A DNA stretch of 64,000 nt. Origin: Akkermansia muciniphila (GTDB lineage: Bacteria; Verrucomicrobiota; Verrucomicrobiia; Verrucomicrobiales; Akkermansiaceae). The translations under genes and the position numbers were made by a program. The notes beneath the pieces were generated by a model, which had not been told where the DNA came from, ran no database searches, and worked only from the letters and a program-made list of their open reading frames with translations. The first letter of the stretch is position 1, and the number at the start of each line of letters is the position of its first letter. This document shows, in pieces, positions 1 to 64,000 of the stretch. The stretch covers positions 1 to 64,000 of the forward strand of contig CAMDAD010000001.1 of assembly GCA_945888515.1 (NCBI GenBank), given 5' to 3'.

Positions 1-160
1 TACGCGATACATGGGGGAAACTATATACTATGAACGTAGTATGTGCAAGGTTTTTCTGGGGAAAACACAAAAAAACGTGCATGCGATCTACTGAATTCCA
101 GCGAAAACCCTTGATAATTGGGAATCTGGTTGTTATTCAGGAAGCGCTACTTACAGTGGT

Positions 161-1230
161 CTTTTGAGCTTGGGAGCTACCAGCCGAATCAATTCCGATG
201 CCGGCACCCTCACTCTGAGCAACGCCGGCACCATCACGGGAGCGACTTTTGGCCTCACCGTAGGCGGTGCGGGCAACACTACAATCAATAGTGTCATCGG
301 CACTACATCGGGAACCCTGAGCAAGGATGGCGCGGGAACACTGATCCTCACCGGAGCGAACACGTTCACTGGCCTTACCTCGATCACCGGCGGTGTGCTC
401 AACATGCGCAACGCGAGTGCCCTCGGCACCACCGCTGGCAGCACTGCTGTTTCGAGCGGTGCGGCTCTGGAATTGCAGGGTGATATCAGCGTGGGAGCGG
501 AGGCTCTCACCCTCAGCGGCACCGGCGTCTCCAATGCTGGAGCCCTACGCAACGTAAGCGGTGCCAATACTTATAGTGGTCTTTTGAGCTTGGGAGCTGC
601 CAGCCGAATCAATTCCGATGCCGGCACCCTCACTCTGAGCAACGCCGGCACCATCACGGGAGCGACTTTTGGCCTCACCGTAGGCGGTGCGGGCAACACT
701 ACAATCAATAGTGTCATCGGAACTACATCGGGAACCCTGAGCAAGGATGGCGCGGGAACACTGATCCTCACCGGAGCGAACACGTTCACTGGCCTTACCT
801 CGATCACTGGCGGAGTGCTCAATATGCGCAACGCAACGGCCCTCGGCACGACTGCAGGAGCCACCTCCGTCTCGAGCGGTGCCGCACTGGAATTGCAGGG
901 CGATATCAGCGTGGGAGCAGAAGCGCTGACTCTCAGCGGCACAGGTGTTTCCAACGCCGGGGTCCTGCGCAACATCAGTGGCGCCAACACCTTCGGTGGT
1001 CTGCTTACCTTGGGAGCTGCCAGTCGCATCAATTCCGATGCCGGAACTCTCACCCTGAGCAACGCCGGCTCCATCACGGGAGCGACTTTTGGCCTCACCG
1101 TGGGCGGTGCAGGCAACACTACAATCAATAGTATCATCGGCACCACTTCTGGCGCGCTAAGCAAAGAGGGAACCGGAACATTGACACTCACCGGCGCGAA
1201 TACCTTCAGTGGGCAGTTCACGGTCGGCAA
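161..1230 (+). repeat. 420-bp tandem repeats inside the PEP-CTERM gene
   Basis: Units start at 161, 581 and 1001, exactly 420 bp (140 codons) apart. The first two are almost identical over their first ~250 bases, and the third is diverged and partial (to about 1230). Each encodes the block SRINSDAGTLTLSNAG followed by GLTVGGAGNTTINS. The near identity of copies 1 and 2 implies recent duplication or gene conversion. Confidence 0.9.
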
Positions 1231-3133
1231 CGGCACGCTTTCCATCGCCACGATCAACAATGCCGGTGCCAATGGCACGCTGGGCAATAGCGCGAATGCG
1301 GTGATATTAGGCAGCAGCGGAAACACTGGCACACTGGAATACACCGGCACCACGGCATCGACTACCAAGCCTTTCTCTGCTGCAGCGGGTGGCACGGCAG
1401 CCCTGAATGTGACCAATGCTGGCACCACACTAACTTACTCGGCATCGCTGGGTGGCAGCGGAAACATCATACTCGGCGGCGCGGGCAACCATGTCATCGG
1501 TGGCGGAATCGGCAGCTCGGTGGGCAGCCTCACCAAAAACGGCGCGGGCGCACTTACCCTCAGCGACGTAGGACATGGCGGCGGATTCGCCATCACCCAA
1601 GGGCGTCTGAACGTGAACAACGATTCGGCCTTCGGCAACTCTACCAGTCTGAATCTGGCCTCGGGCGTGACGATCGACAACACCAGCGGCTCGGCTGTCA
1701 ATGTTGCCAATACGGGATTGATCAAGACGCTAGGCAGTTCGCTCATTTTTGCAGGAACTCGTGACTTGTCGCTGGGCACAGGCAGAACCAACCTCACCGC
1801 GAACATCACCTTCGATATCAACGCGGGCAACCTAACGCTGGCGGGTGATGTGACTGGAAATTTTGGTATCACAAAAGTAGGCGCGGGGACACTCACGCTG
1901 GGCGGTTTGTCCGGATCCTCCACCTACACGGGGAATACCGTGGTCAATGGCGGGGAACTGAGTTTGACGGGTTCGTCCACATTCGCCAATAACACGCAGA
2001 TCACGGTGGCAAATGGTGCCTTCCTGCGCGTGGGTAGCGGTTCCACGCTAAGCAATGTGGTGATCAACAGCCGACCAGAAGGTTTGATTTTCCAATCATT
2101 GAGCCATGTCGATGCGATACTCGACGGCAGCGGCACACTGTCCGAATCATTTACCAACATCGATGGTCAGCAAACCATCAATTCTGGCGTAGTGATTTCC
2201 GCAGCGGCCGATTACTTCGGATCAGACCCCGGCTCGGTGGTGACTGACCGCGTTGTGCTCTCGGATAACTCGACCATTCAGGTAACGCAGGCGTTTTCCA
2301 TGAATGCGAACAAAGGCATGCGCATTACGAGCGGCCAAGCAACCATCCAAACGGACGCGAATTTGGTCATGGCGAATCCGATCACGGGTGACGGTGGATT
2401 GGTTAAGAGTGGTTTCGCACAGCTAACGATCAGCGGCATCAATGATTTTAAAGGAGACACGCGCGTTGACGCTGGCCGACTCGTGATTGGCAACTCCGGT
2501 AGTCTCGGTGCAAATTCCAACGTTTCTGTTGTCTCCGGCAGCGATATTGTAGTGGATGGCACGGTCAACGGCTCACTTTTCATCGATCAAGGAGCGACTC
2601 TCAGTGGTTCAGGAACGATCGCAGGATCCACAACGGTTTCGGGCGTTCATAGCCCGGGGAATTCTCCAGGCATCCAGACCACAGGCAATTTAACTTATAA
2701 TAATGCCGCCGCGATTACTTGGGAGTTGGCTAGCAACACATCGACGCAGGGCAACCCAGTAGCATTCGACCAGATTGTTGTGAATGGGAATTTGAACTTT
2801 GCGGGTTCCACCTCACTGAGTCTCGTATTCAATCTTCCGGGGAGCACCGTGGATTGGAGTGATTCGTTCTGGGAAAGCAATCAGACATGGACACTCTTCG
2901 ATGTATCGGGAACCACCACCGATGTGAATAATCTTACGATTGGTAATACAAACTTTGCGGATCGTCAGGGAGCGTTACTTGATGACGTTCGGACCGGATC
3001 ATTTTTCACACTGAACTTGCAGGGCAGCGATGTGTTGCTGAGCTACACCGCCGTGCCTGAATCTTCCGTAACGTTATTGGGCGGGCTGAGCGCCCTGCTT
3101 CTGCTGCGCAGACGCCGGAATCATGGTGAATGA
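164..3133 (+). CDS. Autotransporter-type beta-strand repeat protein with PEP-CTERM-like tail, 5'-truncated
   Basis: A Gly/Thr/Ser/Asn-rich repetitive secreted protein. The motif GAGTLTLTGANTFTG recurs, which is the signature of autotransporter-associated beta-strand (parallel beta-helix) repeats. The last 26 residues hold a VPES motif, a hydrophobic stretch and an RRRR cluster, a PEP-CTERM-like sorting signal; an exosortase lies at 25.6 kb. The frame is open from base 95 (stop at 92-94) but has no ATG, only a TTG at 164, and there is no signal peptide. The protein begins in mid-repeat, so the true N-terminus is missing. The family identity is clear; the start is not. Confidence 0.8.
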   Translation: MSLGATSRINSDAGTLTLSNAGTITGATFGLTVGGAGNTTINSVIGTTSGTLSKDGAGTLILTGANTFTGLTSITGGVLNMRNASALGTTAGSTAVSSGAALELQGDISVGAEALTLSGTGVSNAGALRNVSGANTYSGLLSLGAASRINSDAGTLTLSNAGTITGATFGLTVGGAGNTTINSVIGTTSGTLSKDGAGTLILTGANTFTGLTSITGGVLNMRNATALGTTAGATSVSSGAALELQGDISVGAEALTLSGTGVSNAGVLRNISGANTFGGLLTLGAASRINSDAGTLTLSNAGSITGATFGLTVGGAGNTTINSIIGTTSGALSKEGTGTLTLTGANTFSGQFTVGNGTLSIATINNAGANGTLGNSANAVILGSSGNTGTLEYTGTTASTTKPFSAAAGGTAALNVTNAGTTLTYSASLGGSGNIILGGAGNHVIGGGIGSSVGSLTKNGAGALTLSDVGHGGGFAITQGRLNVNNDSAFGNSTSLNLASGVTIDNTSGSAVNVANTGLIKTLGSSLIFAGTRDLSLGTGRTNLTANITFDINAGNLTLAGDVTGNFGITKVGAGTLTLGGLSGSSTYTGNTVVNGGELSLTGSSTFANNTQITVANGAFLRVGSGSTLSNVVINSRPEGLIFQSLSHVDAILDGSGTLSESFTNIDGQQTINSGVVISAAADYFGSDPGSVVTDRVVLSDNSTIQVTQAFSMNANKGMRITSGQATIQTDANLVMANPITGDGGLVKSGFAQLTISGINDFKGDTRVDAGRLVIGNSGSLGANSNVSVVSGSDIVVDGTVNGSLFIDQGATLSGSGTIAGSTTVSGVHSPGNSPGIQTTGNLTYNNAAAITWELASNTSTQGNPVAFDQIVVNGNLNFAGSTSLSLVFNLPGSTVDWSDSFWESNQTWTLFDVSGTTTDVNNLTIGNTNFADRQGALLDDVRTGSFFTLNLQGSDVLLSYTAVPESSVTLLGGLSALLLLRRRRNHGE

Positions 3134-3179
3134 TACACCCACAAAAAGCACCACGACTTCCGCTGCGAGTGACTGATTC

Positions 3180-3220
3180 CTCACATGATGCTTACGGCGA
3201 GAGTAAGTGAGAAATTTTTT
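3180..3220 (+). terminator. Candidate terminator after the PEP-CTERM gene
   Basis: CTCAC and CTTAC (with a 6-base bulge) can pair with GTAAGTGAG at 3203-3211. The stem is followed by AAATTTTTT. It lies between the convergent 3' ends of the PEP-CTERM gene and engB. The bulge lowers confidence. Confidence 0.45.
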
Positions 3221-3253
3221 CCACAAAGCGAGCACGGAGTGGGCATGGCAAAA

Positions 3254-3838
3254 TCAAAGCAACTGCATGCTGGCCACGAGCGCACCGGCACCGCTACCGG
3301 TTTTGGCGGAGACGGGAAAAACCTGTGGCTGCGCCGTGGTCCAGAGTGACATTTCGTTTTGAAATAACTCGATATTCTTTTTCACGGCGTTTGGCTTGGC
3401 GCGATCGATCTTGTTAAAGACAAGCGCGAACGGGAGACGCAGTTGGATGAGCCATTGAACGAATTCTAGATCGATGCGCTGTGGCGTCAGGGTGGCGTCG
3501 AGAATGACATAGGTGCAAGCCAGTCCCTCGCGGGCGCTGATGTATTCGGCGATCACGTCGTGGAAAAAGTCGCGCTGATCCTTTTTGACTTTTGCAAAAC
3601 CATAGCCAGGCAGATCCACCATGCGCCATTTTTGGTTGATGATGAAATAGTTGATGAGCTTGGTATGGCCGGGCGTAGCAGAAACTTTGGCGAGGTCTTT
3701 TTTTCCCGTCAGCATGTTGAGCAGTGAGGATTTGCCGACATTCGACCGACCGATGAAGGCGCACTCGGGCATGGTGACTTCGGGGCAGTCGGCCAAGGTC
3801 GGTGCGCTGGTTTCAAAGATCGCGGACTGAATACGCAT
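3254..3838 (-). CDS. engB: Ribosome biogenesis GTP-binding protein EngB/YsxC
   Basis: A 194-residue TRAFAC GTPase that assists assembly of the large ribosomal subunit. All G motifs are visible: G1 GRSNVGKSS, the G2 threonine in SATPGHTK, G3 DLPGYGFAKV, G4 NKIDRAK and G5 VSAKTGSGAG. The length is normal for the family. It is divergent from ilvD with a ~150-base intergenic region and convergent with the PEP-CTERM gene. The start is the first ATG, matching the usual short N-terminal extension before G1. Confidence 0.95.
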   Translation of the reverse strand: MRIQSAIFETSAPTLADCPEVTMPECAFIGRSNVGKSSLLNMLTGKKDLAKVSATPGHTKLINYFIINQKWRMVDLPGYGFAKVKKDQRDFFHDVIAEYISAREGLACTYVILDATLTPQRIDLEFVQWLIQLRLPFALVFNKIDRAKPNAVKKNIELFQNEMSLWTTAQPQVFPVSAKTGSGAGALVASMQLL

Positions 3839-3985
3839 GAGGAAAAATGTTAGAAAAACTGGTGCTCAGCATGCATAGTGAAGAGCTACCTTGTCAAGGA
3901 GCAACGCCCGCAATTGCGACTGCGGACGACATGCGAACGCAGCGAGCACTTGACCTTTTGGCTAGCATAGCGACAATTTCCGCGC

Positions 3986-5692
3986 ATGAGTGATTCCCAA
4001 GATTTCCGCAAGTTCTCCAGTCCTATGCTCGATGGTCCCGATCGCGCGCCGAGCCGTGCGATGCTGTATGCCGTCGGCTTTGAAAAAGACGATTTCGCCA
4101 AAGCGCAGATCGGAGTGGCTTCGACCTGGAGCGAGGTGACGCCTTGCAACATCCACATCGACAAACTCGCCCGCGAGAGCGCCAATGGCGTCGACGCCGC
4201 CGGTGGCAAGTCAGTGGTGTTCAATACGATCACCATTTCCGATGGCATCTCGATGGGCACGGAGGGCATGAAATACAGCCTCGTCTCGCGCGAAGTCATT
4301 GCTGATTCGATCGAGACCGTGGTCGGCTGCGAAGGCATGGACGGTTTTGTGGCCATCGGCGGTTGCGACAAAAACATGCCCGCTTGTGTGATCGCGATGG
4401 GCCGCATGAACCGTCCGTCGGTGTTTGTCTATGGCGGCACGATTTTGCCCGGCTGCGCGACGATCAAGGGCGAGAAAAAAGATCTCGATATCGTCTCGGT
4501 GTTCGAGGCCGTGGGCAAGCATGCCGGTGGCGAATACAGCGACGAAGAGCTCGACACGGTCGAGCGTTGCGCGATCCCCGGACCCGGATCCTGCGGCGGC
4601 ATGTATACGGCGAACACGATGGCCAGCGCGATCGAGGCTCTCGGCATGAGCTTGCCGAACAGCTCGGCTCAGGCGGCGATCAGCGATGATAAAATGCGCG
4701 ACTGCTTTGACGCTGGCGCGGCCGTGATGAACATGATCAAGCTGGGCATTAAACCCCGCGACATCATGACCAAAGAGGCGTTCGAAAATGCCATCACCGT
4801 TCTGATCGCACTGGGCGGCTCCACCAATGCCTGCCTGCACATTCCCGCGATGGCTCATGCCGCGGGCGTGGAGATTACGATTGATGACTTTGCCCGCATT
4901 GGTGCCCGTGTGCCGGTGCTCGCCGACCTGAAGCCCAGCGGAAAATATGTGATGGCAGACCTCGTGCGCATTGGTGGCACCGTCCCCCTCATGCGCATGT
5001 TGTTAGAGGCGGGGCTGCTGCACGGTGATTGCCTGACGGTCACCGGTCGCACCATGCGCGAGAATTTGGAAAAATCCCCGATCCATTACCCCGAGGGCCA
5101 GCAGATCATTCGTCCGCTCGACAATCCGATCAAAGCCGACAGCCACCTGCGCGTGCTGCGCGGCAACCTCGCCGAGGGCGGGGCGATCGCAAAAATTTCC
5201 GGCAAGGAAGGCGAGCAGTTCGTCGGCAATGCCCGTGTGTTCGATTCCGAAGACGAGGCGATGAAGGCGATCCTCGATCGCAAGATCCAGAAGCGCGACG
5301 TGATCGTCATCCGCATGGAGGGCCCCAAAGGCGGCCCCGGCATGCGCGAAATGCTCGGCCCCACCAGCGCCGTCATGGGACTAGGACTGGGCAAGGACGT
5401 GGCGCTCATCACCGATGGTCGTTTCTCCGGTGGCAGTCACGGATTCGTGGTCGGCCACATCACGCCGGAAGCCTTCGTCGGCGGCAACATCGCGCTGCTG
5501 CGTGATGGCGATGAGATTGTCATCGATGCCCACACGAATCGCATCGATGTGAAACTCAGCGACGAAGAACTGGCCGCCCGCCGTGCCGCCTGGGTGCAAC
5601 CGGAGCCGCGTTACCGCTACGGGGTGCTGGCGAAGTTCGCCAAACTCTGCACCAGCGCCTCGGAAGGAGCCTGCACCGACAAATATCTCTAA
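3986..5692 (+). CDS. ilvD: Dihydroxy-acid dehydratase
   Basis: Converts 2,3-dihydroxyisovalerate (and the methylvalerate homologue) to the 2-keto acids of valine, leucine and isoleucine synthesis, in the cytoplasm. The 568-residue length is typical. Hallmarks are [11 protein letters not shown] near residue 51, [24 protein letters not shown] and [15 protein letters not shown], together with the conserved C-terminal [10 protein letters not shown]. The cysteines in these motifs carry the Fe-S cluster in the family. It is the only branched-chain gene here, so it appears to be transcribed alone or with purC. Codon use is GC-rich like its neighbours. Confidence 0.97.
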
Positions 5693-5702
5693 CCCTCTGT
5701 TT

Positions 5703-5733
5703 CCGGCTCGCTTGCGATACGCGGGCGAGCCGG
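5703..5733 (+). terminator. GC-rich hairpin between ilvD and purC
   Basis: CCGGCTCGC at 5703-5711 pairs perfectly with GCGAGCCGG at 5725-5733. There is no T-run downstream, so this may be a weak terminator, an mRNA-stability hairpin or simply structured spacer. It starts about 10 bases after the ilvD stop. Confidence 0.35.
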
Positions 5734-5796
5734 GAATTTCCTCCGCCCGCGACTGTTCTACTTGACCGTCGCCCTCACGCCACCTAAATCACCGAC

Positions 5797-6507
5797 ATGC
5801 AAGCACTTTACGAAGGCAAAGCCAAGCGTTTGTGGGCCACGGAAGATCCGCAGGTCCTGCGCATGGAGTTCAAGAATGACGCCACCGCATTCAATGGGGA
5901 AAAAAAGGCGCAGTTCGATAACAAAGGCCGCCTCAACAACACCATCAGCACCCTGATCTACGGGCAGCTCGAGCGAGCCGGCATTCCAACCCATTTTGTG
6001 AATCAGATCGATGACACCAACGTGCTCGTCAAAAAAGTGGAGATTGTCATGGTGGAAGTCATCGTGCGCAATGTCTCCGCAGGCAGCTACTGCAAACGCA
6101 CCGGTCAGCCGGAAGGGCAGACGTTTTCCCAACCCATCATCGAGTTTTCTCTCAAGAGCGATGAACTGGGTGACCCTCTAGTCAATGACGACTACATCCG
6201 CGAGTTGAAACTCGCCACGCCCGAGGAAATGGCATTTCTCCGCACTTCCGCTCTGCGCGTGAACGATTTCCTCATCGGCTTGTTTGCGCAGGCGGGCTTG
6301 CGCTTGATCGATTTTAAATTGGAGTTCGGCCGCCTCGCCAGCGATGCCTCAGTGATCGTTCTGGCCGATGAAATCAGTCCGGATGGCTGTCGTTTGTGGG
6401 ACATCGCCACGGGCGAAAAAATGGACAAGGACCGCTTTCGTCGCGACCTTGGCGGTGTCATGGAAGCTTACGAAGAAGTGCTCAAACGCCTGCAAGAATT
6501 GTCATGA
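5797..6507 (+). CDS. purC: Phosphoribosylaminoimidazole-succinocarboxamide synthase
   Basis: Makes SAICAR from CAIR, aspartate and ATP in purine synthesis. The protein has 236 residues, the short bacterial form. It opens with the typical YEGKAKRLW, continues with EVIVRNVSAGSYCKR, and ends with LADEISPDGCRLWD, all standard SAICAR synthetase motifs. The stop overlaps the next start as ATGA, so the downstream gene is probably translationally coupled. purH is found separately at 21.5-23 kb. Confidence 0.96.
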   Translation: MQALYEGKAKRLWATEDPQVLRMEFKNDATAFNGEKKAQFDNKGRLNNTISTLIYGQLERAGIPTHFVNQIDDTNVLVKKVEIVMVEVIVRNVSAGSYCKRTGQPEGQTFSQPIIEFSLKSDELGDPLVNDDYIRELKLATPEEMAFLRTSALRVNDFLIGLFAQAGLRLIDFKLEFGRLASDASVIVLADEISPDGCRLWDIATGEKMDKDRFRRDLGGVMEAYEEVLKRLQELS

Positions 6508-6956
6508 ACTACGAATGTGAAGTGATCCGAAAAGGGCAACACGCCAGTGATGCCGATGCCCTGCTCTACACTCCGATGAAAGCGGGGTTGACGATGAAGC
6601 ATAGCCGCACCTATCGCTTCGAGTTCGAAGGTGATGAAACAGCACTGCGCGACTTCGCCCGTGCGGTGCTTGTCGATGAGGTCAGTCAGGAAATTTCCGA
6701 CGGCACGATTCCCGTGGTAAAGGACGCTCTGTTTCACCTCGACTACAGCATGAAACCGGGCGCTCTCGATCTGGAAAAGGAAGCCATCATGAACTACTAT
6801 CGAGGTCGTAGCGGAGATGCTTTTGTCCTGAAAAACCTCCACATTTCCCAGCGGATTTATATTTTCGGCGAGGGTGATGCCACGACAGTATCCGCTCGTT
6901 TCGTCAAAGATATCGTCAATCCAGCCGTGCACAAGCATCAGCTCTGCATGTCCTGA
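6504..6956 (+). CDS. Conserved-looking protein of unknown function coupled to purC
   Basis: A 150-residue soluble protein starting in an ATGA overlap with the purC stop. I do not recognise the family. The sequence is acidic, with no signal peptide or membrane segment. It has short alternating strand/helix patterns such as RTYRFEFEG, ALRDFARAVLVDEVSQ and DALFHLDYSMKPGALDLEKEAI. Tight coupling to purC suggests a role linked to purine synthesis or shared regulation, but nothing in the sequence shows an activity. A longer upstream start at 6396 would lie inside purC and is rejected. Confidence 0.8.
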   Translation: MNYECEVIRKGQHASDADALLYTPMKAGLTMKHSRTYRFEFEGDETALRDFARAVLVDEVSQEISDGTIPVVKDALFHLDYSMKPGALDLEKEAIMNYYRGRSGDAFVLKNLHISQRIYIFGEGDATTVSARFVKDIVNPAVHKHQLCMS

Positions 6957-6994
6957 AATAAACAAGAACGCGCTTCGGCGCCGCTTGTGAAATC

Positions 6995-8011
6995 ATGATA
7001 GATTGCAAATTCTTCGTTTCGGCACTAGCGATCGGCGCGCAGTTGTGGCTGGCGTGCCCCTCCATGCTCAACGCGCAAAGCGACGATACACCTATCGCCG
7101 ATCAGTCCATGGCCGGGATCAAAAAAACAGATACGGCGATCATTGCAAAAACCAAAGAACTCATCGAAGACAAAAAACTTCTGTCGCGCGAAGAGGTCAA
7201 AAAGCAACTGCTTCATCCGCAGCCCATACCCATCGAGCTCAAGCCCGTAGAGACCAAACCGATGCAATGGGAAGATGTATCGGCCGTTTCCCGTGCGGCA
7301 AACCTCCGTGTGGGCTACTGCTACCTGTGCCCACGTTGCGACAACTGGCATCTCAATCTCGCCGGCGGCTATCCGATCAGTGCGAACGCTGTGGCCACAT
7401 GCGATCATGTCGTTGACTCCACCGTGGAAATGCGAGAAGGCTATCTCATCGTCGCCGATCACAACGGTAAAGTGTTTCCCGTTACCTCGATTGTGGCGCG
7501 CAGCATTGCCATGGATGCGGCGATTCTGCATTGTGAAGGTGCGAAATTTTCTCCTTTGCCACTTCAGGGAGAAGCTCGTCAGGGCGCTGCGGCGTTTTGC
7601 TACAGCACGCCCATGGGGCAACATGGTTACTTCAGCGATGGTATCGTGAACCGCTTTTTTTGGAATCAGAAATACGCAGGCGGTGATAAGAAAAGCCTCG
7701 ATGTCTGCCGCCATCTACGCGTCAATTTCAGCACGGACTGGGCCCCCGGCAGCAGCGGCTCGGCCGTAGTGGACCAGTGCGGCAATGCTATCGGTCACGT
7801 CTCACAAATTTCCTCGTTAGGCAAAGAGCGCACTGCTCCAGCATACGTCACCATACACACTGGGATCCCCGCTCACTCCGTCCGTCTTTTGGCACAGGCC
7901 TGTGAAAGACCGGAGGAAATCACCCGACTCTGCACGTTGGAAGCCGCAGAAAATCCAACGAAAAAAGCAGACACCCCGGAGAAAGCGCGCGCATCAGAAA
8001 AAAAGAAATGA
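6995..8011 (+). CDS. Secreted trypsin-like serine protease
   Basis: A 338-residue protein with a signal peptide (hydrophobic stretch, cleavage probably after MLNA, residue ~27). A helical charged linker follows (residues ~40-90) and then a chymotrypsin-fold domain. Putative triad: H138 in TCDHVV, D174 in AMDAAIL and S254 in PGSSGSAVVD. A CYLCPRC cysteine pair precedes the catalytic His and may be a disulfide or zinc knuckle. No PDZ domain is visible, so it is not a standard DegP. The C-terminus is Lys/Glu-rich. Substrate unknown; acts outside the cytoplasm. Confidence 0.8.
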   Translation: MIDCKFFVSALAIGAQLWLACPSMLNAQSDDTPIADQSMAGIKKTDTAIIAKTKELIEDKKLLSREEVKKQLLHPQPIPIELKPVETKPMQWEDVSAVSRAANLRVGYCYLCPRCDNWHLNLAGGYPISANAVATCDHVVDSTVEMREGYLIVADHNGKVFPVTSIVARSIAMDAAILHCEGAKFSPLPLQGEARQGAAAFCYSTPMGQHGYFSDGIVNRFFWNQKYAGGDKKSLDVCRHLRVNFSTDWAPGSSGSAVVDQCGNAIGHVSQISSLGKERTAPAYVTIHTGIPAHSVRLLAQACERPEEITRLCTLEAAENPTKKADTPEKARASEKKK

Positions 8012-8222
8012 GCCCGGGCCGCGGCGCTTATCCTCGTGAGCAAGTCGTATCTCTAACGCCGTTCGCGCGATACCTACCCTGCACTGGATGAATTCCTGCT
8101 TACGAACAAGGGAATGCCCTCTGTTCCACTCAGAAAGTAGAGGGATCTCTATACACTCAGAAAACAACTCCGACTCGCCTTCTTGCTGGACGTCCGCGCT
8201 GTTTTTCGATTTACCTTCATTC

Positions 8223-9281
8223 ATGACGATTCACACACAATTACTCGCCCGTATCTGCGAAGCTCCCGGCGCCCCGGGTTTCGAAAAAGAAATTCGCAAG
8301 CTCGTCCTCGCAGAAATCAAAGACCTAGTCGATGACGTTTCAATCGATAACATGGGTAACGTCGTCGCTCTCAAAAAAGGCAAATCATCCGAAAAAAAAA
8401 TCATGGCCGCCGCGCACATGGATGAGATTGGTTTCATCGTGACGCACATCGACGACAAAGGCTTCGTGCGCTTCAACACTCTTGGTGGCTTCGATCCCAA
8501 AACCTTGACTTCCCAACGCGTGATCATCCACGGCAAAAAAGACATCATGGGCGTCATGGGCAGCAAGCCCACCCACATCATGCAGCCAGAAGAAAGAAAC
8601 AAAGCCGCGCAAATTCGGGACTATTTCATCGATACAGGACTCACGAAAAAAGAAATCGAAAAGCATGTCCAAGTGGGTGATTGCGTCACCCGCTACAGCC
8701 CAATGATGGAACTCGGAAATTGCGTCAATGTAAAATCGTTAGATAATCGCGTCTGTGTTTTCCTGCTCATCGAAACCCTCCGCGTGTTGAAAAAAACGAA
8801 GCGTAAACCATGCTATGACTTTTACGCCGTATTCACTGTGCAGGAAGAAGTCGGCCTGCGTGGCGCGAATGCCTCGGCCTTGCAAATCCAACCGGATTTC
8901 GGTTTCGGGCTCGATACCACCATCGCCTACGATGTTCCCGGCTCCACGCCACAAGAGCAGTGCACAGCTCTCGGCAAAGGCGTTGGCATCAAGCTCATGG
9001 ACTCTTCCGTGATTTGCGATTACCGCATGATCGCCTTCATGAAAGAAACGGCGAAAAAGCACAAGATCCAGTGGCAGCCCGAGATCCTCGCGGGCGGTGG
9101 CACAGACACCGCAGGTCTCCAGCGCATGAGCGCCGGTGGCTCGATTGCGGGGGCCATTTCAATCCCTACACGTCACATCCACCAGACCATTGAGATGTCC
9201 GACAAAGATGATATTCAAGCTGGCATCGATCTGTTAGCCGCCTGCTTGTGTGAAATCGAAAAATACGACTGGTCCTTTTGA
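8223..9281 (+). CDS. M42-family metallopeptidase (FrvX/glutamyl aminopeptidase type)
   Basis: A 352-residue cytoplasmic di-metal aminopeptidase. Metal-site motifs are AAHMDEIGF, VQEEVGLRGA (catalytic Glu plus ligand), GLDTTIAYD and the C-terminal HQTIEMSD. The frame is open upstream to 8088, but that extension (rich in Ser, Cys and His) does not match the family. ATG 8223 gives the normal N-terminus LLARICEAPGAPGFE. It is probably monocistronic, in a ~210-base gap after the protease gene. Confidence 0.92.
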   Translation: MTIHTQLLARICEAPGAPGFEKEIRKLVLAEIKDLVDDVSIDNMGNVVALKKGKSSEKKIMAAAHMDEIGFIVTHIDDKGFVRFNTLGGFDPKTLTSQRVIIHGKKDIMGVMGSKPTHIMQPEERNKAAQIRDYFIDTGLTKKEIEKHVQVGDCVTRYSPMMELGNCVNVKSLDNRVCVFLLIETLRVLKKTKRKPCYDFYAVFTVQEEVGLRGANASALQIQPDFGFGLDTTIAYDVPGSTPQEQCTALGKGVGIKLMDSSVICDYRMIAFMKETAKKHKIQWQPEILAGGGTDTAGLQRMSAGGSIAGAISIPTRHIHQTIEMSDKDDIQAGIDLLAACLCEIEKYDWSF

Positions 9282-9483
9282 TCGGCAAAAAGCGCATCGC
9301 TTAACGACCCACACGTCAATCCATACGCGCCCGCTCAAACCAGAGTGACTCATAGGATTGACCGCACGCTCTGTCCGCATACCACGGAAAACACTGACAC
9401 CTAAGGTATTATGGGCGAGAGACTGACTCGACATCCTCATTTTCAGCCGAAATCCCACTCCGATTTTGCTCCCATCACTAGTC

Positions 9484-9520
9484 CGGCCACAGGCAAATTT
9501 GTCCGTGGCCGTATTTTTTT
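9484..9520 (+). terminator. Rho-independent terminator upstream of nrdB
   Basis: CGGCCAC at 9484-9490 pairs with GTGGCCG at 9505-9511, followed by TATTTTTTT. It is a strong terminator for + strand transcription. It sits ~200 bases after the peptidase stop, so either the peptidase mRNA has a long 3' tail or a short untranslated transcript ends here. I see no gene between 9282 and 9480. Confidence 0.75.
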
Positions 9521-9738
9521 ATAATTTCTGCAACCATAGTAAATTCAGTTGTTCCACATCTCTCGTGAAACATAATCTAGGCGATCCCAAAGACATTCCG
9601 TCAAAAATTTTTAGAAAATTAGTTAAGTCCTGTATTTTCTGGTGGAGGCACAATTTTTTTTCACCCCAAGACGCCACCTCCCTGTTGCGCCAGAACCTTG
9701 ATTTGGCGAAGTTTTACAATGTGTTCTTCAATCGCGAC

Positions 9739-9786
9739 ATACTACATATTGTATTGTGAATAATTTGTTGATACTATATGAGCAAA
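9739..9786 (+). promoter_or_regulatory. Two NrdR-box-like operators upstream of nrdB
   Basis: Box 1 (9739-9754, ATACTACATATTGTAT) matches 13 of 16 positions of the NrdR consensus acaCwAtATaTwGtgt as I recall it. Box 2 (9771-9786) keeps the left half, ATACTATATG, and loses much of the right half. Their starts are exactly 32 bases apart, about three helical turns, which is the spacing known for paired NrdR boxes. A weak promoter (TTGTAT at 9749, TACTAT at 9772, 17-base spacer) would overlap both. NrdR represses ribonucleotide reductase genes; nrdR itself is not in the window. Confidence 0.6.
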
Positions 9787-9902
9787 ATTCTTTTGACCTG
9801 CGAAATGATTTCACGTAGCTTGATGGACGTTGCCGTTAGCGCACTAGAGTCTTTTCTCCGTGCGATACACAAGCACGTCACCACCTCTTATTTTCCAATT
9901 TT

Positions 9903-11015
9903 ATGATTACTGCCACCGCCCCTACCAACACAAACACAACTACCGTAACCCTCGGTCAACGCTCATTCACCCTCGATAAAGAAAAAGCCGAGGCCGCCTT
10001 CAGTGCGAAAAAAGTCATCAATGGCCGCGACACGATGTTCTTCAACATCCTGCCGCTGAAATACACCTGGGCCTACGATCTCTACAAAACGATGAAAAAC
10101 AACCATTGGGAGCCGGAGGACATCCCAATGCAAAAAGACGTAGAGCAATGGCGCTCTAACGAAATATCGGATGTCGAGCGCTGGATCATCAAAATGGGCA
10201 TCGGTTATTTTTCGGCTGCCGAGGGCATCGTTGGTGACAACGTCCTTCACGTTGTGCGCGAAGTCGTTACGGCCCCGGAGCTCAAGCTGGTTCTCGGTCG
10301 CCACGCACACGAAGAAAACATCCACGCCGACTCTCTTGTCTACATGATTTCTTCACTGGGTCTCAACCCGCACGAGTGCGAGGCGATGTTCGAAGACATC
10401 CCCACCATCACCGAGAAAAATCACTTCGTCGTCTCGAACAGCCGCGCCATGCGTCGCGATGTTGACCTCACCGTCACTGCTAACAAACAAGCCCTTGCCA
10501 AGAACATTTTCCTTTTTGGTCAGGTCATGGAAGGCACGCAGTTTTATGGCTTGTTCGGTATGATTCTCAGCCTCTATCGCCAAAACAAATTTCCGGGTAT
10601 CGGTCAGATGTTCCGCTACACTCTGCGCGATGAATCGAACCACATCGAAGTCTTCCGCAACTTGCTCATGGATCTTGTTGATGAAAATCCCGACATCTGG
10701 ACACCTCAATTCCAAGAAGACTTGCGCGCCACCATGGCCGAAGGGATTCGCCTCGAGAAAAAATTCATTCGTGACTGCCTCCCCGTGGCTTCCATCGGTA
10801 TGAACGCTGGCGACTTCGAAGACTACATTGACTACATCGCCGACCGCCGACTCGAAGGCTGTGGCTTGGCTCCACTGAACAAAAACGTCTCTAATCCTTT
10901 CCCCTGGTTGGCCGAGATGATGGACATCAAGAAAGAGCAAAACTTCTTCGAAGGTCGCGTCACGGAATACCAAAAATCCTCCGCCCTCGGCCAAATCGAC
11001 GATGATGAATTATAA
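9903..11015 (+). CDS. nrdB: Ribonucleoside-diphosphate reductase small subunit, tyrosine-less class Ic type
   Basis: The 370-residue radical-generating subunit. Metal ligands by alignment to the family motifs: E107 (AAEGIVGDN), E138 and H141 (EENIHADSL), E210 (VMEGTQFY), E244 and H247 (RDESNHIEV). The residue where E. coli has radical Tyr122 (four after the His ligand) is Leu145. The first ligand is Glu rather than Asp. Both features define the chlamydial class Ic group, which uses an Mn/Fe centre instead of a tyrosyl radical. The C-terminus, QIDDDEL, is the acidic tail that docks to NrdA. Likely NrdR-regulated. Confidence 0.95.
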   Translation: MITATAPTNTNTTTVTLGQRSFTLDKEKAEAAFSAKKVINGRDTMFFNILPLKYTWAYDLYKTMKNNHWEPEDIPMQKDVEQWRSNEISDVERWIIKMGIGYFSAAEGIVGDNVLHVVREVVTAPELKLVLGRHAHEENIHADSLVYMISSLGLNPHECEAMFEDIPTITEKNHFVVSNSRAMRRDVDLTVTANKQALAKNIFLFGQVMEGTQFYGLFGMILSLYRQNKFPGIGQMFRYTLRDESNHIEVFRNLLMDLVDENPDIWTPQFQEDLRATMAEGIRLEKKFIRDCLPVASIGMNAGDFEDYIDYIADRRLEGCGLAPLNKNVSNPFPWLAEMMDIKKEQNFFEGRVTEYQKSSALGQIDDDEL

Positions 11016-11042
11016 ATTCAAGTGATCAGTGGGAAGGCAGTG

Positions 11043-11333
11043 ATGAGTGAAGTGAAACCATTTGAGGACTTGGAAGTTGGGAAGCGTGGTTGCCAGTTGG
11101 CGGTCGATGTTTGCGTCGGTATGCATGAGTCGAAAAACTACGCGCTCAAAGACCAAATGACACGTACTGCCATCTCCATCCCTTCAAACATCGCCGAAGT
11201 CTGTAAGCGCGATTCCACCCCGGATCACACGCGTTTCCTTCGCTACAACAAAGGCTCCTACGGCGAGCTCCGCCATGCTCCAAGGCCTCATCAACTCCTG
11301 GAACGCAAACAAAAAAACGACTCAACGCACTAA
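11043..11333 (+). pseudogene. Decayed four-helix-bundle (S23-like) protein gene
   Basis: The N-terminal half matches the four-helix-bundle family: FEDLEVGKRGCQLAVDV, then TRTAISIPSNIAEV, then GSYGELR. After GELR the frame becomes unrelated and stops at 11333. In the next frame, however, the typical last helix MLQGLINSW is readable from about 11277. So roughly 30-40 codons of the middle are deleted and the frame is shifted. It lies between nrdB and nrdA and is not expected to give a folded protein. The start could also be GTG 11022. Confidence 0.75.
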
Positions 11334-11434
11334 CCACCCCCCACGCAAAAATTCAAACCACTGCTCACTGATCAATCCCCACTTCTCTCTTTTTTCCCAA
11401 AATTTCCGAATCACTCAAAAAACCATTTAATCGT

Positions 11435-14400
11435 ATGTACCGTTCCCTTACTCTAGAAGAAGATCTCGCACTAAAAAAAGTCATCACCGATCGTACCAGC
11501 ATCACCGATACCCAGTTCGCTTGGCGTGATGTGCTTGGTAAAGACTTCAACGGCTCGCACCCCGAAATCACCGTCACCTCCGGCGCGACGGAATCGCAAT
11601 TCTCACTCGCAGAGGTCGCTGACACCATCGGCAGTGCTCTAACGGATTTGCTCATCTCCCGCCAAACCAAACAAGACTCAATCTTCAGCGATTCCAACCG
11701 TGCGTTCGTATCCGCCGTAGCTCACTCGGTCGCGAAATCTCTCACGAAAAACATCGAGGAAGGCGGGCGCCTGCGTCTCTCGGAAAATGATCTTTATCTG
11801 CTCATCGAAAAAGCGCTTGTGGAAAACGACGCATACGATGTCGCGAAGTCTCTCGCTTTCCGTCGCTCCTTCGAGCGCAGTGGCGACGTCGATGTGAACA
11901 CCGCCCCGCAAACTATGCCCGTGCGCCTCATCCGCCGCAATGGCAACGTCGTGCCATGGTCAGAGACGAAAATCGAGATCGCCGTGCGCAAGGCTTTCCT
12001 TTCCATCCGCGAAAATCCCGAGCCGTCCCTTGATATCGCCAAGGCCGTGACCGACCGTGTACGCACTGGCGAGCAGGCCTTTGTCAACATCGAGGACGTC
12101 CAGGATATGGTTGAGGAAGAACTCGGTCGCGCCGGATTCCTCAAAGCCATGCGCGCCTACATGGGCTATCGTTTCGAGCGCGCCCGCTATCGCAGTGAAC
12201 ACCAAGAAATTACTGAGGATCTTAACCAAGAATCCATGATCGTGGTGACCGATGAAGACGGCCAGTCCGCTTTCTGGGACGGCGCCGACCTCAAAAAACG
12301 CATCGCCTTTGCCTCCATCGGCCTCGATCTTTGCCTCACGGAAAACGAAATCGAACGCGAGCTACGTCGCTCCATCGGCTCGGAAATTTCCGCCAATGAC
12401 CTCAAGCAGACGATCATCCTCAATGCCCGCACGATGATCGAAAAAGATGCCGACTTCGCCAAGTTTGCTGGTCGCATTTTGCTCACTTACATTTACGAAG
12501 AAGTGCTCGGCTGGAATATTCTGCGCGATGGCATCGCCGGCGTGAAAACCGCGCACCGCAATGCTTTCCGCCGCCACCTCACCCACGGCGTTGCGATCAA
12601 ACGCATCCACCCCGATCTGCTCAACTCGTTCAATATCGACGTCCTTGCCGATGCGCTCGATCCCAGTGCCGACCTCGATTTCGACTACCTCGGCGTGCAG
12701 ACGATGTATGACCGCTATCTCATCATCGACAAAACCGGCAGCAAACCGCGCCGCCTCGAAACGCCACAATTTTTCTGGATGCGCGTCGCCATGGGCTTGT
12801 TCAAAACCGAAGTGGAAAACCGCGAGCAGTGGGTCATTCGCCTTTACAATCTCTACAAAGGACGCCGCTTCTGCTCGTCCACGCCCACGCTTTTCAACTC
12901 CGGCACCCTCCATAGTCAGCTCTCGTCCTGCTACCTCTACAAGGTCGATGACTCCATCGAGTCCATCATGCAGCGCGGCATCGCCGAAAACGCTTACCTC
13001 TCGAAATGGGCGGGCGGCCTCGGCGGCTCGTGGACGGCCGTGCGCGGCACTGGTGGCTACATTCAGGGCACCAATGGCGAGTCGCAAGGCATCATCCCCT
13101 TCCTCAAACTCCACAACGACCAACTCGTCGCCGTAAACCAAGGTGGCAAGCGCCGTGGCTCCGGTTGCGCCTATCTGGAAACCTGGCACAACGACATCGA
13201 GGACTTCCTCAATCTCCGCGTCAACACTGGCGATGAGCGCCGCCGCACGCACGACATGAACACCGCGAACTGGATTCCCGATCTGTTCATGAAACGCATG
13301 GAAGCCCGCCAGCACTGGACTTTGTTTCGCTCGAACGAAGTGCCCGACCTCCACGACCTCTACGGCAAGGCCTTCGAGCAACGCTACGAGGAATACGAGG
13401 CTCTCGCCGCCACTGGGAAAATCTGGTCACGCCAATTGCCCGCCATTGATCTATGGAAATCGATGCTCAAGATGATCTTCGAAACCGGTCACCCTTGGAT
13501 CACTTTCAAAGACCCTTGCAACGTCCGCTCGCCACAGGACCACTGCGGCGTGATTCACTCCTCGAACCTTTGCACCGAGATCACTCTTAATACTTCGGAT
13601 GAGGAAACCGCCGTCTGCAATCTCGGCTCCGTTATTCTCGATACGCACATCAATGAAGATGGCATCATCGATCACGACATGCTCAAGGAAACCATCACCG
13701 TGGCCATCCGCGCGCTCGATAGCGTCATCGACATCAACTTCTATCCCACCGAGGCCGCCAAGACCGCGAACATGCGCCACCGCCCCATCGGCATGGGCGT
13801 GATGGGCTTGCAAAACGCCCTCTACAAAAAAGGCCTCGCCTTCAGCTCGCAGGCCGCTGTGGAGTTCAATGATGAATTCATGGAAGCCATTGCTTACTAT
13901 GCTTATAGTGCTTCGTCCGACCTCGCCGCCGATCGCGGCACCTACTCGACCTACAAGGGCTCGAAGTGGGATCGCGGTCTGTTGCCACAGGATACCATCG
14001 ATTTGCTGGAGCAAGAGCGCGGCGTGAAGATCGATACCCCACGCGGCGGTAAAATGGACTGGTCCTTCGTGCGCGAAAAAATCGCCAAGCAAGGCATGCG
14101 TAACTCGAACGTTCTCGCCATCGCACCGACCGCCACGATCTCGAACATCATGGGCACCACCCCTTGCATCGAGCCGAACTACAAAAACCTATTCGTCAAA
14201 TCCAACCTCGCTGGTGACTTCATCATCCTCAACGCCTTCCTCGTCAAGGACCTGAAAAAAGCCGGTTTGTGGAATCAGGAAATGCTTGATCAATTGAAAT
14301 ACTTCGATGGCGAACTCGAAGCGATTCCCACGATCCCCGAGCACATCAAAGCCCGCTACCAGACTGCCTTCGGTGTCGGCTACGAAGCCATCGTCGATGC

Positions 14401-14698
14401 CGCAGCCCGTCGCCAGAAATGGATCGACCAGGCCCAGAGCGTCAACCTCTTCCTCGCCGACCCCGACTTCAAGGCCCTCAGCCATATGTATCGCCGAGCC
14501 TGGAGCAAAGGTCTGAAAACGACGTATTACCTCCGCACCATGCAAGCCAGCAACATCGAGAAAGCGACCACCAGCGTCGCCAAAGAAATCCGCGGCACCA
14601 TGAGCGGCGAAGCCAAACGCACCTACACTGATGCGGAGAAGAACGCGTGCTCCCTGGATGCGATGCTGAATGGTGGGACGTGTGAGGCTTGTCAGTAA
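11435..14698 (+). CDS. nrdA: Ribonucleoside-diphosphate reductase large subunit with multiple ATP-cones
   Basis: The catalytic subunit, 1087 residues, much longer than E. coli NrdA (~760). The extra N-terminus holds a degenerate ATP-cone-like segment (residues ~50-145), a clear ATP-cone (~161-255, starting VRLIRRNGNVVPWS) and a third cone-like segment (~262-365). Catalytic parts are C499 (LSSCYL), N711/C713/E715 (NLCTEI), C728 (CNLGS) and the C-terminal redox pair C1083/C1086 (TCEACQ). The layout resembles chlamydial NrdA. It pairs with the class Ic NrdB upstream. Confidence 0.96.
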   Translation: MYRSLTLEEDLALKKVITDRTSITDTQFAWRDVLGKDFNGSHPEITVTSGATESQFSLAEVADTIGSALTDLLISRQTKQDSIFSDSNRAFVSAVAHSVAKSLTKNIEEGGRLRLSENDLYLLIEKALVENDAYDVAKSLAFRRSFERSGDVDVNTAPQTMPVRLIRRNGNVVPWSETKIEIAVRKAFLSIRENPEPSLDIAKAVTDRVRTGEQAFVNIEDVQDMVEEELGRAGFLKAMRAYMGYRFERARYRSEHQEITEDLNQESMIVVTDEDGQSAFWDGADLKKRIAFASIGLDLCLTENEIERELRRSIGSEISANDLKQTIILNARTMIEKDADFAKFAGRILLTYIYEEVLGWNILRDGIAGVKTAHRNAFRRHLTHGVAIKRIHPDLLNSFNIDVLADALDPSADLDFDYLGVQTMYDRYLIIDKTGSKPRRLETPQFFWMRVAMGLFKTEVENREQWVIRLYNLYKGRRFCSSTPTLFNSGTLHSQLSSCYLYKVDDSIESIMQRGIAENAYLSKWAGGLGGSWTAVRGTGGYIQGTNGESQGIIPFLKLHNDQLVAVNQGGKRRGSGCAYLETWHNDIEDFLNLRVNTGDERRRTHDMNTANWIPDLFMKRMEARQHWTLFRSNEVPDLHDLYGKAFEQRYEEYEALAATGKIWSRQLPAIDLWKSMLKMIFETGHPWITFKDPCNVRSPQDHCGVIHSSNLCTEITLNTSDEETAVCNLGSVILDTHINEDGIIDHDMLKETITVAIRALDSVIDINFYPTEAAKTANMRHRPIGMGVMGLQNALYKKGLAFSSQAAVEFNDEFMEAIAYYAYSASSDLAADRGTYSTYKGSKWDRGLLPQDTIDLLEQERGVKIDTPRGGKMDWSFVREKIAKQGMRNSNVLAIAPTATISNIMGTTPCIEPNYKNLFVKSNLAGDFIILNAFLVKDLKKAGLWNQEMLDQLKYFDGELEAIPTIPEHIKARYQTAFGVGYEAIVDAAARRQKWIDQAQSVNLFLADPDFKALSHMYRRAWSKGLKTTYYLRTMQASNIEKATTSVAKEIRGTMSGEAKRTYTDAEKNACSLDAMLNGGTCEACQ

Positions 14699-14706
14699 AA
14701 ACAACC

Positions 14707-14737
14707 GATCAGACTGATCCGACAGATCAGTCTGATC
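14707..14737 (+). repeat. Nine-base tandem repeat forming a perfect inverted repeat
   Basis: Reads as GATCAGACT, GATCCGACA, GATCAGTCT and GATC, a 9-base period. The same bases form a 13-bp perfect hairpin (GATCAGACTGATC / GATCAGTCTGATC, 5-base loop). It lies 9 bases after the nrdA stop and 16 bases before the next ATG. There is no T-run on the + strand, so it is not a classical terminator. Confidence 0.8.
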
Positions 14738-14752
14738 ATCTCCCCCCAAGCC

Positions 14753-15529
14753 ATGAAAAAAATCAGACCTAGTGGCGGCTATAGACATACGGCGAGTTTC
14801 CAAACTGCCACCATCATCTACGACGCCACTTACTGGTTTTGCGAAGCCTTCCTGGATCCGCGCTCCCGCACCAATGACCAAATGGTACAGGCCGCGCGCA
14901 GTGGTCGGCAGAACATTGCGGAGGGGAGTCGAGCCTCAGCTACCTCCTCACAAACGGAGCTGCGCCTTGTCAACGTCGCGCGCGCGAGCTTGGATGAACT
15001 GCTCCTCGACTACGAAGACTACCTACGTCACCGCCGTCTCCCCCAATGGGACAGGGAAAGCCCTGAAGCGCAAGCTGTGCGTGGTGTTTCCACCGCATTT
15101 AAAAAAGATCAGACCAATCTGTCCAATCCGACAAATCTGACTGATCTCACCGACGCCCAACGCTGGGCACTCTATTCCCCCTGGCTTGACCACAAAGACC
15201 CCGCCATTCGCGCCAATGCGCTGATCTGCATCATCAACCAAGCGAACTTCCTCCTCGACCGCCAAATCGCCAGTTTGGAAGCGGCCTTTATTGATGAGGG
15301 CGGATACAGCGAGCAACTCGCCACCGCCCGATTGCAGAAAAGGAAACAAGATCAGTCGGATCGGGCTGATCTGACCCATCAGACGGATCATTCCATAGCG
15401 AAGCCGCCCCCTTGTCCCGTTTGTGGCAGCCTGATGAGCCTGCGCACGGCGAAGACCGGCAAGAATGCCGGGCAATCCTTCTGGGGCTGCACCAGCTACC
15501 CGAACTGCAAAGGTACGGTGAAACTCTAA
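14753..15529 (+). CDS. Four-helix-bundle suffix-domain protein with C-terminal zinc ribbon
   Basis: A 258-residue protein. Residues ~5-100 resemble the four-helix-bundle/S23 family: TATIIYDATYWFCEAF, then QMVQAARSGRQNIAEGS. A suffix region at ~138-190 starts at AQRWALYSPWL. The C-terminus (~220-258) is a topoisomerase-type zinc ribbon with CPVCGSLM and WGCTSYPNC. Two low-complexity linkers (DQTNLSNPTNLTDLTD and DQSDRADLTHQTDHS) are encoded by nine-base DNA repeats like the one before the gene. Function unknown; nucleic-acid binding is plausible from the zinc ribbon. Confidence 0.85.
   Translation: MKKIRPSGGYRHTASFQTATIIYDATYWFCEAFLDPRSRTNDQMVQAARSGRQNIAEGSRASATSSQTELRLVNVARASLDELLLDYEDYLRHRRLPQWDRESPEAQAVRGVSTAFKKDQTNLSNPTNLTDLTDAQRWALYSPWLDHKDPAIRANALICIINQANFLLDRQIASLEAAFIDEGGYSEQLATARLQKRKQDQSDRADLTHQTDHSIAKPPPCPVCGSLMSLRTAKTGKNAGQSFWGCTSYPNCKGTVKL
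15107..15146 (+). repeat. In-frame nine-base repeat tract, first linker
   Basis: Units GATCAGACC, AATCTGTCC, AATCCGACA, AATCTGACT and GATC. The 9-base period equals three codons, so the tract extends the protein without shifting frame. The 3' half is closely similar to the noncoding copy at 14707-14737. Confidence 0.8.
15350..15389 (+). repeat. In-frame nine-base repeat tract, second linker
   Basis: Units GATCAGTCG, GATCGGGCT, GATCTGACC, CATCAGACG and GATC. Same family and period as the tracts at 14707 and 15107. It separates the helical part from the zinc ribbon. Confidence 0.8.
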
Positions 15530-15838
15530 CTCTATAGAAAGCATGCTCAAAGCTGGCCTCTAGGACGATCTCATCACGCAAACGCTGAGGAACAAAGCTA
15601 CGATGCGATCATTGATTTGCTTCAACCGGAAATTCTGTTAGGAATATCGGCAACTCCTATGTGAATAGCTGGATTGAATGTGCGGTGCATTTCTTGCAGG
15701 CATACGTATTTTCACCACAAACCGCTCACGCCCGCTTACGATGGCGATGCGCTTTGTGAGGATCAAGGCAGCATGATAGCTTCCCACAGAATATCGCGTA
15801 TGAACGCCTTGACCAGGCTGCCTTCACCCCACCTGAGC
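15530..15838 (+). other. Intergenic region, no gene seen
   Basis: About 310 bases between the zinc-ribbon protein and the sulfatase. The sulfatase frame is open back to 15674, but the extra 55 residues are not signal-peptide-like. I see no RNA gene, clear promoter or terminator. Confidence 0.5.
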
Positions 15839-18415
15839 ATGAAACACATCATTCTACTCCTCACCCTCCTGCAGCTCACTCCGCTGGCCGTGCTACACGC
15901 CGCTGAAGAGCGGAAGCCAAACATCATCGTCATCCTTGCGGATGATCTCGGCTATGCAGACCTTGGCTGCCAAGGTTCGAAGGAGGTGGTCTCGCCGCAC
16001 ATGGATTCCATCGCGGCTCATGGTGTGCGCTGCACCGCTGGATACATAAGTGCGCCGCAGTGTTGCCCGTCGCGGGCAGGCCTGATGACGGGACGTTATC
16101 AGAATCGCTTCGGCTATGAGACCAATGACGAGACTCAAAAAGGCGGGCTGCCACTCAGTGAGCGGACGATGGCGGATCGCCTCAAGGCGGCAGGATATGT
16201 GACGGGAATGGTGGGCAAATGGCATCTGGGCGTTGGCCAAAATCGACGGCCGTATCAGCGCGGTTTTGACGAGGCCTTCTGGCACTCGAACGGCGGCGTA
16301 TTGCTCCCTCACAAGAAGACCGGCTTCATCGACAACTTGTATCGCAATGCCGAACTACTGAGGGAAAAAGAATACTCCACCGATGCCTTCGGACGCGAGG
16401 CGGCATCCTTCATCGACCGGCACCAGCACGAGCCATTCTTTCTCTATCTCGCGTTTGTGCCGCCGCACTGGCCGATGGAGGCCAAGCCAGAGCATCTGGC
16501 GCAGTTTGCCCACATCCCCGATCTGCATCGGCGCACCATGCTGGGCATGATGGCATCGCTCGATGAAAACGTGGGCCGCGTACTCACCAAACTGCGCGAG
16601 ACAAAACTGGAGGAGAACACACTCCTTTTTTTTCTCAGCGACAATGGCGGTGCGACCGGCAGTCCGCGCCTGCAACCGGACGCCGCTTTCCAATATGGCC
16701 AAAACACCTCGAAAAACGATCCCTGCCGCGGCGTGAAGGGCGAACTGCTGGAAGGTGGCATCCGCGTTCCTTTCTTCGTGCAATGGAAGGGCCGCATCCC
16801 AGCGGGCAAAACCTACGACCAGCCGGTGATCAGCCTCGACATCCTGCCGACCGCGCTGGCGGTGGCGGGCGTGGAGGCACCACCCGACTGGAAGCTCGAC
16901 GGCACAAACCTGCTGCCCTTTTTAACTGATGAAAAAGAGTCGGCCCCTCACGACGCGCTCTACTGGCGCTTCCGTTTTCCACCCGCACAACCCTCGCAGC
17001 ATCGCTGGGCGATCCGTCAGGGCGACTGGAAACTGGTGAAGAACGGGACCGAGCCCCTGTCGCTCTACCACATCGCCACCGACATCGGCGAGACCCGCAA
17101 TCTTGCCCCTGAACAGCGCGCGCGTGTCGCCAAGCTGAAGAAAGCATACCAAGCGTGGGATGCGCAAAACCAGATGCCGTTCGGAAAGGATGCGCCTGCG
17201 TCCAAGGCCACCGCGCCAGCAGAAGCGCGATCCGAAGAATCACGAACGGACCAACTCCAGCTCGCCGCCTACTACTTTCCGAACTGGGGACCGATGCCGC
17301 ATTCCGAATGGAATTCACTCAAGGCGGCGAGACCTAGGTTCGAGGGGCATGCGCAGCCAAAGGTGCCGCTCTGGGGCTATGAAAACGAGCAGGATCCCGC
17401 CGTCATGGCCCGCAAGATCGATGCCGCAGCCGACCACGGCCTAGATGCTTTCATCTTTGACTGGTATTACTACGACGCCGATGACAGCCGTGCAGCGAAG
17501 TCGCCGCATTACAGTCCGGATGGATCACGATACCTGCATACCGCCTTGGAGACCGGCTACCTCGGTGCCGCCAACAAAGATCGGCTCAAGTTTGCCATCA
17601 TGTGGTGCAACCATGACATGTATCCCAATGCCAGAGGGATGGTCAAACCAGAGACATTCGATCGCCTGGCCGACTATGTGATCGAGAAGTATTTCAAGCA
17701 CCCATCGTATTGGAAGATTGATGGCTGCCCGTATTTTTCCATCTATGAGATCAACACATTCCTTCAAACCTTTGGGGGTGATCGCACCAAGGCAGCGGCG
17801 GCGCTGGCCCGCTTCCGTGACAAAGTCCGGGCCGCGGGCTTTCCTGACTTGCACCTCAACGCGGTCCTCTTCGGGCTCGGTGGCAAGGAAAGCGCCGCGA
17901 TGGCCAAAACGCTGGGACTCCATAGCGTGACCACTTACACTTGGATCCACCACTTCCCGCTGCCAAGCTTTCCCAAGACAGATTACGCCACCGCTGCGAA
18001 GGGCTACTTTGATGCGGTGACCGCAGGCGGTGGCTGGAATGGACTCGAACAACCGACCTCCGCCCTTGCGGTGCCCTATCATGTGAATGTCTCCATGGGC
18101 TGGGACAGCTCCCCACGTTGCCGGTCGGATACAGATTGGATGAACACCAAGCGCGGCTACCCCTTCGGGCCTGTCATCGTTAACAACACACCTCAGCGGT
18201 TTCGCGATGCTCTGCAGCGTGCGAAACAAATCACGCTCAAGAGCCCGCCCAGCGCCCGCATCATTACCATCAATTCTTGGAACGAATGGGGAGAGGGCAG
18301 CTATCTGGAACCGGACACCATTCACGGCATGGGCTATCTTGAAGCCATCAAGGAAGTCTTCGGCTCCCCATCGGCAAAGACTCAACCTGACCACCCACCC
18401 TTACCGCAGCGATGA
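15839..18415 (+). CDS. Secreted sulfatase fused to a GH99/WbsX-like domain
   Basis: 858 residues from ATG 15839, which gives a clean signal peptide (MKHIILLLTLLQL...LHAA). Residues ~26-455 are a formylglycine sulfatase: ADDLGY metal site (D35, D36), and C75-C76-P-S-R-A-G-L-M-T-G-R with C75 as the residue converted to formylglycine. A Pro/Ala/Glu linker (~455-472) leads to a second domain (~474-845) with AAYYFPNWGP, AAADHGLDAFIFDWYYYD and TINSWNEWGEGSYLEPD, typical of the GH99/WbsX-like family. It probably desulfates and cleaves an extracellular sulfated glycan; the exact substrate cannot be read. Activation needs a sulfatase-modifying enzyme not present here. Confidence 0.92.
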   Translation: MKHIILLLTLLQLTPLAVLHAAEERKPNIIVILADDLGYADLGCQGSKEVVSPHMDSIAAHGVRCTAGYISAPQCCPSRAGLMTGRYQNRFGYETNDETQKGGLPLSERTMADRLKAAGYVTGMVGKWHLGVGQNRRPYQRGFDEAFWHSNGGVLLPHKKTGFIDNLYRNAELLREKEYSTDAFGREAASFIDRHQHEPFFLYLAFVPPHWPMEAKPEHLAQFAHIPDLHRRTMLGMMASLDENVGRVLTKLRETKLEENTLLFFLSDNGGATGSPRLQPDAAFQYGQNTSKNDPCRGVKGELLEGGIRVPFFVQWKGRIPAGKTYDQPVISLDILPTALAVAGVEAPPDWKLDGTNLLPFLTDEKESAPHDALYWRFRFPPAQPSQHRWAIRQGDWKLVKNGTEPLSLYHIATDIGETRNLAPEQRARVAKLKKAYQAWDAQNQMPFGKDAPASKATAPAEARSEESRTDQLQLAAYYFPNWGPMPHSEWNSLKAARPRFEGHAQPKVPLWGYENEQDPAVMARKIDAAADHGLDAFIFDWYYYDADDSRAAKSPHYSPDGSRYLHTALETGYLGAANKDRLKFAIMWCNHDMYPNARGMVKPETFDRLADYVIEKYFKHPSYWKIDGCPYFSIYEINTFLQTFGGDRTKAAAALARFRDKVRAAGFPDLHLNAVLFGLGGKESAAMAKTLGLHSVTTYTWIHHFPLPSFPKTDYATAAKGYFDAVTAGGGWNGLEQPTSALAVPYHVNVSMGWDSSPRCRSDTDWMNTKRGYPFGPVIVNNTPQRFRDALQRAKQITLKSPPSARIITINSWNEWGEGSYLEPDTIHGMGYLEAIKEVFGSPSAKTQPDHPPLPQR

Positions 18416-18778
18416 AGTCCAGTGACAAGGATACAAAACACGCCAGCCGCCAATAGATTTTGAAAAAGAAAGTTGGCGCATGCCTCTGCCTCATACCCTT
18501 TGGCTAGCGTTGTCAGGATCTACATACCATGTCACCTCTATCATTCAGCCATGGCCTAGCACTGACCATCTCCCAACTGAATCGGCACATGGGCCGAATA
18601 ACAAGAGCCAAGCACTTTTGCAGACCTTATGATGCAGTGACTCCATTGGTAAATTCTCCCTTTGCTATTGAGAAAAACGACTCTACCTTGGGTGTATTGC
18701 TTGGCGAGGATGACATTGACAATTGACCTATATCCGAACCCTGCAAAAAACCTGATCAAGACCTGAGCTCTTTAGCAG
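18416..18778 (+). other. Intergenic region, no supported gene
   Basis: About 360 bases. A 65-codon open frame (18529-18726) has no recognisable domain, ordinary composition and no visible ribosome binding site, so it is not called. No terminator with a T-run is evident after the sulfatase. Confidence 0.45.
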
Positions 18779-20104
18779 ATGAGAAAACTCTACCATCATG
18801 ACATTATGAAATCAAACGACACTCATTTTTACCACCGCTTCCTTTTCACGCCGATTTTCTGCGCAATCCTGTGCGGGCCAAGCTTCGTCTTTGGCGAAGA
18901 CAAAACGATTGCCACATTCAAGGGCGATGAATCTCTGAAACTCTGGACATCCGTGAACGATGGCGTGATGGGCGGAGTGTCCAAGGGCGGATTTGCACGA
19001 TCTGAGGAAAATACTCTTCTTTTCCGTGGAGAACTCTCGCTCGCCAACAATGGTGGCTTTGCCTCAATTCGCATGAAGCCAAGTGAGCTCGGACTGAACG
19101 GCACTTCCGCGATCACCATCCAAGCCCGGGGCGATGGAAGGACCTACTGGGTGGACTTGCGCTCGGATGATCAAATGGCGGCCAGTTCGTATCGTGCCTA
19201 CCTCGCCACCAAAGCGGGTGAGTGGCAAGAAACGATCATTCCTTTCAAAGATTTCAAACTACAAGCCTTCGGTCGCGAACTTCCTGCTGGTCCGATCAAG
19301 CCGAACTCGATCAACTCGATTGGCTTTACCATCGCCGACAAAAAAGAGGGCGAGTTTTCTCTGGAAATCAAATCGGTGACTGCCACTTCCGCTAAAGAAG
19401 CGAGCAAGGCAGCCGAAGGAGAAACGATTGTCGACGTCGCCAAGGCGGCAGGAAATTTCACCACACTCCTCGCCGCGGCTACCGCAGCTGATCTGGTCGA
19501 CGTGCTCTCCGGAGAAGGGCCGTTCACGGTCCTCGCCCCCACCGATGATGCTTTTGCCAAGCTTCCCGAGGGCACCGTGGACGCGCTGCTGAAGCCAGAA
19601 AATCGCGGCCAATTGATCGCCATTCTGAAAAACCATGTCATTGCGGGTAAAGTGACGCTTGCCAAAGCGCTCGAAGCTCGCGAAGCAAATTCCCTCCAGG
19701 GTTCAAAAATATCTTTTCAGTTTGTCGAAGGGCGCTTGCTGATCGGCAAAGCCACGCTGTTGAACGCGGACATTATGACTTCTAACGGAATCATTCATAC
19801 CATCGATCAAGTCCTGCTTCCCGCAAGCAAGGAGATGAAAGAGCTCAACGCCTCGCAATTGATCGAATTGGCCATCGAGCGTGGAGTGCCTTTGTTTAAC
19901 AATGGTGATATCGATGGCTGTGCGGCTATCTACGAAGTGACCATAGAAGCTCTCCGAACCATGAAAACTGTTCCTCAGGCCTCGCAAAAAGTTCTATTGA
20001 AAGCACTTGAGGAAGCCCGCGCCACGGAGGTGACTCGTGATCAAGCTTGGATTTTACGCACTGCTATGGATCAGACATGGAAAGTTCTCCAATCCCAAGA
20101 GTAA
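18779..20104 (+). CDS. Secreted CIA30-FAS1 two-domain protein
   Basis: 441 residues. A signal peptide (FTPIFCAILCGPSFVFG) is followed by a CIA30-type beta-sandwich at residues ~42-205 (WTSVNDGVMGGVSKGGF, then GDGRTYWVDLRS). A fasciclin FAS1 domain spans ~215-352 (TIVDVAKAAGNFTTLLAA, then GPFTVLAPTDDAFAKLPEG, ending in TSNGIIHTIDQVLLP). A helical tail of ~90 residues follows. FAS1 domains mediate adhesion; CIA30 folds are carbohydrate-binding-like. An alternative start is ATG 18806. The role is probably extracytoplasmic, substrate unknown. Confidence 0.85.
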   Translation: MRKLYHHDIMKSNDTHFYHRFLFTPIFCAILCGPSFVFGEDKTIATFKGDESLKLWTSVNDGVMGGVSKGGFARSEENTLLFRGELSLANNGGFASIRMKPSELGLNGTSAITIQARGDGRTYWVDLRSDDQMAASSYRAYLATKAGEWQETIIPFKDFKLQAFGRELPAGPIKPNSINSIGFTIADKKEGEFSLEIKSVTATSAKEASKAAEGETIVDVAKAAGNFTTLLAAATAADLVDVLSGEGPFTVLAPTDDAFAKLPEGTVDALLKPENRGQLIAILKNHVIAGKVTLAKALEAREANSLQGSKISFQFVEGRLLIGKATLLNADIMTSNGIIHTIDQVLLPASKEMKELNASQLIELAIERGVPLFNNGDIDGCAAIYEVTIEALRTMKTVPQASQKVLLKALEEARATEVTRDQAWILRTAMDQTWKVLQSQE

Positions 20105-20631
20105 GGAAAAATCATAAACCGCGAGAGAATGCGGTTCTCAGTGCCGCAACACGCCAAACGCTTTTTTGTTTGCAATCGCAGCACGATCGCGCATCAGATG
20201 AGCGCGTGCACAGACACTTGACCCGCTTGCTGATTCTATTGCTTTTCGTCAGCGGACTGTGGGCGGCTTGGCAGTGGGGGCGTCCCTATGAGTTGGGCAA
20301 TCAATCTCCTTGGCAAGTAGAGGCGGTCAGCGTGCGGAGAGATCAAGACTTTGCATGGGTGGACATTGAACTCAGCAACCGATCCCTCGACACCATTCCT
20401 TCGCCACCGCTCAGCCGTTTGGTGAATGCCGCGCAGACCCAGAAAGAACTGGCCGATGCACGCATCAGCGCCGATGGCAAAACCTGTCAACTCCGCTACT
20501 GGCTGGAGTGGGCGGAACTGGAAAACGCATGGAACCTTTCACTACCGAGCGAAACCCTGCTCATCAAAGAAGCCGGTGCCATCCATCTCGAAAACGGACA
20601 AAGCCGGACCTTTCATCAACCTCATTGGTAA
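20077..20631 (+). CDS. Small single-pass membrane protein upstream of coaX
   Basis: A basic N-terminal region, one transmembrane helix (LTRLLILLLFVSGLWAAW) and an extracytoplasmic domain of ~110 residues with no family I recognise. The stop lies one base before the coaX ATG, so the two are probably co-transcribed. The start is uncertain: ATG 20077 overlaps the previous gene by 28 bases, while GTG 20206 would put the helix almost at the N-terminus. Frame integrity and spacing support it as real. Confidence 0.65.
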   Translation: MESSPIPRVRKNHKPRENAVLSAATRQTLFCLQSQHDRASDERVHRHLTRLLILLLFVSGLWAAWQWGRPYELGNQSPWQVEAVSVRRDQDFAWVDIELSNRSLDTIPSPPLSRLVNAAQTQKELADARISADGKTCQLRYWLEWAELENAWNLSLPSETLLIKEAGAIHLENGQSRTFHQPHW

Positions 20632-20632
20632 T

Positions 20633-21367
20633 ATGATCTATCTTCTCATCGATAATTCCAATACGCGCACGAAGTTCCGCTTGGCGCAAAAAGATTTTTT
20701 GTTAGATTGGCAACAGTGGCTGCCTACGTGCGATGTCACGGCGGAGTCGGTGCGCGCATTGACGCAGAATGTTTCCTTCGATGCCGTGTTGCTGTGTTCC
20801 GTGGTGCCGGAAAAAGCCGCCATTCTGCGCGAGGCCTTCGCGCCGGACTTACCCTTTCACCAGGTGAGTTCTGAAAGCAGGATGCCGCTCGGCATCGACT
20901 ATCCCCTGCCCCAACAAATCGGTGCCGACCGTCTCGCCAACGCCGTGGGCGTGGTGCGGCAATATCCTGTGCCAGCCATCGTGATCGATTTCGGCACGGC
21001 GGTGACCTTTGATGTCATTTCCGCGGCCCCTGCCTACTGCGGTGGGGTGATCGCGCCGGGGCTGGGATCGATGAATGAATATCTCCACCGCAAAACAGCG
21101 CTTCTTCCCTTGATCGAACTCGCCGAGCCCGCACAAGCTATCGGAAAATCCACCCACGAAGCGATGCTCGCGGGAGCGGTTTATGGGTATCGTGGTTTGG
21201 TAAAAGAAATCCTCGCCCAGCTCACCAAGGAAATCGGCGGGGACGCGACGATCATCGCCACCGGAGGCGATGCCGCGTTGATCGCAAAGGGAGTCACCGA
21301 AATCCATCACGTGGACCCCTCCATCACCATGGAAGGTCTGCGTTTTTTGGCGGTGGAGAATTTGTGA
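20633..21367 (+). CDS. coaX: Type III pantothenate kinase
   Basis: First step of coenzyme A synthesis, cytoplasmic, 244 residues. ASKHA-type motifs are [11 protein letters not shown] at the N-terminus (phosphate loop; the usual Gly of DxGNT is Ser here), [23 protein letters not shown] and [11 protein letters not shown]. Type III kinases usually need a monovalent cation and are not feedback-inhibited by CoA. ATG 20633 directly follows the upstream stop. Two terminator hairpins follow. Confidence 0.93.
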
Positions 21368-21376
21368 AATAAGGAG

Positions 21377-21397
21377 AAGGGAATTGCTTTCCCTTTT
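21377..21397 (+). terminator. Terminator after coaX
   Basis: AAGGGAA (21377-21383) pairs with TTCCCTT (21389-21395) across a 5-base loop, followed by TTT. A short rho-independent type hairpin 9 bases after the coaX stop. Confidence 0.6.
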
Positions 21398-21427
21398 TCT
21401 GGCGAAATGGGTTGCTTGGCTTCCGCT

Positions 21428-21449
21428 AAAGGGGTTGCAAACCCCTTTT
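21428..21449. terminator. Bidirectional terminator between coaX and purH
   Basis: AAAGGGGT (21428-21435) pairs with ACCCCTTT (21441-21448) around a TGCAA loop. A-tract and T-tract flanks let it serve both convergent genes. It is 12 bases from the purH stop. Confidence 0.65.
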
Positions 21450-21460
21450 CCTTATTGGCA

Positions 21461-23002
21461 TCAATGCCTGAAATGCCGATGGCCGGTGAAGACCATGGCG
21501 ATACCAGCGGCATCGGCGGCGGCGATGACTTCTTCGTCCCGCATGGAGCCTCCGGGCTGGATGCAGGCGGTGACACCGGCATCGATAGCCGTTTGTAGGC
21601 CATCGGCGAAGGGGAACATGGCATCAGAGGCGATGACGGAGCCTTTGAGTTCAAGTCCAGCTTCTTTGGCTTTCCAGACAGCGATGCGCGAGCTGTCGAT
21701 GCGGCTCATTTGTCCGGCACCGATGCCGAGTGTGCGATCGGATGTCGCGTAGACGATGGCGTTCGACTTGACGTGTTTGACGATGCGCCAAGCGAAGCGC
21801 ATGGCACGCAATTCTTCCTGCGTGGGCGGGCGCTTGGTGACGACTTTTTCTTCCAGATGATCGAGGCCGAGCGCGGTGTGGTCGCGGTCCATCACCATGA
21901 TGCCGCCGGGACAGGAGCGAATGAGTGGATCAGTTTTTGCTTTGAGGTAAGCCTCGTTCATTTTCATGATGCGCAGATTTTTTTTCTTCTGCAGCAAGGC
22001 GCGAGCACCGGCTTCGAAATCCGGGGCGATGATGACGTCGGTGAAAATTTCCGAGATCACGCGGGCGAGGGCCTCGGTGAGCGGGCGGTTGACGACGATG
22101 ACGCCGCCGAACGGAGCCTGGCGGTCGGTCTCGAAAGCCTTTTGCCAAGCAGCACGCAGGTCCTCATCGTCTTGGCCCACTCCGCAGGGATTGGTGTGCT
22201 TGAGGATGCCGACGGTGGGGCGGCGGAAATCGAGGATGAGGTCGGCAGCGGCCTCGATATCGAGTATGTTCGTGTAGCTGAGTTCCTTGCCTTGGATTTG
22301 AGTGAAGCAGGAGCCGAAATCACCATACAGCGCGGCTTTCTGGTGCGGGTTATCGCCGTAGCGGAGTTCCTGATCGAGCGGCAGGCTGATAGTGAGGTGA
22401 CAACGGGTGCCGTTTTTGCACTTGCCTAGGTAGTTGGTGATGGCGGCATCATACTGCGACGTGCGGAGAAAGACTTTCACCGCCAATTCCTCGCGCAGTG
22501 GCAAGGTAGTGTCGCCGCCGTTTTCCGCCATTTGCTCCAGCACGCGCGGGTAGTCCTTCGGGTCGGTGACGACGGTAACGCTGGCGTAGTTTTTCGAGGC
22601 ACTGCGCAGCATCGAGGGACCACCGATGTCGATGTTTTCGATGGCTTCTTCCAATGTTACGCCTTCGCGTTGGATGGTTTGCTCGAAGGGGTAAAGATTG
22701 ACAACAACAAGGTCGATGGTGGGAATGGCGTGCTCCTTGGCTTGGGCTTGGTGCTCGGCATCGTCGCGTTTTTGCAGGAGGCCACCGTGGACTTTCGGGT
22801 GAAGAGTTTTCACACGGCCTTCGAAAAGTTCCGGCGCTCCCGTGTAGTCGGCGACGTCGATGACGGGGAGCCCGGCCTCACGCAGGGACTTAGCGGTGCC
22901 TCCCGTGGAAAGGAGTTCGACGCCAAAACTGTGAAGGCCTTGAGCAAATTCGATCAAGCCCGACTTGTCCGATACCGATAATAACGCGCGTTTGATGGCC
23001 AT
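21461..23002 (-). CDS. purH: Bifunctional AICAR formyltransferase / IMP cyclohydrolase
   Basis: The last two steps of purine synthesis, 513 residues, normal length. The start at 23002 gives [20 protein letters not shown], the standard PurH N-terminus; the longer frame to 23077 adds unrelated residues. The MGS-like cyclohydrolase domain (1-~195) has [18 protein letters not shown] and HPKVHGGLL. The transformylase domain has [24 protein letters not shown] and, at the C-terminus, [10 protein letters not shown] and [12 protein letters not shown]. Confidence 0.97.
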
Positions 23003-23157
23003 AAGATGGGTGGTTGTCCGCCAGCAACCGAGTGGCTGCAGCGACAGCGAAGTAGCCCACTGAAGCGCAATGGGCAAGCACCTATTTTTCTCATTCCGTC
23101 CCCTCTCCTAGCGATCATGGATTGTTGCGCGATGTGAAAATTTTTCTCTTCCGCTAT

Positions 23158-23173
23158 TGCAAATCAATCTCAA
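23158..23173. promoter_or_regulatory. Fur-box-like site before feoA
   Basis: On the - strand it reads TTGAGATTGATTTGCA, close to the pseudo-palindromic Fur pattern (TTGAGAATGATTCTCA-like, 13 of 16 by eye). It ends 17 bases before the feoA start, in the right place to repress an Fe(II) uptake operon. Based on pattern and context only. Confidence 0.4.
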
Positions 23174-23190
23174 TAAGCTAGTATCTCGGT

Positions 23191-23451
23191 GTGCCCACTC
23201 CACAAACCATCGCCCAGACCTTACAGCAGGATTCGCTGATCTCGCTGGAGCAAGCAAAGGTGGGCTGTGAGTTTCACATTCGCTTCCTCAACGGACCGGC
23301 CTGCGAACGCCTCCGGCAAATGGGATTTTGTGAAAGCATGCGGGTGAAAAAAATTACCGACGGGCGCAACATGTTGTGCACCGTATGTGGGACGAAAATG
23401 GCACTTTCGCGCGAACTGGCGCATCAAATCATCGGGCAGGCCACCGCCTAA
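23191..23451 (+). CDS. feoA: FeoA-like ferrous iron transport accessory protein
   Basis: 86 residues with the SH3-like FeoA layout: SLEQAKVGCEF, LNGPACERLRQMGFCESM and a C-terminal GTKMALSRELAHQI. The start is GTG 23191; no in-frame ATG gives a complete domain. It lies 13 bases upstream of feoB. FeoA binds the cytoplasmic face of FeoB and supports Fe(II) uptake. Confidence 0.88.
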   Translation: MPTPQTIAQTLQQDSLISLEQAKVGCEFHIRFLNGPACERLRQMGFCESMRVKKITDGRNMLCTVCGTKMALSRELAHQIIGQATA

Positions 23452-23464
23452 CAAAACAGAATCG

Positions 23465-25357
23465 ATGTCAGACGCGATGGATACAGTGGCACTCGCCGGT
23501 AATCCCAATGTGGGAAAGACCACCCTTTTCAATGCGCTGACGGGAGGAAATCAAAAAGTCGGCAACTACTCGGGCGTCACCATCGAAAAAAAATCCGGGG
23601 AATTTTTCACTCCCCATGGCCGCAAAGTGCGGGTGCTGGATCTGCCGGGTTGTTACGGGTTGGGTGGAGAATCGCCCGACCAACAAATTGCCGCGCGGAT
23701 CTTGACGGGGCGGGAGGCGGAGGAGCCGGTGCCGGACTTGATCGTAAATGTCGTGGACGCGTCGGCGCTGGAGCGACATCTGATGTTGACTTTGGAATTG
23801 ATCGAGCTCGGTCATCCGATGGTGCTGGCGCTGAACATGATCGACATCGCCGAGCGCCATGGCATCCGCCTGGATCCAGCGTTGCTTTCTGAGCAATTGG
23901 GCATCGCCGTTGTGCCCTTGCAAGCGAATGGTGGCAAGGGAATCATCGGGCTAAAACAATCGCTGCGACACCCGCTTCCGCATGCCGCCTCCGCCGTTTG
24001 GCTGCAAGCGGGCATGAGCGAGGAAGAGAAACACCTCGCCCGGGTGAAATACATCCAAGACACCTGTGCGATTGCGGCACGCCGACCCGATGCCGCGCAG
24101 GTGGCGATGTCGGATCGCATCGATCAAGTGCTGCTGCATCCTTTTTTCGGATGGCTGATCTTATTGGTGACGATGTTCGTGTTGTTCTGGACAATTTTCC
24201 GTTTTTCCGAGACGCCCATGGGTTGGCTGGAAGCGGGGCAGGAATGGCTGCAAGCATGGGTTTCCACATCGATGGCGGCCGGTGACCTGAATGATTTACT
24301 CACGCAAGGCATCATCGGCGGCGTGGGCAGTGTGCTCGTTTTCCTGCCGCAGATTGTCCTCTTGTTTTTCCTGATCGGTCTCCTGGAAAGCTCTGGTTAC
24401 ATGGCGCGTGCGGCATTTCTCATGGACGGGTTCATGTCGCGAGTGGGGCTCTCCGGCAAATCCTTCCTGCCACTGCTCAGTTCCTATGCCTGCGCGATCC
24501 CTGGCATCATGGCCACGCGCACGATCGACTCCGCGAAGGAGCGATTGGTTACCATTTTCGTGGCGCCCTGGATGTCGTGTTCGGCGCGCCTGCCCGTGTA
24601 TTTGTTGTTAGTCCCTTTATTGTTGCATGAGCCGGAAGGCGGCAGCACGCGTCAGGCTCTGGTGATGACGGCGCTTTATGCGGTAGGCACGCTCACGGCA
24701 TTTCTGGTGGCAAAAGTATTGCGTAAACAACTCGGTCCTGACCCGCAGAAGCAGCATTTCATGATCGAGCTGCCGCCCTATCACAAGCCGCAGTGGTCGT
24801 ATATTTTCCGTCACGTCACCGACCGTGCCTGGGCATTCGTGAAAAATGCCGGCACGATCATCTTGGCCATCTCGATCATCTTGTGGGCGCTGCAGACCTA
24901 TCCCAAAAGTACGAGCTCCGATCCAGCGGAACAACTCGCCCACAGCGCTATGGGCCGAATCAGTCAAGCCATCGAGCCGCTCTTCCGACCGCTCGGTCAC
25001 GATGGAAAAACGGGAGCCGCCATTCTCACCTCGTTTGCCGCGCGTGAGGTGTTTGTTTCTTCCATGGCCATCGTTCATCACGTGGAAGAAGCAGAAGAGG
25101 AATCCGAGACCCGATCCTCGCTACGAGAAAATTTGCAGCGCTCCTCCTGGCCGGACGGACGCCCGATGTTCACCACGGCCTCGCTGATCAGCCTGCTGCT
25201 ATTCTACATTTACGCCCTACAATGCCTACCTACCAGCGCGGTTGTTGCGCGCGAAACGGGCTCGTGGAAATGGGCGGTGGGGCAATTTTTGTTTATGACG
25301 GCCTTTGCCTGGGTCGCTGCCTGTGTTGCGTATCAAATCGGTTCTCATTTCTCATGA
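23465..25357 (+). CDS. feoB: Ferrous iron transporter FeoB
   Basis: 630 residues. The N-terminal G domain has GNPNVGKTTLFNALTG (residues 12-27), the switch region SGVTIEKKSG and DLPGCYGLGG. The G4 motif is ALNMIDIAE. It is followed by the helical GDI-like segment and a C-terminal membrane domain with two Gate repeats (LLFFLIGLLESSGYMARAAF and the SFAAREVFVSSMAIVHHVEE region). ATG 23465 is chosen because the upstream frame overlaps feoA with nonsense sequence. The stop overlaps the next ATG (ATGA). Confidence 0.96.
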   Translation: MSDAMDTVALAGNPNVGKTTLFNALTGGNQKVGNYSGVTIEKKSGEFFTPHGRKVRVLDLPGCYGLGGESPDQQIAARILTGREAEEPVPDLIVNVVDASALERHLMLTLELIELGHPMVLALNMIDIAERHGIRLDPALLSEQLGIAVVPLQANGGKGIIGLKQSLRHPLPHAASAVWLQAGMSEEEKHLARVKYIQDTCAIAARRPDAAQVAMSDRIDQVLLHPFFGWLILLVTMFVLFWTIFRFSETPMGWLEAGQEWLQAWVSTSMAAGDLNDLLTQGIIGGVGSVLVFLPQIVLLFFLIGLLESSGYMARAAFLMDGFMSRVGLSGKSFLPLLSSYACAIPGIMATRTIDSAKERLVTIFVAPWMSCSARLPVYLLLVPLLLHEPEGGSTRQALVMTALYAVGTLTAFLVAKVLRKQLGPDPQKQHFMIELPPYHKPQWSYIFRHVTDRAWAFVKNAGTIILAISIILWALQTYPKSTSSDPAEQLAHSAMGRISQAIEPLFRPLGHDGKTGAAILTSFAAREVFVSSMAIVHHVEEAEEESETRSSLRENLQRSSWPDGRPMFTTASLISLLLFYIYALQCLPTSAVVARETGSWKWAVGQFLFMTAFAWVAACVAYQIGSHFS

Positions 25358-25515
25358 ACTCTTCCTACCAATTCTTTCTCGCCATTCTCCTGGTGATTCT
25401 CGCCGTGACCTATCTGGTGTGGTTGGCCAAAAAACCCTCTTCCCCCAGAGGCTGCGGCGGGGGCTGTGACTGCCATCAGAAAAAGCCCACGATGATTGAT
25501 CAAAACAAAAGCTGA
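25354..25515 (+). CDS. FeoB-associated Cys-rich membrane protein
   Basis: 53 residues: a single helix (FFLAILLVILAVTYLVWLA), then a cysteine cluster CGGGCDCHQKK. It overlaps the feoB stop by ATGA, so translation is coupled. This is the usual third member of feo operons of this kind, thought to help assemble or regulate FeoB; the mechanism is not established from sequence. Confidence 0.85.
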   Translation: MNSSYQFFLAILLVILAVTYLVWLAKKPSSPRGCGGGCDCHQKKPTMIDQNKS

Positions 25516-25601
25516 TGGCGCGAGAATGCTTGTCGCAAGCGTCACGCATTCCTGATTGCAGAGGATTCATCACTCTGCTACAACAGCATCACACCAGTGC
25601 C

Positions 25602-26549
25602 ATGGACTCTCAATCGCATATCCACCCAGCCAGTCGTTGGTTTGCTTTTCTCGGCTGCGCTGTTGTGTTGCTTCTTTTTTTTCTGATAGTCCCCGGCTAT
25701 GGCTCGGGCCGCACGCAGTCGCTCTTCGAAGTGTTGTATAGCAGCTGGAACTGGGAAACCCGCTACGAGCACGGGAAGTTTTTCCCCATCATCATCCTCG
25801 GCCTCTTTGCCTACCAGTGGAAAAACATCCGCGCTTCCATGAGCAACGGCGAATGGCAAGGCATCGTGATGTTGGCGGTGGGCTGCTTGTTCTACCTCAT
25901 CGCCTACCGTGTCATCCAGTGGCGTGTCGGCATCGGCTCACTTCCCTTCATCATCTCCGGCTTGATCTGGTATCTCTGCGGTCGAAAAACATTTTTGCTC
26001 ACAGCGTTTCCGGTATTTTACATCTGGCTGAGCATTCCCATTCCGGATATCCAACAAGCCACTGTCCCACTGCAAAACATCTCGATCTCCATCGCGCAGT
26101 TTCTTTGCAAAATCTGTGGCGTCGGCACTTATTCATCGGGCGCGACGATTTTTTCCACCAACAAAAACTGGAAGCCGCTGGAGGTCGATGAACTGTGCAG
26201 CGGCATCCGCTCGCTGATGGCGCTGCTGATGATTTCCTCCGCCTGGGCCTACTCAGCACGAATGAGCCTGTGGAAACGCGGTCTTCTTCTGATCTCGGCG
26301 ATTCCCCTTTCCATCATCGGCAATGGATTGCGCGTGGCATCGATCTTCGTGATTGCGGAATACGGCAATCAAGAATTCGCCCGCAAGACATGGCACGACC
26401 ACTCGGGCTTGTTTCTCTTCTACCCCATTTCTCTGCTACTCATGATGGCTCTGCACGCCCTGCTCGAAGGCTGGACACCATGGAAAAAACGTACAATCAA
26501 ACGCACCATCGTCCAAGCCGATCCATGTCCCCCCTCCCCGGTACCATGA
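25602..26549 (+). CDS. Exosortase
   Basis: A multi-pass membrane transpeptidase-like protease that processes PEP-CTERM proteins, 315 residues from ATG 25602, with about eight hydrophobic segments. The catalytic residues expected for the family are present: C199 in ELCSGIRSL, R244 in NGLRVASI and His (H267, with H265 nearby) in WHDHSGL. The upstream frame extends to 25515 but looks noncoding. Its stop overlaps the EpsI-family ATG. A substrate candidate is the PEP-CTERM protein at the left end of the window. The subtype cannot be told by eye. Confidence 0.93.
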   Translation: MDSQSHIHPASRWFAFLGCAVVLLLFFLIVPGYGSGRTQSLFEVLYSSWNWETRYEHGKFFPIIILGLFAYQWKNIRASMSNGEWQGIVMLAVGCLFYLIAYRVIQWRVGIGSLPFIISGLIWYLCGRKTFLLTAFPVFYIWLSIPIPDIQQATVPLQNISISIAQFLCKICGVGTYSSGATIFSTNKNWKPLEVDELCSGIRSLMALLMISSAWAYSARMSLWKRGLLLISAIPLSIIGNGLRVASIFVIAEYGNQEFARKTWHDHSGLFLFYPISLLLMMALHALLEGWTPWKKRTIKRTIVQADPCPPSPVP

Positions 26550-27298
26550 AACGATTTTACCTCACACCCTTTCTTCTCGCACTGGTTTTGGGCATGATCT
26601 ATGTGCTACCACGCCGCGGTGAGGTCGCCCTGACTTCCCTCTCCGACAAGGCGATTGATAAGGAAAATAAAATCCCGCCGCTTCACATCGGTGACTGGAT
26701 CGCGCAACCGATTACCCCTTCGAAAAAAGAAGTGGATATTCTCCACAAAGACACGAATTTCATCAAAGGAACTTATTTCGCCTACGATATCCCACCCCTG
26801 ATCCACCGCTCGGGACAGTCATTCGACACCGGCATCAATCTGTCGATCGTCATCTCCGGCTTCGATATCAACAACTCCATTCACCGCCCCGAGCGTTGCC
26901 TGCGCGCACAGGGGCATCTTAACATGCTCAGCGTTACGGAAGATTTCACCACCCCTGCCGGGCACCGTATGAAAGTGAAACGCCTCAGCAGCATCTTTCC
27001 TATCCCACCCGTAAATGAGGGAGATGATCCATTCCCGATTGGCTTCATCAGCTACTACTACTTCGTCGGACACAAGCATCTCACGCACGACCACTGGAGT
27101 CGCACCTTTATCGATATGCAAGATCGACTGCTCTACGGCGCCGATCAGCAATGGTCCTTCGTCATGCTGTCAATGCCCTACAACCTCGGCAAAGACCCAG
27201 TCGAAACTTCACTGCGGCAGCAACAAGCGGAAAAAAAAATCCGCCAGCTCTTGGGAGAACTGACGGATCAAATCGTGGACTGGGAGCAACTCAAATGA
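26546..27298 (+). CDS. EpsI-family exosortase-associated protein
   Basis: 250 residues: an N-terminal membrane anchor (YLTPFLLALVLGMIYVL) and an extracytoplasmic domain carrying HRPERCLRAQG, the hallmark of the EpsI/DUF3485 family, with conserved His and Cys. It overlaps the exosortase stop by ATGA. In exosortase loci this protein accompanies the protease and often exopolysaccharide synthesis; its biochemical role is not settled. It is convergent with the O-antigen ligase gene, with no spacer. Confidence 0.9.
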   Translation: MKRFYLTPFLLALVLGMIYVLPRRGEVALTSLSDKAIDKENKIPPLHIGDWIAQPITPSKKEVDILHKDTNFIKGTYFAYDIPPLIHRSGQSFDTGINLSIVISGFDINNSIHRPERCLRAQGHLNMLSVTEDFTTPAGHRMKVKRLSSIFPIPPVNEGDDPFPIGFISYYYFVGHKHLTHDHWSRTFIDMQDRLLYGADQQWSFVMLSMPYNLGKDPVETSLRQQQAEKKIRQLLGELTDQIVDWEQLK

Positions 27299-29191
27299 TC
27301 ATTCCTCGCTTGCCGCAGGCTTGATGTTGGCTCCTTCGAGAAACTTAATGCACTTTTCAATTTCCACAGTGAGAGCCGTGGTGTTTGTTCGATGCGCAGG
27401 ATTCTTGACTTCTGCCGCCATGGAGCGCGCCTTGAGGAAACAAGCCAACGCTTTTTCTGGATCACGTTCACGCCACACTTTGTTCCCTCTTGAAAATAGA
27501 TGCATCGTATAATAATATCGATGACCAAAGACAATCTCATAAATGAGATCATCATCCAAGGAATTCCTGTAGATTGGCGATGACTCATTGTAACGACCAG
27601 CTGCGTCGTATAACAGTGCGAGATTGAGCCGTGAGCCAAAGCTGAGCGGCGCGCGCTTCACCAATTCATTCTGAATGTTGATGGCATCGTCGAGAATCCT
27701 TGCGCGCTCTTCTATTGTCACATCTTTCGCAGATGCCTGGTCAGCCATCAGTTTCGTTAGCTGAGTCATGACCCGAAAGTCTGGTCTTACGGACAGAGCT
27801 TGCTTCAGGCTAGCAATTTGCTCTTCCCTCGTTTGAGTCCCACGCTCCCGAGGAGGTCCTAACTTCAGCCATGCCATGCCATCTCGCGCAGCAAATCCGA
27901 TGATGCCGGTGCCAAGCAATACGGAAAGAGCCGGCATCAACCATTTTCCGATACGCTGTTTTCTCGGAACACCGTCTTGAGCGAATATCCAGGGTTGACG
28001 CAAAATCAAGGCTAAGCAAAAAGACATGAGCATCAAGTCTGGCAATACGTGATAGACAAAACTGAAAAAGGCCTGCACTCCCATAGCCACCAATCCCGCA
28101 ATCGATCCGATCACAAAACCTGTATCGCCCCCATCATTTTTGTGAGTCATCGTAAGGAAGGTCACCCCACGAAAGAAAGTAGCACAGAAAATCACGAACA
28201 ATATCCCCGCGCCCACCAGACCATAGTCAACCGCGGCTTGCAGATATTCATTGTGCACATACTGCGGATCCCTACTGCCTAGGTAGAGATGCTTAGGATC
28301 CCATTTCGAGAAACAGTCAAAGAAAAATGATCGACTTCCTCCCCCAATCAATGGCTTCTCCTCGATCAAGTCCATCGCCATACCGGCGAATTGCATACGA
28401 CATCCATCGACCATGCCCCTCCGTTCCACCGCCATTGCTCCCAAGTGCCGGAGAGATACGACAAGCAGCGGTGACAGAGCCAAAGTGATCACAAGAGCAA
28501 TTCCGGAAAAATCGACTTTTCGTCGCCACAAACTCAAAAGCCAGCCAATCAAGGCAACAAAGATTCCGCTTCCTAAACCGAAAATCGCACCCCGGGAATT
28601 CGATAACACCACTCCAAAAACAGCGAGTCCGAACATCAGTAAAGCGAGGATACGCACGAGTCGCTTTCTCTCCCCATCCAGAGCCAACCCAAAAGAAAGC
28701 AGACCAATGCCAAGCAGGAAATTGGCAAAATGATTGTAATGCAGGTAAAGCCCACTGGGAAAACCGAACCTGATCCGCTCACTGAAGATCGAGTAGTAAT
28801 TCGTATCAACATAAGCCTGCACCGCCGCTATCGCGACGTTGACGACGAGCAATCCCCATAACAAAAAAACGACCCACTTGAGCGACGCTGATTTCTGCGA
28901 CATCGTCCACCAATAAGTGCCAAAAACTCCTGCCAGCAGAAGTCCGTCACTGCGCCCAAAATCTTGGATCGGCGACGCATGCATGCGCCACCCAAAATAC
29001 CCCACTGAGAGAAACACAAAACAAGCCATCCACTTTTGGGCCCAAGAAACATTTCCGCGATCGCAAGAAAAAGCCAACGCGACTCCCATCAGCGCCAGAG
29101 GTATCCCGCACGAGTAGGGATCCATTCCGACCGAAAACAACGCTGCGGACGCTAAACCTAACAGGAAAAAAATGATCGATAAAACATTCAT
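27299..29191 (-). CDS. O-antigen ligase/polymerase-family membrane protein with TPR-like C-terminus
   Basis: 630 residues from ATG 29191. About 12 transmembrane helices occupy residues 1-~450. The large periplasmic loop carries QYVHNEYLQAAVDYGLVG, the usual Wzy/WaaL-type signature. The last ~170 residues are soluble and helical with TPR-like pairs (LKQALSVRPDF, then NLALLYDAAGRYNES, then EKALACFLKARSM). It likely polymerises or attaches a polysaccharide at the outer face of the inner membrane. The 35-base gap to the sugar transferase suggests an operon. Confidence 0.85.
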   Translation of the reverse strand: MNVLSIIFFLLGLASAALFSVGMDPYSCGIPLALMGVALAFSCDRGNVSWAQKWMACFVFLSVGYFGWRMHASPIQDFGRSDGLLLAGVFGTYWWTMSQKSASLKWVVFLLWGLLVVNVAIAAVQAYVDTNYYSIFSERIRFGFPSGLYLHYNHFANFLLGIGLLSFGLALDGERKRLVRILALLMFGLAVFGVVLSNSRGAIFGLGSGIFVALIGWLLSLWRRKVDFSGIALVITLALSPLLVVSLRHLGAMAVERRGMVDGCRMQFAGMAMDLIEEKPLIGGGSRSFFFDCFSKWDPKHLYLGSRDPQYVHNEYLQAAVDYGLVGAGILFVIFCATFFRGVTFLTMTHKNDGGDTGFVIGSIAGLVAMGVQAFFSFVYHVLPDLMLMSFCLALILRQPWIFAQDGVPRKQRIGKWLMPALSVLLGTGIIGFAARDGMAWLKLGPPRERGTQTREEQIASLKQALSVRPDFRVMTQLTKLMADQASAKDVTIEERARILDDAINIQNELVKRAPLSFGSRLNLALLYDAAGRYNESSPIYRNSLDDDLIYEIVFGHRYYYTMHLFSRGNKVWRERDPEKALACFLKARSMAAEVKNPAHRTNTTALTVEIEKCIKFLEGANIKPAASEE

Positions 29192-29225
29192 GCCGCTAGA
29201 TTCTCCCTTTGATTGCGCCAAAATC

Positions 29226-30632
29226 TCATTTCGCCCCCTTGGCAAAAAGCACTGCTGGTATGGTCTGTAACAATAACTTGATGTCAAGCCACAACGACCA
29301 CCGATCGATGTAGTCCAGATCCAGTTTCACCCACTCGTCAAAGCTAGTGATTTTGTTTCGCCCTCCCACTTGCCAGGTGCAGGTCAAGCCGGGCTTGACG
29401 CTTAATCGCCGCCGGTGAGACACATCTGTGATGGCATCAATCTCATAAAGCGGGAGTGGGCGGGGTCCCACCAAACTCATTTCACCTCTGATCACGTTTA
29501 ATAGCTGCGGCAATTCATCGATGCTAAGTTTGCGCAGCATCGCGCCAAACGGAAAAATCCGAGGGTCCCTGTCCAGCTTAAACACGGGGCCATCCATCTG
29601 ATTGCCCACGGACTGCTTCACCGCATCGAGCTGTTTCTCCGCATCTGGATTCATCGTGCGGAATTTGCATAAGCGGAAAGGACTGCCGTAGCGCCCGGCG
29701 CGCATTTGAGAGAAAAAGACAGGGGCACCGGGACTTGTTATGCGGATGCCGACATATGCGAAAATCCAGATCGGCAGGCTCATTAGCAAAATCAACGTGG
29801 CACCCACGCGATCCATGGCCCCTTTGCACAACAATTCCCACGACAACTCGGGCGTGGTTCGCAATACCAACATCGGCTTACTACCTAACACATCAAAGGT
29901 AGGTCGCGCGATTTGCGTCCTGATAAACGATGCCGAAATCCATGCTTCCACCCCCTGCAATTCACACGCTTCCACAGCCGCGGCGACTCTCTCAAATTCT
30001 ACATGCCGTGACAAAAAGATCACTCGCTGAATGGCCTTCTCCTTAAGCAATTCATGCAAGTCATTCACATCCTGAGTCCGCAGATCGTAATGACACTCGA
30101 CGACCCAACGCGAGGAAACCGCGGCATCGATCTCCTTGAGAAAGATTTCGATCTCCTCACCAGAACCAGCAATCATCACGCGTTCTTTCCTGAAATGATC
30201 CTTCTGATTTTTCTTATCTCTCCAGTGAAGCATCCGATCACGTAAGAACAGTGCCAAAAACGCAAACACCAGACCGATTCCAAAAATCAATCGCGGTGGG
30301 CTGCTCAGCTTGGCAAAAATACCCACCAAACTCACCAACAAAACAATGACCATCAGTGCCTGAAGGATCTCTTTCATGCCGCTCCACCAGGATTTTTCAC
30401 GACCTCGCCAGTAAAAGTGGAAACGCTCTAACAGTATGGGTGTGAATGGCACGGCAACGTATAAAATCCAGCGAATCGCTGAATCGAAGGAGGCGTCATT
30501 GCCATCCAGGTTCAGCACCTGACGCACCGGACCCCGGAGTTCGGATGCCATCAGAAACGAAAGCCAGACCAACACAGCGTCCGTGATCTGCAGCACTTGC
30601 GTGGTAAATGAATTTTTTTGATAACCGTTCAT
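29226..30632 (-). CDS. Polyprenyl-phosphate sugar phosphotransferase (initiating enzyme)
   Basis: 468 residues. Four N-terminal helices and a CoA-binding-like middle domain (VMIAGSGEEIEIFLKEI) come before a membrane helix and the catalytic bacterial sugar transferase domain: FRLCKFRTM, DELPQLLNVIRGEMSLVGPRP, then VKPGLTCTWQVGGRN. It transfers a sugar-1-phosphate to undecaprenyl phosphate and starts repeat-unit assembly. It is the first gene of a - strand pair with the ligase-like protein and is divergent from the VanZ-like gene. Confidence 0.93.
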   Translation of the reverse strand: MNGYQKNSFTTQVLQITDAVLVWLSFLMASELRGPVRQVLNLDGNDASFDSAIRWILYVAVPFTPILLERFHFYWRGREKSWWSGMKEILQALMVIVLLVSLVGIFAKLSSPPRLIFGIGLVFAFLALFLRDRMLHWRDKKNQKDHFRKERVMIAGSGEEIEIFLKEIDAAVSSRWVVECHYDLRTQDVNDLHELLKEKAIQRVIFLSRHVEFERVAAAVEACELQGVEAWISASFIRTQIARPTFDVLGSKPMLVLRTTPELSWELLCKGAMDRVGATLILLMSLPIWIFAYVGIRITSPGAPVFFSQMRAGRYGSPFRLCKFRTMNPDAEKQLDAVKQSVGNQMDGPVFKLDRDPRIFPFGAMLRKLSIDELPQLLNVIRGEMSLVGPRPLPLYEIDAITDVSHRRRLSVKPGLTCTWQVGGRNKITSFDEWVKLDLDYIDRWSLWLDIKLLLQTIPAVLFAKGAK

Positions 30633-30789
30633 TAGGGATCGTAAGCCTGAAAAGATGTAACCTCTCGCGACTTTATATGCAACTGAATAGCAACATCTTT
30701 TTGATTTTTGTCACCGCGTCAAATGGGAAAAAAACCACGTCCTATGAAGTCTGAGACTCCTCTGTTTTGCATTGACCCGATCAAACCGG

Positions 30790-31965
30790 ATGCCTACGTT
30801 GCGTGATATGCGCATTACAACTCATGTTGTCGGCCTGCTTAGCCTGTTTTTTGCGCTGATGTATGCATGGAATCATCAATTCGAACGCATGCCAGGCGGT
30901 CATGTTGTCGGCATAAACGATTTACAGATGATACAGCCACATGCGGCGCACATCAGACGGGATAGTCAGGCGTTGATTCTTTCGGCTCGTGGCGACACAA
31001 GGCACGCAACATTCGACTTGCCACTGGGCGTCACCGCAAGTCACCTTTTCATCAGAGTTTCGGCGCAAGCGAAGCAACTGATGCAAGGAGAAGAAATTTG
31101 GCAAGATGGCCGAACCTTTATTGAGTGGCTCTCACCAGAAAACCAAAGAGTCACTGTCTCACCCATTCACTCAGCGCGGGGGGACACGGGCTTGACTACT
31201 TGCTTCGCCATCAAACAACCACCAGGAGATCTTCGCCCCGTATTGCGACTCGAAAATCTTGGCAAACAAGGAGATTATATACTGAAAGAAATCGAATTAA
31301 CACCCGCACGGGTCACTGGATCATGGAAACTTGGCAGCCCGTTGATCATGGCGGCCTTTGTTTTTCTCATCGCAAGCTTACTCGCCGCAAATCAGATTCC
31401 ATCGCTACCGCGGCGTTTATTCGCAGCAAGCGTCACATGCATCATCGGTTATTTTTTCATCATTCCTGGGCCATGGCCGCAAACGAAGGGTATAGGGCAG
31501 GACCTTGTATGGAATCATCAGCAAGCAAAACCAACGGAAACGGTATCAGGCACTAAACTTCATCTGCCCATTACACCGCAGGCGAATATCGAGTCGAAGC
31601 TAGGAGATCAAAAAATCGCTTTCAATCAACCGTACTGCACGAAATTACCCGGATCTGGTAACCTCGCGTTACAAGCCAAAAGGATTCTCGCAAAAGTTCG
31701 CTCGCTCTTGCATTTCGCCCTTTTATTCGCCCCCGTTTGGATCGTGAGCTACGCCGTGGGATCGAAACGCGGATTTTTGCTAGGCTTTGCCATGGCTCTT
31801 GGTATGGAGATGGCGCAGTGGCTTTTTGGCTATGGATTTCAAGCGGATGATGTGAAAGATTTGCTCGCGGATTTTTGTGGCATCAGCATCGCGGTTTACT
31901 GCCACACACGCCTGTCTCGCAAAATCCACTCATGGATGCCTTTCCCATTTCCCCAACCGGCCTGA
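30790..31965 (+). CDS. VanZ-like membrane protein with large extracytoplasmic domain
   Basis: 391 residues from ATG 30790 (a further candidate is ATG 30808; the frame begins at TTG 30772). One N-terminal helix, a soluble domain of ~150 residues, then helices. The C-terminal part (HFALLFAPVWIVSYAVG, then MALGMEMAQWLFGYGFQADD) resembles VanZ. It is alone on the + strand inside the polysaccharide region, and its 3' end overlaps the next - strand gene by 36 bases. A role in envelope modification is only inferred. Confidence 0.7.
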   Translation: MPTLRDMRITTHVVGLLSLFFALMYAWNHQFERMPGGHVVGINDLQMIQPHAAHIRRDSQALILSARGDTRHATFDLPLGVTASHLFIRVSAQAKQLMQGEEIWQDGRTFIEWLSPENQRVTVSPIHSARGDTGLTTCFAIKQPPGDLRPVLRLENLGKQGDYILKEIELTPARVTGSWKLGSPLIMAAFVFLIASLLAANQIPSLPRRLFAASVTCIIGYFFIIPGPWPQTKGIGQDLVWNHQQAKPTETVSGTKLHLPITPQANIESKLGDQKIAFNQPYCTKLPGSGNLALQAKRILAKVRSLLHFALLFAPVWIVSYAVGSKRGFLLGFAMALGMEMAQWLFGYGFQADDVKDLLADFCGISIAVYCHTRLSRKIHSWMPFPFPQPA

Positions 31966-32847
31966 CCAACCGTCACAGATTGCCTCGCATAGCAGTGGCA
32001 CGCGTGAAAATCCATCGACTTTCACGCCGATCAAACTATAGGCAAGTGCCATGATTATCGCATGAAATCTTCCGCGCGCACGCTGTTGCAGCCAAACCAT
32101 GTTGCGAACTTTGTAATAGAGCTTCCAATCCGCGAGACCTCGCTCGAAGAAGAAGTTTTTACCGGCTAACTTCCAATGAACCAAATTGCCCGGTCCCGGA
32201 TGGTCCAAGATCGCGCCCCGGATCGCCTCAAAGGCGAATCCCTCGCGGGCAATCCTCCATGGATATTCCTCATCCTCACCACGGATGAATAAATCGCCGT
32301 TCACCGGTCCGGTCTTTGCACGGATTTCTTTCGAGACCAAGGCTCCGGTCCATGACGACATGGACTTCAACGGGTCTCCATCCGGAAGTCCCTCTTCATC
32401 CCAAACCAACTTCCACCCCGCTTCCCCGGCTTCGACCATCAGCGGCCAGGTGAATCGCTCGGTCTTTGGATCGACCTGCAAGGCATGCCTGACGACCCTT
32501 GGATCCCACTCCTTCTCCAACATCAATTCTAGGGTCCGCTCGCGTGGCCACGAATCATCATCCAGAATCCAAACCGCGTCAGCCCCTGCCGCAAACGCCA
32601 GCTCCATCGCATCTCTTACACCGCCCGCGTTTCCAAGATTCTCAGTCATTCGCAGGACTTGCAGCTCGAAGGGCAGACCCGTCAGGGTTTCCAATGCCGC
32701 AATCGTTTCATCATTCGAAACATTGTCCGCCACGATCACCCGATCCGGCTGGCACGTCTGCCGTGCCAAAGCGAGCACGCACTCAACTGCGGTTTGAGCA
32801 CGGTTCATCGTCGCAAAGACGGCAGTCACGGAGAGAGGAGGGGACAT
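31930..32847 (-). CDS. GT2-family glycosyltransferase
   Basis: 305 residues, GT-A fold. Nucleotide-binding motifs are VIVADNVSNDETI and AVWILDDDSWP (metal-binding acidic cluster); RGEDEEYPWRI is the C-terminal ED motif that carries the catalytic base in many GT2 enzymes. The layout resembles galactofuranosyl- or rhamnosyl-transferase-like GT2 members. Donor and acceptor cannot be read from sequence. Last gene of the - strand polysaccharide run. Confidence 0.88.
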   Translation of the reverse strand: MSPPLSVTAVFATMNRAQTAVECVLALARQTCQPDRVIVADNVSNDETIAALETLTGLPFELQVLRMTENLGNAGGVRDAMELAFAAGADAVWILDDDSWPRERTLELMLEKEWDPRVVRHALQVDPKTERFTWPLMVEAGEAGWKLVWDEEGLPDGDPLKSMSSWTGALVSKEIRAKTGPVNGDLFIRGEDEEYPWRIAREGFAFEAIRGAILDHPGPGNLVHWKLAGKNFFFERGLADWKLYYKVRNMVWLQQRARGRFHAIIMALAYSLIGVKVDGFSRVPLLCEAICDGWSGRLGKWERHP

Positions 32848-32861
32848 GGAGTTGAGTCGAA

Positions 32862-32994
32862 GGTAGGGCGCTACCGCCGGGGGCGCAGGCGAAAGAGCTG
32901 CGAATGAAAAGCCCCAAAAAAGCCGGAACGTCCTCGCCCGGATTCACTCATTCACGTTTCTTTCACCCGATTCCCCCGGCGGTGGAACCCTACC
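32862..32994. repeat. 22-bp imperfect inverted repeat between two GT2 genes
   Basis: The left arm 32862-32883 and the complement of the right arm 32973-32994 agree at both ends (GGTAGGG and CCGCCGGGGG) and differ in a central 5-base block. The arms are 89 bases apart and there is no open frame between them. The right arm contains the TAG stop of the upstream GT2 gene. This could be a MITE-like element or a long hairpin. Confidence 0.6.
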
Positions 32995-33802
32995 TCGGCG
33001 CAGCCACCTTGATCACCGCCTTCCATCCCCTTGCCGCGATCCACAGCACCCCGTCCACCAATCCGTTCAAATACGGATCCTCAAACAGCGTGATGCCATA
33101 AGCACGGCGAATGGCTCGGGACTCGACGTGCTGGCGCTCCGCCGCAAGCACGGCATTCATGTCGCGGGTCTTCTTCAAATGTCGTTGTGATGCATTCCCG
33201 CCATGCATCCGGAACTCCGCAATCTGGATCGGGGCATGCGCAAACTTCTTACCGATGGAATCCAGCCTTGCATAAAACTCCCCATCCATCACATAGCGGA
33301 AATCCTCCCGCAACCGGTGGCCTTCCCCAATCACCGTCGCGTTCCGATAAAACGCTGCCGTCGAAGGCACATAACAATGATGATGGGTATGCACGAAAGC
33401 CGACCACCCGGGCACCTTCATCGTGCGGATCAAGCCTCCGTTCTCATCGATGAAATCATAGTCGCCATAAACCACATCCGCGGGCGATTTTTTCAAGAAA
33501 GCGAGCATCGTGGCAAGGGCTCCGGGCTTCAATCGGTCATCCGCGTTCAGCCAGATCACCCACTCGCCCCGCGCCCGTGCGAACCCCTTGTTGATTGCGT
33601 CGGACATCCCCTTGTCCGGTTCCTGTGTCCACACCGCATGCGGGAACCGCGCCGCGACTTCAGCGCTCTCGTCCGTCGAGCCGCCATCGATCAACAAGTG
33701 CTCAAAGCTCACGCCTTCCTGCGTCGCGACGCTCTCCAGGCAATCGCCGAGAAAGCGCCCGTAGTTCAGGCTGGGGGTGATGATGGTGAAGTCTAAGCTC
33801 AT
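32990..33802 (-). CDS. GT2-family glycosyltransferase
   Basis: 270 residues, GT-A fold. It starts with DFTIITPSLNYGRFLGDCLES, then DGGSTDES and WLNADDRLKPGAL, the DxD-equivalent metal site. No membrane segments. Close to the WcaA-type colanic-acid glycosyltransferases. The stop falls inside an inverted repeat. It is followed upstream by the FAD oxidoreductase with a 17-base gap, so co-transcription is likely. Specificity unknown. Confidence 0.9.
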   Translation of the reverse strand: MSLDFTIITPSLNYGRFLGDCLESVATQEGVSFEHLLIDGGSTDESAEVAARFPHAVWTQEPDKGMSDAINKGFARARGEWVIWLNADDRLKPGALATMLAFLKKSPADVVYGDYDFIDENGGLIRTMKVPGWSAFVHTHHHCYVPSTAAFYRNATVIGEGHRLREDFRYVMDGEFYARLDSIGKKFAHAPIQIAEFRMHGGNASQRHLKKTRDMNAVLAAERQHVESRAIRRAYGITLFEDPYLNGLVDGVLWIAARGWKAVIKVAAPR

Positions 33803-33819
33803 CAGGGCGCGCTAGGCTG

Positions 33820-35142
33820 TTAGCGATCTGCTAATGCCGACTCGATTCTCTGTGCCACTTTATTCCCTTCGCGCACGGCGAAGTTTGTTCCGCGGTCTTG
33901 CGGAAAAATTTGTGCGAAATTTGCGAGATAGAGCCCAGGGAAAGGGCCTTCGTAAGGAAGCAGTTTGCTTTCATAATCGCAATCAACGACATGCTGCGCG
34001 TCTCGGAAGCGGAAGCAATGAAACTGGCTCACTCGCTGCGTCTCGAACTCGGGATGCATCCCCTTCAGCGTCGTAAACCACTCGTCCCGCAGTTCGCCGG
34101 TATCCAAGGTGAATCGGCGGTCTTCATGAGGAACATAAGCTCCTAAATAATAAATTTCCTTGCCGCCGTAACGCTCAGCCGGCACTAGCTTGGTATGGCG
34201 GATCATGACAAGAAAGGGGGAGTCCTTCTCATTGACATTCACCCAATAAAAATCTCCCAGTTTCTGATCGGTCTCAAACACCATACAAATTGCGCCGAGA
34301 TACCGAACTTGCGCCAGAGCCGTCTTATAATCCACCGTGAGTTCTGAATCAGGAAGCACACGGGAAAACGCTCGGTTGGATCCGGTGAACAGAGCCGCAT
34401 CGAATAATTCATTGCCCCTATCCCTATGAATGGCCACCCGCCCATTTGCTTCCTCAATGGACCCGATACGCGCGTTTAGCTCGATCCTTACCCCTAGGGA
34501 TTTCAACCGGGCTTCCATCGCCTTGATGATTTCAATAAACCCTCCTCGGATATATCCTAACTTTTCCCGCCTGGCTCCTTTCTCTCTGGAATTTGACCTT
34601 ATATGAAGACGAGCCCAGAGCCAAGCCATCGACACACTTTCTGCACTGTCGGAAAATTTTCCGTTGAGTAGCGGCTCCCAAACCGCCTTTGTTGCTGAGC
34701 TGCCGCAGGCCCTGCGCATCCAGTTGATTGCCGAAACTTTCACCAAGCCTTCCCAGCGGCTGCGATGTTTCAAGTGCAGCGCCACCAACCCAAGACGGAT
34801 TCTCCCGGCTAATGAACATGGTTTAAAACGCAGAAGGTCCAATGGACTCATGAAAGGCCATGCTTTACCGTCACGGAAAATTGCGAGGGAGCTTTCTAGC
34901 CACTCAAGCCGATCATCCATGCCAAGCTCGCGAATCAGGTCTAATATTTCAACGTCGGTGATGAACAAATGGTGGTAAGCTTTTTCCATAGGCTCGCCTT
35001 GCATTTGGAAGCTTGCAGCCAAGCCGCCCAGTTTCTGGCCCGCCTCGAACACGGTCACACAGGCTCCCTTTTCCGCAAGTCTGAGCGCAGCGACTAGGCC
35101 CGTCAGACCTCCTCCTATAATTGCAATAGATTGATTCGTCAT
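33820..35142 (-). CDS. FAD-dependent amine-oxidase/mutase-like oxidoreductase
   Basis: 440 residues with an N-terminal dinucleotide site IAIIGGGLTGLVAALRLAEKG ending at the acidic VFEAG, then QKLGGLAAS. The overall layout matches NAD(P)/FAD proteins of the protoporphyrinogen-oxidase/UDP-galactopyranose-mutase superfamily. Next to GtrA- and GtrB-like genes, such proteins are recurrent in polysaccharide clusters and may act on a lipid-linked or nucleotide sugar. The start overlaps the GtrA stop by 4 bases. Reaction unknown. Confidence 0.8.
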   Translation of the reverse strand: MTNQSIAIIGGGLTGLVAALRLAEKGACVTVFEAGQKLGGLAASFQMQGEPMEKAYHHLFITDVEILDLIRELGMDDRLEWLESSLAIFRDGKAWPFMSPLDLLRFKPCSLAGRIRLGLVALHLKHRSRWEGLVKVSAINWMRRACGSSATKAVWEPLLNGKFSDSAESVSMAWLWARLHIRSNSREKGARREKLGYIRGGFIEIIKAMEARLKSLGVRIELNARIGSIEEANGRVAIHRDRGNELFDAALFTGSNRAFSRVLPDSELTVDYKTALAQVRYLGAICMVFETDQKLGDFYWVNVNEKDSPFLVMIRHTKLVPAERYGGKEIYYLGAYVPHEDRRFTLDTGELRDEWFTTLKGMHPEFETQRVSQFHCFRFRDAQHVVDCDYESKLLPYEGPFPGLYLANFAQIFPQDRGTNFAVREGNKVAQRIESALADR

Positions 35143-35582
35143 GATTCCAGTGGGTGAGGCTCCGTATTACGGCGAGCAAATGAGATCCGCTTGTTGAGGT
35201 TGAACTGAAGAACGACGATGATGAAAATCACCAAAAGTTTCGATAATTGAGGACTGAGCGACATAAGGTCGACCATTAGGTATAGCATTCCTGTCGCGAC
35301 TGCCATTCCGACCAAACCAACTAGATAGAACAGCATGAATCGCCTGAAAAGCTGGTCTTTAACGCTGAAGTTAAAGCGGGCATTCAGCAGAAAATTATTG
35401 ATCACTCCCAAGCTGGTCGAGATCGAATTAATAATTAAATAATGCAAAGGAAGCCACTTGATCATGACGATAAATGCAAGGTAGTCGATGGTGGCACCAC
35501 TAAGCCCAATAATTGAATAGAGAATAAAAGTTCGGCGCTTGATCAGCTCACGGACAACCCGCTCAAGTAAATTTGAATGCAT
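35139..35582 (-). CDS. GtrA-family membrane protein
   Basis: 147 residues from ATG 35582 with four transmembrane helices: FILYSIIGLSGATIDYLAF, an INNFLLNARFNF turn, LFYLVGLVGMAVATGML and LLVIFIIVVLQFNLNKR. This is the GtrA layout, proposed to flip polyprenyl-linked sugars for O-antigen decoration. The preceding gene encodes the GtrB-like partner 5 bases away. A longer start at 35630 would overlap that gene and is less likely. Confidence 0.9.
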   Translation of the reverse strand: MHSNLLERVVRELIKRRTFILYSIIGLSGATIDYLAFIVMIKWLPLHYLIINSISTSLGVINNFLLNARFNFSVKDQLFRRFMLFYLVGLVGMAVATGMLYLMVDLMSLSPQLSKLLVIFIIVVLQFNLNKRISFARRNTEPHPLES

Positions 35583-35587
35583 GTAAG

Positions 35588-36547
35588 TTAAGTTAAAGGC
35601 CCGCAATTCTCCGTCGCTGAAATAACCCAAACAGGCCGTTGCTTAACTTCGTCGTAAATGCGACCGAGGTATTCACCTAAAATCCCCAAGCAAATCAGCT
35701 GGACCCCTCCAAGAAAGAGGATAGATATGACGATTGTTGCAAAACCGGGACCTGGTTCAAGCCCGATAGAGCTAAACCATGGGCGGAATAGTCTTTGTGC
35801 AAGGGTGAAAAGCATTCCCAAGAGCGCAAGTGCGGAAACCCACAACCCGACGTGGGAAGCAAGGGCGAGTGGAACGGCCGAAAAAGAAAAAATTCCATCC
35901 ATCGCCAGTCGCAGTGACTTCCTCAGGGTATATTGAGGTTCCCCGGCGGCTCTGGCGTCACGCTCGAATTCTACTGCCTTATGCTTGAAGCCGCACCACA
36001 CGCGCAAGCCTCTGAGGTAGCGGTTTCTCTCCGGCAGCGAGTTCATCACATCCACGACTTTCCGATCCATTAAACAAAAATCGCCGGAATCGGGCGGGAT
36101 AGGTATACTGACAAGACGTGCGATGACTCGGTAAAAGCACCACGCTAGGAACATCTTTATCTTAGTGTCCTTACGCTTTTTCCGGACGCCATACACGACA
36201 TCCGCCCCAGCTTCCCACTCACGGATAAAGGACTGGATAGTCTCCGGCGGATCCTGCAAATCGGCATCGATAATGCAGACACAATTGCCAGTCGCGTGGG
36301 CCATGCCAGCCGAAACTGCCGGCTGGTGGCCAAAGTTTCTTGAGAGGCAAATCGCCTTCCACCGCAAGTCGGAATTGCATTGCTTTTGTAAGATCTCCCA
36401 GGTTCTGTCGCGGGAGCCATCGTTTACACAAATAATCTCCACATCTTGTTCCCACCTTGCAATTTCAGCGTTCAAGCGCTCGAATAGATACGGTAAAACC
36501 TCCTGCTCGTTGTAGCATGGAATGACGATGCTGACTTTTTTTCTCAT
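35588..36547 (-). CDS. GtrB/DPM1-like polyprenyl-phosphate glycosyltransferase
   Basis: 319 residues. A GT2 domain with VSIVIPCYNEQEVLPYLFE, CVNDGSRDRTWEI and CIIDADLQDPPETI, then two C-terminal membrane helices (GLWVSALALLGMLFTLAQRL and FATIVISILFLGGVQLICLG). It makes a polyprenyl-phosphate sugar that GtrA-like proteins are thought to flip. The pair with GtrA and a GT-C type protein just upstream forms a classical three-gene decoration module. Confidence 0.93.
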   Translation of the reverse strand: MRKKVSIVIPCYNEQEVLPYLFERLNAEIARWEQDVEIICVNDGSRDRTWEILQKQCNSDLRWKAICLSRNFGHQPAVSAGMAHATGNCVCIIDADLQDPPETIQSFIREWEAGADVVYGVRKKRKDTKIKMFLAWCFYRVIARLVSIPIPPDSGDFCLMDRKVVDVMNSLPERNRYLRGLRVWCGFKHKAVEFERDARAAGEPQYTLRKSLRLAMDGIFSFSAVPLALASHVGLWVSALALLGMLFTLAQRLFRPWFSSIGLEPGPGFATIVISILFLGGVQLICLGILGEYLGRIYDEVKQRPVWVISATENCGPLT

Positions 36548-36552
36548 AGCGA

Positions 36553-38004
36553 TTATCTTTCAATGGTATTCGAGATCTCCCAGATGGTGAAGGCTTGGAG
36601 GGTGTCGGTGATCTCAAAGTTCTGAGCTTTGAGCAGGCTTCTCAGATATCCCTTGGGATCAACAATATCAGGCTTGCTCATGATGATTAAATCCGGTTTC
36701 TCGATTGTCGGCAGCGGGTCTTTGAGATTGATAAACTGGAAGCCGGGCTCGCTCACCCGCAAACCGTAGTAAGCGGCCGTTAATCCATCCGCGGCCCAGA
36801 ACACTTCCCGTCCCTCGGCGATTGCTGCTTTAGCGATTATTGAAGCATCGCGATAAGCATCCTTCTTATGTCGGACCCCAAGTCTTAGCGAAACCGCGCT
36901 GACGATCCCTAAGCCGCTGACCATGCACGCAATCAGGGTCGCCGCCTGACGGAAACGGAAACCTTTGGCAGACAAGCTCAGAAGACTGGCAAGTGCCAGT
37001 GCCAACAGAATGGACAAGGGGGCCAAATGTCTGGCCAGCAATCTGAAGTCTTTTAGAATGACCAAGGAGAAAAGAATTGCTAGCGGAATGGCAAGCCCCA
37101 TGGCCGCGATCAACAAGTGTCGCTTTGTCATTCCCTTAATCAGGGCTGCAAAGCCAACTAAATAGGCGCTACCGAATATCAGAACTCCCCCTGCCAGTGG
37201 AAGTGCGTGATTGAGCACGGAACGGGGGTTTTCCCGCAGTTCGATGCGGCCCGGACCTAATCCCATCAGACCTGTGAGTTCATAAGCACAGGCGGCAAGG
37301 CTGAGAGCCAGTCCGCCTCCCATTTGCGCTGCCCCCTGCCCTAATAGTAGCGTTTGGAGATAGTAAGTGGCTAGTAGAAGAAATGAGGGGGCTGAGATCG
37401 CGAGGTCCCGCCAAAATGGCTTGTTCTTATAAATCGTTGGATTCAGGGAAAGAAATGAAACCAGCGCACCTGCCGACCAGAGGACGCCCGTGAGGCTGGA
37501 GGCACAGAGGATCAAATTACCGAATAGAAATTTCCGCCAGAGGGATTTTAGTCGGGTTTCCCGTTCCAGAAAGCAGCTCATGACCACCGCAGCCCCTGCG
37601 ATTTGCATGAGATAGGGGCGCAACTCGTTGAGGTAATAAAGGACAAAGGGCGAGACGAGCAGTGAGATCCAAAAGAACGGTGTCCGTCGGAGAAAGTAAA
37701 CTGCCACCAGCAGCCAGAGAATGTTGCTGGCCCGCAGGGCGAACTCACCGCTGCCAAAAAGCTTTTCCCAAACCCAGATGTAAAACATGTAGCCCGGCAT
37801 TTGGGCATCGGAGCCTCCTTGCGAAACCAAGGATTCATACCAACTGCGGATCGAAGGCTGCAGCGCCTTGCTTGCCGCGTTTCCTTCGTCGATCCAGAGG
37901 CTGTCCGCGGAGACGAACAGCAGGCCCATCGCCAGAGTGACGCATCCCATCAACCACAGTGGCGGTTGGGCGAGGAATTGAAGATAAGTCCGAGGATAGT
38001 TCAT
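36553..38004 (-). CDS. GT-C-like integral membrane protein (ArnT/PMT type)
   Basis: 483 residues with about 11-12 hydrophobic segments. The first extracytoplasmic loop contains SADSLWIDEGNAAS, with the Asp-Glu pair in the position of the catalytic acidic residue of GT39/GT83 enzymes; ELRPYLMQIAGAA follows. A short soluble C-terminus ends the protein. With GtrA/GtrB it would be the transferase that uses the flipped polyprenyl-linked sugar. Family assignment is moderate; the overall similarity is low. Confidence 0.7.
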   Translation of the reverse strand: MNYPRTYLQFLAQPPLWLMGCVTLAMGLLFVSADSLWIDEGNAASKALQPSIRSWYESLVSQGGSDAQMPGYMFYIWVWEKLFGSGEFALRASNILWLLVAVYFLRRTPFFWISLLVSPFVLYYLNELRPYLMQIAGAAVVMSCFLERETRLKSLWRKFLFGNLILCASSLTGVLWSAGALVSFLSLNPTIYKNKPFWRDLAISAPSFLLLATYYLQTLLLGQGAAQMGGGLALSLAACAYELTGLMGLGPGRIELRENPRSVLNHALPLAGGVLIFGSAYLVGFAALIKGMTKRHLLIAAMGLAIPLAILFSLVILKDFRLLARHLAPLSILLALALASLLSLSAKGFRFRQAATLIACMVSGLGIVSAVSLRLGVRHKKDAYRDASIIAKAAIAEGREVFWAADGLTAAYYGLRVSEPGFQFINLKDPLPTIEKPDLIIMSKPDIVDPKGYLRSLLKAQNFEITDTLQAFTIWEISNTIER

Positions 38005-38037
38005 CTGGTATACTTCGGTTTGATTGATCGATGCCGC

Positions 38038-38841
38038 TTACCGTCCCAAAAGAATACGGAGATACGGTGTGATGCAGCGGTAAGGCCATAAGCAACCGGA
38101 ATTTCGGCGATTGTAAAGAACCCACTGCTTGAAGGGCAGCCCTTTGGGACTCTGAAGCTTTCGGAAACGTTCTCGCCGTGATAGCGAAGTATCGCGCCAC
38201 GTACCCGCGGGAGAATTGCGACCGCATGTCCCGAGAGATTCCGCGCTCTGAATCAATCGGATGCCGTTCCGGCTTGCTTGATAGCCGTAGTCGAAGTCAC
38301 CCATTGCATGGGTGTAGACATCATGGAAGCCACCCTGTTCCTCGTAAACGACCCGCGGAATCAACACCGCGTTCGCATTGAACGTTTCGCATGCTTCCAA
38401 GCGGCCGGAGACGGGCACGGCGGTGTTCGCCCCGCGGACACCGCCATAGGTGTGGGCGCCGGTTTCGGGGTCCCGGATGGCCGCCACGGAGATGATAGGG
38501 CAGTCTGAGGAGCTACATATGTCAAGCAGCCTTTGAACGGCAGAGGGATCCAACACCGTGTCGTCATTCAACAACAAATAGTAGTCCGGATCGAGTCGTG
38601 CGGCATGTTGCCATGCCGCACGCATCCCGCCACACCAGTAAAGATCTCCACATCCCCGCAGGATTTCCACCTCCGGATAACATCCAGCAACCGCTTCGGA
38701 GGTTCCATCGCTGGAACCGTCATCCATCAATACGACGGAGATCAGGATTTCATCCCGCAGGGTTTGCACACTCAAGCCAGCGAGACATTCCAAGGTTTGA
38801 TCCTTGCGGTTGTGACAAGTGAGAAGCACAGCAATTTTCAT
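38038..38841 (-). CDS. GT2-family glycosyltransferase
   Basis: 267 residues from ATG 38841 (MKIAVLLTCHNRKDQTLECLAG); earlier in-frame ATGs add a non-conserved leader. Motifs are LMDDGSSDGTSEAV and YYLLLNDDTVLDPSAV, followed by the C-terminal MGDFDYGYQASRNG, where GDFD takes the place of the ED catalytic motif. The composition matches rhamnosyl/galactofuranosyl-type GT2 enzymes. Specificity unknown. Confidence 0.88.
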   Translation of the reverse strand: MKIAVLLTCHNRKDQTLECLAGLSVQTLRDEILISVVLMDDGSSDGTSEAVAGCYPEVEILRGCGDLYWCGGMRAAWQHAARLDPDYYLLLNDDTVLDPSAVQRLLDICSSSDCPIISVAAIRDPETGAHTYGGVRGANTAVPVSGRLEACETFNANAVLIPRVVYEEQGGFHDVYTHAMGDFDYGYQASRNGIRLIQSAESLGTCGRNSPAGTWRDTSLSRRERFRKLQSPKGLPFKQWVLYNRRNSGCLWPYRCITPYLRILLGR

Positions 38842-38998
38842 ACCTTCCGATTTCATTTGGGTCGCGGAATTAGCCATAAAATTCGGCAAATTGAGTGGTA
38901 AGACTTATAGGATCTTGCAATGTTGGGTTAAGTGAAAGGAGGCAGGAAACGTCGGTAAGACTTGTTTGCAGCAACATTGGGCCTCCAGTTCGTAAGCC

Positions 38999-40123
38999 TC
39001 AGCGTGATGAGGGAACCGCCAGAACAGAGAGGACACCCTCTGTGAAATTCTCAACCATGTTTTCTATCGAATGTTGGCTTGCTGCGGCGAGCGCGCCATT
39101 TCGTAAAAATTCCAATCTGGCTGGTTCCCGCATGAGATCGCATACGGCGTCCGCGTAGAGATTGGCATCATCGCCGCAGCGCACCAACAGACCATTCTCT
39201 CCATGGTTAAGATAATCGATCTCCGGTCCGTGAAGATGGGTTTCGGTAGTGATAATCGGTACTCCCAACGCAAAGGAATCAAGGATCACGAGGCCCACTC
39301 CGCCAGGCATTAATAGAGCTTTTGATACCAGCCAGTACGGCAGCTTGGCGAGATCGCCCAGTGCTCCGGTACAATGTATCCAAGATCGCTCCGCAGATAG
39401 TTGGTCCACTGTCGGCTTTAGTGGACCGTCGCCAATGATAATTAGCTCAAAGTCCGAAATCTTCTCACGAATCTTATCAGCCGCCCTCAGTAGGAAATCG
39501 ATCCGTTTGATTGCGTAAAGGCCACCGGTATACACACAAATGTTGCGCGAGGTCAGTCCGTGCTCCTTGCGAAACTCCTCCAAGGTGGACGTGTCAAACG
39601 ACTCACGTGACTTGATCAGAGCCTTCAAATCTATGGCATTTCCAACGTTGGTTATTTTGCTGGGTGGGAATCCCAATTCTCTGACCACTTGCGCGCTCGG
39701 TGAGTTGTATGCAAACCACCAATCAACCCTTCTTGATAAGAAGCGCTTGAATATTTCAGCGGGACTGGAAGTGCCAGATGCCTGGAAGTTACGCCCGTGC
39801 CCCCAAAAAGCGAATCGTCCTTTCGAGTAACTCGACTTAAATATAAGCCACCAAGATATCGCGTATTTTACTTCCTGAGGTGCTATGATCAAACATGCAT
39901 GAGAACATTCCTTTAACGCACAATGAAATGCGAGAGGGCCATATCGTTTGATTGGAACGCGAACCACACATTCGAGGTTACTATACAGAAATCGTTTGTC
40001 AAGTTGTTCACCACATATCACCTGAAGCTGAATATCATGCTGTTTCAGTCGTGCGCATAGCTTTTCAAAAAATGGTAATCTATAGTGAGGTAAGTGCTCT
40101 TGAAGAATGACGACCCTCCTCAT
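38999..40123 (-). CDS. GT4-family glycosyltransferase
   Basis: 374 residues, GT-B fold. The C-terminal donor domain holds NICVYTGGLYAIKRIDFLLRA, FELIIIGDGPLK and LMPGGVGLVILDSFALGVPIIT with the Glu-type donor site (HLHGPEIDYLNHGENGLLV). The start overlaps the upstream stop by ATGA, so it is coupled to the next glycosyltransferase. The last residues lie close to an untranscribed ~150-base gap. Confidence 0.9.
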   Translation of the reverse strand: MRRVVILQEHLPHYRLPFFEKLCARLKQHDIQLQVICGEQLDKRFLYSNLECVVRVPIKRYGPLAFHCALKECSHACLIIAPQEVKYAISWWLIFKSSYSKGRFAFWGHGRNFQASGTSSPAEIFKRFLSRRVDWWFAYNSPSAQVVRELGFPPSKITNVGNAIDLKALIKSRESFDTSTLEEFRKEHGLTSRNICVYTGGLYAIKRIDFLLRAADKIREKISDFELIIIGDGPLKPTVDQLSAERSWIHCTGALGDLAKLPYWLVSKALLMPGGVGLVILDSFALGVPIITTETHLHGPEIDYLNHGENGLLVRCGDDANLYADAVCDLMREPARLEFLRNGALAAASQHSIENMVENFTEGVLSVLAVPSSR

Positions 40124-41334
40124 GATTTAATGGATTGATTGATTTTCGAAGATGGGAGGCATCCGTCACGCGCCACTTCCTCTTCAGCCATGGCGATACG
40201 ATGGACTAGTCGAGCGGCCTTGCGGGATTCCAAGAACCACGAACGCACCAATACTTGCGGTGTCGGCGGTGCGGCGAGTCGACTTTTAAGCTGTTTGGCC
40301 GCTACAGTAAATTCCTGAGATAGACGACAGACCAAATCAGATGTCAGTTCTGACGAGAAGGAGGATTCTACGGCGACCACGGCGACCCGCCTAGAATGTA
40401 GGATTGACTTGACGAGCGCTCCTTCAATCGGAGCAGACCAGAGGGACGGTGCCAAGGTGAGGTTACTTCTATGGATGGCGTCCCGTAACCCAGATTCCCA
40501 CCGCATCGGGCGGAACGTGCAATTGACAGGTATTTCGTGGTCTGGCGGCTGTAAACAAGGGAACAGAAATGAGAGATCGGGGCAGGCGAGGGCTAGACCC
40601 AGAGCCCAGTGCAAGCCTTTAGCTGCTTTGGCATCTCCATGGTAGACAACATCGAATGCAGGTTCAGGTAATTGCTCTGAAGGGAATGATTCCACAATAT
40701 CATTCATGTCGGATGTCCACAACCCAATGACCCTGACAACAGCCCCCGGCCCGTAGTGGCGTCGCATCAATAGGGCGCTAAGCTCGTTTTGAGCCAGCAA
40801 CCGGACTTTTCCCGCGGTCACCAAAGGGTGGAGGAACCGAATAAAATCTCCCGTATCGGAGTTATCCACCGGGAAGGGTCTACAGCGGTTCTTTAAAGCA
40901 TTCTCGTATTGTCCGCTAAGACATAGAAGACACGCGTCTGATTCCCCAGGCAGGTGATTGTATGAGCGAATACAGAAAAAAGACGCGTCGAGTATGTAAA
41001 TCCATGTGGGCTGGGTCCTTTTGAGTAGAAAATTGCGGCACCAAAGGACGCCAATTTCCTGAAAATGAATCAGAACAACGTGCGGTCGGCGTGCCAAGAT
41101 TCCGAGAGAGATCTTCGTTCTGAATTTTCTTAGATAATGGACACAGGCCTGGACCGAAAATCTTATGAGTTTTCCTGCCCGGTAGGCAGCGGCGGCCTCG
41201 CCCTTGTTACCAGCATATACAAATTCAACGGGTGGACCCCAGGTAAGTGCCTCGACTACCAGATGCTGGATAAGCCGGCCCGCCCCGACCGTGAGGCTGG
41301 GGGGGACGCCTGAGATGATCGTCAATGGTCTCAT
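40120..41334 (-). CDS. Putative GT-B glycosyltransferase, divergent
   Basis: 404 residues. A Rossmann-like N-terminus (LTIISGVPPSLTVGAGRLIQHLV), a Cys-rich stretch in the middle (DACLLCLSGQYENALKNRC), and a C-terminal half with FDVVYHGDAKAAKGLHWALGLA and LTLAPSLWSAPIEGALVKSILH, which fit the donor half of GT-B enzymes. The similarity is weak, but both neighbours are overlapping polysaccharide genes. The ATGA overlap downstream and 1-base overlap upstream point to one transcription unit. Confidence 0.65.
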   Translation of the reverse strand: MRPLTIISGVPPSLTVGAGRLIQHLVVEALTWGPPVEFVYAGNKGEAAAAYRAGKLIRFSVQACVHYLRKFRTKISLGILARRPHVVLIHFQEIGVLWCRNFLLKRTQPTWIYILDASFFCIRSYNHLPGESDACLLCLSGQYENALKNRCRPFPVDNSDTGDFIRFLHPLVTAGKVRLLAQNELSALLMRRHYGPGAVVRVIGLWTSDMNDIVESFPSEQLPEPAFDVVYHGDAKAAKGLHWALGLALACPDLSFLFPCLQPPDHEIPVNCTFRPMRWESGLRDAIHRSNLTLAPSLWSAPIEGALVKSILHSRRVAVVAVESSFSSELTSDLVCRLSQEFTVAAKQLKSRLAAPPTPQVLVRSWFLESRKAARLVHRIAMAEEEVARDGCLPSSKINQSIKS

Positions 41335-42188
41335 TACTCAGGATCAGCGGTACGGGTGAGGGGCACGAAGCGGCTTGCCTCTCCCTCACGGGCTGGGACG
41401 GCACCTACAAGTAAATCACCATCAGCTTGCCAGTGTTTCCACCACTCAAGGGCAAATTGATGCACCGATTGGGCTATGCCTGATCCAATGTTCTCGATGA
41501 CGAGCCGTCCGGTTGGCAGATCCGTGCGCATTACTCCAGCAGCGAGAGCAGACGCCACCCGCTCGACAGGAACAAAATCGCGGACCTGTGTGCCGCTTGA
41601 CATGGGGAAATCCTCGCCCGTGCGCGCAGCTCGTCTAAGGGAAGGCCAGAGCCGCTGGTCTCCTTCCCCATCGCCGAAAACGACACATGGTCGGATACTC
41701 AGCGAGGTAAGCCTCTGAGTTGCGGTCAGTCCGTGCAAAGCCATGGTGGCTGCCGCCTTTGAAGCTGCATATGGACCCAATGGTTCCGGGGCAGCGGTCG
41801 TTGGGATCCACTCATACTGATCCGCAGCAGATCCGTACTCGAAGCAAGTTCCACAGGTGATGATGCGGACGGCCCCGTGGGCTGTGGACTCCAGCCAGAA
41901 ACGCAGCGACTGGCTGACATTCCAGAAAAAACAGCCCTCCCAGTCAGCCTTTCTCGGATCGACACCATGTGCCGCCAAATGTATCAATGTGAATGCTTCA
42001 GCAGTTGTGAATTCGGTGATCTGCGGCCAATCCGGCTGATCCAACGTGGACTTTACCCAGCGGACACCGGGCATTTCCGAAGGTTTGGCGCCTCGGTAAA
42101 TTGCGAGGACTTGGTGGCCAGCTCGTGCCAGGGCGGACAATGTGTGGCGACCAATAAAACCAGTTCCGCCAGTGACGAGGACTTTCAT
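41334..42188 (-). CDS. NAD-dependent epimerase/dehydratase (extended SDR)
   Basis: 284 residues. The N-terminus VLVTGGTGFIGRHTLSAL is the Rossmann nucleotide site. The catalytic pair is YAASKAAA (Y-x3-K), preceded by a Thr/Cys-rich TCGTCFEYGS. Length and position next to rfbFGH make it a candidate for the 4-keto reductase or C2-epimerase that finishes a CDP-3,6-dideoxyhexose (abequose/paratose/tyvelose-type). It overlaps the downstream glycosyltransferase by one base. Confidence 0.85.
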   Translation of the reverse strand: MKVLVTGGTGFIGRHTLSALARAGHQVLAIYRGAKPSEMPGVRWVKSTLDQPDWPQITEFTTAEAFTLIHLAAHGVDPRKADWEGCFFWNVSQSLRFWLESTAHGAVRIITCGTCFEYGSAADQYEWIPTTAAPEPLGPYAASKAAATMALHGLTATQRLTSLSIRPCVVFGDGEGDQRLWPSLRRAARTGEDFPMSSGTQVRDFVPVERVASALAAGVMRTDLPTGRLVIENIGSGIAQSVHQFALEWWKHWQADGDLLVGAVPAREGEASRFVPLTRTADPE

Positions 42189-42213
42189 CTATAGAGGTAA
42201 ATATACTTTGGTA

Positions 42214-43257
42214 TCAATCCAGTTTCGTAAGCATCTCGCGATCAAACTGGACTAGCTCTTGGCCTTTGAGAAGTTTTGCGTGAAGGTCGGGATTGGCGAT
42301 GAGTGCTCGACCAAAGGTGACCATGTCGAGCAGGCCTGACTGGATCTCTTCGTCTCCCTGTTCGAAAGTGAGCGAAGCGCCGCCGATAAGGAAGTGAGGC
42401 CAAATTGGCCGTATGTTTCTAATTACACGCCCGGAGGTCTTGTAGTAGTCCGCATTGGCGCAACTGATATCCAGCATTCGAAGACCCACCCTGTCCAGCC
42501 CGGCAAGGAGATGAGCTAGCATTTCTTCGAGATCCGGCCAATCATAAAGTCCACCCATCTCTCGGGAAGGGGAAATCCGGGCCATCACCTTGTCAGCTCC
42601 AATGGCGGCGATCACCTGTTTGGTAATTTCCAAGGCGAAGCGACAACGTCCGACAATTGAACCACCATAGCCATCCGTGCGTTGATTGATTCTTGTGTCG
42701 AAGAATTGATCGATGAGATAACCGTGGCCAAAATGCAGTTGCACCCCGTCAAACCCTGCTTCCATCGCGTTCTGTGCCGCTCGGACGAACTGTTGGGTGA
42801 CATCCTGAAAGTCTGCGGTTTCCATAGCCCGTGGTTTTCCGTATGGTTTGCTATTTTGCCGATTGATCCCCTCGGCGGTGATTGCGCTCGAACTAATCGG
42901 AGCCACTCCGCCCGTGAAGTCTTCGTGTGAGATCCTGCCGCAATGCCAGAGCTGCGAAAAGATCTTTCCTTGGTGTTGCCTTACTCTTGATGTCACTTGC
43001 TTCCAACTCTCGGTCTGTTCTTCGGTTTCGATGTGCGGGACGTTGTTGTAGCCATCAGCGGTTGAGTGGACCACAGTCCCTTCGGTGATGATTAGTCCGA
43101 CGCCGTTGGCGGCGCGGCTGCTATAATAGTCGGCCATCAGCGCCGTCGCCGTGTGATTGGGCCCACAAAATCCACGCGTCATCGCCGCCATGGCGATGCG
43201 TGAGCGGAGTGTTCCGAGGCGACTGTCTTGAAAGGATGCGAGTAGATTTGAATTCAT
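42214..43257 (-). CDS. Old Yellow Enzyme-family NADH:flavin oxidoreductase
   Basis: 347 residues, a TIM-barrel FMN enzyme. Visible motifs are IAMAAMTRGFC, GVGLIITEGT, FDGVQLHFGHGYLIDQFFD, RTDGYGGSIVGRCRFALEI and DMVTFGRALIANPDL. Family members reduce activated C=C bonds. It is unusual in a polysaccharide locus. It lies between two SDR genes of the CDP-dideoxyhexose module, where the canonical iron-sulfur flavoprotein reductase (RfbI/E3) would be expected but is not found. Confidence 0.92.
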   Translation of the reverse strand: MNSNLLASFQDSRLGTLRSRIAMAAMTRGFCGPNHTATALMADYYSSRAANGVGLIITEGTVVHSTADGYNNVPHIETEEQTESWKQVTSRVRQHQGKIFSQLWHCGRISHEDFTGGVAPISSSAITAEGINRQNSKPYGKPRAMETADFQDVTQQFVRAAQNAMEAGFDGVQLHFGHGYLIDQFFDTRINQRTDGYGGSIVGRCRFALEITKQVIAAIGADKVMARISPSREMGGLYDWPDLEEMLAHLLAGLDRVGLRMLDISCANADYYKTSGRVIRNIRPIWPHFLIGGASLTFEQGDEEIQSGLLDMVTFGRALIANPDLHAKLLKGQELVQFDREMLTKLD

Positions 43258-43272
43258 TGATAATGGATTATG

Positions 43273-44190
43273 TTAGACTTCTGAGAACAAGAATTGAAAC
43301 CAGGGACGGGAAAGATACTCCTTAAGTGACGCTTGCCAGGGACGTTGCAAGAAGAGGCCGCTTGATATCAGGCGTTCGTTACTCAGTATTGCCCGGTCCG
43401 GGCGGCGCGCGACATCCCCGGAGCTGATCATGTCCTGTGACGCCGGTACGATTTGAATGCGGGCCTCAAGGCCTAGCTGGCGAACGCATTCCTGGGCGAG
43501 GTCGTAAAAGCTCGCCTCGCCAACTGAACCCATTGACCAAACTCCCTGCATGCCCTGATCCAGCAGAAGCAGGCTGTTTTTCGCAAGGTCTTCGGTATAA
43601 GTCGGCTGCCAGACCCGATCGCCCACCGCGTAAGATGATCTACCGTCCTTCAGCAAATCAACGAGTTGGCGGGTGAACTTGCCGACAAAGTTTTTGTCCT
43701 TTTCGTCTCCACCAAAAAAGCCGGCCATCCGGACGACGAGAGCCTCCGGTTGGGCTGATAGGATCCGTCGTTCAGCCTCCAATTTGCAGCGGCCATAGAC
43801 GGACTGTGGATCAGGATTCGTTGATTCGTCGATTGGGGTCTCACCTCCGGAAAAGATCAAAAACGATTGCGGGTAAAACATTTTGGAGTTTGATCCGGCA
43901 GCAAGTTCAAGAACATTCAGTGTTCCCTCCACCTGTATCTGGTGGCAGCGCTCTGGAAATGCTTCGCAACGATCAGCGTTCACATCAGCAGCACAGTGGA
44001 TGATAAAATCATAACCTTCGGCGACATGCCTGAGAACGGCTTTACGATCGGTCACGTCTAGAGCTTCGTGTGGGATGGCGTAAACCATTACTGATGGATA
44101 ATGCTTGGTGAGTATTGCTTGGAAGGCTCTGCCAAGCATCCCGTCCGCGCCGGTAACCATCACTTTTTTTCTGGATAGGTGGGAGGTCAT
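43273..44190 (-). CDS. RmlD-like sugar-nucleotide reductase (SDR)
   Basis: 305 residues from ATG 44190, chosen because KVMVTGADGMLGRAFQAIL then starts at residue ~9; the frame is open to 44253. It has the RmlD layout: ALDVTDRKAVLRHVAEGYDFIIHCAADVNADRCE, then YGRCKLEAERRIL (Y-x3-K), then WQPTYTEDLAKNSL. It probably reduces a 4-keto nucleotide sugar. Position between the E1-like dehydrase and the Old Yellow Enzyme suggests a CDP-linked substrate rather than dTDP. Confidence 0.85.
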   Translation of the reverse strand: MTSHLSRKKVMVTGADGMLGRAFQAILTKHYPSVMVYAIPHEALDVTDRKAVLRHVAEGYDFIIHCAADVNADRCEAFPERCHQIQVEGTLNVLELAAGSNSKMFYPQSFLIFSGGETPIDESTNPDPQSVYGRCKLEAERRILSAQPEALVVRMAGFFGGDEKDKNFVGKFTRQLVDLLKDGRSSYAVGDRVWQPTYTEDLAKNSLLLLDQGMQGVWSMGSVGEASFYDLAQECVRQLGLEARIQIVPASQDMISSGDVARRPDRAILSNERLISSGLFLQRPWQASLKEYLSRPWFQFLFSEV

Positions 44191-44265
44191 TAGGGAATGA
44201 ATACTTTTATGGGTCAACAAGAACGGCCGTATCGGCTCGACACGATCAGCCACTGTTCGGCGTTT

Positions 44266-46206
44266 TCATGCTTTCGCCATGGCAAAATCGCGAATCACCC
44301 TCACCATAAAATCAAGCTGCTCGCTTGTCAGGCCGGGATAAGTGCCGAGAAACATCGTTTGGTTCATAATGCGGTCGGCGACAGGCAGCTCACCGGATAC
44401 TCGCATGGCGTCGGGATTGTCATGGCGCAGTTGCACAAAGGCGGGTTGGCGGACGAGGTTGCCGCCAAAGAGCATGCGATTACCAATCTTGTGGTGGTCG
44501 AGTTCCTGGGCAAGTTCCGTCCGGGTGAAGGGAGCCGATTCCTTGACGGTGATCTTGAAGCCAAACCAGGAGCAGTCGGTGCGGCAGTCTGTGGCATCCC
44601 AAGAAAAGACCGAAGAGAAATCAGGTGAGAGGGGGAGGGGTGTAGGGGGGGAGGTAGATTGCTGATTCCTGATTTTTGATTCCTGTTCCCTCTCTTCTGG
44701 TGGGATCCAAGCGGTGGCGTGGGTAGGGAGGGCGAAGTCGATGAATTCTTTGAGTCCATGGAGGCCGCGGCGGAGGTGTTCCCAGTTGCGCTTGCGAGCT
44801 TCAATGAAGTCCGGGAGGCGCTTGAGCTGCACGCGGCCAATGGCGGCCTGGATGTCGAGCGGTTTGACGTTGTAGCCGAGGTGGGAGTAAATGTATTTGT
44901 GGTCGTAGCCTCTTGGGAGCTCGCCAAGTTGCCAATCGAAGCGTTTGTCGCAGGTGTTGTCTTTCCCCGAGGGGCACCAGCAATCGCGCCCCCAATCGCG
45001 GAAGCTTTCGGCGTAGGTTTTGAGGGAGGCGCGGCGGATGATATTGACCGAACCGCCCTCGCCCATGGTGAGATGATGGGGAGGGTAGAAGGACTGGGTG
45101 GAGATGTCTCCAAATGCCCCAGTCGGGGCGGTGAGTAAGAGTACCGAGGAGCTGCCTGATTGGGCTGTCTCTTGGACGTGGTAACGGATAATGGGATGTT
45201 CGCCCTTATCGGCGATTTTGATGAGGTGCTCGAGGCCAAGCTCTTTGGCTTTGGCTACGGGGAGTGTATAGGTACAGCCCAACGCATCGCAATTGTCCTC
45301 AATAAGCCAGAGATCGTGCCTTTTGCAGAATTCCAAAACGACGAGGAACTCGAAGGGGTTACCCAAGGCGTGCGCCATCATCACGGCTTTGGTCTTGCCG
45401 GGGCTGTAGGCGGCTTCGAGTAAACTGCAGTCCGCGTTTCCGGTGAGGGGCTTTGCGTCGATGAAAACGGGAACGGCACCGCACTGGATGATGGGCGCGA
45501 CAGTGGTGGGAAAGCCTGCGGCAACGGTGATGACCTCATCCCCGGGACGGATGCGTTTGTGGGCGGGAAGCTTGTGGGTGGTGAGCGCAGAAAAGGCCAC
45601 GAGATTGGCCGACGAGCCGGAATTGACCAACAGGCAGTGTTTTACGCCCATGAATTCAGCCAGTTCCTTCTCCATTGCCTCACCTTCCGGGCCGAGCGTC
45701 AGCCAGAAATCCAGCGTGGCGGAAACGGCGGCTTCAACTTCATCTTCGGTGAAGACCCGGCCGGCGTAGGGAATCGTCTGCCCCGCCTGATGCGGCGTCC
45801 GGGCGGGATCGTCACCGGGACGGTTGGCTGCGTGGGCGAGTTTCGAGAACGCCCTGGTGTCATTCTTGATGACTTCTTTTCGCAGGCTTGCAGTGAACGC
45901 GGGAGTGAATCCGACGGGAAGAGGAGCAACCTTGGAGCAGTGAATCTTCAGCGGCCGATTGGTCCGCACATAAGATTGCCGGGGCAGGCACCCGGTTTGA
46001 TAGTCCTGCTCACGGATCGCAATGCACTCCTGCGGTTGCTCTCTACTGGTGATCATGAGCAAATCCAAGTCACCCCGGGCATCCGGGTTGGAGATTACCA
46101 CCGCAGGCCGGTCTTTTGAACCGGTTGCGTCGGTGAACGGAAACAATACTCTAACACATTTGCCAATCATTTGAACGGAAGTCGGGGTTGTCATGGTATA
46201 TATCAT
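44266..46206 (-). CDS. rfbH: MazF/PemK-like toxin fused to E1-type CDP-sugar 3-dehydrase (RfbH)
   Basis: 646 residues in one uninterrupted frame. Residues ~12-112 are MazF/PemK-like: VRVLFPFTDATGSKDRPAVVIS, then LMITSREQ, then GCLPRQSYVRTNR. Residues ~112-646 are RfbH/E1 dehydrase, which removes the C3 hydroxyl of CDP-4-keto-6-deoxyglucose using PMP and a [2Fe-2S] cluster. The paired His at 377/378 (YPPHHLTMGEGG) replaces the PLP lysine. Cluster ligands are C306, C409, C411 and C419. Two insertions, 45 residues near 315-360 and a repeat-encoded one near 503-540, are unusual. ATG 46206 overlaps the antitoxin stop; ATG 46194 is an alternative. Confidence 0.88.
   Translation of the reverse strand: MIYTMTTPTSVQMIGKCVRVLFPFTDATGSKDRPAVVISNPDARGDLDLLMITSREQPQECIAIREQDYQTGCLPRQSYVRTNRPLKIHCSKVAPLPVGFTPAFTASLRKEVIKNDTRAFSKLAHAANRPGDDPARTPHQAGQTIPYAGRVFTEDEVEAAVSATLDFWLTLGPEGEAMEKELAEFMGVKHCLLVNSGSSANLVAFSALTTHKLPAHKRIRPGDEVITVAAGFPTTVAPIIQCGAVPVFIDAKPLTGNADCSLLEAAYSPGKTKAVMMAHALGNPFEFLVVLEFCKRHDLWLIEDNCDALGCTYTLPVAKAKELGLEHLIKIADKGEHPIIRYHVQETAQSGSSSVLLLTAPTGAFGDISTQSFYPPHHLTMGEGGSVNIIRRASLKTYAESFRDWGRDCWCPSGKDNTCDKRFDWQLGELPRGYDHKYIYSHLGYNVKPLDIQAAIGRVQLKRLPDFIEARKRNWEHLRRGLHGLKEFIDFALPTHATAWIPPEEREQESKIRNQQSTSPPTPLPLSPDFSSVFSWDATDCRTDCSWFGFKITVKESAPFTRTELAQELDHHKIGNRMLFGGNLVRQPAFVQLRHDNPDAMRVSGELPVADRIMNQTMFLGTYPGLTSEQLDFMVRVIRDFAMAKA
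44657..44698. repeat. Seven-base tandem repeat inside rfbH
   Basis: Six consecutive 7-mers on the + strand: GATTGCT, GATTCCT, GATTTTT, GATTCCT, GTTCCCT, CTCTTCT. Total 42 bases, divisible by three, so the frame is kept. It encodes a Ser/Gln/Asn/Arg-rich insert in the dehydrase, absent from the family pattern I know. Confidence 0.75.
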
Positions 46207-46415
46207 TGCTTTGCGAGCGCATCGAGTGCATCGCTCCAATCTTCTTCGTCCTCTGCAACGATCGATTGAAGCTGTAGCAATTCTTCGGGACGATATCCCA
46301 TCCGCTTTGCAATTTCATCGGAGGTATAGAGAACGACAGGAACATCCAGCGGTAGTTCGTTTTCATCCGCGATGATCTCAATACGGTCTTGGTGTTTGAT
46401 TAAGGTTACTTGCAT
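46203..46415 (-). CDS. Antitoxin-like small protein upstream of the toxin fusion
   Basis: 70 residues, acidic: MQVTLIKHQDRIEIIADENE, then LPLDVPVVLYTSDEIAKRMGYRPEELLQ, ending with an acidic helix (VAEDEEDWSDALDALAKQ). Size, charge and position directly upstream of a MazF-like domain with an ATGA overlap fit a type II antitoxin. The family is not one I can name. Start ATG 46415 follows a repeat-rich spacer; the longer frame to 46583 runs through repeat DNA. Confidence 0.7.
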   Translation of the reverse strand: MQVTLIKHQDRIEIIADENELPLDVPVVLYTSDEIAKRMGYRPEELLQLQSIVAEDEEDWSDALDALAKQ

Positions 46416-46495
46416 AAGGGGTGTCGGGTGATGAGATGGCTTTGATGGATGGTGGTGCGGTTGAACCGCGAATGAGAAGGGAAAGAATAGCCTCC

Positions 46496-46626
46496 GGCGG
46501 AAGAAGGTAATTTGGGCGGATTGACTCAAAGCCGCCCCACAGCTTTTCGCCCTACGGGCACGTCGCGAATAGCTCCTGTCCAAACCACCTATAAGCCTTC
46601 GGTGGTTTTGGACCGAATCCGCCCTA
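46496..46626. repeat. Interspersed repeat family A, copy 1
   Basis: Starts GGCGGAAGAAGGTAATTTGG and contains nested short hairpins (GCCCTACGGGC; ACCACCTATAAGCCTTCGGTGGT). It shares ends and layout with 63392-63511. It lies between the antitoxin gene and rfbG. Its CGCCCTACC end forms a 9-bp hairpin with the start of the next repeat (46620-46640). Confidence 0.65.
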
Positions 46627-46631
46627 CCGTT

Positions 46632-46682
46632 GGTAGGGCGTGGTCGGCCTCGCCGCGCCCAGTTGTCCGCCGAATGGCGGTG
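46632..46682. repeat. Interspersed repeat family B, copy 1
   Basis: About 50 bp, starting GGTAGGGCGTGGTCGGCCTC and ending in the hairpin CCGCCGAATGGCGG. Near-identical copies are at 59921-59969 and 60693-60742. It ends 3 bases from the rfbG stop codon and could act as its terminator or an mRNA stabiliser. Confidence 0.8.
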
Positions 46683-46685
46683 CTT

Positions 46686-47852
46686 TTATTCTTCTCCCGT
46701 CGCCCATGCAAGTCCCTTGGCGGCCGCGGCTTGATGATAGGTTTGAATCTGTTGGGTCGTGAGTTCATGAATATTCCAGCCGTTGGCTTCGTCTTGATAC
46801 CATTCAGCCGTAGCAGCGACCGTTTGCTCGAAGTTCCAAACCGGCTGCCACTGGAGCAGGTGGAACGCCTTGTCGATGGCGAGATTCAGCTTGGATGCCT
46901 CGTGCACGGCGTTCGGGTCGGAGGCGTCTGTCCATTCGCCGCCGGTGTGTTTCAGCAGCTCTTGGACGAGTTCGGCGACGGTGCGGTTGCTGGTGAGCGC
47001 CGGACCGAAGTTGAATGCGGATGAGAGGGAAGAAGAACAAGGGACGATTGACGATTGACGATTGTTGATTGTTGATTGTTGGCTCGACGGAGAGGCTAGG
47101 GAGGCGGCGAGGTGGAGGTAGCCGCTGAGGGGTTCGAGGACATGCTGCCAGGGACGGGTGGCGATTTTATTGCGGACGGGGATGGCTTGGCCTTCGCGGA
47201 GGGCGCGGATGCAATCGGGAACGATTCGATCGAGTGCCCAATCACCGCCACCGATGACATTTCCCGCCCGTGCGGAGGCCAGTTTGATTCCCGCATCTTG
47301 ATTGCTGACTCCTGCTCCCTGAGCAAAGAAAGAGCGGCGATAGGAGTCGATGACGAGCTCCGCAGCACCTTTGCTGGCACTGTAGGGATCGTGGCCGCCC
47401 ATGGCGTCTTCCTCGCGATAGGCATGGAGCCATTCCCGGTTATCGTAACACTTGTCCGTGGTGACGCAAACGACCGAGCAGGCTTGGTTCCGAAGGCGCA
47501 CCGCTTCAAGAACGTGCGCGGTGCCCATCACATTGGTGGCGAACGTTTCGATGGGAATCTCATAGGATAGCCGGACCAGCGGTTGCGCGGCCAAGTGCAA
47601 AACCAGGTCCGGGTTCGCTTGATCCAGGGCTTTGGAAAGGGCGGAGCGATCCGCAAGGTCCGCGCGGGTGTCTCCGGCGATGCGATCCGCAAGTCCCAAC
47701 TGATGGAAGAGGATTTCGTGGGGTTGGGGGTCGAGCGCGTAGCCGTGGACTTCGGCACCCAGCATCAGCAACCACTCGGTAAGCCACGAGCCTTTGAAGC
47801 CGGTGTGGCCGGTGAGGAAGATGCGTTTCTTTTGATAGAAGCTGCTGAACAT
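46686..47852 (-). CDS. rfbG: CDP-glucose 4,6-dehydratase
   Basis: 388 residues, extended SDR. RIFLTGHTGFKGSWLTEWLL is the diagnostic N-terminus. Also present are LVRLSYEIPIETFATNVMGT, VTTDKCYDN and the catalytic YSASKGAAELV, followed by ARAGNVIGGGDWA. It converts CDP-glucose to CDP-4-keto-6-deoxyglucose, the substrate of RfbH. Two inserts are encoded by 7-base DNA repeats (residues ~176-187 and ~257-271). It is 123 bases downstream of rfbF. Confidence 0.95.
   Translation of the reverse strand: MFSSFYQKKRIFLTGHTGFKGSWLTEWLLMLGAEVHGYALDPQPHEILFHQLGLADRIAGDTRADLADRSALSKALDQANPDLVLHLAAQPLVRLSYEIPIETFATNVMGTAHVLEAVRLRNQACSVVCVTTDKCYDNREWLHAYREEDAMGGHDPYSASKGAAELVIDSYRRSFFAQGAGVSNQDAGIKLASARAGNVIGGGDWALDRIVPDCIRALREGQAIPVRNKIATRPWQHVLEPLSGYLHLAASLASPSSQQSTINNRQSSIVPCSSSLSSAFNFGPALTSNRTVAELVQELLKHTGGEWTDASDPNAVHEASKLNLAIDKAFHLLQWQPVWNFEQTVAATAEWYQDEANGWNIHELTTQQIQTYHQAAAAKGLAWATGEE
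47043..47084. repeat. Seven-base tandem repeat inside rfbG
   Basis: Six 7-mers: GACGATT three times, GTTGATT twice, GTTGGCT. 42 bases, frame-neutral. On the coding strand it gives the Gln/Ser/Asn-rich segment QQSTINNRQSSIV. Confidence 0.85.
47293..47327. repeat. Second seven-base repeat tract inside rfbG
   Basis: GCATCTT, GATTGCT, GACTCCT, GCTCCCT, GAGCAAA: the same GATT/CT 7-mer style as in rfbH, more degenerate. It encodes GAGVSNQDAG just before the conserved RAGNVIGGGDW. Confidence 0.6.
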
Positions 47853-47974
47853 GGTCGGAGGACGTGGGGAATGAAGGTCCTAAAGGAGCAGAATTCGAAA
47901 TAAAAAAATGGGAGCTGGGAATTTGGCCTTTCGTGAATTTCAGAACGGCGGCAATCGAATTGAAGTCTTTCAAA

Positions 47975-48742
47975 TTACCATGTCTTCCAAGGCGCCTTGC
48001 CTGACTCCCAGAGGCCTTCAAGTTCGATCTTGTCCCGAAGCGTGTCCATCGGCCGCCAGAAACCTGAGTGCTTGTAGATATTGAGCTCCTGTCTTGCTGC
48101 CAGCGCTTCAAGTGGCGCGCGCTCCCAGATACTCTTGTCTCCTTCAATCAGATCGAAGACGGACGGCTCTAGCACAAAGAATCCGCCGTTGATCCATGAA
48201 CCGTCACCGGCGGGCTTCTCTTGAAACGAACGGACGTGATCTCCAACGACGTCAAGTGAGCCGAAGCGTCCGGGAGGTTGGACGCCGGTGAGGGTCGCCT
48301 TCAAGCCGGAGGCTTTGTGTCGTGCGATGAGGGCGGTGATGTCGATGTCACCGACGCCGTCACCGTATGTGCAACAGAAGGTCTCACCGTTAACGTAGTC
48401 CTGGATCCGCTTGATTCGACCGCCAGTGAGAGTTTCTTCGCCGGTGTCAACAATGGTCACTCGCCACGGCTCCGCTTTTTTGTGGTGAACTTCCATGGTA
48501 TTGTTCGCCATGTCAAAAGTGACATCGGACATGTGGAGGAAGTAATTGGCAAAATATTCCTTGATGATGTAACCCTTGTAGCCAGCGCAAATGACAAAAT
48601 CATTAATTCCATGAGCGCTATAGATTTTAAGAATGTGCCAGAGAATCGGGCGACCGCCGATCTCCACCATCGGTTTTGGTTTAAGGGCGGTTTCTTCGGA
48701 GAGGCGAGTGCCTAGGCCCCCAGCAAGGATAACTGTCTTCAT
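47975..48742 (-). CDS. rfbF: Glucose-1-phosphate cytidylyltransferase
   Basis: 255 residues. The signature MKTVILAGGLGTRLSEETAL followed by KPKPMVEIGG is that of the CTP-using enzyme, and the KTEGDG-equivalent CCTYGDGVGDIDI gives the metal site. It makes CDP-glucose, the entry to 3,6-dideoxyhexose synthesis. It is directly upstream of rfbG in transcription order, as in enterobacterial O-antigen clusters. Confidence 0.97.
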   Translation of the reverse strand: MKTVILAGGLGTRLSEETALKPKPMVEIGGRPILWHILKIYSAHGINDFVICAGYKGYIIKEYFANYFLHMSDVTFDMANNTMEVHHKKAEPWRVTIVDTGEETLTGGRIKRIQDYVNGETFCCTYGDGVGDIDITALIARHKASGLKATLTGVQPPGRFGSLDVVGDHVRSFQEKPAGDGSWINGGFFVLEPSVFDLIEGDKSIWERAPLEALAARQELNIYKHSGFWRPMDTLRDKIELEGLWESGKAPWKTW

Positions 48743-48789
48743 GTGTTATAGATTAATTACAAAAAATTGAGTTTTCAAGCACATCTCTC

Positions 48790-50022
48790 TCAAATCAAGA
48801 GGTTAGATCGGTTGGATTTGAGGATAGTGATGAATTCCCGGATCCATTGGGCCGGAGTAGCGTTACAGAGCAACCAATCGTGTCCATTTTGTCCCATTTG
48901 GGCTCTTTTTGCCGGACCCGCAGACTCCATTAGAGTAACGCACTCGGCAAGTGACCGTGGATTTCCGGGTTCATGGAGGTAGCCTGTCGAACCTGGGATC
49001 ACGGTTTCAGTCAGTCCACCGGATCCAGAGGCAATCACAGGACGTGATGCTTCATAGGCTTCGTAGACGATTAAACCTAGAGGCTCCCACCAAATGGAGG
49101 GCGCGATAAGTCCTCGAGAAGTGCGGATCAGATGCTGCTTACGCTCACCCGAAACGAAGCCGATGCACTCGACTTTAGCGAGCTTGCTTGCCCAGACATG
49201 AAGGCGAGCCTCCTCGGGGCCGGTTCCGGCGAGAATCAGCTTCGGACAAGCCTCACCAAGTTGGGCCTCGAGTATCTCCCACGCATCAAGGAGAGTAAAA
49301 ACTCCTTTTTCAGGAACCAAGCGGCCCAAAAAGAGATAATGATCACTTTCCGATTGGGATTGAAGTTGCCCTTCTACTGACCAGCAGTGGCGCAGTGTGA
49401 CCACCTTGTGGGCTGGTATTCCTGCCTCGACGAATTTATCGCGCATGAACTCCGACACAGCAATCCAGCGGGTGACTGTATCAAGCTTTCCTGATTTTTG
49501 GAGTAGAAACAGGTGCAGGCTGAGTAGGGCGGTTTTGAGGCGGGAGCGTTCCCATGATCCGGCGAGAATCTCAGGAAGCATGTTGCCATGAAGAGGACGA
49601 GGGTCGACCTTGTTTTGGATCCACAAAGTACCCGAAGGACTGAACGGGCGGAAATTGTGTATATATTGAATGACGGGTATCCCGTGTTGAGCGGCTTCAA
49701 TGTAGAGACCGAATGAGGCGACGGGAATGAGATTATGAAAGATCAGTACGTCGGGATTCACAGACGCAATCTCCTCACGCAGTCGTTGGCGTGAATTGGG
49801 ATTGTTCCCTATCCAGAACGCCTGGCGGAAAAAACCAGGTGATCCTCGCCCTTTCCAAGCCCGACTGTGAAAGCGGAGATCATGAAATTCGACAAATCCC
49901 AGTCCAAGGCTGCTCATTTTATCTACCCATACTTCCTCGCCACCGATTTCCATGTATTGGTTCAAAACCTGAAGGACTCGGATAGGGCGATCCTCGGGTG
50001 TAATCCTAGCGAATTGAGTCAT
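48790..50022 (-). CDS. GT4-family glycosyltransferase
   Basis: 410 residues, GT-B fold. The acceptor half starts RVLQVLNQYMEIGGEEVWV; the donor half has YLFLGRLVPEKGVFTLLDAWE, LILAGTGPEEARL and APSIWWEPLGLIVYEAYEASRPVIAS, including the EPLGL variant of the conserved EPFG donor motif. One membrane-associated basic patch, no transmembrane helix. It probably adds a sugar to the lipid-linked repeat unit. Confidence 0.92.
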   Translation of the reverse strand: MTQFARITPEDRPIRVLQVLNQYMEIGGEEVWVDKMSSLGLGFVEFHDLRFHSRAWKGRGSPGFFRQAFWIGNNPNSRQRLREEIASVNPDVLIFHNLIPVASFGLYIEAAQHGIPVIQYIHNFRPFSPSGTLWIQNKVDPRPLHGNMLPEILAGSWERSRLKTALLSLHLFLLQKSGKLDTVTRWIAVSEFMRDKFVEAGIPAHKVVTLRHCWSVEGQLQSQSESDHYLFLGRLVPEKGVFTLLDAWEILEAQLGEACPKLILAGTGPEEARLHVWASKLAKVECIGFVSGERKQHLIRTSRGLIAPSIWWEPLGLIVYEAYEASRPVIASGSGGLTETVIPGSTGYLHEPGNPRSLAECVTLMESAGPAKRAQMGQNGHDWLLCNATPAQWIREFITILKSNRSNLLI

Positions 50023-50165
50023 TTTTCAGAAAAAAAAGGGGGCCAATACGTCAAACTATTCGAAGAAACGCGGCCGGTAGTGGGGCAGATGCTACTGAAT
50101 TCTTACCACTCGCCGTGTGTTTGAATTTATTGCCTTGGAAACCGGATGAGGGATGGAAGTGGCTG

Positions 50166-50960
50166 TCAGGATTTGAAAACCATGCCGATGAACTGATTGC
50201 CGAGAAAGTTGAGTGGGGTGAGAGCTGCATAAATGGATTTTGCAGCGAGTAGACTCAGCTTGCCGTTGCCAAGTGGGTGTACCGCCCTGTGAACAAACCC
50301 ACTGTGGTCCCAGAGGCGGATGACCTCAAATGCAAGATCGCGTTTTAAAAGTTGGCTGCGGGTTGCTGATTTCAAGAGGTCGGCGTTCCAGCGGAATACG
50401 TAGTTGAATATACCCTCATGTTCTTCCCATTCACGGCCGAGGATGCGCCCGGACCAGCCCGATTGGGGTTCTAACACGATTACGGCCTTCCTTGCCACCC
50501 GTAGCATTTCGTTGAAGCCAAGGACAGGGCGAGGAAGGTGGTGCAGTCCATCTTGGACCAGGACGACGTCAAAAGATTCGTTTTCAAGGTCCATGGTCTC
50601 AGCGTTTAGTAAGCGGGTCTTCAACCTGGGATCCCGGGCTCGACAAACGCCCAATGCATTCTCCGAAAAATCGGTATTGGTCACCTCGCCAATGCCAGCA
50701 TTGCGGAGGTATGTCGCCTCGCCTCCAACTCCACCGCAAACGCACAAAGCACTCACTTGGCTGAGGTCCTGACCAAGGTAATGCTGCAGACGTTCCATTA
50801 CTTTGTTTAGCCTGCGATCCCGAAGATAGCGCACGACGAGATTTTTTGTGTCATTAAAGGCGAAATCACCTGGATCGCGCCCGAAATTCCGCTCAAAAAC
50901 AGATCGTTGGGCTTCAATGCCGTGATCAGGACTCGAGTAATTGTTAGATAGATGGTTCAT
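50166..50960 (-). CDS. SAM-dependent methyltransferase
   Basis: 264 residues from ATG 50960. Class I fold: motif I ALCVCGGVGGEATYLRNAG, acidic end of strand 2 VTNTDFSENAL, and motif IV FDVVLVQDGLHHLPRP. The upstream frame to 51158 has a different composition and is not used. It is likely to methylate a sugar or a repeat-unit intermediate. It sits between a GT4 gene and an acyltransferase gene. Confidence 0.88.
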   Translation of the reverse strand: MNHLSNNYSSPDHGIEAQRSVFERNFGRDPGDFAFNDTKNLVVRYLRDRRLNKVMERLQHYLGQDLSQVSALCVCGGVGGEATYLRNAGIGEVTNTDFSENALGVCRARDPRLKTRLLNAETMDLENESFDVVLVQDGLHHLPRPVLGFNEMLRVARKAVIVLEPQSGWSGRILGREWEEHEGIFNYVFRWNADLLKSATRSQLLKRDLAFEVIRLWDHSGFVHRAVHPLGNGKLSLLAAKSIYAALTPLNFLGNQFIGMVFKS

Positions 50961-51054
50961 GGATTGGATTGTAGTATGACAGGGATGATCGCAGAGCTGC
51001 TTTGGTGAAGAATAAATAGAACGTTGACTTTCCGGCCGTGGAAGACTGGTTGCC

Positions 51055-51684
51055 TCAGCGTTTTCGCTTCCACTTCTCCGGCAACGGTTTGTTAACGGCC
51101 GGGTTTCCGAAAGCCAGATGGCCGGCGGGGACATTACGGGTGACCACGGCACCGGCACCGACCACCGCGCCGTCGCCTAGGGTGACTCCTTTGAGAATGA
51201 TCGCACGGGCACCAATGAAACAACCGCGCCCGATGTGGATGGGCTTGGCTGTCTCGGCCGCTCTATTATCCCAGCGCCAGTTTGGCAGCGGGAGGTGGAA
51301 ATCGTTGTCGAGAATCATTGCGTCCGCTCCGATGATGGTGCCTTCACCAATTCGGATTTTGGACGCCGCGCAAATGCAGACGCCGCTGATTCCCACGTTG
51401 GACTCTAATTCAAGGAATGCTCCGGGGGCGATAGTGGCGAGCGTGGTCGTGCGACGCCCGATCACTGGATTGGCGGAGATTGAGGAATGTACGACGACTC
51501 CTTCTTTAAGACTCATTCGGGAACCACGGATCACTTGAATTTTGGGTCTGCCTGAGAACCTCACACTAGGATGGACAGTGGCGCCCAAAAATCTTGCCCA
51601 TAACCTCCAAATTGGCAGCATGATCAGATCCCGAAGCACTACCCATTTCCTTAGGATCACGCGAAGTATATTTCTGATGAACAT
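51055..51684 (-). CDS. Hexapeptide-repeat acyltransferase (WbbJ-like)
   Basis: 209 residues forming a left-handed beta-helix: repeats such as IGRGCFIGARAIILKGVTLGDGAVVGAGAVVT and the closing NVPAGHLAFGNPAV. A basic N-terminal part may touch the membrane. Enzymes of this type O-acetylate sugars using acetyl-CoA, with a His (DNDFHLP) at the active site. Ends 95 bases from the methyltransferase start. Confidence 0.9.
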   Translation of the reverse strand: MFIRNILRVILRKWVVLRDLIMLPIWRLWARFLGATVHPSVRFSGRPKIQVIRGSRMSLKEGVVVHSSISANPVIGRRTTTLATIAPGAFLELESNVGISGVCICAASKIRIGEGTIIGADAMILDNDFHLPLPNWRWDNRAAETAKPIHIGRGCFIGARAIILKGVTLGDGAVVGAGAVVTRNVPAGHLAFGNPAVNKPLPEKWKRKR

Positions 51685-51700
51685 AGAGTGAGAATTAGGC

Positions 51701-52864
51701 CTAGGATGGCCCGCTGGTCAAAAATTGACTATAGATTTCAAGAAAACCCCAGGCGGTATTTGACGGTCGAAAATAATCCCTATCCTCACTTTGGCGTGAG
51801 GCTCCCATCTTGCGGGCAAGTTCCGGATCTTTCATTAACTTCTGGAGTGCATGGGCAAGCCCCTGAGGCTCCAGTGGATTGACGATAAAACCGTTTTCCC
51901 CGTCACGGATGTATCCAGCCTGGCCGCCATGAATCGTGGTGATCACGGGTAGGCCGATCACCCGTGCCTCTTTCACGACATTCGGGCTGGAATCTGCCAA
52001 CGTGGGATGCACCAAAAATGATGCATGTTGCAGTTGAAACTGAAGATCTTTCCAAGCGAGGACTCCGAGCCATTCGACGTGTGGAAGCCCGCAATTGAGC
52101 ACTGCATCTTGCAAAGGGCCATCGCCTGCAAACTTAAAAGACCATGAATGGGAATCGAGCTGGGCTAAAGCCTCGAGGAGAATATCCACTCCCTTGTGCC
52201 TAGCAAGGGAACCGACAAATAATGCATAGGGTTGCACCACATCCGGTTGCCATTTTACCTCACGGAAGCTTGGGTGAACGCCATATTCTACCTGACGCAG
52301 GTCTGCATCAGGTGCAAACTCCCGGACTTTTTGAATGGCCCATTCAGACTCGCAAGTTACCACAGTTGCGGCCTTAACTAGCCTAGGCTCCAGTTCCGCC
52401 ATTTTATTCCAGATCCAAAGGTCTGGTAAATAGCCTTGTCTCGAAAGGTTGCTGATAACTCCTTGCATGGACAGAATCGATGGGATTTTAAGCAAGCTGC
52501 AGACAACCGGGTAACTTCTCTCCGTCCCCCAGCAATGGATGAGAGCCGGTTGGATTCTTTTGATCTCGCGCATGAGCAGTAGGCGCGAGGGCAAATAGTG
52601 CAACGCCATGTCGACCATGGCCTTGCCTGCTGGGATCTTGTGAAAGAACTGGCCCCCCCATTCTCTTCGTTCGCTGCGGCCCCAGCTCCGGCTGCGGTCG
52701 AGTGAGATCCAGTGAATTTCGTAGTTGGTTCCCTTTGCGAATTCCTCAGCGAGCTGGGCAAGCCAGGTGCAGGCTTGTCCTCCGCCGCGGCCGGTTGCGC
52801 CCTTGTCGAAAAAACTCCACGGGAAGTCGGCGAGGATTGCGATTTTCAAAGCTTTATGTCGCAT
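51701..52864 (-). CDS. GT4-family glycosyltransferase
   Basis: 387 residues, GT-B fold: KIAILADFPWSFFDKG at the start, TGRGGGQACTWLAQL, then the donor half YALFVGSLARHKGVDILLEAL, HVEWLGVLAWKDL and LVHPTLADSSPNVVKEARVIGLP. The SPNVVKEA motif aligns with the E-x7-E donor motif of GT4. It is 16 bases from the acyltransferase gene. Donor unknown. Confidence 0.92.
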   Translation of the reverse strand: MRHKALKIAILADFPWSFFDKGATGRGGGQACTWLAQLAEEFAKGTNYEIHWISLDRSRSWGRSERREWGGQFFHKIPAGKAMVDMALHYLPSRLLLMREIKRIQPALIHCWGTERSYPVVCSLLKIPSILSMQGVISNLSRQGYLPDLWIWNKMAELEPRLVKAATVVTCESEWAIQKVREFAPDADLRQVEYGVHPSFREVKWQPDVVQPYALFVGSLARHKGVDILLEALAQLDSHSWSFKFAGDGPLQDAVLNCGLPHVEWLGVLAWKDLQFQLQHASFLVHPTLADSSPNVVKEARVIGLPVITTIHGGQAGYIRDGENGFIVNPLEPQGLAHALQKLMKDPELARKMGASRQSEDRDYFRPSNTAWGFLEIYSQFLTSGPS

Positions 52865-52925
52865 GATGGGCGAGTCGTTCGTCGACCTGGGATGTTCTGG
52901 TTTTCATTGAGGCTGCGAACGTGAA

Positions 52926-54116
52926 TTAGCTGTCCGAGTTTCTTTCTATTGCCCGAGAGATTTGTTGGACAGCGGGCAGACAAAGCGCTTCATATGAATG
53001 TCTGGATTGGAAGCATCGGGATGCCCGCTCCTTCATCGACCGAAGCCGATCCGGGTCATGGACAGCACGCTCCAGAGCCGCTGCGAGTGCGGCTGTGGAG
53101 CCATCCTCCGCACATTCACCAATATCCTCCATCACAATGATATCCCTCAGCGAGTCATTGTCCGAACCTACGACGGCCAAGCCCAGAGCCATGAACTCAT
53201 AGAGTTTCGTCGGAGCGCAGTAGCGCTGATTGCTGGTATTCTCAACCGAAGGCGAGTAGTCGACTATTCCGACATCTGCCTCCCAGGCTGATGCTAACAA
53301 TTCGTCACGCTTTCGCGGGCCTGTAATAGCGTATGCATCTGGTGACAGCGATCGAGACGCGTAGCGGTTCAGCTCTGCTATCTGAGCTTCAGGTGCGTTA
53401 CAAAACGCAAGAAAGAAGACTGATGCATTGCATACTGCAATTGCATCAATGACACGCTCCAACGGTTTTTCCTTACCTACTCCTCCCATATGCAACAAAA
53501 TATTCCGCCCCTCAGGCAGGCTACGTCCGGCAAGGATGGCGAGCCCTCCGCGCGTTGATCGCCGCGGGATAGAGCTCATAGGCAGAGTGTTCCTCAGAAT
53601 CAACGGCATTTCTGGCAGGCCGAGACGAATCATCCTCGCTCGTGCCCGGTTTGGTTCCACGTCTATTACCAAATCGGGCACACGTGCTAGGCGATTGTAA
53701 ATGCGAATACGCGGAATTGTAGGGTATTCGTCATAGAGGTGTAACTCTTGGCAGTATTGGCCCAATTTCAGACTATTTCGCCGAATCTTCTTGGCTATGG
53801 ATGCCTCCAGGAGATAATCATTTTCCGTGATGATGACTTGCTGGCTTCTGAGAATCTCGAAGAATACTTTGAGGCGGTGGCGAATGGTTTGCCACTTTCG
53901 GAAGAACCCCAGTCTCTCTCGGCGAAGCAGACAATACACTGAAATGTCAAGTGCTGCGTACTCCACAGCTTCCGCTTCAGTGGCTGATACCAAAACCCTG
54001 ACGGTGTGCCCTGAATCACGAAGAGCCCGCGCCATATGAAGCGTCCCGGAATATGCTCTGAGAAAGCAAACGCCCGAGACAATCAGAATATCGCTAGATA
54101 CTTTATTAGCCATCAA
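52926..54116 (-). CDS. GT4-like glycosyltransferase
   Basis: 396 residues. SDILIVSGVCFLRAYSGTLHMARAL starts the acceptor half. The donor half has NILLHMGGVGKEKPLERVIDAIA and VGIVDYSPSVENTSNQRYCAPTKLYEFMALGLAVVGSDN, typical for GT4 enzymes with KxxEY/F instead of the full E-x7-E. It is 43 bases downstream of the FkbM gene. This region looks AT-richer than the left part of the window. Confidence 0.88.
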   Translation of the reverse strand: MMANKVSSDILIVSGVCFLRAYSGTLHMARALRDSGHTVRVLVSATEAEAVEYAALDISVYCLLRRERLGFFRKWQTIRHRLKVFFEILRSQQVIITENDYLLEASIAKKIRRNSLKLGQYCQELHLYDEYPTIPRIRIYNRLARVPDLVIDVEPNRARARMIRLGLPEMPLILRNTLPMSSIPRRSTRGGLAILAGRSLPEGRNILLHMGGVGKEKPLERVIDAIAVCNASVFFLAFCNAPEAQIAELNRYASRSLSPDAYAITGPRKRDELLASAWEADVGIVDYSPSVENTSNQRYCAPTKLYEFMALGLAVVGSDNDSLRDIIVMEDIGECAEDGSTAALAAALERAVHDPDRLRSMKERASRCFQSRHSYEALCLPAVQQISRAIERNSDS

Positions 54117-54159
54117 ATGATCAGTCGTTTAAATAAGTTACAGGGATGTATAAGAGCCT

Positions 54160-55140
54160 CTAGGAAGCCTGAATCTCAGAACGGCGGAACGAACACATGA
54201 CTCCATGGTGATTTCTTGCGGCTGACTTCAGTATCACGAAGTGACCAGATTTTTCCAGTTTCTTACGAATTGAGTCTGGGCCACGTTCGTGCCATTCAAT
54301 CACGAAGACGTCGATCTTCTCGAGGATTCCAGCTGAATCCAGCGCATCGATAATTTCATATTCAGCTCCTTCGCAGTCGATTTTTGCCAGAACGGGGAGC
54401 TGTGGATTTTGAGAGACTACTTGGTTGAAGGCGCTGACTGCGTCTTTTACGGACACTTGAACCCTGGTCTTTGCACGGCCCAGCAGGTTCAATTGAGACG
54501 CCCTTTCAGCAATGCCCTCAATGCCCATACTGCCCTTGAGATCGGGATAGTAGTCAATCTCAAGCGTGCGCTGGTCTTTCGCCAATCCATGCGAATAAAG
54601 TGTGATTTTTGCAGCCAGATTCGGATTCAAATTGAGATTGTCAGAAAACCTGCTGGCCGTCGCTGGCACCAATTCGTAAGAATCGATGGAAACAACGAAT
54701 GGATTGCTTGCGAAATAAAGGGATGCGACGCCTATGTTCGCACCGACATCTATTACCCTGCAATCGTTGCGTAATGCGAATTCGTATTCACCACAATGGA
54801 AAATCTCATGAACAATATATACATCCTCCCATGTCTCAAGATGCAATGTAACGCCGCATACATTCACATCAAGCCTAGATTCGTGGAGCTTGAGAATCGT
54901 CAATCCTTGGTCACAGATCAGATCGTCGAGCAGACACAAGGCTCGAAGGATGAAGAATCGTTTGGAGTCGTTGAGCGCAAACTCTTCGTTACCTGCGAGA
55001 AATAGTTTTTCTCCCCGAATGATAATACGGTGCCATGGTATCTTCTTGAATTCTGCAAGAACAAATGATGCACGAAGTCTTTTTGTCTTTCTCAGGTGTC
55101 TGGCAAAATTGGCCAACTGGTGGGTGATGTTTGAGTTCAT
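54160..55140 (-). CDS. FkbM-family methyltransferase
   Basis: 326 residues. The SAM site is CRVIDVGANIGVASLYFASNP, with SIDSYELVPATASRFSDNL as the acidic strand. The FkbM hallmark KIDCEGAEYEIIDAL is followed by VFVIEWHERGPDSI. Probably methylates a hydroxyl group of a sugar. The N-terminal ~100 residues are less conserved. The start overlaps the flippase stop by ATGA. Confidence 0.9.
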   Translation of the reverse strand: MNSNITHQLANFARHLRKTKRLRASFVLAEFKKIPWHRIIIRGEKLFLAGNEEFALNDSKRFFILRALCLLDDLICDQGLTILKLHESRLDVNVCGVTLHLETWEDVYIVHEIFHCGEYEFALRNDCRVIDVGANIGVASLYFASNPFVVSIDSYELVPATASRFSDNLNLNPNLAAKITLYSHGLAKDQRTLEIDYYPDLKGSMGIEGIAERASQLNLLGRAKTRVQVSVKDAVSAFNQVVSQNPQLPVLAKIDCEGAEYEIIDALDSAGILEKIDVFVIEWHERGPDSIRKKLEKSGHFVILKSAARNHHGVMCSFRRSEIQAS

Positions 55141-56579
55141 GAATGATATTTCGATCTGAGTTGATAGGTGATGCCTACGCCTGCCGCTATCACGCCAAGC
55201 GACGTGACCGATGTGAGAACTATTTTTAAGTAGTTACCAAGTGACCAAGAGTCAGCGATGGACATGAGATTCAAAAGAATATAATACCAGGAAAGACCGA
55301 ATGCGCTGGCAAGAAGATAAGGATAAAAGAAAATTTTCATTGGAAATTTGCCACCACGGGCAAGAAACCACAGCGCGATCGGCACACCCACCACCGCGCT
55401 GCACACGCCGAGCGCTACTGCTACTCCAATCGCACCCCAATTAAGACCAATAATGATTGCCAGAACAGTCAATGCCACGTTTGTCCAAACCCAAGAGGAA
55501 AATGCTTTCATGTTACCCTCTGAAATCATTATCAAGTAGACCATCGACCCCAAGGGTCTCGCGAATAGGAGGAGAGAAAGCCATCTAAAGACATCGATCG
55601 AGACGGACCAATCTCTGCCCAGAAGCAAAAAAATGACAATTTGCGAAGAAGCTGCGGCAAATGCAGCCAGAATCGCAAAAGGATAAACTATTGATTTTCC
55701 CCAGAAAATCACTGCATCACGGTAAGTCTCCGAGTTCTGGCGAGCCTTGCTCATGATGGGAAAGAGAACCGTCTGGACAGGACCGAGAAGGGCATTGGTC
55801 GGCGTCTGAATAAGAATGTTTGCCCGAGTGTAATATCCCAATTCCCCCATTCCAAAAAAACGTCCTATTAGGAGTTTGTCAAGATTCTCAGAAATGACAT
55901 TGGCTAGTTGTCCGGCAGTAAATGCGCCGCCATAAAAAATCAAATGCTTGATCCTAGAGAAAGCAACAAACTTTCTCCGTGGCTGCCACTTTGCGCATTT
56001 CCATGATAGGAGACAAGCCGAGATTGAGGACACCCCCGCCATCAAGACCAAAGACCAGTAACTCGCGCCCTGGGTAGCGGCGACAATTCCGGAAAAAGTC
56101 CCTAGAAGGTTAGACAGTGAGTCTCTTATTGCGACTTCCTTGAATCGCATTTCACGTCTCATCAATGCCATAGGAATGACGCCGAGTGCGTCGATTAAAA
56201 ACATGATTCCATAACATGAGGCAATCCACGATATTCTCGGATCGCCCATGAAGGATGCAAGAAATAACCCGATCAGGTAGACAAGCAACAACAGAGTAGT
56301 TCCGATGACGATAGAAACGAGTAAGAGTGAGTTGAGTTCTTCATCGAGAATCCGATCGCTCTGTATGATTGCAGGCGAAAGCCCCATGTCCCTGAGTAGC
56401 GCAATAACCACAGTAAAGCTCCCAAGGAAAGCAACCAATCCGAAGTCTTCTGAGGCGAGAATCCGTGCAAGAACCGTGATCGAGGCCATTTGGCAAAACA
56501 GCCTGAATAGTTGGGCGGCGGTTGCCCATGCTCCACCACGCAAGGCAACTTTCCGTAAGCTTTGGCTATTGGGTGGCAT
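55137..56579 (-). CDS. Wzx-like polysaccharide flippase (MOP superfamily)
   Basis: 480 residues from ATG 56579 (the frame to 56624 adds 15 unrelated residues). About 12-14 transmembrane helices. LRKVALRGGAWATAAQLFRLF and VLARILASEDFGLVAF are typical of the N-terminus of polysaccharide exporters. It moves lipid-linked repeat units across the inner membrane. Base composition is visibly AT-richer than flanking core genes. Confidence 0.92.
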   Translation of the reverse strand: MPPNSQSLRKVALRGGAWATAAQLFRLFCQMASITVLARILASEDFGLVAFLGSFTVVIALLRDMGLSPAIIQSDRILDEELNSLLLVSIVIGTTLLLLVYLIGLFLASFMGDPRISWIASCYGIMFLIDALGVIPMALMRREMRFKEVAIRDSLSNLLGTFSGIVAATQGASYWSLVLMAGVSSISACLLSWKCAKWQPRRKFVAFSRIKHLIFYGGAFTAGQLANVISENLDKLLIGRFFGMGELGYYTRANILIQTPTNALLGPVQTVLFPIMSKARQNSETYRDAVIFWGKSIVYPFAILAAFAAASSQIVIFLLLGRDWSVSIDVFRWLSLLLFARPLGSMVYLIMISEGNMKAFSSWVWTNVALTVLAIIIGLNWGAIGVAVALGVCSAVVGVPIALWFLARGGKFPMKIFFYPYLLASAFGLSWYYILLNLMSIADSWSLGNYLKIVLTSVTSLGVIAAGVGITYQLRSKYHS

Positions 56580-56636
56580 TGAATGGAAATTCGGATGATA
56601 GTGTCGCGATATTTGTGATCGCACATTGAACCAAGA

Positions 56637-57026
56637 TTACTCACTAAGAAATGAAATGGCACGTCCAGTGATTCGACCAGCAGCCAAGCCATCACCGTAA
56701 GGATTAGCTATGCAGGCGATATGGCGATGGAGATCCAAGTCGTCAAGAATTCGGAGCACACTTTGTACAATTTTAGTAGAATCTGTGCCAACCAAAGTGG
56801 CCGTCCCGGCTTCAATCGCCTCAGGTCGTTCGGTGGTCTCGCGCATGACAAGAACTGAAGCCAGTAGCGCTAGACTACGCGCTACGATTGTTCCTGAGAA
56901 GCTCCAAAATGCTCCCCTCGCTAGCCTGTAGCCGAGTGGAGATGCCTTTAAGCGGTTCCAATATGGCAGCAGATGCGAAGGAATTATTCGTTCGATGACG
57001 GCTCTTGGACTAATAATAAGTGTCAT
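56637..57026 (-). pseudogene. Chimeric remnant: flippase N-terminus joined to WecB C-terminus
   Basis: A 129-codon open frame made of two unrelated parts. Residues ~20-58 look like the start of a Wzx flippase (GYRLARGAFWSFSGTIVARS, LALLASVLV). Residues ~60-129 are the last 69 residues of a WecB protein (MRETTERPEAIEAGTATLVG onward), matching the intact wecB upstream at about two thirds of positions. The two meet near base 56849 at VLVMR, shared by both families. The start overlaps the wecB stop by ATGA. A functional product is very unlikely. Confidence 0.8.
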
Positions 57027-58189
57027 TTTGTGAGAAAAGAGATCGAGAGATCGACAATGCGTCCAGCTGCAAATCCATCACCATACGGGTTTTTGGCTTT
57101 CGCCATGCATTCGCGGACTTGCGGTTCGTCTAGGAATCTGAGGACGCTACGCACAATTCTAGCATGATCAGTGCCCACCAACCGAGCCGTCCCCGCTTCA
57201 ATGGCTTCGGGGCGCTCGGTGGTATCTCGCATGACGAGGACGGGAACGCCTAAGCTGGGGGCTTCTTCTTGCACTCCTCCTGAGTCTGTCAGAATCAATG
57301 TGGACCGGTCCATCATTGCGACGAAAGGAAGATATGAGAGGGGATCGATAAGATAGACATTTTTATTAATTCCATTGCCAATGGCGCCTTGGCTTGGCGA
57401 TCCTAAAATTCTGCTTACCGGATCTTGCACCTGGGGGTTAAGATGGACGGGGTAGACGAAATCGACCTCGGGGCGGAGTACCGCAAGCTCGGCAATCGCC
57501 CGGCAAATCGATTCGAAGCCTTCTCCAAAATTCTCCCTGCGATGTCCGGTGATGAGAATCATGGGACGCGGGCTCTTGCTTTTCCCCGGTTGAAGATGTT
57601 CGGGAAGACCCGGAATCAAGGGAGGCGCGGATCTAGCCTGTTCACGTATTAGCAGCAGGGCGTCGATGACGGTATTTCCGGTGACAAAGATTCGTTCCTG
57701 CGGAATTCCTTCGTTGATTAGGTTCGCCTGTGCGTGCCGAGTGGGAGCAAAGTGGAGGGTCGCAATCGCGCTGACAATTTTTCGATTCGCCTCTTCTGGC
57801 CAGGGCGAATAGATATTGCCGGTGCGCAGTCCGGCTTCGACATGCCCGATAGGGATCTTGCGATAATAAGCGGCGAGTGCCGCTGAGAGAACGGTCGTGG
57901 TGTCACCCTGGACGAGGACCAAGTCCGGCTTGAATCGGTCCAGATAATGGCCTGTTTCCACGATTGCCCGTGCTGTGAGTTCTCCCAGTGATTGGTTTGG
58001 CCGCATCAGGTCAAGATCAAAATTGGGTTGGATCTTGAAGACCTGGAGCACCTGGTCTAGCATTTCCCGGTGCTGCGCGGTAACGAGAACTTCATGCCGG
58101 ACTGATGTCTGTTCACGGAGGGCTAGGACCACGGGGGCCATCTTGATTGCTTCGGGCCGGGTGCCGAAGATGCTGGCAATTCGTTTCAT
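57023..58189 (-). CDS. wecB: Non-hydrolysing UDP-GlcNAc 2-epimerase
   Basis: 388 residues, normal length. The N-terminus IASIFGTRPEAIKMAPVVLAL is diagnostic; also VQGDTTTVLSAALAAYY, GHVEAGLRTG, ITGHRRENFGEGF and DSGGVQEEAPSLGVPVLVMR. It interconverts UDP-GlcNAc and UDP-ManNAc. With the nucleotide-sugar dehydrogenase in the same cluster it could supply UDP-ManNAcA, or the dehydrogenase could act on UDP-GlcNAc. Confidence 0.96.
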   Translation of the reverse strand: MKRIASIFGTRPEAIKMAPVVLALREQTSVRHEVLVTAQHREMLDQVLQVFKIQPNFDLDLMRPNQSLGELTARAIVETGHYLDRFKPDLVLVQGDTTTVLSAALAAYYRKIPIGHVEAGLRTGNIYSPWPEEANRKIVSAIATLHFAPTRHAQANLINEGIPQERIFVTGNTVIDALLLIREQARSAPPLIPGLPEHLQPGKSKSPRPMILITGHRRENFGEGFESICRAIAELAVLRPEVDFVYPVHLNPQVQDPVSRILGSPSQGAIGNGINKNVYLIDPLSYLPFVAMMDRSTLILTDSGGVQEEAPSLGVPVLVMRDTTERPEAIEAGTARLVGTDHARIVRSVLRFLDEPQVRECMAKAKNPYGDGFAAGRIVDLSISFLTK

Positions 58190-58250
58190 AATAATGAAGG
58201 TGTAGGAGGGTTACTTAGGCGTCACTTGCAGTTTTCTGGAGGCTGCTGGG

Positions 58251-59762
58251 TTACCGCAAGATGACGGCCTGTGTATGGGAGCTTTGCAAGGAAGATAGGA
58301 GTTTGATCATTCCAGCGAGCGCAATCAAAGGAGGGAAGTCATTTCTGAATGCACCGAAAATGAGCCAGTACCACAAGGGATGAATGAGAAATGGTATGCA
58401 GAGGAAAAGGACCGTGCCCCACTCTCTCTCTCCGCGATAGTAATTGATGCACCGGTGGGCAAAAACTGCAAAGACAATAAGTGCCGCTGTCGCGGCTATG
58501 AGGCCGATGACTCCGGTGAAGCGGATGGTCTCGGCGTGGAAGCCGTGGTATGAGCCAGTGGCAAGGAACATCTCCTCTGTGTTCATGCCGCCAGTCATCC
58601 TGTAATCCCCGAGCATGAGCGCTTCCCGCGCGGCCAGCTCGTTGCTGGAATACTGAAAGCCATCCCCAAGCAGTTTGTTGGCGATGTAACGGTCTGTGGT
58701 AAGTACTAGTTTCCACATCTCGAAGCGAAGTTGGCTGCTTTTTTCAGCGTCTTGGGCGATTCGCGACTCCACTTGGGCGCCGGGCAAAATCGTAAGGATC
58801 CGCTGGACGCTATAGGGTAGCTTATAGGTGGGAATCGCGATTAAAACCCCGGCTATCAGTAAAGTAATAGCGATAGAAACTACGAAAACATCGAGAAACT
58901 TGCGGCGCAGGATGGAGCCCAGCGAGCAGTGGGTGAAGAGCAACACAGCATTGCCACGGAAACCACCAAGGAGGGTGAGCACGACCGCAGCCAATGCGAT
59001 CACAATTCGGTAAGGTTTGCTTAGGTCGAGAGCCGCGAGCGGGCGCCAGAAGCTGCAGGCGACTAAGCCGAGGATCGACCCCAGCGTGGCGAATTCCGTG
59101 ATCCGACTTTCAAGCACGTTTCCGGTATAGTCTTCTGACTGAGTCGCTAAGAAGCTGACGTTCGAGTAGAACCGGATCATGTAGCTGGCGAAGGCTGGTG
59201 AGAGTCCCGAGATTGCCGAAATACAAGCATCGCCGAGGGCGAAAATGATGTAAGCTATCACGGCCCAACGCCAGGTCTTGATGTCGGACTCGGCGGTGCT
59301 GATGAGGAAATAGGCAATAATGGCTACCCCGAAAACAAAGTAAGGTTTTCCCCCTGCGACGTCGCCACCAAGAATTAACAGGCCGGTGGGGTTGCGCAGA
59401 AACGCTTGAAGGACGGTTAGAGCAACGAGGAAAATGGCAGTTTCCATGCCGGACCATCGAAGATGGATCTTTTGCACCCGGGTGAGCCAGCGCAGTAGAA
59501 AGAAGCAGCCAACAACCGCGGTCATCAGGTGCCATGGAGCGGGTGATCCCGGGATGAAGTTCAGCCCGCCCTTCATCCCGAGTGTCGCCGGAATGAGGAT
59601 CCAAATATTGCGGCCTAGGAAAAAGCAAATCCCAATGAACAGACTGCCCGCGACCCAGATGAGCGCTTCGAGCTGCGCGGTCGCGGCGAGGACACCGAGG
59701 TATAGCGCGAAGAAGAGCGCCATGACGACAATGATGAGCGCCTTGATTTTTGAGGAATCCAT
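58251..59762 (-). CDS. O-antigen polymerase/ligase-like membrane protein
   Basis: 503 residues with 10-12 transmembrane helices and a large loop around residues 330-420 (GDGFQYSSNELAAREALML, then ATGSYHGFHAETIRFTGVIGL). The HGFHxE-type motif in this loop is the usual catalytic region of Wzy/WaaL-family proteins. It is the second such protein in the window (the other is at 27.3-29.2 kb) and is the better candidate for the repeat-unit polymerase because it lies within the main cluster. Confidence 0.8.
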   Translation of the reverse strand: MDSSKIKALIIVVMALFFALYLGVLAATAQLEALIWVAGSLFIGICFFLGRNIWILIPATLGMKGGLNFIPGSPAPWHLMTAVVGCFFLLRWLTRVQKIHLRWSGMETAIFLVALTVLQAFLRNPTGLLILGGDVAGGKPYFVFGVAIIAYFLISTAESDIKTWRWAVIAYIIFALGDACISAISGLSPAFASYMIRFYSNVSFLATQSEDYTGNVLESRITEFATLGSILGLVACSFWRPLAALDLSKPYRIVIALAAVVLTLLGGFRGNAVLLFTHCSLGSILRRKFLDVFVVSIAITLLIAGVLIAIPTYKLPYSVQRILTILPGAQVESRIAQDAEKSSQLRFEMWKLVLTTDRYIANKLLGDGFQYSSNELAAREALMLGDYRMTGGMNTEEMFLATGSYHGFHAETIRFTGVIGLIAATAALIVFAVFAHRCINYYRGEREWGTVLFLCIPFLIHPLWYWLIFGAFRNDFPPLIALAGMIKLLSSLQSSHTQAVILR

Positions 59763-59773
59763 GGAGGTAAAAA

Positions 59774-59864
59774 TGAAAAGCTGAAAACTGAAAAGCTGAG
59801 AGAAGAGGAGGACTTTTCGCGATCTGAGAGCCTAAAAGTCTTAAGGTCTAAAAGTCAAAGGTCG
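59774..59864. repeat. Short tandem repeats upstream of the polymerase gene
   Basis: Two degenerate tracts: TGAAAAGC/TGAAAAC/TGAAAAGC (59774-59806) and TAAAAGTCT/TAAGGTC/TAAAAGTC/AAAGGTC (59833-59864), with 7-9-base periods. A related tract is at 60772-60800. They are in the gap between the polymerase and methyltransferase genes. Confidence 0.55.
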
Positions 59865-59920
59865 GATGAAGAGGAAGAGAGTTCAACCGCGAAGATACGC
59901 GAAGAGAAGAGGAAGAGTAT

Positions 59921-59969
59921 GGTAGGGCGTGGCTGGCTCGCCGCGCCCACTTTCCCGCCGAATGGCGCT
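59921..59969. repeat. Interspersed repeat family B, copy 2
   Basis: Starts GGTAGGGCGTGGCTGGCTCG and ends with CCGCCGAATGGCG. It lies 36 bases beyond the stop of the adjacent methyltransferase gene, whose other end carries copy 3. Confidence 0.8.
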
Positions 59970-60005
59970 GCTGCTGTGTGCCGGATCTGCCCCGCCCTGG
60001 CCGTA

Positions 60006-60692
60006 TCATGAGTTGCGGGTGATGATATGGGACTTGGGAATGATGCCGAGGAGTCGCTCAGTGTGGATCTGGCATCCGGGGAAGAGTTGCCGGAGGCACT
60101 TGCGGGGGATCAGACGGGTGAGATCGACGAGTTCCTGGAGCTGCGCGGCACTGTGGCCGCCGAGCAGGCCGCGGATGGAAAAGAGCCGGGCCGCGTGCGG
60201 GCGAATGCGGCGGGGAAACCAATGGATGCAGGGGCCGAGGAAGTGGGGTTCGATGGGACAGGCGACTGCAGGAGTTTGGATCCAGAGCCGCTTTCCGACG
60301 CGGCAAGCTTCCCTAGCAAAGGCGAGCTGGTCCTCGACGCTGCCGACGTGTTCGATGACCGAGTTGGAATAAACGATGTCGTAGCTGCCGTCTGCGAAGG
60401 GGAGCGCACAGCCATTGCCGCGGATTTCCCGGACTTGGAGCCCGTTCTCGAGGACTCGTACGGGTTTGCTTTCGCTTTCGCAGTCGATATTGACCAAGTC
60501 TACCGTACAGCCTTGGAAGCGGGCATTCTGCCAGGTGGCATAGTAGCCGCCGACATCGAGAATGCGCTCTCCCGGGTGGGGCTGGATGATGCGCTCGAAG
60601 TCGGCCATGCGCCGGGCCCGCCACTTTTTGAATAGCGTCGAGTAGATCGCGCTGACGAGCAGGTTCGAGCCACCGGCTTGGAGTGGTTTCAT
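60006..60692 (-). CDS. SAM-dependent methyltransferase flanked by repeats
   Basis: 228 residues from ATG 60692. Class I fold: GERILDVGGYYATWQNARF (motif I), DLVNIDCES, then YDIVYSNSVIEHVGSVEDQL (motif IV region) and RVGKRLWIQTPA. Copies of the family B repeat lie directly upstream of the ATG and 36 bases past the stop. No Shine-Dalgarno sequence is evident, since the upstream bases belong to the repeat. The flanking repeats may mark an inserted cassette. Confidence 0.85.
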   Translation of the reverse strand: MKPLQAGGSNLLVSAIYSTLFKKWRARRMADFERIIQPHPGERILDVGGYYATWQNARFQGCTVDLVNIDCESESKPVRVLENGLQVREIRGNGCALPFADGSYDIVYSNSVIEHVGSVEDQLAFAREACRVGKRLWIQTPAVACPIEPHFLGPCIHWFPRRIRPHAARLFSIRGLLGGHSAAQLQELVDLTRLIPRKCLRQLFPGCQIHTERLLGIIPKSHIITRNS

Positions 60693-60742
60693 GGTAGGGC
60701 GTGGTCGCCTCGCCGCACCCACTTGTCCGCCGAATGGCGGTG
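60693..60742. repeat. Interspersed repeat family B, copy 3
   Basis: Starts GGTAGGGCGTGGTCGCCTCG and ends CCGCCGAATGGCGG. It touches the ATG of the methyltransferase gene, so it forms that gene's 5' untranslated region. Confidence 0.8.
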
Positions 60743-60771
60743 ATGCTGTGGTGCAAACGGAGGAAAGAGAG

Positions 60772-60800
60772 TCTGAAAGTCGTAAGGTCTAAGAGTTGAG
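60772..60800. repeat. Short tandem repeat tract
   Basis: CTGAAAGTC, GTAAGGTC, TAAGAGTT: degenerate 8-9-base units like those at 59833-59864, upstream of the methyltransferase gene. Confidence 0.45.
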
Positions 60801-60944
60801 GGGCGGAAGAGAAGGATAAAGAACAAGCGCTTCGCACGGCTAGCGCAGTCTGGCTCGGACCGCATGCGTATGGCACTGAATGGACGAAGCTAAAGGAGAC
60901 TCATGGGCATTTGCATGCGCTACTCATTCGCCGCGTGTCCGCGT

Positions 60945-60963
60945 GCGGTTTTCTTAAAACCGC
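60945..60963. other. Hairpin downstream of the nucleotide-sugar dehydrogenase gene
   Basis: GCGGTTTT and AAAACCGC pair perfectly around a CTT loop, 40 bases beyond the - strand stop at 61004. No U-run follows in that direction. Possible 3'-end stabiliser. Confidence 0.35.
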
Positions 60964-60985
60964 GCTACCACGATGCGGCTTTTTT

Positions 60986-61006
60986 ATCCCCTATCCCTTA
61001 TCCCTA
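60986..61006. repeat. Three 7-mers overlapping a stop codon
   Basis: ATCCCCT, ATCCCTT and ATCCCTA on the + strand. The TAG stop (complement of CTA, 61004-61006) of the nucleotide-sugar dehydrogenase lies in the last unit, so the tract begins exactly at the gene end. Confidence 0.65.
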
Positions 61007-62320
61007 AGCTTTCACGACTTGGCCGGGCTTGATTTTCATACCGCTCATGGCGTTGCGGGTGTCGATGATGAGATCGGCGTTGGCGGCGAGCTCGTCTAAC
61101 TTGAAGGCGGAGTGGTGGGTGGCGATGACGATACAATCCTGCGCGGAGAGGTTTTCGGAAGTCCACTCGAGAGAGGTTTTTCCCGCCCAATTCATGTGCT
61201 CGCGGGTGGGGCCGACGACTGGGACGTGGGGGTCGTGAAACTGGACGCTAGCTCCGAGCGCTTGGAAGCGGTCCATGAGCTCGAAGGTGGGTGATTCACG
61301 CATGTCATCGACATTCGCCTTATAGGCGAGTCCGAGAAGCAGGATGCAGCTGCCCTTTACGGCTTTGCCGCGGGAGTTTAGGGCTTCCATGGTGCGGCGG
61401 ACGACGTATTCCGGCATCGAGCGGTTGATCTCGCCGGCGAGTTCGATAAATCGGGTGTGGACACCGAATTCGCGGGCTTTCCATGTGAGATAGAAGGGAT
61501 CGATGGGGATGCAGTGACCGCCAAGGCCGGGGCCAGGATAGAAGGGGGTGAAGCCGAAGGGCTTGGTGGAGGCGGCGCGGATGACTTCCCAGATGTCGAT
61601 GCCCATTTTGTCGGCGGCGATTTTGAGCTCGTTAACTAAGCCGATGTTGACCGAGCGGTAGATGTTTTCGACGAGTTTCGTCATTTCCGCGACTTGGGTG
61701 GAGGAAACGGGCACGATCTGGTCGAATGCGGCTCCGTAAAGGGCTTCTCCGGCGGCAAGGCAGGCGGGCGTGTGGCCGCCGACGACCTTGGGGATGTTGG
61801 TGGCGGTGAACCTGGGGTTACCAGGGTCCTCGCGCTCGGGTGAATAGACGACGAAAATGTTTTGGCCCACTTTGAAACCGGCGGCTTCGACCCGAGTCAC
61901 CACCTCCTCTTCAGTGGTGCCTGGGTAGGTGGTGCTTTCCAAGCTGAGGATCTGGCCGGCTCGAAGGTGGAGTACGACGGAATCTAGCGTCCCTGTCACA
62001 TAGCTCAGGTCAGGTTCAAAGTGTTCGTCCAGTGGAGTGGGGACGCAGAGGATGATAGCGTCGCAGTCCCTAACACGTGAAAAGTCGCTGGTCGCATCCA
62101 GCTTCCCAGATGAGCGGACTTGTGCGACCTGATCGGAGGGGATGTGTTTGATGTAACTCCGTCCAGCATAAAGGTGGTCAATCTTCGAGGAATCGATGTC
62201 GATACCGATTGCCTGAAAACCAGCACGAGCATAGGCTAGGACAAGAGGTAGTCCAACGTAACCGAGACCGACGACGCCAATTACAGAGGATTTATTGTGG
62301 ATGCGTGTAAGTGGAGACAT
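61004..62320 (-). CDS. UDP-GlcNAc/ManNAc-type nucleotide-sugar dehydrogenase (WbpA-like)
   Basis: 438 residues. The NAD site is [22 protein letters not shown], followed by [17 protein letters not shown] and [15 protein letters not shown]. The catalytic Cys is in [20 protein letters not shown], the pattern of the WbpA/TviB group that oxidises C6 of UDP-HexNAc to the uronic acid. It is the first gene of the long - strand cluster; with wecB it suggests a HexNAc uronic acid in the polymer. Confidence 0.94.
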
Positions 62321-62881
62321 GATGGGTAATAGTAAGAAAAAAACTTTTAGACAGTATTACGTTATACAGAAGGCTATGTGGTTAACCTACACCACATCGT
62401 CGCGTGTAGATTAAGAAAATCAATCGCGGAAAGCCCGTTATGACCTGTGATTCTACTTCGCTTTTAGCTACGAAGGGACGCCTTACTGCTTTGCTAAATC
62501 TACGAATTACTAGGGAGTGAAAAGCCTATAACGTTATCAATTAAAATTTTCTCTACGCTGCCGCTCTTGGTCGATTTTGCGAGTCAAAAGCAAAAAACCT
62601 TTCGTGACGTGGCTTCTGTCGTAAGGTGCGGGTGAGGCACGAGAGAAGAAAAGCAGATTTGCGTGAAAAGTTCAATTTAAAATGAACAAAAATGAAAAAG
62701 ATGTGGAGGCGTCACTGGTTCTTTGACTGGAAAGCTGAGAAACTGGCCTCTGACCTCTGACCTCTGACCTCTGACCTCTGAGCTCTGACTCCTGATTGAT
62801 GATTTTGGATTTTCGAATGGGGAAGGGTGATTTCTGGTAGGGACGATCACGCCGTGGATGTCCTGCAGGCGCAAGTGTGGA
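62321..62881. other. Intergenic region before the polysaccharide cluster
   Basis: About 560 bases, AT-rich from 62330 to 62560, as expected for the promoter region of the long - strand cluster. I cannot identify a JUMPstart/ops element. The right half holds the seven-base repeat tract at 62747-62802. An 80-codon frame through that tract is repeat translation, not a gene. Confidence 0.6.
62747..62802. repeat. Seven-base tandem repeat tract (CCTCTGA)
   Basis: CCTCTGA five times, then GCTCTGA, CTCCTGA and TTGATGA: eight consecutive 7-mers, with GATTTTGGATTTT after it. The most perfect of the seven-base tracts in the window and the only long one clearly outside genes. Confidence 0.9.
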
Positions 62882-63178
62882 TCACGCGACATGCAACAAG
62901 TCGGGCTGGATGGCATCGAGAAAGCGCGGTTTGCAGGCGCTGCGCGATAGCAAGTCGACCTTGGTTCCGAGACGGTCTTCGAGTTCGAACTTCAATCCCA
63001 TGAAGTTGTCGAATCCCGGAGGGGATGTAAACTCAACCAACAGGTCGATGTCACTGTCGGGACGGGAATCGCCGCGCGCATGAGAACCAAAGATCCAAAG
63101 GTTCTTGACGCCATGTTTTTGGATGACAGGCCATAAGTTCCTGAGGTCTCGGGCAAGATCTTTTGGTTCTGTTTTCAT
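62882..63178 (-). CDS. Minimal nucleotidyltransferase (MNT/MntA-like)
   Basis: 98 residues with the polymerase-beta-type signature LWIFGSHARGDSRPDSDIDLLVEF: GS, then the D-x-D pair binding metal. Such proteins are antitoxins that add AMP to a HepT-type toxin in MNT-HEPN pairs. No HEPN partner is recognisable directly next to it; the next - strand gene upstream lies 327 bases away beyond a repeat. It may be an orphan. Confidence 0.85.
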   Translation of the reverse strand: MKTEPKDLARDLRNLWPVIQKHGVKNLWIFGSHARGDSRPDSDIDLLVEFTSPPGFDNFMGLKFELEDRLGTKVDLLSRSACKPRFLDAIQPDLLHVA

Positions 63179-63505
63179 GAATTGAAGTTATGGGCCGTGA
63201 GGAGAGTTTGCAATAGAGGAAGTGGGAAGGAGGAGGAAGGGGAAGGAGTCCGGGTAGGGATGATCCCTCCGTGGACGTCCGTGGTTCTTAGCGGATGGGG
63301 AATCGCAACGTAAGAGAAAGATTTAGCCTCCTACGTCGCTTCGCTTCCACCTTCGCCAGAGGCTATGGCGGACTCGATGAAGGGCTTGCGCGGCGGAAGA
63401 AGGTATCTTGGGCGGACCGAGCCGAGTTTGATTCGGGTTCGCCTCACGCACCCTCAGGGCTTCGCCCCAAGTCCAAAACGACTACAGGCCTTCGTCGTTT
63501 TTGCC
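63179..63505. other. Intergenic region with family A repeat
   Basis: About 330 bases. The right two fifths are the family A repeat (63392-63511). I see no gene in the rest. Confidence 0.55.
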
Positions 63506-63511
63506 CTACCC
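63392..63511. repeat. Interspersed repeat family A, copy 2
   Basis: Begins GGCGGAAGAAGGTATCTTGG, 18 of 20 bases as in copy 1 (46496). It contains AGGGCTTCGCCC and ACGACTACAGGCCTTCGTCGT hairpins and ends at GCCCTACC. The end supplies the TAG stop codon of the adjacent - strand gene (63506-63508). Confidence 0.65.
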
Positions 63512-63838
63512 GATGGCTGATTCCGCATCTTGGCAAGAAGGATTGCGAAGGCGATGGTCCAATGCGTGTTCGAAGCTGACGAGTTCGCGGATCAGGGCGT
63601 TATATCTGCTGTGCGCCTGTTTGCCCTCGGACGAGAGAAGATGATAGAGATCGAGTTCGGCATGGATGTCGTGCTCCGTTGAAGCTTCGAGGAATCCCGC
63701 GCGCGCCAGACGCCGCCGCGCCATACGCACGAGGCATGAGCCGATGGTGTGGCGCTTGTCATGATAATCACGCAAACCCTCCCCGATGCGTTCCGCACCA
63801 GGTAAGCCCGCGATGAGTTGCTGATGGAATCGATTCAT
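63506..63838 (-). CDS. Small helical protein of unknown function
   Basis: 110 residues, mostly helical, rich in Arg and His: HDKRHTIGSCLVRMARRRLA, then EHDIHAELDLYHLLSSEGKQA, then ALIRELVSFEHALDHRL. No family recognised. The start overlaps the stop of the next gene upstream by ATGA, so they form an operon. The helical Arg/His-rich build could suit a partner of a nucleotidyltransferase-type protein, but that is a guess. Confidence 0.65.
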   Translation of the reverse strand: MNRFHQQLIAGLPGAERIGEGLRDYHDKRHTIGSCLVRMARRRLARAGFLEASTEHDIHAELDLYHLLSSEGKQAHSRYNALIRELVSFEHALDHRLRNPSCQDAESAIG

Positions 63839-64000
63839 GTCCCGGCGCCGCAGAAGATTTCAACGACATCACGGAAACTCTGCGGATCAAGCGCAGGGTA
63901 GCGGATGAGCAAGGGTTCGATTTGATCGAACAGCCCGAGAAGCGTCTTTTTCCGGATCAGGCCATCACGAAGCATGGCATCCACATCCGCCAGATCACGG
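63835..64000 (-). CDS. 3' end of a gene running off the right edge (possible nucleotidyltransferase partner)
   Basis: Only the last 55 codons are inside the window: RDLADVDAMLRDGLIRKKTL, then LLGLFDQIEPLLIRYPALDP, then QSFRDVVEIFCGAGT and a stop. The ATGA overlap with the next gene shows it is a real coding end. The style (DLADVDAMLRDGLI) resembles the C-terminus of predicted nucleotidyltransferase proteins of the DUF6036 kind, but the fragment is too short to be sure. Confidence 0.6.
   Translation of the reverse strand, partial: RDLADVDAMLRDGLIRKKTLLGLFDQIEPLLIRYPALDPQSFRDVVEIFCGAGT

Follow-up and report, generated by a model that had tools for sequence, protein, structure and literature searches.

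GTAG REPs are recognised by the combination of a GTAG foot and a stem-loop (PMC3733652), and are known in Verrucomicrobia, including Opitutus terrae (Di Nocera et al. 2013, PMC3733652). Most of their families are genome-wide and dispersed (exceptions to the high-copy, dispersed pattern are listed in the same paper), head-tail dimers are rare, and the REPs lie mostly downstream of genes; in Thauera, exopolysaccharide genes are immediately flanked by GTAG-1 arrays (PMC3733652). In REPtrons, REPs with a GTAG motif border the gene of a REP-associated tyrosine transposase (RAYT, or TnpAREP), an HUH enzyme related to IS200/IS605 (Nucleic Acids Res. 2021, PMC8266576). In Marinomonas the REPs cluster close to tnpAREP, a pattern read as a recent arrival followed by local multiplication, and the E. 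coli TnpAREP recognises the REP as a single strand but does not recognise the complementary one (PMC8266576). REPs also occur as inverted pairs, in REPINs or BIMEs (Bertels and Rainey 2011, PMC3116915), and integron attC arrays place direct hairpin repeats around single genes.

The window (the whole stretch of 64,000 nucleotides under analysis) carries three copies of a two-hairpin element of ~49 bp, all in one orientation on the + strand and antisense to the genes that they flank, which lie on the - strand. The features needed below are the following (CM, covariance model score; fold z, folding compared with shuffled sequences; UGDH, the dehydrogenase of the last line).

46514..46628, - strand: inverted GTAG partner whose loop is greatly expanded (arms at 46514-46522 and 46616-46624, followed by CTACC)
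46632..46682, + strand: REP copy immediately beyond the 3' end of the rfbG-like gene (CM 67.8 bits; fold z -4.4)
46686..47852, - strand: rfbG-like NDP-sugar dehydratase (Pfam GDP_Man_Dehyd/Epimerase)
58251..59762, - strand: protein of 503 aa, encoded downstream of the methyltransferase and without a Pfam match
59921..59969, + strand: REP copy 3' of the methyltransferase stop (CM 66.7 bits; fold z -1.9)
60006..60692, - strand: SAM-dependent methyltransferase of 228 aa between two direct REP copies (Pfam Methyltransf_11/23, homologues)
60693..60742, + strand: two-hairpin, GTAG-tagged REP copy, antisense, abutting the predicted methyltransferase ATG (CM 69.1 bits; fold z -1.8)
60945..60968, - strand: second type of GTAG REP (GTAGCGCGGTTTTAAGAAAACCGC), present once, in the interval separating the methyltransferase gene from that of the UDP-glucose dehydrogenase
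61004..62320, - strand: UDP-glucose/GDP-mannose dehydrogenase, upstream of the REP-methyltransferase pair (Pfam UDPG_MGDP_dh)

The first-pass annotation had placed three copies at these positions, the two around the methyltransferase in the same orientation, and the covariance model recovered exactly these when run on the genome (66.7-69.1 bits, E about 1e-12). The junctions that it had described also hold: the 60693 copy begins directly beside the predicted start codon (complement of CAT, 60690-60692), and only a few bp separate the end of the 46632 copy from the dehydratase stop codon. The start codon itself is a plausible prediction, though the first ~10 residues are left uncovered in most homologue alignments. 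The 503-aa product may be a ligase-like membrane protein, to judge from its position and appearance, and it gives short alignments (68-79% nucleotide identity) with the gene at the same place in the metagenome-assembled genome (MAG) M30B22. Elsewhere in the window, a long ORF (148-1287) contains three direct copies of a ~300-bp stretch with a 420-bp spacing.

Each element consists of GGTAG, a stem of 8-9 bp, a spacer of 6-7 nt and a CCGCC-GNAT-GGCGG hairpin; this second hairpin (CCGCCGNATGGCGG) is conserved, while the sequence of stem 1 differs among genomes and subfamilies. Over stem 1 and hairpin 2 together, 95% of the cells were paired, and double-change cells numbered 40, where shuffles gave 14.0 +/- 2.6 and slid controls 2-12. 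Stem 1 thus covaries strongly, with compensatory changes; hairpin 2 was invariant among the chosen rows (selected in part with a pattern containing it), which makes it uninformative on its own pairing. An unpaired GTAG lies directly 5' of the stem-loop, the stem beginning right after it, and GGTAGGG was invariant in 23 variants that had partly been selected with a pattern containing GTAGGG. By these sequence features the element is a GTAG-tagged REP. It resembles the published GTAG REP families in its GTAG foot, covarying stem, intergenic site and RAYT linkage, and differs from them by the second conserved hairpin in each unit.

An inverted CTACC partner was found within 25 bp of the GTAG end for 10 of 39 copies in M30B22 (G169), for 8 of 9 in genome G153 and for one of the three in the window. 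This one is the 46514..46628 partner, which stands tail to tail with the 46632 copy, and a 162-bp stretch beside one element of M30B22 is related to the partner region (88.9% identity). Units that flank RAYT genes are longer, with inverted GTAG hairpins ~100-150 bp apart. Given these partners and longer units, each repeat is one half of an asymmetric, GTAG-tagged REP/REPIN-like unit of ~150-170 bp. Several copies thus share with REPINs and BIMEs an inverted pairing, from which they differ in the asymmetry of the pair (hairpin 2 occurs in one half only) and in that the 59921 and 60693 copies are singletons.

The best preserved of the three copies is 46632, whose stem 1 is identical to that of copies in M30B22. 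The 59921 copy has lost the last pair of hairpin 2 (CCGCCGAATGGCGC), the 60693 copy has one broken pair in stem 1, and both fold only slightly better than shuffled sequences; these two copies are decaying. Two weak GTAG-type hairpins (window 62836-62871 and 63253-63298; 9.8 and 11.8 bits with the model) lie close to a stretch that shares 75.6% identity with a region of small genes adjoining a REP in genome G155.

The first-pass annotation had proposed a genome-wide search for further copies, and had taken a scarcity of them as a reason to abandon its idea. DNA searches of the assembly that contains the window, which has 54 contigs, a total of 3.36 Mb and a completeness of 97.5%, returned only the three copies at E < 1e-10, and further matches to hairpin 2, all with a mismatch, were at background level only. 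The element is therefore no genome-wide repeat in this organism, a possibility that the DNA and covariance model searches both rule out, and the scarcity that the annotation had named as counting against its idea was in fact observed. The high copy number and dispersal typical of GTAG REPs are thus lacking in the focal genome, which lowers the typicality of the element and not its membership among GTAG REPs. No Rfam family of structured RNA matched the window. An origin from phages or plasmids found no support: searches of phage and plasmid collections by blastn gave no match, although three pattern matches were obtained in viral contigs.

A DNA search of 56 more genomes, drawn from the genus, the family and the order, gave no match better than E 0.004, and each of nine congeners had 0 or 1 hairpin-2 match, as in the background; sharing of the element with close congeners was ruled out by these searches. 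When 84,980 species genomes were scanned with a two-part pattern, real copies were found only in two Akkermansiaceae MAGs, M30B22 (JAGYIT010000006.1) and Loclat_bin-13236, the other pattern matches being read as chance because the full element was missing. The same contig coordinates recur in the whole-genome set (as G057/G169, which is M30B22, and G058/G205), and on this basis the focal genome belongs to that family but to another genus.

In M30B22, all 43 full copies lie on the first 49 kb of one contig (C4) and the last 3 kb of another (C13), all on the - strand; these contig ends share 2,000 bp at 99.4% and are therefore one locus or its duplication. Most or all copies of G153, G215, G187, G202 and G155 likewise lie on one contig in one orientation, and copies are dispersed in G201 and G182. 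Part of the M30B22 array (C4:42247-48775) is made of near-identical ~101-bp head-to-tail REP units that look like a recent tandem amplification. The array as a whole (C4:1-49000, L085-L087) stands beside polysaccharide genes and is full of toxin-antitoxin-type genes (PIN, DUF5615, MNT nucleotidyltransferase with HEPN, YhgA-like nuclease), plus a GIY-YIG gene.

The lead of the first-pass annotation, to look for a RAYT, proved right for relatives and not for the focal genome. In G153 and G202, the ~147-aa ORFs situated between copies match the NCBIfam family NF047646 "REP-associated tyrosine transposase", three RAYT neighbours scoring 83-87 bits for a cutoff of 80. By eye, the putative catalytic residues are those of an HxH motif (PDHLHG/A) and a conserved tyrosine (KAKYIRMNP). 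Searched with a profile of this clade, about twenty genomes within the family gave scores above 180 bits. RAYT genes flanked by the same REPs were found in G153, G202, G187, G215, G163, G154, G217 and G169, the last one broken, being split into two frames. Where the element profile detects the flanks, these are direct copies at one or both sides, in one orientation and antisense, and in several loci the GTAG end is ~8-25 bp from the RAYT ATG; RAYTs whose flanks escape the profile have GTAG hairpins of their own, with other stems and a similar layout. In the focal genome (G000) the clade model matched nothing at 1e-6, and the copies present there are therefore orphan relics. This genome encodes other Y1 transposases, three of ~158-171 aa and four of ~370-380 aa (contigs C6, C10 and C29; C7, C12, C16 and C27), and none of these contigs bears a copy of the element.

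The contigs on which the copies cluster were characterised by a Pfam scan of 61 larger proteins, picked from ORF maps and not at random, in which glycosyltransferases, methyltransferases, pyruvyl transferases, nucleotide-sugar dehydratases and MBOAT acyltransferases led; on this annotation, these contigs are loci for surface polysaccharides. When the 61 proteins served as queries, 10 of 18 further RAYT-bearing stretches had at least two polysaccharide-type neighbours and 8 (clade RAYTs of L318-L320 and L322-L326) had none or one, compared with 0 of 21 control stretches, many of which were shorter. A second REP type (GTAGCGCGGT..ACCGC), with one copy in the focal genome (60945-60968) and one inside the array of M30B22 (C4:8672), behaves likewise: in G220, 7 of 8 copies are within 5.3 kb around its RAYT, forming a cluster beside that gene in a polysaccharide locus.

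In eight cluster contigs from eight genomes (G169, G153, G187, G215, G202, G155, contig C23 of G219, and the window), chosen for their clusters of copies and not for orientation, 72 of 72 copies were opposite to the main coding strand. As tandem duplicates are not independent, 8 of 8 contigs is a fairer count than 72. Considering ORFs of at least 200 aa, 62 copies had co-directional antisense neighbours and none had co-directional sense ones; at a cutoff of 150 aa the counts were 37 and 0, the rest being beside mixed-strand ORFs, many of them probably spurious. Two more single-copy contigs in the orientation table were both antisense. Single copies outside clusters were mixed (the copy on G215 C32 is sense), and the antisense rule fails in the dispersed genomes, where the co-directional cases of G201 and G182 were 7 sense and 3 antisense. 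Possible causes of the orientation are single-strand insertion on the lagging-strand template, selection on the transcript and local duplication; uniformity within one locus could partly come from tandem duplication. The strand preference of TnpAREP would fit a strand-specific process.

Compared with the GTAG REP families described by Di Nocera et al., the element differs in its confinement to polysaccharide loci in several genomes and in its uniformly antisense orientation there. The likeness to REPtrons extends to the REP-bordered RAYT, the GTAG motif and the type of enzyme, and the difference is that here residence in polysaccharide loci is common to many genomes of one family and involves more than one type of REP.

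We give a probability of about 0.8 to the reading that the repeats are orphan, partly decayed REP elements of a RAYT clade. The RAYT, as a single-strand HUH enzyme, would act on the GTAG strand of the hairpin and multiply it locally, and the copies would have reached the focal genome with horizontally acquired polysaccharide genes. That they were acquired along with such genes is probable; the horizontal origin is suggested by their absence from congeners together with the ~90% nucleotide identity of one 374-bp block in a MAG of another genus. In the focal genome they would now be inert as transposons, with at most a local effect, for example of the 60693 copy as a structured 5' leader of the methyltransferase, and the two copies that flank this gene would be a by-product of local REP insertion and not the ends of a working gene cassette.

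The idea of a cassette, raised by the first-pass annotation for the methyltransferase, was examined through the history of this gene. No homologue of the methyltransferase (METHYLTRANSFERASE) was detected in the nine congeners at 1e-10. Its best match is a gene of M30B22, 88% identical over 105 aa and shortened by an internal deletion, the other homologues being 34-51% identical. In 14 other family genomes, no copy lies beside the homologues (one weak match is ~1 kb away, in G197). The REP-ATG junction is common to the focal genome and M30B22 (JAGYIT010000006.1; 374 bp at 89.8%) and in both is preceded by the UGDH tail, giving the order UGDH-REP-methyltransferase; the UGDH body is only 78.6% identical and in M30B22 is cut off from that tail by a GIY-YIG gene. 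The junction, common to both loci, is therefore older than their split. The downstream (59921) copy has no aligned counterpart at the M30B22 site, where an empty site is undefinable to the base because the flanks are too diverged. In the same region of M30B22 (L085:12669-14700), a GIY-YIG gene lies between the UDP-glucose dehydrogenase gene and a second, partial dehydrogenase 3' end. The presence of the gene is thus not bounded by repeats in the one informative relative. A recent REP-bounded capture of the methyltransferase, as first envisaged, is not supported, and these alignments argue against it.

In a more general form, genes would be moved between direct REP copies by the RAYT or by homologous recombination, in an integron-like exchange. 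REP-rayt-REP and REP-methyltransferase-REP do share a direct antisense layout, the copies are uniformly oriented, and the M30B22 array, rich in toxin-antitoxin-type genes, recalls integron attC arrays, as do direct hairpin repeats around single genes. Small genes (for PIN toxins and for 151-aa and 122-aa proteins) are also found between or beside copies, in 600-800 bp blocks common to two or three genomes with otherwise different surroundings, and these keep the idea alive at a low probability; but the blocks stop ~60-400 bp from the REPs and not at them. Against it also stand the shared stretch of the methyltransferase, which includes the UGDH tail outside the REP and not the downstream copy, the fact that most polysaccharide genes are without individual REP flanks, and the literature searched, in which no RAYT-driven mobilisation of cassettes was found reported. 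The enzyme associated here is a RAYT, unlike in integrons, and no GTTRRRY core was seen in the element on reading by eye. An exchange of this kind is considered as improbable. Still less credit is given to its strongest version, in which a polysaccharide-resident RAYT/REP system would recombine genes between direct antisense single-strand hairpins and so exchange polysaccharide and toxin-antitoxin genes, analogous to integrons and enzymatically unrelated to them. A regulatory element, with antisense hairpins acting in the polysaccharide mRNA (as 5' leader, or in attenuation, mRNA stabilisation or polarity control) and their orientation kept by selection, is a little less doubtful than such exchanges and is still unlikely: clustered copies occupy the strand opposite to that of the operon, with a start codon often only a few bp downstream, and Thauera GTAG-1 arrays have been suggested to direct or modulate exopolysaccharide gene expression (Di Nocera et al., PMC3733652), but folding of the RNA at the start of the methyltransferase gave z -0.86, no improvement on shuffled sequences, decay affects two of the copies, and the distance to the start codon may be as short as 1 bp or as long as several hundred. 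Chance similarity among hairpins rich in GC has in its favour the searches with separate 12-mers and 14-mers allowing mismatches, which were uninformative, their results being near chance expectation in the window; it is refuted by the genome-wide and comparative searches (full-length copies at E 1e-12 to 1e-25, 43 relatives at one locus of the MAG G169, strong covariation) and has practically no probability left.

The orphan REP reading thus assigns the repeats to a known kind, REP/RAYT, with partial precedents in Thauera and Marinomonas. As far as checked, residence in polysaccharide loci and uniform antisense orientation across several genomes are new, and the literature search, mostly of open-access papers, found no paper that joins REP sequences, polysaccharide and RAYT. 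REPs are usually viewed mainly as genome-wide repeats maintained by a stationary transposase. If true, a RAYT lineage resident in polysaccharide loci, with REPs that mostly stay there on the strand antisense to the genes, would connect REP biology with surface genes of these bacteria that are among those changing fastest. Such a system would allow three questions to be tested together: what sets the direction in which REPs insert, what distance they cover from the transposase, and whether they contribute to the diversification of the loci.
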